Position numbers and translations under genes: made by a program
DNA from: a virus
Virus record (IMG/VR): IMGVR_UViG_3300032291_001920
Location: 1 to 32,681 of that record
DNA: 32,681 bases
Strand: one strand, 5' to 3'
Shown here: positions 1 through 32,681 of the stretch, piece by piece
Position numbering within the stretch: the stretch's first letter is position 1
Layout of the letters: every line of letters starts with the position of its first letter
Notes under the pieces: generated by a model
Databases searched by the model: none
Seen by the model: only the letters and a program-made list of their open reading frames with translations
Told to the model about the DNA's origin: nothing

Positions 1-1008
1 ATGATAGATAATTTAGAAGAATTATACGAACTAATATTACAAGACGATGAGGATGGTGTATTTGCTAATTCATTAGTAGAATCACCTGCAATCGAACGAG
101 ATTTTGTTTGGTTAAACAAAGAAGTTGCGTTTCAATCTGTATCGGATGAGAAGCAATTAGTTGCAGGACCTATATTAGTTCCTAATAAAAAGATACTTCG
201 TATAGATGGTGAAGGTAAAAGATATTCAGTATTCTTTACACCTGAAACAATAGAGATGGTTGCCAGAAAGTTTATGAAAAACAAATATGGTGATGCAGTA
301 ACATTAGAACATGGTAATAAAACATCAGGAGTTTATCTTACTGAAAGTTGGATTATAGAACAATCTGCAAAAGATAAATCAAATCTTTATGGATTCACAT
401 TACCACGAGGTACATGGTTTGGAGTATACAAAGTAGATGATAGAAACATTTGGGATAAAGTTAAGGATGGTACATTCAGAGGATTCTCAATAGAAGGATT
501 ATTCGAACATAAGAGAAGTAATGTTAAATTAAGTTTAGATAAGAATATAGAGGAGTTAACTGAAAATGAGGTGGAAGTATTACTTTCACAAATTAAATCC
601 CTTATATTAGAAAAGAATGAGGTAGAATTGGAATCTTATACAGATTACCCACAATCAGCTACCAACAATGCAAAGAGAGCATTAGAATGGGCTGATAAAA
701 ATGGTTGGGGAGATTGTGGTGAGGCAACAGGTAAGCAAAGAGCTAACCAACTTGCCAATAGAGAACCGATAAGTAGAGATACGATAGCAAGGATGGCTTC
801 ATTCAAAAGACATCAGCAGAACAAAGATGTGCCCTACTCAGAAGGATGTGGTGGATTGATGTGGGATAGTTGGGGTGGAACATCAGGTGTTGAATGGGCA
901 ATAAACAAATTGAAAGAAATAGATGGTACTGATTTAGAAGCACAACCATCAATTCCTAACTCATCATATCCTGGTGAAATAGCTAAAAAGAAAGAAGATG
1001 ACAAGTAA
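1..1008 (+). CDS. XkdF-like prohead protease with C-terminal extension
   Basis: 335 aa. Probable capsid maturation protease that cleaves scaffold and capsid proteins during head assembly. Residues 50-175 resemble XkdF-type phage proteases: H104 in the TLEHGN segment and S163 in GFSIEGL are the likely catalytic His and Ser, and the GVYKVDDRNIWDKVKDG stretch is typical of the family. Residues about 215-312 are a separate module (ATNNAKRALEWA, EPISRDTIARMASFKRHQ, YSEGCGGLMWDSWGG) that I know as a recurrent extension on phage proteases and portals; its role is unknown. The start codon is shared with the terminal repeat, so across the circular junction this gene directly follows the tape measure. 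It is therefore far from the scaffold and capsid genes (15009-16775), which is unusual. It overlaps the next gene by 11 nt. Confidence 0.75.
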   Translation: MIDNLEELYELILQDDEDGVFANSLVESPAIERDFVWLNKEVAFQSVSDEKQLVAGPILVPNKKILRIDGEGKRYSVFFTPETIEMVARKFMKNKYGDAVTLEHGNKTSGVYLTESWIIEQSAKDKSNLYGFTLPRGTWFGVYKVDDRNIWDKVKDGTFRGFSIEGLFEHKRSNVKLSLDKNIEELTENEVEVLLSQIKSLILEKNEVELESYTDYPQSATNNAKRALEWADKNGWGDCGEATGKQRANQLANREPISRDTIARMASFKRHQQNKDVPYSEGCGGLMWDSWGGTSGVEWAINKLKEIDGTDLEAQPSIPNSSYPGEIAKKKEDDK

Positions 1009-1330
1009 TTCTGTACATAAGAAATTAGTAAACTTTATTTCAGAAGAAATTAGTTTTTCTGAATTTGAAGATATACTAAAGAATCAAGCAACTTCTTCTA
1101 ATCCTGTTAGAGTAGGTTGGATAACTGAAGTTGGTTTAAAAAGATACTACGATATGTATTGGGATAGAGGTGCATATGTTGGTGGTAGTGCAGGTGGTAG
1201 TGCAGCTAAAGCAAGAATGGATATGTACAATATACAATGTTTAGGTGTTGATGGTAGTTGGAGAACAATTGATTTTAACACAGTATACAAAATAAGATTT
1301 AATAATAAAACATATAAAGTAGATAACTAA
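998..1330 (+). CDS. hypothetical protein, small beta-rich C-terminus
   Basis: 110 aa, function not recognised. The first 30 residues look helical and acidic. The middle has a Gly/Ser/Ala stretch (GGSAGGSAAKARMDMY, near residues 62-77). The last 35 residues alternate hydrophobic and polar residues (WRTIDFNTVYKIRFNNKTYKV), as in a small beta-sheet domain. The start overlaps the protease stop by 11 nt and the stop overlaps the next start as TAATG, so the three genes 1-1647 are probably translated in a coupled way at the end of the late operon. Position suggests a head or host-interaction accessory protein, but nothing in the sequence decides this. Confidence 0.6.
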   Translation: MTSNSVHKKLVNFISEEISFSEFEDILKNQATSSNPVRVGWITEVGLKRYYDMYWDRGAYVGGSAGGSAAKARMDMYNIQCLGVDGSWRTIDFNTVYKIRFNNKTYKVDN

Positions 1331-1647
1331 TGCCACTAGACCCACCCAAAGCAGGAGAAAGCAGAGATGAATATTTAAACTACTGTATACCAATTGAGGT
1401 AGAAGCAGGTAAAGAAGTAGAACAAGCTACTGCCATTTGTATTTCTTATTACGATAAGGATAAAATGAGTAAGATAAAAGATACTACTTCTAAAGTAATG
1501 GCAAGTGTTGCCTATAATACTAAGTTTAGAGGAATCAATTTAATGGCTGAAGAGGGTGAAGACCCTTGTCAATCTGGATATGAGCAATATGGTATGAAGG
1601 ATGATGGAGGTAGAGAAGTGCCGAATTGTATACCTGTTGCAGAATAA
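1330..1647 (+). CDS. small protein of two recurrent phage modules
   Basis: 105 aa. The N-terminal 40 residues (PKAGESRDEYLNYCIP followed by EVEQATAICISYY) match a pattern I know from many phage head-gene proteins: ES..E....C, then Q..A.C...W/Y. The C-terminus carries DPCQSGYEQYGMKDDGG and VPNCIP, the common 'PC..GYE..G.K..G..VPNC(V/I)P' motif, also usually found near or inside prohead proteases and portals. The four cysteines in these motifs could bind metal or form disulfides. No enzymatic function is evident. It starts in a TAATG overlap with the previous gene and is the last gene before the late terminator at 1702. Confidence 0.6.
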   Translation: MPLDPPKAGESRDEYLNYCIPIEVEAGKEVEQATAICISYYDKDKMSKIKDTTSKVMASVAYNTKFRGINLMAEEGEDPCQSGYEQYGMKDDGGREVPNCIPVAE

Positions 1648-1701
1648 GATAAAGTAAAGATAATATTGGGAGTGCCATTTCAATAGTATGTGTGTGTTGT
1701 G

Positions 1702-1736
1702 AAAACCGTTGGACTTGTATAGTTCAGCGGTTTTTT
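1702..1736 (+). terminator. strong intrinsic terminator closing the late operon
   Basis: A 13-bp stem (AAAACCGTTGGAC paired with GTTCAGCGGTTTT, two G-U pairs) with a 7-nt loop (TTGTATA) runs straight into a T tract. It lies 55 nt after the last late gene and separates it from the early control region. Confidence 0.85.
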
Positions 1737-1740
1737 GTTA

Positions 1741-1757
1741 TTTAGAATCATTCTAAA
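1741..1757. promoter_or_regulatory. 17-bp palindrome, possible operator
   Basis: Perfect inverted repeat TTTAGAA-TCA-TTCTAAA right after the T tract of the terminator and ahead of the early promoters. Dyads of this size can bind small dimeric regulators such as ribbon-helix-helix proteins, one of which is encoded at 4998. The link is inference only. It could also be a chance AT-rich palindrome. Confidence 0.3.
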
Positions 1758-1775
1758 TTTAATAAAAATAAAAAA

Positions 1776-1825
1776 TATTTTACATAAAAAGGCATTAACA
1801 GATTTTGTCTCGATATATATGTGTA
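1776..1825 (+). promoter_or_regulatory. 50-bp element, copy 1 (candidate phage-specific promoter)
   Basis: This stretch aligns with 4537-4587 at 39 of 50 positions with one gap. The shared blocks are TATTTT.AC.TAAAAAG, CATTAA, ATTTT and ATATATAT..GTA. Both copies sit just after a strong terminator and before an operon. Neither contains a clean TAnnTTTG box, so they may be sites for the phage sigma-like factor or another phage regulator. Comparison was by eye. Confidence 0.35.
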
Positions 1826-1856
1826 TATGAATTACAGAAATATATTTTATAAATCA

Positions 1857-1888
1857 TTTGGAATTTTAAAATAGTTTTCGTATATTTG
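1857..1888 (+). promoter_or_regulatory. Bacteroidota-type promoter for the early operon
   Basis: TTTG at 1857-1860, a 20-nt spacer, and TATATTTG at 1881-1888 give a full match to the known Bacteroidota primary-sigma pattern TTTG-N19-21-TAnnTTTG. Transcription would start around 1893-1896, giving a leader of about 120 nt before the replication gene at 2018. The best host-type promoter in the window. Confidence 0.75.
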
Positions 1889-1959
1889 TAAAACCAATTC
1901 AGTAAAATAGTGCAATGTAGGATATTGCATATAAGATAAAGGAAGATAATTCCAAAACT

Positions 1960-2004
1960 GAAACCCTGAGAGAAAGAAATCCTACTTCTTTTTCAAAGGG
2001 TTTC
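1960..2004 (+). promoter_or_regulatory. long leader hairpin before the replication gene
   Basis: GAAACCCT (1960-1967) pairs with AGGGTTTC (1997-2004). Inside lies a second stem, GAGAAAGAA with TTCTTTTTC (9 bp, one G-U), with a 2x2 internal loop between the stems and a 7-nt apical loop. It ends 13 nt before the start codon at 2018. The sequence after it (TTAATTTAAG) is a poor T tract, so a leader stabiliser, attenuator or ribosome-access switch fits better than a simple terminator. Confidence 0.5.
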
Positions 2005-2017
2005 TTAATTTAAGATT

Positions 2018-2659
2018 ATGGCAACATACAGAAAACTACACACAACATTTTGGACTGACCCATTTGTTGAAGATTTAACACAGGAACAAAAATTGTTTTA
2101 TCTTTATTTGATTACTAATACTAAAACAAAACAATCTGGCATTTATGAAATTACTAAAAAGTATATGGAGTTTGAAACAGGTTTTAGAATTGAAAAAATT
2201 AGTGAATTAATTACTGACTTTGTAAATAAAGGTAAGATATTATATTCTGAAAAAACTAATGAGATTGCAATTGTAAATTGGGTTAAACATAACTTATCAA
2301 TATCACATAGTGTATTAAAGTGTATTGAAACTGATTTATATGAAGTAAAAGATAAGGATTTAGTTAGAGCTCTATATAAAGATGATTATATTCAGTTATT
2401 AAAATCAGTTCCTCAAGCAACTAAAGGAACAAATGGAAAGATGGTAGGTGGTGCATACACTCCATTAATAGAGTATTTAGAGAGTATTCACACTATGGAT
2501 ACAGAGTGTGTACAGAGTGTGTACACCACAAAACAACAAGAACAAGAACAAGCAGAACCACAAGCATATGCACAAGCATATGCACAAGTAAAAACAGAAG
2601 AAGAAGAACAAACAGAATTTGATAAAGTGTTTGCTGATTTTGGTTACAGTAGTAAATAA
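2018..2659 (+). CDS. replication initiator, winged-helix N-terminal domain
   Basis: 213 aa. Likely binds the phage origin and recruits the host replisome. Residues 1-115 (FWTDPFVEDLTQEQKLFYLY, SGIYEI, then a region with spaced helices) match the N-terminal domain of phage replisome organiser/initiator proteins with a winged-helix fold. Residues 165-200 are a low-complexity linker rich in Gln, Glu and Ala (QAYAQAYAQ), and the C-terminus is a short acidic/aromatic tail (FDKVFADFGY) that may contact a helicase or loader. No helicase or polymerase domain is fused and none is encoded elsewhere in the genome. First gene after the host-type promoter at 1857. The linker-coding DNA holds tandem repeats (2500-2524 and 2561-2584) that could be the origin. 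Confidence 0.7.
   Translation: MATYRKLHTTFWTDPFVEDLTQEQKLFYLYLITNTKTKQSGIYEITKKYMEFETGFRIEKISELITDFVNKGKILYSEKTNEIAIVNWVKHNLSISHSVLKCIETDLYEVKDKDLVRALYKDDYIQLLKSVPQATKGTNGKMVGGAYTPLIEYLESIHTMDTECVQSVYTTKQQEQEQAEPQAYAQAYAQVKTEEEEQTEFDKVFADFGYSSK
2500..2524. repeat. two 11-bp tandem repeats inside the replication gene
   Basis: TACAGAGTGTG occurs twice in tandem (2500-2510, 2511-2521) followed by TAC. The palindrome GTGTACAC lies at 2519-2526. An 11-bp period is out of frame with the codons, so the repeat is not driven by the protein. Candidate iterons. Confidence 0.5.
2561..2584. repeat. two 12-bp tandem repeats inside the replication gene
   Basis: CAAGCATATGCA occurs twice in tandem (2561-2572, 2573-2584) and is followed by a partial third copy, CAAGTA. 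Each unit holds the palindrome GCATATGC. It also encodes an amino-acid repeat (QAYA), so it may be protein-driven, but with the 11-bp repeats 40 nt upstream it suggests an origin inside the gene. Confidence 0.45.
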
Positions 2660-2680
2660 CCTCTCCTCAAAGAGAGGTTA
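2657..2680 (+). terminator. perfect hairpin after the replication gene
   Basis: TAACCTCTC (2657-2665, starting at the stop codon) pairs with GAGAGGTTA (2672-2680) over 9 bp with a 6-nt loop. It is followed only by TTATAAG, so it may be a weak terminator or an mRNA-stabilising 3' end that lowers expression of the next gene. Confidence 0.5.
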
Positions 2681-2707
2681 TTATAAGTTAAATTAAATAA
2701 TATAGTT

Positions 2708-3103
2708 ATGATACATTCAGAATACACAAGAAGAAAACATTTAAGTAAAGACGTAAATGAGTTAGTTACGTCTATGATTGCAGTTAGTGATATATCAGAA
2801 GATGAATTAAAGTTCATCAATGATAATTTAAGTTATTTCAAAAGAAACCTACAAGATATGGGATTTCATCAGTTTAACTCATCACATGATTTGTATGAGA
2901 TAAGTCAGTTTGCATACAACTTTTATGATTTAGTTGAGAAGTATGAAATCAGTAAAAAGATTTCTTTACCATTAGATAAATTTGAAGAGATGCTTAGAAC
3001 TCTACACAGAATAATAAAGAAAAGTTTGCAATTACAATTCATTTTAGACAATATGGAAAAGAGTAGAGTTCAGAAAGAAGCATTTACAAATATGAAATAT
3101 TAA
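2708..3103 (+). CDS. hypothetical helical early protein
   Basis: 131 aa, not recognised. The sequence reads as mostly alpha-helical, rich in Lys, Glu, Leu and aromatic residues, with no signal peptide, no membrane segment and no metal motif. Conspicuous stretches are NDNLSYFKRNLQDMGFHQF (residues about 38-56) and a long amphipathic helix near residues 88-120. It starts 48 nt after the replication gene, past the hairpin at 2657, and is followed by another small gene after a 1-nt gap. Its place beside the initiator suggests an early takeover or replication accessory role, but this is inference. Confidence 0.6.
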   Translation: MIHSEYTRRKHLSKDVNELVTSMIAVSDISEDELKFINDNLSYFKRNLQDMGFHQFNSSHDLYEISQFAYNFYDLVEKYEISKKISLPLDKFEEMLRTLHRIIKKSLQLQFILDNMEKSRVQKEAFTNMKY

Positions 3104-3104
3104 A

Positions 3105-3353
3105 ATGAGGAAAAGAATAATAAAAGATAAATCATTATCTGAATATACTACAAAAGGAAAGAAAGCATCTATACAATCAATAAAAGATGCTAGAAGAGAA
3201 GCATTAGAACTCGCATATCAGAAAGGATTTATTACAAAAGAAGATATAGATAAAGGTATGGCAATATCAACAAGGTTTCAGAAAAAGAAAAGAACTCCTG
3301 GTAAAAAAAAGAAAGTAATAATATACTACGGATATAATACAATAAGTAAATAA
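3105..3353 (+). CDS. small highly basic early protein
   Basis: 82 aa, not recognised. Very rich in Lys and Arg, with a basic N-terminus (MRKRIIKDK), a central helix (KDARREALELAYQKGFITKE) and a basic C-terminal patch (QKKKRTPGKKKK). Such charge suggests nucleic-acid binding, but no known fold is evident. It follows the previous stop after 1 nt. Its stop codon at 3351-3353 abuts the first copy of the 54-bp promoter repeat. Confidence 0.55.
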   Translation: MRKRIIKDKSLSEYTTKGKKASIQSIKDARREALELAYQKGFITKEDIDKGMAISTRFQKKKRTPGKKKKVIIYYGYNTISK

Positions 3354-3406
3354 ATAAAAAATATTTTAGAAAACATTAGGATATATCACGATAATTTCGT
3401 ATATTT
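3353..3406 (+). repeat. 54-bp direct repeat, copy A
   Basis: Identical over all 54 bases to 4111-4164. The copies are 758 bp apart and each starts at the stop codon of the gene before it. Each carries the upstream part of a promoter. Together they bracket the GNAT gene. Confidence 0.9.
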
Positions 3407-3407
3407 A
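3376..3407 (+). promoter_or_regulatory. Bacteroidota-type promoter A, before the GNAT gene
   Basis: TTAG at 3376-3379, 20-nt spacer, TATATTTA at 3400-3407. This is one mismatch from TTTG and one from TAnnTTTG (last base A instead of G), so weaker than the otherwise identical copy B. Confidence 0.55.
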
Positions 3408-3455
3408 CTTTGTAGTTCGGTGTGAGCTACTTTAAAACTTTAAACTTTAAAACAA

Positions 3456-4115
3456 ATGATAAATCTAAAATCAAAAAATCAATACGCTAATTTAGTTGGT
3501 TATATATTACCACACTTATTAGGTTCAACAAAAATTTATAGTGAAGTTAAACGTAATCATTGGGATAACGTATTTTTAACTAATAAAGCAATTTCAAAAG
3601 TATATCTTGGTTTATTCAATGATTCTAAATCAGTAACAATTCCTTCAATGAAAGTTACAAATGAATTTAATAAATTTAAAAAAGAGTTTTTTAATAGATT
3701 TACTCCAAATACAAAAACTGAAATGGGTGGCAGTTTTGATGAGATTGTTGATTATGGTTATGAAATAGATACACCAGGAGCACCTGCGATTAGATTGAAC
3801 GCAACAGAAGAATTAGTAGATTGTAATTTTGGAGATTATGAGTTAGCATTTGTACCATATAATGATGGGGTTATGTTAATCCATATTGATGTTAAAGAAT
3901 CAGAAAGAAATAAAGGCATTGGTACGTTTGTTATGAATGCATTATATGATATTAGTGAAGATATTAATGTTCCCATTTATTTAATACCATATCCCGCAGG
4001 ACATTTTAGTTCTAAAACAGAAAAAGATTTAGTAACAATATTAAAAAATTGGTATGATAAATTAGGTTTTGGTCCTGTATCAGAAGGTTCAAAAATATGG
4101 TGTAACTTTGAATAA
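3456..4115 (+). CDS. GNAT-family N-acetyltransferase
   Basis: 219 aa. Probable acetyl-CoA-dependent acetyltransferase. The C-terminal half (about 125-219) shows the GNAT pattern: beta strand ending VMLIHIDV, then motif A with R151-N-K-G154-I-G156 for the acetyl-CoA pyrophosphate, a helix (TFVMNALYDISED), and the closing LKNWYDKLGFGPVSEGS typical of the last GNAT strand-helix. Residues 1-90 form a basic extension that I do not recognise and that could select the substrate. The gene has its own promoter and leader and sits between two identical 54-bp repeats, like an inserted cassette. It could modify a host protein during takeover or act as a defence or counter-defence factor; the target is unknown. 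Confidence 0.7.
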   Translation: MINLKSKNQYANLVGYILPHLLGSTKIYSEVKRNHWDNVFLTNKAISKVYLGLFNDSKSVTIPSMKVTNEFNKFKKEFFNRFTPNTKTEMGGSFDEIVDYGYEIDTPGAPAIRLNATEELVDCNFGDYELAFVPYNDGVMLIHIDVKESERNKGIGTFVMNALYDISEDINVPIYLIPYPAGHFSSKTEKDLVTILKNWYDKLGFGPVSEGSKIWCNFE

Positions 4116-4164
4116 AAAATATTTTAGAAAACATTAGGATATATCACGATAATTTCGTATATTT
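4111..4164 (+). repeat. 54-bp direct repeat, copy B
   Basis: Exact copy of 3353-3406. It overlaps the end of the GNAT gene (stop 4113-4115) and contains the upstream part of promoter B. After the repeat the two leaders diverge but both keep a 'ttcggt' stretch, so the duplicated unit may once have been longer. Confidence 0.9.
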
Positions 4165-4165
4165 G
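4134..4165 (+). promoter_or_regulatory. Bacteroidota-type promoter B
   Basis: TTAG at 4134-4137, 20-nt spacer, TATATTTG at 4158-4165. The downstream box matches TAnnTTTG fully. Drives the 74-aa gene at 4229 after a leader of about 60 nt. Confidence 0.65.
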
Positions 4166-4228
4166 TATTGTTGATTCGGTTATCAACATAAACATTCAAT
4201 AAAAGTTAAACCTTAAACACACACAGTT

Positions 4229-4453
4229 ATGAACAATTTACAATTAGATGCACAGTTAGTAGAATGGTTGAAGCAATCAAGAGATGTAACTCAAAATGAG
4301 TTTTTACATTTACAAAGCACAAGACGTGCATTAGAAAGCACTTTTGAATTTGAAGGTGATGTTAAAAAGCATTTAGAAGATAAGGAGGCAGTAGTTCTAC
4401 ATAGATTCCATTGGTTACAGAAACAAATGGATAACATCGGTTCAACATTTTAG
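4229..4453 (+). CDS. hypothetical small helical early protein
   Basis: 74 aa, not recognised. Almost wholly predicted alpha-helical with heptad-like hydrophobics (QLVEWLKQSRDV, then ALESTFEFEGDVKKHLEDKE and VVLHRFHWLQKQMDNI), so it could form a helical hairpin or dimer. No membrane segment or cysteine motif. It has its own promoter in repeat copy B and is the last gene before the early terminator at 4484. A small, separately promoted early gene fits a host-interaction factor, but this is inference. Confidence 0.6.
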   Translation: MNNLQLDAQLVEWLKQSRDVTQNEFLHLQSTRRALESTFEFEGDVKKHLEDKEAVVLHRFHWLQKQMDNIGSTF

Positions 4454-4483
4454 AAAATTAATTGATTACTCATAAGTTTGTAT

Positions 4484-4515
4484 AAATCCTGCTTCCTTTG
4501 GAGGCAGGGTTTTTT
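4484..4515 (+). terminator. strong intrinsic terminator closing the early operon
   Basis: TCCTGCTTCC pairs with GGAGGCAGGG (10 bp, two G-U pairs) around a TTT loop. Flanking AAA/TTT pairs extend the stem, and a T6 tract follows. Confidence 0.85.
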
Positions 4516-4536
4516 GTATCTAAAAAATAAATGAAT

Positions 4537-4587
4537 TATTTTTACTTAAAAAGACATTAATGAATTTTCTTTTAATATATATTAGTA
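4537..4587 (+). promoter_or_regulatory. 50-bp element, copy 2 (candidate phage-specific promoter)
   Basis: Related to 1776-1825 (39 of 50 positions, one gap). It starts about 20 nt after the early terminator and ends 18 nt before the HNH gene at 4606, so it is the obvious candidate for the promoter of the second operon. It lacks a TAnnTTTG box. Confidence 0.4.
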
Positions 4588-4605
4588 TAAATAAAACTAT
4601 AAACA

Positions 4606-4995
4606 ATGGCAACTCAATCACAACAACAAAACTTACATCCACTATATAGAAACTATTATGCAACTGCTGATGGTGAAATCTATTCAATTAAGAAATATGG
4701 TGATGACCTTCGTATAAAACAAGCAAATCACCAAAGAGGATACTACCAATTCGGACCTATGATATCAGGTAAGAAACGTATGTATCTATCACATAGATTT
4801 ATTTACGAATGTATGACAGGTAAATTGATACCTAAAGGTCTACAAATAAATCATATAGATAATTGCAAAACAAACAATCACATTGATAATTTAGAATTAG
4901 TAACACAAATACAAAATATGGCAGCAGGTATAGCATCAGGTGTTCTATACGGTTCAGCTAATCCAAATCACCCATTTTATTATAAACAAAGATAG
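4606..4995 (+). CDS. HNH homing endonuclease
   Basis: 129 aa. Selfish DNA nuclease of the NUMOD4/HNH_3 type. Residues 18-30 (YATADGEIYSIKK) are a NUMOD4-like segment. The nuclease core is INHIDNCKTNNHIDNLELV (residues 81-99) with H83, H92 and N95 as the expected HNH residues. Start chosen at ATG 4606 after an AT-rich leader. It is the first gene of the operon that follows the early terminator and may have inserted into the gap between modules. The free-standing form with a short C-terminus (ASGVLYGSANPNHPFYY) is common for phage HNH genes; that tail can read as a further DNA-contact motif. Confidence 0.85.
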   Translation: MATQSQQQNLHPLYRNYYATADGEIYSIKKYGDDLRIKQANHQRGYYQFGPMISGKKRMYLSHRFIYECMTGKLIPKGLQINHIDNCKTNNHIDNLELVTQIQNMAAGIASGVLYGSANPNHPFYYKQR

Positions 4996-4997
4996 TT

Positions 4998-5138
4998 ATG
5001 AAACAAGAAAAGAAGTACGCAATGATTCAGGTAACATCTGACATTCATGAATTAGTAAAAGATTATTGTAATGAAAATGGTTTTAAAATCGGTTCATTGG
5101 TTAGTATCTTAATCAGAAAACACATAAAGAAGAAATGA
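4998..5138 (+). CDS. small ribbon-helix-helix-like protein
   Basis: 46 aa. Reads MKQEKKYAMIQVTSDIHELV, then a helix (KDYCNENGF) and a second helix (GSLVSILIRKHIKKK). A short beta strand with alternating residues (MIQVTSD) followed by two helices with a turn at Asn-Gly is the Arc/MetJ ribbon-helix-helix pattern, which binds DNA as a dimer through the strand. It begins just after the HNH stop and its stop overlaps the next start as ATGA. It could be a transcriptional regulator, for instance of the control region at 1741-2017, but no target is proven. Confidence 0.65.
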   Translation: MKQEKKYAMIQVTSDIHELVKDYCNENGFKIGSLVSILIRKHIKKK

Positions 5139-5329
5139 AAAGAATTAAATTAGGAGATTACTTAGAAGTATTAATAGAAATTTTCACATTAGGATATGGA
5201 GAACATATTGCATTATGGATAGCAAGATTATTCGGAAAGAATAGTTGTGGTTGTTGTGAAAGAAAGCAATGGTTAAATCGTTTAACAAATCCACAATACG
5301 ATGGTGAATGTAACCAAATAAAATTATAA
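5135..5329 (+). CDS. small protein with CGCCERKxWLN motif
   Basis: 64 aa. A hydrophobic/amphipathic first half (residues 10-34, with LEVLIEIFTLGYG and IALWIARLFGKN) is followed by C38, C40 and C41 in CGCCERKQWLNRL. The 'CGxCxxRKxWLN' motif recurs in small phage proteins of unknown function; it may bind zinc. The first half is not hydrophobic enough to be called a membrane segment with confidence. Start overlaps the previous stop (ATGA). Role unknown. Confidence 0.6.
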   Translation: MKRIKLGDYLEVLIEIFTLGYGEHIALWIARLFGKNSCGCCERKQWLNRLTNPQYDGECNQIKL

Positions 5330-5344
5330 TTAAACAAACACAAA

Positions 5345-5623
5345 ATGAACACACAATTTAAAGTAGAAAAAGGAACAATAGATGGTTCAACACCACAGAT
5401 AAATCCAAACGCATTGTACTTAGTAGATTTCAGTAAAATAGAATCAGTAAATGATTTAATTTTAATCCTCGCATCAATCGGATTTCAATTCTCACCACAC
5501 CACCCACACTTCAACCAGGTTCAACGATTTTTAGCATTAGAGAATCCTATTATACCTTTGGGACAGAACGTTCAACCAGTGGAAAAAGAAATGGTACTAC
5601 CGAAGTTAAAAAAAGTAAAGTAA
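5345..5623 (+). CDS. hypothetical protein
   Basis: 92 aa, no known function. The middle (residues 25-70) holds LVDFSKIESVNDLILILASI and a His-rich turn (FSPHHPHFNQVQRFL), which looks like a compact alpha/beta domain. The C-terminus is basic (LPKLKKVK). No cysteine or membrane features. It starts 15 nt after the previous gene behind an A-rich leader and ends in a TAATG overlap with the next gene, so it belongs to the same operon. Confidence 0.6.
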   Translation: MNTQFKVEKGTIDGSTPQINPNALYLVDFSKIESVNDLILILASIGFQFSPHHPHFNQVQRFLALENPIIPLGQNVQPVEKEMVLPKLKKVK

Positions 5624-5895
5624 TGGAAACCCACACAACAACAATGCCAGATTTTATAACTAACTATCTTCCATATACAGAAGATGAATATAGAGAGTTA
5701 AAATCTATTATGAAAGATATAACCACTCACATACCAAACGATAGAATGGGTTGGTTATGGAGTAATCATAATAAGATATTAAACACAAACGAACCTCAAC
5801 CTTGTAGTTGTGGTAGTGCAGCAGCAAATTGGAAAAGAGCAGCTGAAACAGTTCGTAATTTTATTTCACAAACCGAAACTAAGATAAATGGATAA
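5623..5895 (+). CDS. hypothetical protein with CSCGSAAANWKRA motif
   Basis: 90 aa. The C-terminal half contains GWLWSNHNKILNTNEPQPCS followed by CGSAAANWKRAAETVRNFI. A 'P.PC.CG......W....' pattern of this kind occurs in small proteins of Bacteroidota phages and mobile elements, where two cysteines and aromatic residues seem conserved. I cannot assign a function. Start in a TAATG overlap; end overlaps the sigma-like gene by 8 nt, suggesting translational coupling with it. Confidence 0.55.
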   Translation: METHTTTMPDFITNYLPYTEDEYRELKSIMKDITTHIPNDRMGWLWSNHNKILNTNEPQPCSCGSAAANWKRAAETVRNFISQTETKING

Positions 5896-6451
5896 TGATT
5901 TAAGTGGAAGTGTATTAGTAGAATGTACAAAAAGATTAGAAAATCTTTATAAACAATCTCATATATGGTTACTGCAAGTATCATTTAACATTTGTAAAAG
6001 TACACTAGAGAGTGAGGACTTAACAATGGAACTCTACGAGTATTTGCACAAGAAGCAGAACCCAAAATTGTTCTATGATAACTCTTACAATCTTATGTAT
6101 TGTATGGCATTTCTCAGACATAGATGGATAAACAAAACAAAGAAACTCAATAGGATAAAATATCAGGAAGATATCTACCATGATGACCCTTTAGAAGAAT
6201 ATGATTTAGATAAAGATTTAGGTATTACTAAAGCATACAATGAAGTGATGAGTGAAATAGAAAGATTAAAGAAAACAAAACATTTTGCACCTGCTATGAT
6301 ATATGAAATGTATTGGAACTCAGATGATACATTACAAGAGGTAGCAGATAAAATAGGTATATCAAAATCGACTACGTTCATTGCAATCAAGAAAATAAGA
6401 AAACACTTAAAATTAGTTATAGACAATCCATTCATCAATGAAACTAGATAG
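5888..6451 (+). CDS. sigma-70-like factor (region 2 remnant and region 4 HTH)
   Basis: 187 aa. Residues 148-174 (TLQEVADKIGISKSTTFIAI, then KKIRKHL) are a clear region-4-type helix-turn-helix. Residues 25-90 resemble region 2 of ECF-type sigma factors: a helix with ESEDLTMELYEYL, matching the usual 'DAEDLVQEVF' segment, then YNLMYCMAFLRHRWINKTKK in place of the usual '...YLRRIARNLAID..R'. Length fits an ECF sigma factor. It could redirect host RNA polymerase to late genes; it lies mid-operon just ahead of the packaging and structural genes. A non-sigma late activator (ArpU/RinA-like) is the main alternative. Overlaps both neighbours. Confidence 0.6.
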   Translation: MDNDLSGSVLVECTKRLENLYKQSHIWLLQVSFNICKSTLESEDLTMELYEYLHKKQNPKLFYDNSYNLMYCMAFLRHRWINKTKKLNRIKYQEDIYHDDPLEEYDLDKDLGITKAYNEVMSEIERLKKTKHFAPAMIYEMYWNSDDTLQEVADKIGISKSTTFIAIKKIRKHLKLVIDNPFINETR

Positions 6452-6860
6452 AACATGCTACAAATGTGGAACAGAGTTTGTATTAAAACCAACAGATAAA
6501 GCATCTAACGTATGTGGTAAATGTAAAACGGCATACCAAAGAGCATATGCTAGAAGAAAGGTAGCGGAAATACCTGAAGAAGAAAGGTATAAAGATTTGT
6601 ATCCATATGGTGAAGGTATGAAGTTAAGAAGATTTACTCAACTCAGACAAACATTAGATAAGATGCAAAGTAGAGAAGAATGGCAAACTTACTTTAAAGA
6701 AAGGTTAGATTATTTAGAAGAGAACGAAAAAGAATTATTGATATGGGTTTTCGACCGTAGAGACCAGGAATCAAGAAAAGAAATAGATAGAATACCACAA
6801 AAACAAAATAGTTATGAAGATACAAGAAGTACAAAGCAAAACAAATCGTGGTTCGATTAA
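6438..6860 (+). CDS. zinc-ribbon protein of unknown function
   Basis: 140 aa. Two cysteine pairs, CYKC (7-10) and CGKC (26-29), form a zinc-ribbon or treble-clef-like finger at the N-terminus, followed by a basic helix (YQRAYARRKV). The middle (about 50-110) is helical and charged (YKDLYPYGEGMKLRRFTQL, then REEWQTYFKERLDYLEENEK). The C-terminus is polar and likely disordered. DNA or RNA binding is likely from the finger and basic helix, but no nuclease motif is visible. Starts 14 nt inside the sigma-like gene; ends in TAATG with the next gene. Confidence 0.6.
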   Translation: MKLDRTCYKCGTEFVLKPTDKASNVCGKCKTAYQRAYARRKVAEIPEEERYKDLYPYGEGMKLRRFTQLRQTLDKMQSREEWQTYFKERLDYLEENEKELLIWVFDRRDQESRKEIDRIPQKQNSYEDTRSTKQNKSWFD

Positions 6861-7030
6861 TGATAGCAGCAATAGAAATAGATTGGGATGAGTTTACTTC
6901 ATTCGATGAAATATATTTAGATGATTTAACTCCTTTTGGTATTTTAGTACTGACGATAGTTAAAAAAGATAATGTTCAGTTGATTGCATATGATATAGAT
7001 GAACAGAAGTGGGCTCTACTAAAACAATAA
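6860..7030 (+). CDS. small acidic hypothetical protein
   Basis: 56 aa from ATG 6860, chosen over an in-frame ATG at 6848 because 6860 gives the TAATG coupling with the previous stop that is common in this genome. Acidic, with FDEIYLDDLTPFGILVLTIV and VQLIAYDIDEQKWALLKQ giving alternating hydrophobic strands, so a small beta or alpha/beta fold. No known family recognised. Confidence 0.5.
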   Translation: MIAAIEIDWDEFTSFDEIYLDDLTPFGILVLTIVKKDNVQLIAYDIDEQKWALLKQ

Positions 7031-7041
7031 TAAATAAAATT

Positions 7042-7605
7042 ATGTATTACATTTATCACATAGAAGGAAAGAAGATAGGTTGTACAATGAATCCAACCAT
7101 ACGTCCAAAGAAGCAGGGTTATCCAAATTATTCTATTTTGGAACAACATACAGATATATACATTGCATCAGATAGAGAAATGCAATTACAAAAACAGTAT
7201 GGGTATAAAGTAGATACTACTCCATATTGGAAAACTTTAATGATAGCAACTAAAAAGGGTAGATTAAAGGGAGGACAAAAAGGAGGAGAATGGGCTATAC
7301 AATCAGGTCATCTGAAAAAAATACAATCATTGGGTGGAAAAGCAATTGCTAAAATAAATAGAGAAAATGGACATGAAGTTAAGTGGAGAATAAAGGGTGT
7401 AGAATCAAACTCAATAGTAGTAGAACAAAGAGATTATAATGGTAATGTGGTAAACGAATTCAAATCAGGCAGAGAAGCGTCTAGACAAACCAATGTAGAC
7501 CAGTCATCTATTATTAAATGTTGTAAAGGTAAAGTTAAAAGAGCTGGTGGGTATACCTTTAACTACAAAGTGAATACACTATGTTATATTGAAAAGAACA
7601 ATTAA
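7042..7605 (+). CDS. GIY-YIG-like/NUMOD1 homing endonuclease-type protein
   Basis: 187 aa from ATG 7042; an upstream in-frame ATG at 7009 overlaps the previous gene and lies before the conserved start MYYIYHIEGKKIGCTMNP. That segment, with R20 and GYPNYSILEQHTDIYIASDR after it, resembles a short or degenerate GIY-YIG nuclease domain. Residues about 130-180 (QRDYNGNVVNEFKSGREASR, then TNVDQSSIIKCCKGKVKRAG) are a NUMOD1 DNA-binding repeat as found in homing endonucleases. A Gly-rich basic middle (KGGQKGGEWA) links the two. It lies next to the terminase genes, a frequent site for such elements. Activity is uncertain because the GIY motif is not canonical. Confidence 0.65.
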   Translation: MYYIYHIEGKKIGCTMNPTIRPKKQGYPNYSILEQHTDIYIASDREMQLQKQYGYKVDTTPYWKTLMIATKKGRLKGGQKGGEWAIQSGHLKKIQSLGGKAIAKINRENGHEVKWRIKGVESNSIVVEQRDYNGNVVNEFKSGREASRQTNVDQSSIIKCCKGKVKRAGGYTFNYKVNTLCYIEKNN

Positions 7606-7613
7606 AAACAATT

Positions 7614-7946
7614 ATGGCAAAGGGATTTCAAAAAGGAACTAGCGGTAATCCAAAGGGAAGAGCAAAAGGAACACCCAATAAAACAACTTCCGAAATAAAA
7701 GAGATTATTACACGTGTAGTAGGGAATCAGTTGGATAAGTTAGAATCTGATTTAACACAGATACGAAAAGAATCACCAGCAAGAGCAGCAGAAATTTATA
7801 TGAAGATGGTTGAGTATGTTCTACCTAAGATGTCTAAATTAGATATAGATGGAAAGCTAGAGCATAAGGTAAGCAAATTAGTTATAGAAATAAAAAGAAA
7901 CGAAGAACCAAAGAATGGCGAGGACACTGAAAATAGAGTCAACTAA
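7614..7946 (+). CDS. terS: terminase small subunit
   Basis: 110 aa. Putative DNA-recognition subunit of the packaging motor. It opens with GFQKGTSGNPKGRAKGTPNK, a basic Gly-rich signature I know from small terminase-like phage proteins, followed by a helical core (SEIKEIITRVVGNQLDKLE, then SPARAAEIYMKMVEYVLPK). The C-terminus is charged. It lies directly upstream of, and overlaps by 32 nt, the large subunit, which is the usual order. Shorter than many small terminases and without an obvious separate HTH, so the call rests on the signature and context. Confidence 0.7.
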   Translation: MAKGFQKGTSGNPKGRAKGTPNKTTSEIKEIITRVVGNQLDKLESDLTQIRKESPARAAEIYMKMVEYVLPKMSKLDIDGKLEHKVSKLVIEIKRNEEPKNGEDTENRVN

Positions 7947-9099
7947 AACGTTTGAGAATGCTTGGAATGCAACTAAACGTATTCAACTACATCAGGGTTC
8001 AGCACGTTCAGGTAAATCATTTGCTATAATACAATATCTAATAGTAAAGGCATTGGATACTAAATTGCTTATATCCATAGTAAGAAAGACATTCCCTGCT
8101 TTAAGAACATCAGCATTAAGAGATTTTAAAGATATAATGCAATCATTAGAGTTATGGGATGATGAATGTTGGATGGCAACAGAAAAAGTTTATACATTTG
8201 ATAATGGTTCACAAATAGAATTCTTCTCAACTGATATTGCAGAAAAACTGAAAGGCCTTCGTAGAAATATACTTTGGTTAGATGAGGCAAATGAACTATC
8301 ATATGACCAGTACCTACAATTAGCAATCAGAACAACAGGCACAATTATATTAAGTTATAACCCATCATTTTCTCAAAAGCATTGGATATTAAAAGAAGTA
8401 TCAGTAGATAATGATTCAGAGACATTCATAACTACATACAAAGATAATCCATGGTTACCAATGGAACAAATTCGTTTCATTGAAAAGTATAGAGATTCCA
8501 ATCCACGATTTTGGCAAACCTATGGTTTAGGACAGTTTGCTGTGAATGAAAAACAGATATATGAGTTTGAAGTAGTAGATGAATTTGATTTTGATACTGC
8601 AGAGTTTGTTTGTTTTGCTATGGATATAGGTTACGTTTCTGACCCAACTGCTTTAGTTGGTATTTGGAAGAGTGGAGATAAATTGATTGTAAATGAACAC
8701 ATATATAAAAGAGGATTAATCACATCTGAAATAATAGAAATGATGAGAGGTAATGTAAATGAAAGAGATATTATAATAGTAGATAGTTCAGAACCAAGAC
8801 TAATAGACGAGATAAAACGTAGTGGATTCCAATTAACAAGAGGAGTAAAGAAAGGTAAGGATAGCATTCAATGGGGAATTGATATGGTTAAAAGATGGAA
8901 AATAATTGTTCCTAAAGATAATGCCAACCTCATAGAAGAACTTTATTCGTATGAGTGGGTAGATGATGGTAACGGAGGATTAACTAACGTTCCTGTGGAT
9001 GCAAACAATCACTTGATGGATGCTATGAGATATGGTGTTATGGAGTGTTTAAATGCAAAGAAGATAAACGCAGGACAATATTCAATATCAATAAGATAA
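7915..9099 (+). CDS. terL: terminase large subunit
   Basis: 394 aa. ATPase and nuclease of the DNA packaging motor, Terminase_3/PBSX type. Walker A GSARSGKS at 28-35, Walker B ILWLDEANEL with D123/E124. The C-terminal RNase H-like nuclease has D237 (FAMDIGYVSDPTAL), D290 (IIIVDSSEP) and D369 (NNHLMDAMRYG) as the metal-binding acidic triad. Length is normal for the compact subgroup. Start ATG 7915 overlaps the small subunit. All expected residues are present, so it should be active. Confidence 0.95.
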   Translation: MARTLKIESTKTFENAWNATKRIQLHQGSARSGKSFAIIQYLIVKALDTKLLISIVRKTFPALRTSALRDFKDIMQSLELWDDECWMATEKVYTFDNGSQIEFFSTDIAEKLKGLRRNILWLDEANELSYDQYLQLAIRTTGTIILSYNPSFSQKHWILKEVSVDNDSETFITTYKDNPWLPMEQIRFIEKYRDSNPRFWQTYGLGQFAVNEKQIYEFEVVDEFDFDTAEFVCFAMDIGYVSDPTALVGIWKSGDKLIVNEHIYKRGLITSEIIEMMRGNVNERDIIIVDSSEPRLIDEIKRSGFQLTRGVKKGKDSIQWGIDMVKRWKIIVPKDNANLIEELYSYEWVDDGNGGLTNVPVDANNHLMDAMRYGVMECLNAKKINAGQYSISIR

Positions 9100-9100
9100 T

Positions 9101-9271
9101 ATGCAAACTTGGACAGAAGAAGAAATAAAAGAGTTAATTCTATTTGCTCAATCAATGAGAAAAGAGAATGAAGATTTAAGAGCTAAAGTAATTGCTATGG
9201 ATGCAATGCTTAAAAACGAAATAGCTAAAACAAAACAGTTAAAATTAGTATTAAAAAAATACATCATATGA
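9101..9271 (+). CDS. small coiled-coil protein
   Basis: 56 aa. Translates as MQTWTEEEIKELILFAQSMR, then KENEDLRAKVIAMDAMLKNE and IAKTKQLKLVLKKYII. It is one long charged amphipathic helix with heptad-spaced hydrophobics, so a probable coiled coil. It begins one base after the large terminase stop and ends in an ATGA overlap with the frameshifted gene, which supports it as real. Role unknown; possibly a packaging or assembly accessory. Confidence 0.65.
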   Translation: MQTWTEEEIKELILFAQSMRKENEDLRAKVIAMDAMLKNEIAKTKQLKLVLKKYII

Positions 9272-10031
9272 GAAAAACAATAACCTTAGAGATACCCACA
9301 AGTTGGAAAGATGTAACTCTTAAACAATACCTTGCATTGCAAGCAGATTTAGAATCGTATAGAGATGATGAAGAAGCACAAACTGCTTTAACGTTGTATC
9401 ACCTATGTGGATTAGATGCAGAGTATTTAAGTAAGTTATCAGCTGATTCATACAATAAAGTAAGAAGTAAGTTAAACGAATTCCAATCACCTGAAAATAT
9501 TGAACTACAACAGTTCGTAACAATAGATGGGATAGAATATGGATTTGAACCTAACTTATCTAAAATGAGTTATGGTGCTTACGCAGATATAACAAAGCAT
9601 GATACTATAGCAATAGATAAGAATTGGGCAAAGGTAATGAGTATCTTATACAGACCTGTAACAAAGAAACAAAAAGAGAGATATGATATCCAAACCTACG
9701 ATGGTAATATAGATGAAACCAAATGGTTAGATGTAGATATGCAAGTACATTGGGGCTCGCTGTTTTTTTTTGTTCGTTTGCAAATGGACTTGCTGAACGG
9801 TATCCTGAAGTCTTTGAAGGAGGAGGAACTACCAGCCAACATGAGGTCAATTTTAGCAAGAAGTGGAGAGCTTATGCAACAATCATTGAATTGGCCGATG
9901 GCAAACTTAAAGAGATAGATGAAGTAGTAAAAGAACCGTTAGAAAAGTGTTTATTGTATTTAGCTTATAAGGCAGATAGAAACCAATTAGAATCGATGAT
10001 ACATAAGGAAGCAATGAAATCTATTGGTTAA
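9268..10031 (+). CDS. possible tail assembly chaperone, -1 frameshift at a T9 run
   Basis: Zero frame gives 216 aa (9268-9918). At codons 166-168, T_TTT_TTT (9765-9771) within nine T's (9763-9771) is an ideal -1 slippery heptamer. The -1 frame runs on to 10031, giving about 254 aa in all. The -1 frame reads as a natural protein (KKWRAYATIIELADGKLKEI, then PLEKCLLYLAYKADRNQ), while the zero-frame tail uses codons unlike the rest of the genome (CTG, AGG, GCC). The N-terminal part (LEIPTSWKDVTLKQYLALQ, and YGAYADITKHD..., ILYRPVTKKQKERYDIQTY) resembles Bacteroidota phage proteins that I associate with tail assembly chaperones. Siphophage chaperones often use -1 frameshifting, but are usually just before the tape measure; this one is not. 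A sequencing or assembly homopolymer error is the alternative. Confidence 0.6.
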
Positions 10032-10034
10032 GTT

Positions 10035-10051
10035 AAATCGTTCAACGATTT
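10035..10051 (+). terminator. short hairpin after the frameshifted gene
   Basis: AAATCGT-TCA-ACGATTT, a 7-bp stem followed by two more T's, 4 nt after the stop. Weak terminator or mRNA 3'-end structure before the fibre genes. Confidence 0.3.
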
Positions 10052-10090
10052 TTATGATTAACGTTGTTAAATCTATAAAGAATTTAGATT

Positions 10091-10366
10091 ATGCCTTGGT
10101 CAAATAGTAGAAATGGAGCGTTAAGGTATTCGGTTAATAGAGAGAATAACTCTGGCTATTTTATCGGACCAACGCGTGGATTAAGTTCTCCTAAAAATAG
10201 TAGAAGAGCTTGTTTGTGCTTACATTCGGATACTTACGATGTTAAGTGTTGTAATGGTGCTCTTATGGAGCAAGGTATAGGTGTAATACAAGGCACTCCG
10301 ATTGACATTGGTTCATTTAGTGATGGATTCAACGATGGTTTCAATATTGGTTCTCCTTTAAATTAA
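10091..10366 (+). CDS. hypothetical protein with CLCLHSDTYDVKCC motif
   Basis: 91 aa. Residues 38-68 hold RRACLCLHSDTYDVKCCNGA followed by MEQGIGVI. A 'CLC...TY...CC.G.L..QGIG.I' pattern recurs in small proteins next to tail or fibre genes in Bacteroidota phages; the cysteines suggest metal binding or a knotted fold. N-terminus is polar with a FIGPTRGLSSPKNSRR stretch; C-terminus is a short Gly/Asp/Phe repeat (SDGFNDGFNIG). Nine bases separate it from the large fibre gene. Probably a virion-associated protein, function unknown. Confidence 0.55.
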   Translation: MPWSNSRNGALRYSVNRENNSGYFIGPTRGLSSPKNSRRACLCLHSDTYDVKCCNGALMEQGIGVIQGTPIDIGSFSDGFNDGFNIGSPLN

Positions 10367-10374
10367 AATAGAAT

Positions 10375-13300
10375 ATGCCATTAAATAAACAACAATTAGA
10401 AGTAGTAAATCAGACTAACTTTCCTGATAATAATACGCAGTTAATTACTCCGGAATTGTTAAGAGAATTTAATACTGATATAATAGATGCGATACAACTA
10501 ACAGGCTCTTACGCAACGACTGGTAGTAATTCATTCGTAGGTAATCAAACAATAACAGGCAACTTAAATGTTAGTGGTGTTATCTCAGCAAGTGTACTAT
10601 ATGTACAAACTGAAACTTCATCTGTAATTTACTCATCAGGCTCTAACCAATTTGGTGATGAGTTAAGTGATATACAAACTCTTTCGGGTAGTGTAAAGGT
10701 ACAAGGTAGTTTGACTGTAAACGGTACACCCGTATTAACAAGTTCTGCGGATGTTACTGGATTTGTAACTACTTCATCATTCAATGCATATACTGCATCT
10801 AATAATCAAAGAGTTAGTTCATTAGAAACTAATAGTGCAAGTGTAAACATATCGATTACAAATGTAAACTCTGCAACTGCAAGTTTGTTTACATCTGTAA
10901 ACTCTTTAAACTCATTCACTCAATCACAATCTCAATTAAACGGAACATTTGCTACAACAGGTAGTAATACATTTACAGGCAATCAAATAATTGATAGAGC
11001 TAGTAAGTTATTTACTAACGGAATATATTGGACTGACCCAACTGCTGGATTTAACAATTTAGAAATCATAAATCAAATTGCAGGTAATATAGATTTGGCA
11101 GCATTGAATGGTGGGGTAAGAATTGTAAGTTCATCATTAAACATAACCAATGGTACATTCACTGCAAGTTTAGCAGAAGGATTTACATACGTTGGTAATG
11201 GTAGTAATAGAACTGCATTAGTAGCAACATCTTCATTTGGAACACCTATACCATCAGGAACAGTTTCATCATCTGCACAGATTCTAAACTATAATATATT
11301 TGCAACAACAGGTAGTAATGCATTCTTTGGTACAAACTCATTTAGTGGAGCAGTATCATTTACAGGCAGTGCACCATCTATATTAAGTTCTTCATTTAGT
11401 GGTAGTTTAATTACTAACCTAACTGATGTATATACTGATGTAGAAGCAGTTCAACAAATAGTAACTCTAAGTTCTGCTTCTTATGCAGCATTAGTTAGTG
11501 GTAGTTTAACTAATCCAAATACATTGTACCTCATATCTGGTAGTATTGGAAGTTCTGTGCCAGCAGGAACAATTAGTTCATCTGCACAAATAACTTCATT
11601 AGGTTTTGTTTCATCATCTGTAACTGCATCATCTTTAATAACTGCATCATTTAGTGGTAATACTCTTACATTCACAAAGGGAGATTCAACCACATTCGGT
11701 GTAGTAATACCCGATGTTAGTGGTAGTACAATCAATACAGGTAGTTTTGTAACAACTTCTTCATTCAACGCATATACGCAATCGAATGACCAAAGAGTAA
11801 CTTCTTTGGAAGCAAATAGTGCTAGTGTAAACACATCTATCACTAATATAAATTCAGCTACATCATCTTTATTTACTTCAGCAAGTTTAGGTTTAACTAC
11901 TGCATCTTTTGCAGGAAACACTTTAACTTTTACAAAAGGTAACGGAACTACATTTGGTGTAGTAATACCTGACGTTAGTGGTTCTACAATACCAGCAGGA
12001 ACTGTTAGTTCATCTGCACAGATTGTAAATTATGGTATCTTTGCAACAACAGGTAGTAATCAATTTATTGGTAATCAAGCAATTGATGGTACATTAACTA
12101 TAACTGGCAAAATCATAGGTTCACAAAGTCTATTTTTACAACCTAATGCTAATGATTTTAGGTATTTAGAAATATACAATACCTCTCCAGCTGATACACA
12201 TATTACTGCAAGTGGTGGTGAATTATTTTTAGGTAATGATGAAACCTATGTATTAGTAAATACTAACGCAAATCAAAAGCTAGTAGTTATAAGAGGTGAT
12301 GAAAAAATTGTTGCTAGTGGTAGTTTAGATATTAGTGGTAGTTTAAGTGCTTCATTAGAACAAGGATATGTATGGGTTGGTAATGCAAGTGGTAGAACTG
12401 TAACAGTAGCAACCTCTTCATTTGGAGGTGGAGGCTCTGTGCCAGCAGGAACAATATCAGGCTCACAACAAATAACCAATTTAGGTTTTGTTTCATCATC
12501 TGTAACGGCTAGTTCATTAGTAACTGCATCATTTAGTGGAAACACTTTAACATTCACAAAAGGTGATTCATCTACATTTGGTGTAGTGATACCTGATGTT
12601 AGTGGAAGTACAATAAATACAGGTTCGTTTGCAACTACTGGCTCTAACGTATTCATAGGAGATGAAACATTCCAAGATGGAAGTGGTAACGCATCTACAT
12701 TATCACCATATAGTGGTTCGATAATATTCGTATCAAAGGGTTCAACATCTGGCTCTGCTGGATTATCAAATATAACTGCATCTGCTTCTACATTTGTAAA
12801 TTTAATATTCAAAAGTTCTAATACACAAAGTGGTTCTTTAATTATATCAGGTAGTGGTAATATATTTACAAACCAAACTGAACCAACGGCAGGATTTAGA
12901 AAATACATTTCAAATAGTAATATAGGATTAGCAACAACTGCTTTACCGCAGTTATCTTCTTCAATGGCATTTTCTCCAACTGTAACTAGTAACTATTTTG
13001 GAACTGCAACTCAAGCTGCCATTACTGTAAGAGGACCTGTTAGTTCTTCTGCTTGGACAATACAAAATAACGTAATAGTGGGTGGAGGAATCAATTTAGG
13101 AACTGCTGCTGCTACAAATTATGAAAGAGCAATAAATGGGACTACAATGCAAAATAATCTCATAAATGGAACTCTAAATGTAACTGCATATAAAACGGCA
13201 TTTACTTTTGGTGCAATGGGAATAAATTCTAGTAACCTTGGTGGGACGATTGGAGTAAATGCTGATAGTTCATCTATTACAATAGCAAATGCTTCAATAC

Positions 13301-14076
13301 AAAATGGAGGATTAACTATAAATAATAGTTACTACAATGCATCAGCATCATCAGGTAATGGTAATTCACTTACAATAGGAGCAGGTAATGCAATATTTGG
13401 TAATAGTATATTGATATATGCATCCGGCTCTAATACAACAGGTACAGTTGGAAGACAATATAATTCAAACGTTTTAGCAGGAACATTTAATACTGCATCG
13501 ATGCATCTAAATGGTGATAATTCCAATATTGTTGCAACTGTAATCATTGGACATAATTTAGTTGTAACGGGTTCGGCTGCCTTACAACCAGCAGCGGTTA
13601 GTAGAAATAATACTTATGGTTCTGCATTCTTTGGTAGACATAACGCACAAGATGGTAATAAAGCAGGAACTGGTGAAACAGTATTTGCAATAGGAACAGG
13701 AACAACAACTACACCAAAAACAGGTTTCTTAATTGATTCAGGTTCTAATACATTCATAGAAGGTACATTAAATGTAAGTGGTTCAAGCTCATTCACAGGT
13801 AGTGTTAAAGTAGCATCTACATTCCAATTACAATTACCAACGGGCAGTAATCAACAAGCAGGAACTGCAGTATTAGATGGTGGAAACCCAGGTACAGTAA
13901 CAGTATCAAACTCATTGGTAACTGCAAATACTATTATAATGGTAAGCAAACAAACATTGGCTCACCCTAATGGATATGTTGCAGTAAGTGCTAAGAGTGC
14001 AGGTAGTTTCACAATTACCTCTAACCATAACGGAGATACTGATACCGTAGGATGGTTTATAATCAACAACTCATAA
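10375..14076 (+). CDS. large repetitive tail fibre-like structural protein
   Basis: 1233 aa, the largest gene. Extreme Ser/Thr/Gly/Asn content and short beta repeats (ATTGSNxFxGNQ, GxLNVSG, SSSAQI) point to a fibrous, probably trimeric, beta-helical virion protein. Repeat blocks include FVSSSVTASSL followed by TASFSGNTLTFTKGDSTTFG and VVIPDVSGST, present near 11600-11740 and 12480-12615, with a partial copy near 11890-11990. The N-terminal 40 residues (QLITPELLREFNTDIIDAI) form a likely virion-attachment segment. The C-terminal 70 residues (GGNPGTVTVSNSLVTANTII ... GWFIINNS) look like a fold-closing or trimerising domain seen in marine phage fibres. It lies between the packaging and head genes and is followed by a second adhesin. 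Confidence 0.75.
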   Translation: MPLNKQQLEVVNQTNFPDNNTQLITPELLREFNTDIIDAIQLTGSYATTGSNSFVGNQTITGNLNVSGVISASVLYVQTETSSVIYSSGSNQFGDELSDIQTLSGSVKVQGSLTVNGTPVLTSSADVTGFVTTSSFNAYTASNNQRVSSLETNSASVNISITNVNSATASLFTSVNSLNSFTQSQSQLNGTFATTGSNTFTGNQIIDRASKLFTNGIYWTDPTAGFNNLEIINQIAGNIDLAALNGGVRIVSSSLNITNGTFTASLAEGFTYVGNGSNRTALVATSSFGTPIPSGTVSSSAQILNYNIFATTGSNAFFGTNSFSGAVSFTGSAPSILSSSFSGSLITNLTDVYTDVEAVQQIVTLSSASYAALVSGSLTNPNTLYLISGSIGSSVPAGTISSSAQITSLGFVSSSVTASSLITASFSGNTLTFTKGDSTTFGVVIPDVSGSTINTGSFVTTSSFNAYTQSNDQRVTSLEANSASVNTSITNINSATSSLFTSASLGLTTASFAGNTLTFTKGNGTTFGVVIPDVSGSTIPAGTVSSSAQIVNYGIFATTGSNQFIGNQAIDGTLTITGKIIGSQSLFLQPNANDFRYLEIYNTSPADTHITASGGELFLGNDETYVLVNTNANQKLVVIRGDEKIVASGSLDISGSLSASLEQGYVWVGNASGRTVTVATSSFGGGGSVPAGTISGSQQITNLGFVSSSVTASSLVTASFSGNTLTFTKGDSSTFGVVIPDVSGSTINTGSFATTGSNVFIGDETFQDGSGNASTLSPYSGSIIFVSKGSTSGSAGLSNITASASTFVNLIFKSSNTQSGSLIISGSGNIFTNQTEPTAGFRKYISNSNIGLATTALPQLSSSMAFSPTVTSNYFGTATQAAITVRGPVSSSAWTIQNNVIVGGGINLGTAAATNYERAINGTTMQNNLINGTLNVTAYKTAFTFGAMGINSSNLGGTIGVNADSSSITIANASIQNGGLTINNSYYNASASSGNGNSLTIGAGNAIFGNSILIYASGSNTTGTVGRQYNSNVLAGTFNTASMHLNGDNSNIVATVIIGHNLVVTGSAALQPAAVSRNNTYGSAFFGRHNAQDGNKAGTGETVFAIGTGTTTTPKTGFLIDSGSNTFIEGTLNVSGSSSFTGSVKVASTFQLQLPTGSNQQAGTAVLDGGNPGTVTVSNSLVTANTIIMVSKQTLAHPNGYVAVSAKSAGSFTITSNHNGDTDTVGWFIINNS

Positions 14077-14085
14077 ACAATTAAT

Positions 14086-14919
14086 ATGGCATTATATTTA
14101 GGAAACAAATTGATGAGTGAGGAGTATTTAGGTTTAACCAATGTTAGTTTGGAATTTAAGTTTCCTCCAATTGATATAGTTAGAGATGGTTTAGTATTTG
14201 CTTTTGATTGGACTTCATTTAATGGTGATGGTACTTTAACAGACCGTTCTGTAAATAATTATGATGCAACATATTCAGGCTCATTAACTGTTTCAAATTC
14301 TAATTTACAATTTGATGGAACATCATCTTATATATCATTTGATATTAATGCAAATGCAATGTACAATAGTTGGAAATGGACTGTTGATACTTATGGTGTA
14401 ATTAATGATATAGATACAGTTACACAATATGGACAATTTATCGCTTATAATGGGACATCCGGAGTACCACCATGGTCTTTTGCAGTACAAACATCAGGAA
14501 GTACTACGCCAGATTTAATCGCATATAATTCATTAGTAACTACTAAAGATGCACCTATTACTGCATCATTAACAATACCACATCAATGGACTTCTATTGG
14601 TAGACAAAGTTCAAATGCAATTTATCCAATTTTATCTGAAGTAACCCTTTCATTAGATACTAATCTTTTATCTGGTAGTGGTACAGGATATAATCCATTT
14701 CAAGGTAGGTCTTTTAATGGTAACGGTACTTTAATTACTACATCTTCATTACAATACTTTGGTGGTCCTGAATTTACTTATAATTCACCATTTGGACCTA
14801 TTACTTTTAATGTGTTAAGTGGCTCAATCAAATATATAACATATTATAATAGAGATTTAACAGATACAGAAATTACACAAAATAATGAATTTTATTTATC
14901 AGGAAACCCAATACCATAA
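14086..14919 (+). CDS. LamG/concanavalin-like adhesin
   Basis: 277 aa. Probable virion surface lectin. After a short N-terminal stretch (MALYLGNKLM) come DGLVFAFDWTSFNGDGTLTD and SVNNYDATYSG, then LQFDGTSSYISF, and finally IKYITYYNRDLTDTEITQNN. Together these are the first, middle and last strands of a LamG/concanavalin-A jelly roll, a carbohydrate-binding fold common in Bacteroidota phage fibres. No catalytic motif for a glycan lyase is visible. Ten bases after the fibre gene, so probably part of the same fibre or decoration complex and involved in binding surface glycans. Confidence 0.65.
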   Translation: MALYLGNKLMSEEYLGLTNVSLEFKFPPIDIVRDGLVFAFDWTSFNGDGTLTDRSVNNYDATYSGSLTVSNSNLQFDGTSSYISFDINANAMYNSWKWTVDTYGVINDIDTVTQYGQFIAYNGTSGVPPWSFAVQTSGSTTPDLIAYNSLVTTKDAPITASLTIPHQWTSIGRQSSNAIYPILSEVTLSLDTNLLSGSGTGYNPFQGRSFNGNGTLITTSSLQYFGGPEFTYNSPFGPITFNVLSGSIKYITYYNRDLTDTEITQNNEFYLSGNPIP

Positions 14920-15008
14920 AAATATAATAGATACTTTGTATCATTTAAATAAAAAAAATTACAACTTTTTAAATAACATATGTTAAATAACTAAACAATA
15001 GATTTATT

Positions 15009-15728
15009 ATGAACGCAAAACAAGTCCTAAATAAGATAATCACACTTTTAAACAAAGATGAAGTACGATTAACTTATGCTAGATTAAAAGATGGAACAAT
15101 TGTAGAATCCCCTACTTTCGATGTAGGTGAAGATTTGTTCGTAGTATCAGAAGATGGTACTAAAACTCCTGCTCCTGATGGTGAGCATGAATTAGCATTG
15201 AAAGATGAAGCAGGAAACGAAAACTTAATCAAAGTTATCACTAAAGATGGTAAGATTGAAGAAAGAATGAACGTTGAATTAGCTGATGCAGATGCTGAAA
15301 CCGTTAAAACAGAAGAAATACCACAAGCAGATGGTGCTGAAGCAGTTGAAGACATTCAAATGGCAGAAGAAACTTTAGAAGTAGGTCCTTTACCTTCAAC
15401 AGGTGATGGAATGCCAGCTGATATTGAAGATGAAGAAAAACCATCTATCGAAATCGAATTAAAAGATATGGTTTCTAAATTAGCTTATCGTATCGAAGAG
15501 ATGGAGAAGAAGATGGAAGAAATGGGTAAGATGAAGATGGAAGAAGAAGTAGTAGATAAGGAAGCTGATACAACAGAAGAAGATGATATCGAAATGGAAG
15601 AACTTCCTAAATTAAATGGAGCACCTCTTGAAACAAAGATGTCTGCAGCAGTAGAATTAAACAGAAAAAATTACGGTAAGAAAACAATGAATACACAATC
15701 ATCTTTCTTATCTAAATTATATAAATAA
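15009..15728 (+). CDS. capsid scaffolding protein
   Basis: 239 aa. Likely internal scaffold removed by the protease during head maturation. N-terminal 80 residues are a small beta-rich domain (YARLKDGTIVESPTFDVGED, FVVSEDGTKTPAPDGEHEL). The middle is very acidic and low complexity. Residues about 148-185 (KDMVSKLAYRIEEMEKKMEE...) are a coiled coil. The basic C-terminus (NYGKKTMNTQSSFLSKLYK) is typical of scaffold segments that touch the capsid protein. It directly precedes the capsid gene, the standard order. An 89-nt AT-rich gap upstream may hold a promoter, but no clean TAnnTTTG box is seen. Confidence 0.75.
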   Translation: MNAKQVLNKIITLLNKDEVRLTYARLKDGTIVESPTFDVGEDLFVVSEDGTKTPAPDGEHELALKDEAGNENLIKVITKDGKIEERMNVELADADAETVKTEEIPQADGAEAVEDIQMAEETLEVGPLPSTGDGMPADIEDEEKPSIEIELKDMVSKLAYRIEEMEKKMEEMGKMKMEEEVVDKEADTTEEDDIEMEELPKLNGAPLETKMSAAVELNRKNYGKKTMNTQSSFLSKLYK

Positions 15729-15755
15729 ATTATTAAAAATCTTTAAATTAAAACA

Positions 15756-16775
15756 ATGAAAAAAAATCAAAATTTTCAATTGCCAACCTACTCAAACCCT
15801 AACCCATCGTCTTACGCTGGTGAGTTTGCAGGTCAATACATCGCAGCTGCGTTGTTATCGGCAAAAACATTGGATAACAAATACATTGAGATTCACCCAA
15901 ATGTGAAGTTCAAAGAAGTTATCCAAAAATTAGACGTGAGTGGAATCGTACAAGATGCTTCTTGTGATTTCGTAACATCAGGTAGTGTTGTATTATCTGA
16001 GCAAGTATTAACTCCAAAAGAATTACAAGTTAACTTACAATTATGTAAGCAAGAGTTTGTTGATTCATGGAACGCATTACAATTAGGATATAGTGCATTT
16101 GACACCATACCAGCAAATTTTAATGACTACTTAATTTCTTACACAGGTGGTAAAGTTGCAGAAGCAACTGAAATAGCAATTTGGAGAGGAAGTAACACAA
16201 ATGGTTCATTCTTAGGATTCGAATCTTTATTCTCTGCATCAATTGCAGGAGCTACAACTGTAGTATCAGGAGCAATCACAGTATCAAGTGGTGTTATCCC
16301 TGCATACTCTGGCTCTACATTAATCGGTGGACAACCAATCTCTGGCTCTATCACATCAGCTAACGTAATCGCTAAATTAAACGATATCGTAAACTCTATC
16401 CCTGATACTGTTTATGGTAAAGAAGATTTATTACTTTATGTAGGTACAGGTGTTGCTAAGGCTTACCAAACTGCATTAGGTGGTGGAGCAGTAGGAGCAA
16501 ACGGATACAACAACCAATTGACAGTAGGAGAAAAACCTTACAACTTCAATGGTATTGATATCGTATTGTGTCCAGGTATGAGTGCAAACAAAGTTGTAGC
16601 AGCTCAAAAATCTAACTTATTCTTCGGTACAGGTTTATTATCTGATTACAATGAAGTTAAAGTATTAGACATGGCTAACATCGATGGTTCTCAAAATTAT
16701 AGAGTAATTATGAGATATACTGCAGGTGTACAATTCGGTATCGCACAAGATATTGTTTACTACGGAGCTTACTAA
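15756..16775 (+). CDS. major capsid protein
   Basis: 339 aa. Follows the scaffold by 27 nt. Size, position and sequence (SSYAGEFAGQYIAAALLSAK near the N-terminus, a central 'PANFNDYLIS' spine-helix-like region, and C-terminal strands VLDMANIDGSQNYRVIMRYT) fit Bacteroidota siphophage capsid proteins, presumably of the HK97 fold. A Gly/Ser-rich insertion lies at about 150-205. Codons are enriched in C-ending forms (AAC, ATC, TTC) compared with the fibre genes, as expected for very high expression. A stable hairpin (16790-16813) follows the gene. Confidence 0.8.
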   Translation: MKKNQNFQLPTYSNPNPSSYAGEFAGQYIAAALLSAKTLDNKYIEIHPNVKFKEVIQKLDVSGIVQDASCDFVTSGSVVLSEQVLTPKELQVNLQLCKQEFVDSWNALQLGYSAFDTIPANFNDYLISYTGGKVAEATEIAIWRGSNTNGSFLGFESLFSASIAGATTVVSGAITVSSGVIPAYSGSTLIGGQPISGSITSANVIAKLNDIVNSIPDTVYGKEDLLLYVGTGVAKAYQTALGGGAVGANGYNNQLTVGEKPYNFNGIDIVLCPGMSANKVVAAQKSNLFFGTGLLSDYNEVKVLDMANIDGSQNYRVIMRYTAGVQFGIAQDIVYYGAY

Positions 16776-16789
16776 TAACAATTAAATAA

Positions 16790-16813
16790 AGGGTGGGGAG
16801 TTATCTCCACCCT
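16790..16813 (+). other. RNA hairpin between capsid and tail tube genes
   Basis: AGGGTGGGGAG pairs with CTCCACCCT (about 10 bp, one bulged G) around TTAT. There is no T tract after it, so an mRNA-stabilising or processing element that adjusts the capsid-to-downstream ratio is more likely than a terminator. Confidence 0.5.
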
Positions 16814-16840
16814 ATTATTAACAAATAAAAACTTAAAGAT

Positions 16841-17392
16841 ATGGCTTGTAATTTATCAGCTGGAAGAAACGAAGTTTGTAAAGATAGTATCGGTGGCTTG
16901 GCTGGCGTTTACTTCTTAAACTATACGACAGGTTCTTTCACTAAAAACGGAACAGGTGAAGTAACTGCATTCCCATCGGGAAGTACAGTATACTATTACC
17001 AACTTAAAGGAACAAGTGCATATACTGAAACAGTAAATACATCTCGTGAAAACGGTACAACATTCTTCTCACAAGAATTAGTTCTTAATTTGAAGAAGTT
17101 GACTAACGAAATGACTACACAATTAAAGCTTATGGCTTATGGTAGACCTCAAATCGTAATTCATACAATGAACGGAGAATCATTATTAGTGGGTGAAAAC
17201 GAAGGTGCAGATGTAACTGCAGGTACGATTCAAACAGGAGCAGCAATGGGTGACCTTTTCGGTTATTCAGTAACGTTCACAGGACAAGAACAATTACCGG
17301 CAGCATTCATTAGTGGTTCTACAATCTCAAATCCATTCGCAGCATTATCAGGCTCTGGAGCCCCAACCGTTGTATACGGAACTAATAGCTAA
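16841..17392 (+). CDS. probable major tail tube protein
   Basis: 183 aa. Begins MACNLSAGRNEVCKDSIGGL, followed by GVYFLNY, and later has TSAYTETVNTSRENGTTFFS plus a LLVGENEGADVTAGTIQTGA stretch. This pattern is one I know from abundant structural proteins of Bacteroidota phages, where a tail tube role is the best guess: beta-rich, about 180 aa, encoded right after the capsid gene and in high-expression codons. Two cysteines near the N-terminus are a family trait. A minor capsid or decoration protein is the main alternative. Last gene before the terminator at 17417. Confidence 0.55.
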   Translation: MACNLSAGRNEVCKDSIGGLAGVYFLNYTTGSFTKNGTGEVTAFPSGSTVYYYQLKGTSAYTETVNTSRENGTTFFSQELVLNLKKLTNEMTTQLKLMAYGRPQIVIHTMNGESLLVGENEGADVTAGTIQTGAAMGDLFGYSVTFTGQEQLPAAFISGSTISNPFAALSGSGAPTVVYGTNS

Positions 17393-17416
17393 TCAGTATA
17401 GCATTTTAAAAATACT

Positions 17417-17446
17417 AAACCCTACTCTTAGTGAGTGGGGTTTTTT
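17417..17446 (+). terminator. strong intrinsic terminator after the head genes
   Basis: AAACCCTACTC pairs with GAGTGGGGTTT (11 bp, one G-U) around a 5-nt loop TTAGT and runs into a T6 tract. It splits the late region into two transcription units. Confidence 0.85.
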
Positions 17447-17456
17447 ATTTACCTAC

Positions 17457-17484
17457 TATTTTTACTTTTTAAGATGTTAAATAT
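17457..17484 (+). promoter_or_regulatory. AT-rich element, candidate late promoter
   Basis: TATTTTTACTTTTTAAGATG followed by TTAAATA, 10 nt after the terminator and ahead of the portal operon. Similar stretches lie at 32530-32553, before the protease gene, and more loosely at 14960-14995, before the scaffold. The front part also recalls the start of the 4537 element. Position makes a promoter necessary here; the motif itself is uncertain. Confidence 0.3.
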
Positions 17485-17510
17485 AGAAGAACATAAACTA
17501 TTACGAGATA

Positions 17511-17873
17511 ATGCTTACTTATTTTATATCTGGCAGTAACGGATACACACTTAGAACGAGTCAAACTACATCTAATGCATTCACAATGTCATTACAGGAT
17601 ATGTTGACACAAAAGAATACGACTGCTACAATTGTATCTGCATCTTATAACAAATGTGAAAGCATGAGTTCATTTACTGCAAGTATAAGTGGTGCATATG
17701 CAGGACAAGAGTTTAGAGCTACGTTAACAAACGGAACAACAGAATTATGGAATGGTAGTATTCAAGTATTTGGTTCACAATCAGTATCTAAGCCTGAATA
17801 CGTTAACCAAATCCCATTAAATAGTGGCTCAATATCATCGGATAGTAGTAATGAATATATTATAATGAACTAA
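17511..17873 (+). CDS. virion-associated hypothetical protein
   Basis: 120 aa, beta-rich, no cysteine motif. Contains FTASISGAYAGQEFRATLTN followed by TELWNGSIQVFG, and ends SNEYIIMN. I know this kind of sequence from Bacteroidota phage structural regions but not its role; a small immunoglobulin-like or tail-associated domain is plausible. It opens the transcription unit after the terminator and is one base from the portal gene. Start chosen at ATG 17511; an ATG at 17474 is in another frame and stops after 21 codons. Confidence 0.6.
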   Translation: MLTYFISGSNGYTLRTSQTTSNAFTMSLQDMLTQKNTTATIVSASYNKCESMSSFTASISGAYAGQEFRATLTNGTTELWNGSIQVFGSQSVSKPEYVNQIPLNSGSISSDSSNEYIIMN

Positions 17874-17874
17874 T

Positions 17875-19173
17875 ATGAAGAAAGAAGTAAATTTCAATGT
17901 TTTCAATGTGAGTGGTAATAATACTTTACCTGTAATTACCGAAGATACACGAACAAGATATGGATGGATTCCATTTGGTGTGCATGGACACGATGATTTC
18001 TTTGATGCAGTTAATCTTGCATATAATCAATCAACAACTAATGCAGCGTGTATAGAAGGTATAGCAGATTTAATCTTTGGTAAGGGTGTATATTCTAAGA
18101 GACCAGAGTTTGATACAACACTACAAAAGATACTACCGCAGGAGGATGTTAAGAGGGCAGCATTCGATTTAAAATTGTTTGGTAATGCAGCCTTCCAAGT
18201 CTATTGGAACGATGAGCATACAAGGATTATTAAGTTCTATCACATACCCGTACAAACACTTCGTGCTGAAAAGATATATGATAATCCAAAAATTCAGAAC
18301 TACTACTATTGTGTAGATTGGAATGACCAAAGAAAGGTTAGAGATAAGAAACTAATTCCTGCATTTGAAACATCGAATGAGAAAATGGAAATTCTTTATG
18401 TTAAGAACTACACTCCTAATCTATATTACTATTCTTTACCTGATTGGATTTCTGCATTACAGTATTCAATTGTAGAAGCTGAATTAAGTAACTTACATAC
18501 AAACAATATCTTAAATGGTTTCTTACCAATGGTAATGTTGAATATGAATAGTGGTATTCCAGCTCCTGAAGAAAGACAAACAATAGAAGATTTATTATAT
18601 GCTAAATTTACAGGTACTAATAATGCAGGTAAGTTTATGTTATCATTCAATGATGACCCATTAACTAAACCAACGATTGATATAATTCAAATTGATAATC
18701 TACATGAGAAGTTTAGTTATGTAGCAGAATATGCACAAGATAGAATCCTTGTAGCACACAGAGTAACTTCACCTTTATTATTCGGTATTCGTACTGCTAA
18801 TAACGGATTCTCTTCACAATCAGAAGAGATGAAAACTGCATTCTCTATTTTACAAACAATGACAATTGCTCCATTCCAAAATGTAATCTTAAACACAATA
18901 GATTATGCATTAACAAATGGTGGATGGGAAGATGCACAATTATACTTCGAACAATTAACTCCGTTGACTATATTAGCACAACAAGCAGAGGAAACAGGTC
19001 AAACTATAGACCAGGTTGAAGATGATACAAACGATGCTATGGAAAATCCTGCAACTACTGAAGAAGCAGGTGATGCTGACCCACAAGATATAGTACCAAA
19101 TGAACCAATCGAAAGATTTGAATATGGATTGAGTGGAGCGTTTTTTAACAGAGAATATACAAATAAATTATAA
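17875..19173 (+). CDS. portal protein
   Basis: 432 aa. Dodecameric DNA channel at the head vertex. Evidence: size, and portal-like segments including CIEGIADLIFGKGVYSK near the N-terminus, LKLFGNAAFQVYWND with KFYHIPVQTLRAEK after it (wing), VTSPLLFGIRTANNGFSSQS and EEMKTAFSILQTMTIAPFQN (stem/tunnel-loop region) and a long acidic C-terminal tail. The PLLFGI..A..GFSSQ..E pattern is the most diagnostic. It follows the capsid gene rather than the terminase, unlike the order in lambda- or SPP1-like phages. Confidence 0.8.
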   Translation: MKKEVNFNVFNVSGNNTLPVITEDTRTRYGWIPFGVHGHDDFFDAVNLAYNQSTTNAACIEGIADLIFGKGVYSKRPEFDTTLQKILPQEDVKRAAFDLKLFGNAAFQVYWNDEHTRIIKFYHIPVQTLRAEKIYDNPKIQNYYYCVDWNDQRKVRDKKLIPAFETSNEKMEILYVKNYTPNLYYYSLPDWISALQYSIVEAELSNLHTNNILNGFLPMVMLNMNSGIPAPEERQTIEDLLYAKFTGTNNAGKFMLSFNDDPLTKPTIDIIQIDNLHEKFSYVAEYAQDRILVAHRVTSPLLFGIRTANNGFSSQSEEMKTAFSILQTMTIAPFQNVILNTIDYALTNGGWEDAQLYFEQLTPLTILAQQAEETGQTIDQVEDDTNDAMENPATTEEAGDADPQDIVPNEPIERFEYGLSGAFFNREYTNKL

Positions 19174-19182
19174 AAGATAATT

Positions 19183-19695
19183 ATGGCAACTGCACTATTT
19201 ATTACAAGAAACGATATAATTAAAAATACTCCATTACAGGGAGCAATTGATGCAGATGCATTACTTCCATTTATGTATACCGCACAGGTAAAGTATTTGA
19301 AGAATCTATTAGGTACTGTATTATATGATTATTTGAGTTTACAAATAGAAACACAAACTCCATTTGTAGGAGCATATTTAGATTTGATGGTAGACCACGT
19401 TAAACCAACTTTGATTTGGTATGCTTGTGTGGAGTATATTCCTTTCTCATCTATTCAGTTTAAATCTAATGGTGCAGTAAAGCAACAAAGTGAGCAAGGA
19501 GTAGCTCCATCTAAATCAGAGATAGATTATCTTCAAGCTCAAGCAAGAACTAATGCTGATTATTATTCATTGAGATTACAAAACTATTTGATTTCTTATT
19601 CAAATCAAATACCTCAATACTTACAATCAGTTGGAAATCAAACACAGATTTATCCAGACCAAACAAATCAATATTTCGGAGGTATTCAATTATAA
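19183..19695 (+). CDS. head-tail connector (adaptor) protein, DUF6712-like
   Basis: 170 aa. The opening (ATALFITRNDIIKNTPLQGA, then PFMYTAQVKYLKNLLGTVLY) matches DUF6712-like adaptor proteins that dock below the portal: a helical bundle with an 'I.P.I..AQ...L...LG' core. The C-terminal part is helical (SKSEIDYLQAQARTNADYYS) and ends in a polar tail. Position just after the portal supports an adaptor role. Family name given from memory. Confidence 0.65.
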   Translation: MATALFITRNDIIKNTPLQGAIDADALLPFMYTAQVKYLKNLLGTVLYDYLSLQIETQTPFVGAYLDLMVDHVKPTLIWYACVEYIPFSSIQFKSNGAVKQQSEQGVAPSKSEIDYLQAQARTNADYYSLRLQNYLISYSNQIPQYLQSVGNQTQIYPDQTNQYFGGIQL

Positions 19696-19698
19696 ACT

Positions 19699-20247
19699 AT
19701 GAGTAATTACTTACAATATAATCAAGGAGCAAACTATACATTGTATTACAATGCATTAGATTACTTTGAAACGATAATGACTAATCATCCTTCTATTGCA
19801 AAGGTAACAACCGGTGATATGGAAGAGGTTGATGATAGAGAGTTTTCTATGTACCCATTAGGTAATATCAATATATTAAGTAGTACTGTATCTAATTCTA
19901 CAACTCGTCATGAAATACAACTAATAGTTGCTGACAAGATTAAGAATAAAGATAATGAATCGAATCCTATTACTAATGAACAAATAATTCCGTTTTATGG
20001 AGTTAATGATACAATTGATATACTTGCTAACACTTTGGCGATTATCAATGACCTTACTTCTTTTACACAATATTCAGTAGCTGCATTTGATATCGATGGA
20101 GATATAGTTTGTGAACCATTTATGGATAGATTTAACAATGGATTAGCAGGACATGCAGCTACATTTACTTTAGTAACACATAATGATAGACCTCGTTGTT
20201 TATTTAATTTGTTACCATCTGGCTCATATCCTAATAATGTTTGTTAA
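19699..20247 (+). CDS. probable tail terminator protein
   Basis: 182 aa. Likely caps the tail tube and joins it to the head. It has an alpha/beta pattern with an N-terminal helix (YYNALDYFETIMTNHPSI), strands (FSMYPLGNINILSST and TTRHEIQLIVADKI), a helix (DTIDILANTLAIINDLTSF) and closing strands (HAATFTLVTHNDRPRCLFNL). This order fits gpU/terminator-like folds, and the gene stands between the adaptor and an HK97-gp10-like gene, where a terminator is expected. No sequence signature proves it. Confidence 0.5.
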   Translation: MSNYLQYNQGANYTLYYNALDYFETIMTNHPSIAKVTTGDMEEVDDREFSMYPLGNINILSSTVSNSTTRHEIQLIVADKIKNKDNESNPITNEQIIPFYGVNDTIDILANTLAIINDLTSFTQYSVAAFDIDGDIVCEPFMDRFNNGLAGHAATFTLVTHNDRPRCLFNLLPSGSYPNNVC

Positions 20248-20642
20248 TGGCTATATCTAAAATACAATTACCAATAAAGAATGTTGCAAAGCAGATACGA
20301 AATGTAGCATCTGCTTTAGCACCACGTAAAACGGGTAATCTTCGTAACGTATTACGTTCATATAATACACCCGATAGAATGGTTAAATTTGATGATAAAG
20401 GTGGGGCAGATATTACGTTTTACTTTGCACCTCCTGGTGCTAGATATGGTAAGTATTGGAATAAACCATACGGAAGTGGTAGAGGTACAACTGCAAAGAT
20501 TAAGAGTAGATATCCACAACATTTTGATTATGCTGAAAAGGCATACGAAGACCCTACTGTTAAAAAGTTAATTAGAGATTACACACAAGCATTAGGTAAA
20601 CAAATTGCATTAGATTTAAGAGAAGCAGTTAGAAGTAAGTAA
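20247..20642 (+). CDS. neck / tail-completion protein, HK97 gp10-like
   Basis: 131 aa from ATG 20247. An upstream TTG at 20241 is possible, but 20247 gives the TAATG overlap used throughout the genome. Residues near 20-40 (SALAPRKTGNLRNVLRSYNT) match the 'AP..TG.L..S/..' hallmark of gp10-like head-tail completion proteins; then strands (ADITFYFAPPGARYGKYWN) and a C-terminal helix (LGKQIALDLREAVRSK). Basic overall. A head-closure or tail-completion role is likely from sequence and context. Confidence 0.6.
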   Translation: MAISKIQLPIKNVAKQIRNVASALAPRKTGNLRNVLRSYNTPDRMVKFDDKGGADITFYFAPPGARYGKYWNKPYGSGRGTTAKIKSRYPQHFDYAEKAYEDPTVKKLIRDYTQALGKQIALDLREAVRSK

Positions 20643-20691
20643 CCATCACTTACTTTTTTAAAATTAGTGGTTAAAATAGTAAACAAAATAG

Positions 20692-21861
20692 ATGGCTCTA
20701 AGTATAGTTCAAACACCTGCAACTGCATCATTGGCACAATCACCAATTATATTTTCTATAAACGAAAGTACAACTGCTACTGTCTTATCAAGTGGATTTC
20801 AATATTTATGCGATTTGTATTATTGGCAAGGAGCTTTAACTAATTCAGGCTCTACTGGTGATTACACTTTAGCTAAATACCCAAACACCGCATTAAATGG
20901 TATTTTTGATTTAAATAGAATTATAAATTCTACCTTAACTGATTTAGCACAAGCTAATCAATCAAATGTAGTTTATTTTGCAGGTGATTTCTATTGGCAA
21001 TATCTTTCAGGTAGTACATATGTAACAGGCTCACACCTTAAATCACAAGTATATAAAGCATTAGATGGGTATGGTATATTTCAAGAACCAATCGGACAAC
21101 CAATATATGATAAAACTCCACATTGGCCTTTAATGACCGATGGACCTGCAACACAATCTGCATTCATTACTAATGAAGGTGTAGCTAGTGTTTATGTAGG
21201 TACAACAGGTGGAGGAACACAACCTACCAAAGTTGTATACACATCTAATTTAGGAAGTGCTGATTATACGGTAAGCAATACAACCGCAACAACAGGACAA
21301 ATTGCACAATATCCAATAGGACCATCTCAAAGTGGATTCCCATTATCTACATCTGGATTAACTTATTTTAAAACACAAGCATATAATGGTGGAACTCCAA
21401 TTGGTAGTGCTATTACTTATAATATTGTTTGTGAGCAGAAGTATCCTAATATTCGTATCAAATGGAAAAATAGATACGGACAATTTGATTGGTTTAATTT
21501 CAATATGGTAAACAGACAAGGATTCAATACTATAAGAAAAACCTACGAACCACAATTGGGTACATGGCAAGCAGCTACTCTATCTTATAATAATTATGAT
21601 AGTTCCATTTTAAATTATGTTTCAGACTCAACACAAACTCTTTCAGTTCAAACAGATTGGGTTAGTGAAGATTACAACAACATATTTAAAGAATTATTAG
21701 TAGCAGATGAAGCATATTGGATATACAATGAAGATACTAACGATTTAAGACCTGTTACTATACTAACCGATTCTATTATATTTAAAACAGGTGTAAATGA
21801 TAAGGTAATACAATACGGATTTGATTTCAATTGGGGACAAAACTATAAATTAATTATCTAA
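20692..21861 (+). CDS. conserved tail or baseplate structural protein
   Basis: 389 aa, beta-rich. The C-terminal 150 residues (IRIKWKNRYGQFDWFNFNMV, then QGFNTIRKTYEPQLG, VQTDWVSEDYNNIFKELL and NDKVIQYGFDF) are a block I recognise from structural proteins of uncultured Bacteroidota phages. The N-terminal part has Ser/Thr-rich strands. Its neighbour at 21861 overlaps as TAATG and together they precede the adhesins, so distal tail or baseplate proteins are likely. No catalytic motif. Confidence 0.6.
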   Translation: MALSIVQTPATASLAQSPIIFSINESTTATVLSSGFQYLCDLYYWQGALTNSGSTGDYTLAKYPNTALNGIFDLNRIINSTLTDLAQANQSNVVYFAGDFYWQYLSGSTYVTGSHLKSQVYKALDGYGIFQEPIGQPIYDKTPHWPLMTDGPATQSAFITNEGVASVYVGTTGGGTQPTKVVYTSNLGSADYTVSNTTATTGQIAQYPIGPSQSGFPLSTSGLTYFKTQAYNGGTPIGSAITYNIVCEQKYPNIRIKWKNRYGQFDWFNFNMVNRQGFNTIRKTYEPQLGTWQAATLSYNNYDSSILNYVSDSTQTLSVQTDWVSEDYNNIFKELLVADEAYWIYNEDTNDLRPVTILTDSIIFKTGVNDKVIQYGFDFNWGQNYKLII

Positions 21862-23861
21862 TGGGAGTTACGAGTACACAAGGATTTAGCTATAAGCTAG
21901 TAGCAAACGGAACTGAATTAGATTTGTTTACAGATGAAGATATATTAGTATCTGATAACGTAACAGGTCTATTTGATATTGGTGTGTTACCATCCGACTT
22001 TACTCGTCAAATAACAGTACCTGGTACAAAAGTAAACAATGCTTTCTTTGAGCATGTGTACGATATATCAGTTATTAACCCATACCTATTTGCAACGAAC
22101 ACTAAAGTTCCTTGCTATTTAGATTTCGATGGTATCTATTTATCTAATGGATACTTACAATTAAATAAAGTAAATGTTCTTGGTAATAAATTTATTGAGA
22201 GTTATGAGATAACTATCTTTGGTGGTTTATCATCATTCGCAAGAGATATCAATAGAAATTACTTAACTGATTTATCTACACTTTCAAAATATAATCACAC
22301 TGCATCTTATCAAGCTATTACATCAAGTTGGACTGGTAATTTATTTAATGGTGATATAGTCTATCCCCTCGCAGATTATGGTAGTGGATATGAATATACA
22401 CAAGGTAGTTTACAAACATTTGGAATAAACACTACTAATGGTGCTCTAAGTGTACAAAACTTTAAACCTGCAATAAGAGCTAAAGCAGTATTAGATGCAA
22501 TCTTTGAAGGTGCAGGATATACATACACATCATCATTTATAAGTTCAGGCGTATTGGATGATGTATATATGAATTGTAATTATGCACTTAAATATCCTGA
22601 ATTTAGTGGTGTTGATTTGGAAGGATATGGTAAAATAAAAGTAGGTGCTGTCTCTGGTAGTACTAATATATTATTACCATCTGATACCTTTGTTACCTTA
22701 CCTTGGAATAATGTTTTATCAGACCCACAAGGGTTTTATAATAACGGTGCATATAGAGTAGAAAAAGAAACTAACTTACAAGGTGTTTTAAACTTAAATG
22801 TAAATGTAAGTTGTTCGGTAAATAATATGCCAGGCACATTTAGTGCAAATGGTACATGGCAGATACAAATGATTGAAACTGGTAGTTCTACTCCATACTC
22901 ATTAAGAGCAATACAATCTTATATTGTTTTCTTTGACCAATTACAACAAAGTAGAACAGGTGGTATCAATACAACATACGAATTACAAACACAATTCAAA
23001 TTAGATACTATACCTGTAGGTAATTATTACTTTCAAGTAAAACAAAGACCTAATTTTGCATCACCAACTGAACAACCAAAAGTAACTTTAGACCCTGATG
23101 TAACAACTAAATCGTATATAGAAATTACACAAGTAAACCAAGCAGCTGATGGTAGAGTTATGAACATACCTGCTAATATGCCGTATGGTACAAATGGAAT
23201 TAAACAGATTGATTTTATATTAGGATTACAAAAGAAATTCAATTTAATAATTTATCCAAATAAGATAAGAGCAAATGAATTTATAATCGAAACATTTAAC
23301 GATTGGTACAAAAGAGGTGAAGTAAAGGATTTTAATAGATACATAAATTTAGATAAACCAATAGGAGTAACTCCTGCAAACAATCTTGCAGTAAATAGAC
23401 TTAATTTTGGTGATACATTGGATAATGATTATGTTTCACAACAATTCTCAAAAGAAGCTAATAGAGAGTTTGGTAAATCATATTATGTAGATACAACAAA
23501 CTTCTTCTCACAAGGAGAATTTAATGTTAAAACAACATTTGGTTCTAGTCCATTATTAAGAATACCAGGTACAGGTTTAAGTGGTAGTGTTGGTGGATTA
23601 ACTCCAACTATTACACAATATCAAGTTGGATATTTAAGAATAAGTAATAGACCTGCAGGTTCTGAAACTTGTAGTTCATTTACAACTTTACCATTCTATA
23701 CTTCTAATGGAACAGTAACAACAGGATTGATTGCTTACTTTGACCCATATGGTAATACACCAATAACCGGATTTAGTAGTTTCTTAGATTTATCATTGCA
23801 AGCTTGGGAAATAAGTTCTACTACTGGTCAAATTGGATTCTCAAGTGGATACTTCTGTTAA
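21861..23861 (+). CDS. tail hub / baseplate-like protein
   Basis: 666 aa. N-terminus FSYKLVANGTELDLFTDEDI and LPSDFTRQITVPGTKVNNAF, then FDGIYLSNGYLQLNKVNVLG, resembles large tail-tip proteins of Bacteroidota phages. The part around 450-500 (IKQIDFILGLQKKFNLIIYP, FIIETFNDWYKRGEVKDF) recalls the hub domains that join tube and fibres. A Gly/Ser-rich stretch near 560-590 precedes a C-terminal domain (SETCSSFTTLPFYTSNGTVT...) that may be a receptor-binding or fibre-docking module. It precedes the adhesins, whose attachment it may provide. Confidence 0.55.
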   Translation: MGVTSTQGFSYKLVANGTELDLFTDEDILVSDNVTGLFDIGVLPSDFTRQITVPGTKVNNAFFEHVYDISVINPYLFATNTKVPCYLDFDGIYLSNGYLQLNKVNVLGNKFIESYEITIFGGLSSFARDINRNYLTDLSTLSKYNHTASYQAITSSWTGNLFNGDIVYPLADYGSGYEYTQGSLQTFGINTTNGALSVQNFKPAIRAKAVLDAIFEGAGYTYTSSFISSGVLDDVYMNCNYALKYPEFSGVDLEGYGKIKVGAVSGSTNILLPSDTFVTLPWNNVLSDPQGFYNNGAYRVEKETNLQGVLNLNVNVSCSVNNMPGTFSANGTWQIQMIETGSSTPYSLRAIQSYIVFFDQLQQSRTGGINTTYELQTQFKLDTIPVGNYYFQVKQRPNFASPTEQPKVTLDPDVTTKSYIEITQVNQAADGRVMNIPANMPYGTNGIKQIDFILGLQKKFNLIIYPNKIRANEFIIETFNDWYKRGEVKDFNRYINLDKPIGVTPANNLAVNRLNFGDTLDNDYVSQQFSKEANREFGKSYYVDTTNFFSQGEFNVKTTFGSSPLLRIPGTGLSGSVGGLTPTITQYQVGYLRISNRPAGSETCSSFTTLPFYTSNGTVTTGLIAYFDPYGNTPITGFSSFLDLSLQAWEISSTTGQIGFSSGYFC

Positions 23862-23873
23862 ATAAAATAAATT

Positions 23874-25406
23874 ATGGCATCACAAATAATACCAATCAAA
23901 GTACCCACTTATATAGCAGCAGCAGACTATTCTCCTGCTAGGGTATTACCACGTTTATTTTATTATAACGGTTTGATTGATTGTGAAACTTATTATATTG
24001 AAAGTGGTTCACTAACAAAAGCAGGTGTAGCTAAAGCACAAACATCATTTCCATACTTTGATAATTACAATGTAGTAACAGGTAGTTTTCCAACAGTAAA
24101 TTCTAAATCACTTCTTTTTAATAATGAAGGAGCAGCATATGGTGAAGTTCCAACAGATTCTTTATATACTGATTATTGGCAAACATATATAGATTTATTA
24201 TACAATCCAGTTACAAGATTATTTAATTGTGAAGCAATCATACCTTTGGCTGATTATTTCAAAATGGAATTGAATGATATTGTAGAGTGGAGAGGTAACT
24301 ACTATCATCTTCGTGCAATTAATGATTATAACTTAACAAATGGTGAATGTAATTTACAATTGTTAGGTCCAATATTAGCAGATGCATTACAATTAACAAA
24401 TGCTGATTGTAATTTTGATTTTAGTTTTGCAGAAAATTTAACACCTACTACTACTTTAGTACCAACAACTTTAGTACCAACTACTTTAGTACCAACAACT
24501 ACTTTAGTACCAACTACGTTAGTACCTACTACTTTAGTACCAACTACTACTTTAGTACCAACTACTTTAGTACCAACTACAACATTGACTCCAACGGAAG
24601 CACCTACGACTAGTACTACATCACCTCCGCCAACTATAACACCTACAACTTTAGTACCAACTACGTTAGTACCAACTACTACTTTAACACCGACTACATT
24701 AGTTCCAACTACGTTAGAACCAACTACTACTTTAGTACCTACTACTTTAGTACCAACAACTTTAGTACCTACTACTACATTGACTCCAACGGAAGCACCT
24801 ACTACAACATTGACTCCAACGGAAGCACCTACGACTAGTACTACAACTGGTACTCCTACTGTAGCTCCAACTGCTACTCCAACTGCTACTCCAACTGTTA
24901 CTCCTACTGATACACCAACAACCCTAACACCAACTACTTTAGTTCCTACAACAACTGCTACACCTGTAACATTTTATGAAGCAACTAGAACAGGTGGTAC
25001 AACTCGTACTGTATCTTTTACTGATTATAATGGTAATTCTCGTTCTTGGACTTTTAGTGGAATTGATAGTGTAAAATTTGCGGCACTTAAAGGTACTGTA
25101 TCATTTGATAATCCTTTAGGATGTACTCTTACAACTATAACAGAACCATTTACACCTAATTTTAGAAGTTATGGTGTTAACTTTGGTCCGAGTCAACTCC
25201 CTACTTACTATATAACTTATCAGGATGTTGGTGGAAGTATTGTACAATATACTAATTATACTTATCTATCATCAGCGTGTATAGTTAGTGGGAGTGCAGT
25301 AACAACTGGCGCAACTTGGACACTTACTGATACAGGCGATTGTACACCAGCTACAACGACTACTACTTTAGCACCTACGACTAGCACTACAACATTAGCA
25401 CCATAA
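23874..25406 (+). CDS. mucin-like Thr/Pro-rich tail adhesin 1
   Basis: 510 aa. Residues 1-187 are a folded N-terminal domain (IIPIKVPTYIAAADYSPARV, then DIVEWRGNYYHLRAINDYN) that should dock on the tail. Residues about 190-365 are a low-complexity stalk of LVPTT, LTPTEAPTT and TPTATPT units. Residues 366-492 are a separate beta-rich domain (VTFYEATRTGGTTRTVSFTD, TTYYITYQDVGG-like strands) that probably binds a receptor. The protein ends in a second short repeat (TTTTTLAPTTSTTTLAP) with nothing folded after it. Such Thr/Pro stalks are prime substrates for O-glycosylation, and glycosyltransferase genes lie downstream. Confidence 0.65.
   Translation: MASQIIPIKVPTYIAAADYSPARVLPRLFYYNGLIDCETYYIESGSLTKAGVAKAQTSFPYFDNYNVVTGSFPTVNSKSLLFNNEGAAYGEVPTDSLYTDYWQTYIDLLYNPVTRLFNCEAIIPLADYFKMELNDIVEWRGNYYHLRAINDYNLTNGECNLQLLGPILADALQLTNADCNFDFSFAENLTPTTTLVPTTLVPTTLVPTTTLVPTTLVPTTLVPTTTLVPTTLVPTTTLTPTEAPTTSTTSPPPTITPTTLVPTTLVPTTTLTPTTLVPTTLEPTTTLVPTTLVPTTLVPTTTLTPTEAPTTTLTPTEAPTTSTTTGTPTVAPTATPTATPTVTPTDTPTTLTPTTLVPTTTATPVTFYEATRTGGTTRTVSFTDYNGNSRSWTFSGIDSVKFAALKGTVSFDNPLGCTLTTITEPFTPNFRSYGVNFGPSQLPTYYITYQDVGGSIVQYTNYTYLSSACIVSGSAVTTGATWTLTDTGDCTPATTTTTLAPTTSTTTLAP
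24441..24968. repeat. Thr/Pro-coding repeat tract in adhesin 1
   Basis: About 520 bp of degenerate units, mainly ACTTTAGTACCAACTAC variants (15-18 bp periods), later ACTCCAACTGCT types. The amino acids are kept while synonymous bases vary. Antisense open frames over this tract are an effect of the repeat. Confidence 0.8.
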
Positions 25407-25451
25407 TGATGAAAAATAAATTAAACATTGTTAAAAACAATATAGGATAGT

Positions 25452-27224
25452 ATGGCAAATATAAATTATACAATTACATTAACTGTAGAAGGTGGACTAG
25501 CTGGTCCATCATATGCTGTCTACTATTCAAACGATTGTGTAATTTATACTGCATCAGTTTCATCTCCTATTAATTTACCTAATATTGGTTCTACTGCAGT
25601 TGTTACAATACCTGATACTTCTACTTGTATTAAATTAGTTAACTTATCAGCTGGTTGTTCTTTAAATGAAGTTATTAAAACAATTTCAACTACAACTACT
25701 TTAACACCAACTACTTTAGTTCCTACTACTTTAGTTCCTACTACTTTAGTTCCTACTACATTAGTTCCAACTACTTTAGTTCCAACTACAACTTTAGTAC
25801 CTACTACTTTAGTTCCTACTACTTTAGTTCCTACTACTTTAGTTCCTACTACTTTAGTACCAACTACAACTATTACACCAACTGATGTTCCAACAACCAG
25901 CACCACTACTGCTACCCCTACGGTAACACCTACATCAACAACGACTACATTAGCTCCTGGTTATTACAGAGCATTAAGTTGTGATGATGGTGTAACGCAT
26001 ATTTTCTCTACCCTATCAGTTAATCCTCTATTTAATAGTGGAGATAGAATACTTGCTAATAGTTTCCAAAATTATGTAGTAGATGGTTTCCAAACTAATA
26101 ATCCGGGTGGAACACTTTATACATTTACTGCTACTGCTGAATTTGGTTGCCCTGCTACAACGATAACTCCAACAGATACCCCAACTACTTTAGTTCCAAC
26201 TACGACATCTACAACTACTGCTACACCTACGGTTACTCCAACGACTACATTAGCACCTGGTTATTACAGAGCATTAAGTTGTGCTGATGGTGTAACTAAT
26301 ATATTCTCTACATTAAGTGTAAATCCATTGTATAATAGTGGTGATAGAATACTTGCTAATGGTGATTTACCTTATGTGGTTAATGGTTTCCAAACTAATA
26401 ATCCTGGTGGAACTCTTTATACATTTACTGCTACTGCAGAGTTTGGTTGTCCTGCTACAACAGTAACACCTACTGATACACCGACTACATTAGCTCCAAT
26501 GACTACGAGTACTACAACGGCAACACCGACAGTAACTCCAACAGTAACACCTACTGCTACTCCTACTGTAACACCTACTGTTACACCGACTGATACTCCA
26601 ACAACGAGTACCACTACGGCTACACCGACAGTAACACCAACTACGTTGACACCAACTGCAACACCAACAACTACTACGTTGACACCAACAGTAACTCCAA
26701 CAGTAACACCTACAGTAACACCTACAGTAACTCCAACTGATACTCCAACAACGAGTACCACTACGGCAACACCTACGGTTACACCTACGGCAACACCTAC
26801 TGTGACACCTACTGTGACACCAACGGCAACGCCTACTGTAACTCCAACTGTTACTCCAACGGATACACCAACAACGAGTACTACAACGGCAACTCCTACG
26901 GTTACACCGACGGCAACTCCTACGGCAACTCCAACAGTAACTCCTACGGCAACTCCTACGGAAACTCCAACAACTACGGTTGAGCCGTTCTATTACAACA
27001 ATGCATACCGTAATACTTGTAATGGTGGAAGTCCTTGTACTGATGATGGAGTAGAAGTTGTATTACGTTCTACTACACCTTTAAGTAATGGTTCGTGGTA
27101 TAGTGATGGAAGTAAATCATATCAACCTTACGGTTCAACATCAGGCCCATCTTATGGTGTAGATATTGACCCTTACATATACACACAAGCATCGAGTTGT
27201 GAAGATGCTTGTGACAATTATTAA
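25452..27224 (+). CDS. mucin-like Thr/Pro-rich tail adhesin 2 with duplicated domain
   Basis: 590 aa. Residues 1-79 form a small beta domain (NINYTITLTVEGGLAGPSYA ... CIKLVNLSAGCSLNEVI). Then LVPTT repeats (about 80-168), a globular unit starting PGYYRALSC (about 169-236), a short stalk, a second copy of the unit (about 269-336), and a long stalk of VTPTATPT/DTPTTSTTT units (about 337-512). The C-terminal 78 residues (PFYYNNAYRNTCNGGSPCTD ... SCEDACDNY) form a cysteine-bearing tip. Beads-on-a-string design suggests a long flexible receptor-binding or glycan-coated appendage. Follows adhesin 1 by 45 nt. Confidence 0.65.
   Translation: MANINYTITLTVEGGLAGPSYAVYYSNDCVIYTASVSSPINLPNIGSTAVVTIPDTSTCIKLVNLSAGCSLNEVIKTISTTTTLTPTTLVPTTLVPTTLVPTTLVPTTLVPTTTLVPTTLVPTTLVPTTLVPTTLVPTTTITPTDVPTTSTTTATPTVTPTSTTTTLAPGYYRALSCDDGVTHIFSTLSVNPLFNSGDRILANSFQNYVVDGFQTNNPGGTLYTFTATAEFGCPATTITPTDTPTTLVPTTTSTTTATPTVTPTTTLAPGYYRALSCADGVTNIFSTLSVNPLYNSGDRILANGDLPYVVNGFQTNNPGGTLYTFTATAEFGCPATTVTPTDTPTTLAPMTTSTTTATPTVTPTVTPTATPTVTPTVTPTDTPTTSTTTATPTVTPTTLTPTATPTTTTLTPTVTPTVTPTVTPTVTPTDTPTTSTTTATPTVTPTATPTVTPTVTPTATPTVTPTVTPTDTPTTSTTTATPTVTPTATPTATPTVTPTATPTETPTTTVEPFYYNNAYRNTCNGGSPCTDDGVEVVLRSTTPLSNGSWYSDGSKSYQPYGSTSGPSYGVDIDPYIYTQASSCEDACDNY
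25687..26987. repeat. Thr/Pro repeats and 300-bp domain duplication in adhesin 2
   Basis: Thr/Pro tracts lie at about 25687-25955, 26161-26255 and 26461-26985. The two PGYYRALSC units are at 25956-26160 and 26256-26460, offset by exactly 300 bp. They keep nearly all amino acids but differ at many synonymous sites. Confidence 0.8.
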
Positions 27225-27252
27225 ACTATGGCAAACACAATAATAAAAAGTT

Positions 27253-28194
27253 ATGAATAATTTAAGATTTGTATGTGCTCAACCTGCTACGAATTACTAT
27301 ATTTGGCAAGTTGAAACTATGATAAACAATTTTATTGAGATGGGTGTAAACCCTAATCAAATAGATATTGTTTGTAGTATTGGAGAAGATGGGATACCTG
27401 AAGGTTGGTCAAAACTAGCTATAACGTATCCCGCTAGATTTCTTTTCTATAAAGATACTCGCGTAACCAAACATTATGTTTCATCTATCAGACCTAACAT
27501 ACTTAAACAACATTGGTTAAAATTTCCAGAGTTGAAAGATGAGGTAATACTTTATCACGACTGCGATATACTTCTAACAAAACCTCCAAAAGATTGGATT
27601 ACTGAAGAAATGCTTACTGATGATAATTGGTATGGTAGTGATACAAACTCATATATTTCTTATGATTATATCAAACAAAAAGGTGATGATGTTTTAGAGT
27701 TAATGTCTGAAATAGCAGGTATTAGTAAAGAATTACTTAAAGAGAATAATGTTAATTGCATTGGAGCTCAATATCTGATGAAAGGAATTACTAATTGGTA
27801 TTGGGAAAGAGTTGAGTTTGATTGTGAATTACTATTCAAAAACGTTACTGAATTAAATGTTCAGAAAGTTAAAGATGACCCAACACATCATGCTATACAA
27901 ATATGGTGTTCAGATATGTGGTCAGTACTATGGAATGGTTGGAAGATGGGAAAGAAAACAATTTGTCACCCAAACTTTGATTTTAGTTGGGGAACACATA
28001 GTGAAGATGATTGGAATAAGTTTAATATGTTTCATAATGCAGGAGTTCTAAATACTATGGATGATTTATTCTATAAAGGTATGTGGATGAATGAATTACC
28101 TTATGGTAAGGAGTTAAATATTAGAGATAATACGGCATCTAAAAAATACTTTGAATGGGTCACTAAAACAGGAACTACCTCATGCTTAATTTAA
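27253..28194 (+). CDS. putative glycosyltransferase 1 (GT-A, DCD motif)
   Basis: 313 aa. The first 115 residues follow a GT-A plan: N-terminal strand (RFVCAQPATNYYIWQVETMI), a second strand with NQIDIVCSIGE, then SSIRPNILKQHWLKF leading to VILYHDCDILLTKPP. D103-C-D105 is a good DxD for metal and nucleotide sugar. The layout 'helper residues, HWL, then strand plus DxD' recalls HPAT/serine-galactosyltransferase-type enzymes of Hyp- or Ser-rich proteins, but that likeness is from memory and weak. No signal peptide or membrane segment. It lies 28 nt after adhesin 2 and overlaps the next gene, so modification of the Thr/Pro-rich adhesins is a reasonable proposal. Confidence 0.65.
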   Translation: MNNLRFVCAQPATNYYIWQVETMINNFIEMGVNPNQIDIVCSIGEDGIPEGWSKLAITYPARFLFYKDTRVTKHYVSSIRPNILKQHWLKFPELKDEVILYHDCDILLTKPPKDWITEEMLTDDNWYGSDTNSYISYDYIKQKGDDVLELMSEIAGISKELLKENNVNCIGAQYLMKGITNWYWERVEFDCELLFKNVTELNVQKVKDDPTHHAIQIWCSDMWSVLWNGWKMGKKTICHPNFDFSWGTHSEDDWNKFNMFHNAGVLNTMDDLFYKGMWMNELPYGKELNIRDNTASKKYFEWVTKTGTTSCLI

Positions 28195-29177
28195 AACCTA
28201 TATTTTTTTATTGGGATGGATTCATTCATGCTGATAGATTACAAATACTAAAAGATTGCGTTTATTCAACAAGAATATGGAATCCTAAACACGAGATTGT
28301 TTTGGTTTCAAACAGTTTAACGCAAGATTTATTTGATGATAAGTTCAACATACAAGTCCGTAAATGGGATAAATCCTTTTTTAGTGGATTACCAATGGAT
28401 GAAGAAAAGTTAAATAAGTACATTAATTCACATCCTAGAGACTTTAGTGATTTATTTAGATTAGTTTTACTTTATCAATTTGGTGGTAGTTATATTGATA
28501 CTGATGATTTAGGTATTAAGGCAATATCAGATACACCAAACTTAATTTGTAGAAGTTATGACCCACATACATCATTCTATTCTAAAATAGATGCAGATGG
28601 TTGTGTGCCAGGTTGGACAAGAGAATTAAGAGGATGGGATAACATCAATATGTTTCCACGCAATGATTGTTGGCATAACTTTGAACCACATTCACCATTT
28701 ATAAAAGATTTACTTTGGAATGATAATTTCTTATCTAATAAGGATATTGTTTCTATATGTGGAGAATTAAGTTGGCAAGGTTTAACTAATGATACTTGCA
28801 TTAAAAGATTAGAAGGATTTGGAACAGAGTGGAACTTTGGTTTAACTTTACTTTATTTATTTGAAGATTTTGTTAGTGTAAGTTCACAATGGGATAGATG
28901 TGTATTAGGTGGTGAAATGTGTGAACTATGGAAAGAATTACCAAATGTAAACAATTACGAATGGGGATTTTACAAATGTAAACAAGATGATGCACTAACA
29001 TTTTATAGTGTAGTATCTCATTTATATCCTAATCTTTCACATATGTGGCTTCATCATAAAAATGAAAAAGAAGAATGGATGTTGCCTGAATTAGATAAGA
29101 ATGGTTTGTATTCAGTTTCTACTTGGATATACGATGATATAAAACAAAAGATAAAAGAATATGAGCGAGGGATATAA
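28182..29177 (+). CDS. putative glycosyltransferase 2 (DXD sugar-transferase type)
   Basis: 331 aa. Fits the Gly_transf_sug/GT32-like group: start PIFFYWDGFIHADRLQILK, then RDFSDLFRLVLLYQFGGSYI followed by DTDD (D106-T-D108), the classic 'SD..R...L...GG.Y.D.D' signature. A C-terminal region (MWLHHKNEKEEWM, 'H' motif) is typical too. Soluble, with no membrane segment. The gene starts 13 nt inside glycosyltransferase 1 and ends 17 nt inside the next, so the proteins are likely made together. Donor sugar and acceptor cannot be read from sequence. Confidence 0.8.
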   Translation: MLNLKPIFFYWDGFIHADRLQILKDCVYSTRIWNPKHEIVLVSNSLTQDLFDDKFNIQVRKWDKSFFSGLPMDEEKLNKYINSHPRDFSDLFRLVLLYQFGGSYIDTDDLGIKAISDTPNLICRSYDPHTSFYSKIDADGCVPGWTRELRGWDNINMFPRNDCWHNFEPHSPFIKDLLWNDNFLSNKDIVSICGELSWQGLTNDTCIKRLEGFGTEWNFGLTLLYLFEDFVSVSSQWDRCVLGGEMCELWKELPNVNNYEWGFYKCKQDDALTFYSVVSHLYPNLSHMWLHHKNEKEEWMLPELDKNGLYSVSTWIYDDIKQKIKEYERGI

Positions 29178-29787
29178 GTTTTCAGTAATCATACCAACTA
29201 TGTGGTGTAGTGATTTAATCTTTAAATTATTGGATATGCTCAACGATAATGATATGGTTGGGGAGATAATACTAATTGATAACGATAGTTCCAAGAAACC
29301 AAAGCAAATCACTTCTACATCGAAGCTAAGAATCATAGAACAAGAACAAAACATCTATGTTAATCCAAGTTGGAATTTAGGTGTTGAATTAGCCAATTAT
29401 CCAAACATTTGTATATCGAATGATGATTTAGTTTGGAATGTACAAATACTCCCTATTATTTTTGAAAACATACATTTAGGAATTATAGGACAAGCTACAT
29501 CAAATTACTTTGAAGGAGATACTGAAATAAAAATAGAAGCTATTACTGAAAGAAATTGGGGATGGGGATGTTGTTTCTTTTTACATAAAGATAATTGGAT
29601 TCCAATACCTTCAGAACTTAAAGTTGCGTATGGTGATGATTGGTTAATTAGTAAAATAAAACCATATCAGATAAGTGGAACAATAGTAGAAACAGAACCA
29701 CATCCGTGGGGATTATCTCGTACTGCAAGTAAGAATGAGTTTGTAGAAATATCATTTAGAGATGAGGAGGCATTTAAGAAATTATGA
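29161..29787 (+). CDS. putative glycosyltransferase 3 (GT2-like)
   Basis: 208 aa. GT-A/GT2 hallmarks: FSVIIPTMW at the start, EIILIDNDSSKK (D40-N-D42), NIYVNPSWNLGVELA in the usual 'N.G.a.a.N.G' position, and ISNDDL (residues 86-90) as the metal-binding motif. Later GWGWGCCFFLHKDNW and YGDDW fit the acceptor side with its ED/DD-like base. Shorter than most GT2 enzymes but with all core motifs. Soluble. Overlaps genes on both sides (17 nt and 4 nt ATGA). Confidence 0.75.
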   Translation: MSEGYKFSVIIPTMWCSDLIFKLLDMLNDNDMVGEIILIDNDSSKKPKQITSTSKLRIIEQEQNIYVNPSWNLGVELANYPNICISNDDLVWNVQILPIIFENIHLGIIGQATSNYFEGDTEIKIEAITERNWGWGCCFFLHKDNWIPIPSELKVAYGDDWLISKIKPYQISGTIVETEPHPWGLSRTASKNEFVEISFRDEEAFKKL

Positions 29788-30470
29788 TTTCAGTTTTAAC
29801 ATTAACATACCAAAGAAAAGAACTTTTAGAAGAAGCAATATATTCATTTTTAAATCAAAGCAGATTAGAAGATGCTGAAATGGTAATAATAAATGATTCA
29901 TCAGTAGTAGAATACAGAATAGATAATCCAAAGGTAAAGATAATAAATCTAAATAAGAGATTTAGTTCCGTTGGAAAGAAATTAGAATGGGGATTTACTC
30001 AATGCAATGGTGATGTAATATATCGTTTAGATGATGATGATTTACTTACACCGTGGGCATTAGAATTACAAAGAGAATATCATATGGAATCACCTAATAG
30101 TGATATATACCGATGTCAAAAACATTATTTCTTTTCTAATAACGAATATCAGGATTTATCTGACTCTGTAAACAATGGTAATGCATATAGAAGTGAATGG
30201 ATTAAAGGAATTGATATGGTTGATAAATGTATTGGTGAAGATAATTGGTTAACGTTTCATACTAATGCAAATTTACATATTGGTAATACGGGTAGATACT
30301 CTATGATATACAGATGGGGTATGGGATGTTATCATATATCAGGTATGGGAGATAGACCTAATGAAGAAATATACAAAAGAACTGATGAATCTAATAGTGA
30401 ATCAGGTGTAATATATTTACAACCAAACTTCAAAGAAGATTATTGGTCTAAATTACCTCACTTATTTTAA
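29784..30470 (+). CDS. putative glycosyltransferase 4 (GT2)
   Basis: 228 aa. Clear GT2 features: ISVLTLTYQRKELLEEAIYS, then VIINDSS (37-40), FSSVGKKLEWGFTQCNGDVI and the acidic DxD stretch RLDDDDL (D83-D86). A later W/H-rich region (YRWGMGCYHISGMGDRPNEE) is the likely acceptor and catalytic part. Soluble and compact. Starts in an ATGA overlap with glycosyltransferase 3. Last of the four-gene set, followed by a short gap and the small ORF before the tape measure. Confidence 0.8.
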   Translation: MISVLTLTYQRKELLEEAIYSFLNQSRLEDAEMVIINDSSVVEYRIDNPKVKIINLNKRFSSVGKKLEWGFTQCNGDVIYRLDDDDLLTPWALELQREYHMESPNSDIYRCQKHYFFSNNEYQDLSDSVNNGNAYRSEWIKGIDMVDKCIGEDNWLTFHTNANLHIGNTGRYSMIYRWGMGCYHISGMGDRPNEEIYKRTDESNSESGVIYLQPNFKEDYWSKLPHLF

Positions 30471-30486
30471 TAAACTTAAATGTTAA

Positions 30487-30651
30487 ATGTATATGATAAA
30501 GAACACAATTGATTTGCTTTCAATGGGAGAATACTATGGGCAAAGTAAGAGGATAGACATTGCAAAGGGATTGTATGAGATACCATCTACGTGGAAGGAT
30601 GTCTTTAAATTAACTAAACGAATGATTCATGGCCGAAAAAATAACAGTTGA
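30487..30651 (+). CDS. small protein upstream of the tape measure
   Basis: 54 aa from ATG 30487 (an ATG at 30493 is possible). Reads MYMIKNTIDLLSMGEYYGQS, then KRIDIAKGLYEIPSTWKDVF and KLTKRMIHGRKNNS. It overlaps the tape measure start by 23 nt, which suggests coupling. Its EIPSTWKDV recalls EIPTSWKDV at the start of the frameshifted gene (9268), and its position, just before the tape measure, is where tail assembly chaperones usually lie. It may be a chaperone remnant or helper; the likeness is short and may be chance. Confidence 0.5.
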   Translation: MYMIKNTIDLLSMGEYYGQSKRIDIAKGLYEIPSTWKDVFKLTKRMIHGRKNNS

Positions 30652-32527
30652 TTTAGAAGTAAACTCTAATTTAGAACCTACAATTGCTAACTTAAAATTA
30701 TTAAAGAAGCAGTTGAAAGAAACTGCCGCTGGTTCTGCAGAATTTAATAAGATATCTGCATCCATTAGAGATATGGATGATGCCATCAAAGATGCTTCTG
30801 CAACTTCAGATGATTTTGCTGGTATGTTAGAGAATGCTGAAGGTCCTTTGGGAGCATTTGGTAAGGGATTAAGAGGAGCTGAAACGGCATTTTCTAGTTT
30901 CAATGGTGCATTAAAGATGTCCGTAATCGGTATATTAGTTGCAGCAATAGGTGGTTTAGTAGCAGCATTCACTAAAAGTGAGGTTGCAATGAAGAAGCTC
31001 GAACCACTCTTTATTGCAATGGAAAAGATATTGGGTGGTATATTCAGAGCATTTGAGCCTGTATTAGATGCCTTTATTGAGATGGCTACATCAGCATTAC
31101 CATATATCACAAAAGGTATTGGTATGTTCTATTCAGGTCTATACTCTTTATTTACATTAGTAAAGAACGTAGGTGTATCAGTAGGTAAAATATTAAAAGG
31201 TGTATTCACTTTAGATTTTGATGCACTTAAAGAAGGTGCAGCAGGTATCAAAGATGCATTTACAGGTGTTGCTAAAACGTTTGATGATACATACAAACGA
31301 TTTGAAGCAGGTACTAAAGAACAAACTAAAATTGAAAAGACAAATGCTGATGAAAGAGCTAAGAATGCAGCAGATGCAGCAGCTAAAAAGAAAGCAGCAG
31401 AAGAGAAAGCAGCAGCAGAAGCTGAAAGAATAAGACAAGAAAACTTAAAGAAAGCTGAAGCAGCAAATGCCGTTGAATTAGAAGCATTCAAATCTACACT
31501 TACAGAAAGAGAAAGATTAGAATTTGAAGCAGGAATAAAATTAGCTGAACAAAGAAAAGTACTTGCTGATGCAGGTAGAACTGATATGACTGCTATTGAA
31601 GAGCAGTATCGTATTGCACTTGCTGAAATAAAGAAGAAGTATGATGATGAGGAAGCTAAGAAAAAAGAAGAGCAAGATAAGAAAGATGCAGAGAATCTTA
31701 AAAAGAAATTAGAAGTAGAAAGAGGTATTATACTTACCAATCTTCAAGCTAAATTCGAAGATTTAGATAGAGAGAATGCAAGAATTGATGGAGATTTTCA
31801 AGCTGATTTACAAAGATTAGCTGCACAAAGAGATATACTCGCACAACAAGAAGCAACTGAATTACAAAATACAGAACTTAATGAATTTCAGAAAACTGAG
31901 ATTCGTAAGAAGTATGCAGATGCTAGAATAGCTATAACCAATCAAGAGGTTGCAACTGAAAAAGCAGCAGCACAAGCTAAGCATGAAATCAATATGGCTT
32001 ATCTTGGATTGTTTGAACAGTTTGGAAACGTATTAGGACAAGTAGCAGGAAAGAATAAAGCCTTAGCAATTGCAGGTATTGTAATATCACAAGCAGCAGC
32101 AATCGGACAAATTATAGCACAAACCTCAATAGCAAATGCTAAATCAGTAGCTGCATCACCATTAACGTTTGGTATGCCGTGGGTAGCAATTAACACTATA
32201 TCAGCAGGTTTATCAATTGCATCAGTAATAGCAGGAGCAGTTAAATCAATACAAGGAATAAATCAAGCAGCATCGCAAGCCGGTGTTACCGGTGGAGGTG
32301 GTGGAGGTTCTGTTGGTGGAGCACCACCTGCATTACCGAGAGTTGGAGGAATGGCATCACCACAAGTACAAACACAAGGTGGAAACAATCCATCATCACA
32401 GATTGCACAAACGATAGCAATGGCTCAACAAAAGCCAACTAGAGCTTATGTAGTTGGGCAGGATATATCATCACAACAAGCATTAGATAGAAGAACTAAC
32501 GTAGCAGCAACATTTAGTGGTGGGTAA
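30629..32527 (+). CDS. tail tape measure protein
   Basis: 632 aa. Sets tail length and enters the host with DNA. N-terminal KITVDLEVNSNLEPTIANLK and AGSAEFNKISASIRDMDD are typical of Bacteroidota phage tape measures. A hydrophobic segment at about 97-114 (SVIGILVAAIGGLVAAF) and others near 480-540 fit membrane-passing parts. Residues 235-300 and 340-455 are Ala/Lys/Glu-rich coiled coils. A Gly-rich stretch sits near 553-565 (TGGGGGGSVGGA). At about 0.15 nm per residue a tail near 95 nm would be expected, an estimate from the family rule. No lytic transglycosylase or peptidase domain is visible. Next downstream across the junction is the protease. Confidence 0.85.
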   Translation: MAEKITVDLEVNSNLEPTIANLKLLKKQLKETAAGSAEFNKISASIRDMDDAIKDASATSDDFAGMLENAEGPLGAFGKGLRGAETAFSSFNGALKMSVIGILVAAIGGLVAAFTKSEVAMKKLEPLFIAMEKILGGIFRAFEPVLDAFIEMATSALPYITKGIGMFYSGLYSLFTLVKNVGVSVGKILKGVFTLDFDALKEGAAGIKDAFTGVAKTFDDTYKRFEAGTKEQTKIEKTNADERAKNAADAAAKKKAAEEKAAAEAERIRQENLKKAEAANAVELEAFKSTLTERERLEFEAGIKLAEQRKVLADAGRTDMTAIEEQYRIALAEIKKKYDDEEAKKKEEQDKKDAENLKKKLEVERGIILTNLQAKFEDLDRENARIDGDFQADLQRLAAQRDILAQQEATELQNTELNEFQKTEIRKKYADARIAITNQEVATEKAAAQAKHEINMAYLGLFEQFGNVLGQVAGKNKALAIAGIVISQAAAIGQIIAQTSIANAKSVAASPLTFGMPWVAINTISAGLSIASVIAGAVKSIQGINQAASQAGVTGGGGGGSVGGAPPALPRVGGMASPQVQTQGGNNPSSQIAQTIAMAQQKPTRAYVVGQDISSQQALDRRTNVAATFSGG

Positions 32528-32558
32528 GTATTTTTTAATTTTTAAATGTTAAATAGAG

Positions 32559-32681
32559 ATGATAGATAATTTAGAAGAATTATACGAACTAATATTACAA
32601 GACGATGAGGATGGTGTATTTGCTAATTCATTAGTAGAATCACCTGCAATCGAACGAGATTTTGTTTGGTTAAACAAAGAA
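32559..32681 (+). repeat. 123-bp terminal direct repeat (identical to 1-123)
   Basis: The last 123 bases equal the first 123 exactly, including the start of the protease gene. This shows the contig closes on itself; unit length 32,558 bp. It most likely reflects assembly of a circular or circularly permuted genome rather than physical ends, since the repeat lies inside a coding region. Confidence 0.95.

Follow-up and report, generated by a model that had tools for sequence, protein, structure and literature searches.

In this study, we show that two related phages carry completely different genes between near-identical flanks, in both cases arranged as repeated promoter-leader-gene units, and we suggest that such stretches are probably arrays of one-gene cassettes in which the shared promoters act as recombination joints for gene exchange. 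The DNA analysed here, hereafter the window, is the whole of the virus record IMGVR_UViG_3300032291_001920 (32.7 kb, with a 123-bp terminal repeat), and has the gene set of a tailed phage, with terminase, head and tape-measure proteins. Cultured phages, namely Bacteroides, Phocaeicola and Flavobacterium phages, match the window terminase at only about 37–39%, and the window promoters are of the Bacteroidota kind, in which TTTG or TTAG is followed after about 20 bp by TAnnTTTG (published −7 consensus TAHHTTTG; PMC6847099); both observations point to a Bacteroidota host. About 235 loci were gathered as relatives, using as queries the terminase and replication initiator, a profile of the early regulator, GNAT family members and the promoter pattern. 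The early-regulator profile found no relative among species genomes, and of the 88 stretches that matched a relaxed promoter pattern, most lay in coding sequence or in unrelated phages and were not considered further.

The comparison that carries our proposal is with L204, an uncultured phage represented in three metagenomes (as L204, L168 and L198, 99.97–99.99% identical over their overlaps), which belongs to the same group as the window yet has a terminase that is only 44% identical. The two phages share a left flank (window 2653–3119, 95% DNA identity over 467 bp) that contains an ORF of 131 aa (2708–3103, plus strand as are all array features described below; 95% DNA identity to L204 4214–4679 and 96% at the protein level), which matches no family and was not found in cultured phages. 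On the other side, a terminator segment (4456–4530, with a hairpin at 4488–4508 followed by a T-run) closes the array and is 97% identical over 75 bp to L204 6239–6313; an Rfam match to EF3314_EF3315 over this segment was far below the cut-off and was rejected. Between these flanks not one gene is held in common. The window has an ORF of 82 aa (3105–3353), which lacks its own promoter and is absent from L204, followed by two promoter-leader-gene units, the first with a divergent GNAT acetyltransferase-like gene (3456–4115, 219 aa) and the second with an orphan ORF of 74 aa (4229–4453), for which neither the viral contigs nor the fetched loci contained a relative. L204 has four units at this place, with genes of 85, 73, 119 and 84 aa, and no GNAT gene. 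In both phages, identity extends to the stop codon of the left-flank gene and resumes just past that of the last cassette gene. Matches to HamA (E 0.008) and LMxysn_1693 (E 0.012) were judged to be due to chance.

Within the replaced stretch, the window promoter with its leader (3351–3450) matches L204 5415–5514, the module ahead of the 119-aa gene, with 91% identity over 102 bp, while the genes on both sides of this module are unrelated in the two phages. Amid unrelated genes, the promoter-leader modules thus stand out as islands of homology. The promoter element is present in two copies in the window, five in L204 and two in L186, and it abuts or overlaps the preceding stop codon in the window and at three of four L204 positions, the fourth following a terminator; the second, internal promoter of L186 is likewise located at a stop codon. 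A first-pass annotation of the window had predicted that the gene lying between the promoter repeats would not be the same in relatives, and L204, with its near-identical flanks and four other units, bears this out; the opposite outcome, in which all relatives keep the GNAT gene and both repeats at ordinary divergence, was looked for and is contradicted by the same phage. The idea of a swappable GNAT cassette put forward there is correct in that genes do turn over between shared flanks, but the exchange is wider than one GNAT cassette and concerns an array whose gene number varies. Only one relative (L204, equivalent to L168 and L198) proved to have a matching array. Individual L204 genes recur in other settings, the 47-aa gene in L186 and the 103-aa gene in L111.

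The two window promoters form an exact repeat. As had been described, the copies are 54 bp long and 758 bp apart (3353–3406 and 4111–4164), and both contain the core TTAG-N20-TATATTT downstream of an AT-rich part. No exact repeat in the first 10 kb is longer, and since 200 first-order Markov shuffles of this region never gave one above 17 bp, chance can be ruled out as the source of the identity. The claim that each copy starts at a stop codon holds for the presence of a stop codon at both copies; the registers, however, differ. Copy 1 starts with the last A of the stop codon of ORF 3105–3353, and copy 2 starts with the AA of the final Glu codon of the GNAT gene, so that the repeat itself supplies the GNAT stop codon (4113–4115). 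Both copies are of the Bacteroidota promoter type and are predicted to be active. They differ in the base that closes the −7 box: in copy 2 the repeat is followed by G, giving TATATTTG, which fits the published consensus, whereas copy 1 reads TATATTTA. The same base separates two promoter classes among the phages compared, one with TATATTTA (copy 1 at 3400–3407, L076 and all L204 copies except a TATCTTTA variant) and the other with TATATTTG or TATGTTTG (copy 2 at 4158–4165, L186, L081 and L084). As Flavobacterium promoters almost always have the consensus G (PMC6847099), promoters of the A class (TATATTTA) may be regulated or weaker.

It could be argued that the two copies are identical simply because they are the same regulated promoter, with all 54 bp held by selection for polymerase or regulator binding, and that they have no part in gene exchange. 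Other phages of the group do have the element ahead of accessory operons, and conservation of its upstream part is high (96% over 28 bp in L081). However, in an alignment fixed at the −7 box, the two window copies are 100% identical, but the five L204 copies, which have the same role, are only 61–87% identical among themselves, that is, they differ at 13–39% of positions, and values across phages range from 56 to 94% (85% over 54 bp for copy 1 and the L204 copy ahead of the 119-aa gene). The spacer, moreover, varies freely between phages. Promoter constraint alone is therefore rejected as the reason for the exact identity, and ordinary co-regulation, which also leaves the turnover of all genes between near-identical flanks unexplained, seems to us an improbable account of the array. 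The divergence of the other copies and the free spacer point instead to a recent duplication or conversion as the probable origin of the exact pair, in support of the earlier proposal of recent duplication or recombination-driven insertion. No further copy of the exact 54-mer was found in viral contigs, and a search for the promoter-leaders in cultured phages gave no convincing copy (best E about 0.03). The identity of the two copies stops at the base that divides the two promoter classes, where the leader type also switches, which suggests a recombination border at the promoter end; a breakpoint inside a promoter was not directly visible in the sequences compared. As the record is a metagenome assembly, we also considered that the second copy or the gene order was made by the assembler. 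This is very hard to believe, as 54 bp is shorter than the read length, the sequence differs right after each copy and assemblies from three metagenomes agree at 99.97–99.99% on an array of this design.

Beyond the repeat the two window leaders diverge, as had been stated, type A (3407–3455) reading ACTTTGTAGTTCGGTGTGAGCTAC and type B (4165–4228) reading GTATTGTTGATTCGGTTATCAACA. They nevertheless share a design: a 7-bp hairpin begins four to five bases past the repeat (3412–3418/3424–3430 in type A, fold −8.1 kcal/mol; 4169–4175/4182–4188 in type B, fold −6.6 kcal/mol) and is followed by an unstructured A/T-rich run to the ATG. All seven leaders, two in the window and five in L204, open with a perfectly paired stem of 7 bp or more, with three unrelated stem types among them; when each leader was shuffled, such a stem opened the sequence in 4–12% of cases. 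The seven promoter-leaders can all be aligned and contain an invariant AATTTCGTAT stretch, and leader B, which precedes the 74-aa ORF, shares its type with the leader of the 73-aa gene in L204. Shine–Dalgarno sequences are absent from Flavobacterium mRNAs, whose starts tend to be unstructured and to have A at −3 (PMC6847099), and the window leader design fits these preferences. The leader hairpins may serve to protect the mRNA.

Based on these observations, we propose that a cassette would consist of a promoter, often placed over the preceding stop codon, a leader that has a short hairpin at its start, and a single accessory gene, with the terminator closing the array. Since the promoters are alike both within and between phages of the group, they could serve as short homologies, and homologous recombination there during co-infection would add, remove or exchange cassettes, an incoming gene being expressed at once from the shared promoter. 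The exact 54-bp pair would then be the trace of one recent event, either insertion of the GNAT gene at a promoter or duplication or conversion of the promoter. We regard homologous recombination at the promoters as the most likely mechanism behind the gene turnover. A length of 54 bp is nevertheless short for RecA-type recombination, which counts against the promoters as joints, and because no recombinase genes were recognised among the early genes scanned, a host enzyme or an unrecognised one must be assumed. An integron cassette array was considered and rejected, as the repeats are promoters rather than attC-like sites and a scan of the early proteins and of selected late ones found no integrase.

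A different route to the same outcome would be that the whole stretch was replaced through the neighbouring HNH endonuclease or by illegitimate recombination, the promoter repeats being a by-product of having one promoter per gene. Genes for HNH or GIY-YIG-like proteins lie beside the array in both the window and L204; the HNH endonuclease gene of the window (4606–4995; PF13392, 4.2e-13) adjoins the array, and its product is a possible driver of recombination. In addition, the GNAT genes of L095, L147 and L149 have travelled on a longer block with other borders, which is a point against exchange at promoter joints. Replacement of the whole stretch is still unlikely in our view, as the shared identity is bounded by the stop codons of the left-flank gene and the last cassette gene, and the promoter-leader modules remain homologous inside the replaced stretch.

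Across the group, genes follow a common frame, in window coordinates late genes up to 1330–1647, a variable stretch, small genes at 4998–5895, a sigma-like gene at 5888 and then the terminase, and the repeat/GNAT array falls in the variable stretch. In many relatives this stretch holds a minus-strand accessory operon, and in several of them (L073/75/76, L080/81/83 and L084) the promoter element is present once, ahead of that operon. Adjoining the variable region, a 46-aa Arc-like (ribbon-helix-helix) protein (4998–5138) is kept in most relatives and is a candidate regulator of the array promoters. The position of the cassettes beside the replication gene suggests that they are expressed early. 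Upstream of this replication initiator gene (2018–2659), we observed a structured leader RNA (1911–2005) in which two hairpins have complementary 7-nt loops (a kissing loop), the conserved linker AAGATAACGGAAGAAATTCCAAA carries a small hairpin, and a C-rich/G-rich stem precedes a T-run. It is also present in L076, L081, L099, L131, L137, L151 and L186; over eight distinct phages, 99.1% of pair cells are kept and 18 of 28 pairs change on both sides, a level reached by none of 500 shuffles. There was no match in Rfam, and the kissing-loop RNA ahead of the replication gene is undescribed. Elsewhere in the window (24435–26920), the neighbouring ORFs 23874–25406 and 25452–27224 contain long Thr/Pro-rich repeat tracts with units of 12 and 15–18 nt, including a 300-bp duplicated domain (82%).

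The product of the GNAT gene is, judged by its sequence, a divergent GNAT acetyltransferase-like protein. It scores 15–16 bits with Pfam GNAT models, below the cut-offs of 20.7 and 27, and all five homologues match these models below E 0.1 (E 0.004–0.03), again under the curated cut-offs. The CoA-binding motif R/QxxGxG/A is present as RNKGIG, and residues 121–205 of the structure model match GNAT structures; because the model is weak (mean pLDDT 48), structural claims are confined to these residues. A search with the GNAT sequence alone returned nothing from the viral, species-genome and cultured-phage collections, and among the fetched loci homologues were found only in L111/L112, L095, L147, L149 and, weakly, L150. 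The window protein ends, at the repeat, 9 to 25 residues short of them. In L095 (3054–4026), L147 (5711–6683) and L149 (5911–6693), the gene lies in a block of 0.8–1.0 kb with 92–97% DNA identity while the other early DNA is largely unmatched, which indicates recent transfer and shows that the GNAT gene moves by other routes too. In L111, it stands at the end of a minus-strand operon, and a comparison of L111 1260–4153 with L147 4111–6683 and with L149 places the promoter-side region, the GNAT gene and the terminator on the opposite strand, so that the block appears inverted. The best solved match to the GNAT family is AcrVA5, an anti-CRISPR GNAT acetyltransferase that acts on Cas12a (PDB 6iuf; PMC9114340), with a profile E of 2.6e-4 and Foldseek rank 1 (E 2.4e-3, from the weak model), and the match includes the PYPxDD stretch after the CoA motif. 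However, the single window sequence reaches only E 0.1 against AcrVA5, which is less than half as long as the window protein, and given the weak model we treat this relation as a lead only. That small Bacteroidota phages carry an island for anti-defence or host takeover, made of interchangeable promoter-hairpin-gene cassettes that swap at their promoters with no dedicated recombinase, and that the GNAT protein is an AcrVA5-like inhibitor of a host defence supplied in this form, is a speculative extension that we consider doubtful.

The closest known systems are mobile regulatory cassettes known from T4-like phages as PeSLs (promoter early stem-loops; Arbiol 2010, doi 10.1093/gbe/evq006; Comeau 2014, doi 10.1093/gbe/evu129; as cited in PMC4503421). 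PeSLs resemble the arrays of the window and L204 in that promoter and stem-loop units are repeated between variable genes, and they are held to mediate shuffling between related phages. In the arrays studied here the element is likewise repeated between variable genes, a stem-loop accompanies all seven promoters and the genes are exchanged between the window and L204. By title, however, a PeSL is a promoter-terminator composite, whereas the hairpin described here lies past the −7 box at the start of the leader and has no T-run in the window; only the L204 promoter copy at 5418 follows a terminator. PeSLs also belong to another phage group and use another promoter type. The window array thus works like PeSLs, yet we do not file it as one, because its stem-loop is a leader hairpin and not a terminator. 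Two archaeal viruses offer further parallels. In HGTV-1, a TATA-box-like motif and an inverted repeat precede most ORFs of one genome arm, with a role in regulation and shuffling put forward as a suggestion only (PMC3950731); both virus and promoter are archaeal, unlike those of the window. The class I intergenic repeats of halovirus HF2, at 58 bp close in size to the 54 bp found here, carry promoters whose activity was demonstrated by reporter assay (PMC8707807), though gene exchange was not the subject of that work.

Morons are accessory phage genes with their own promoter and terminator. The units described here resemble them as single accessory genes with their own promoter among phage genes, but differ in being arranged in tandem, mostly without terminators of their own, and in using one promoter family.

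With flanks that are 95–97% identical and every gene between them different, the window and L204 provide an unusually clean natural case for gene shuffling via shared promoters, and extend to Bacteroidota phages an idea that had been proposed for T4-like and haloarchaeal viruses. In addition, the conserved promoter-leader offers a DNA tag by which uncultured phages can be searched for new accessory genes, possibly with anti-defence roles.
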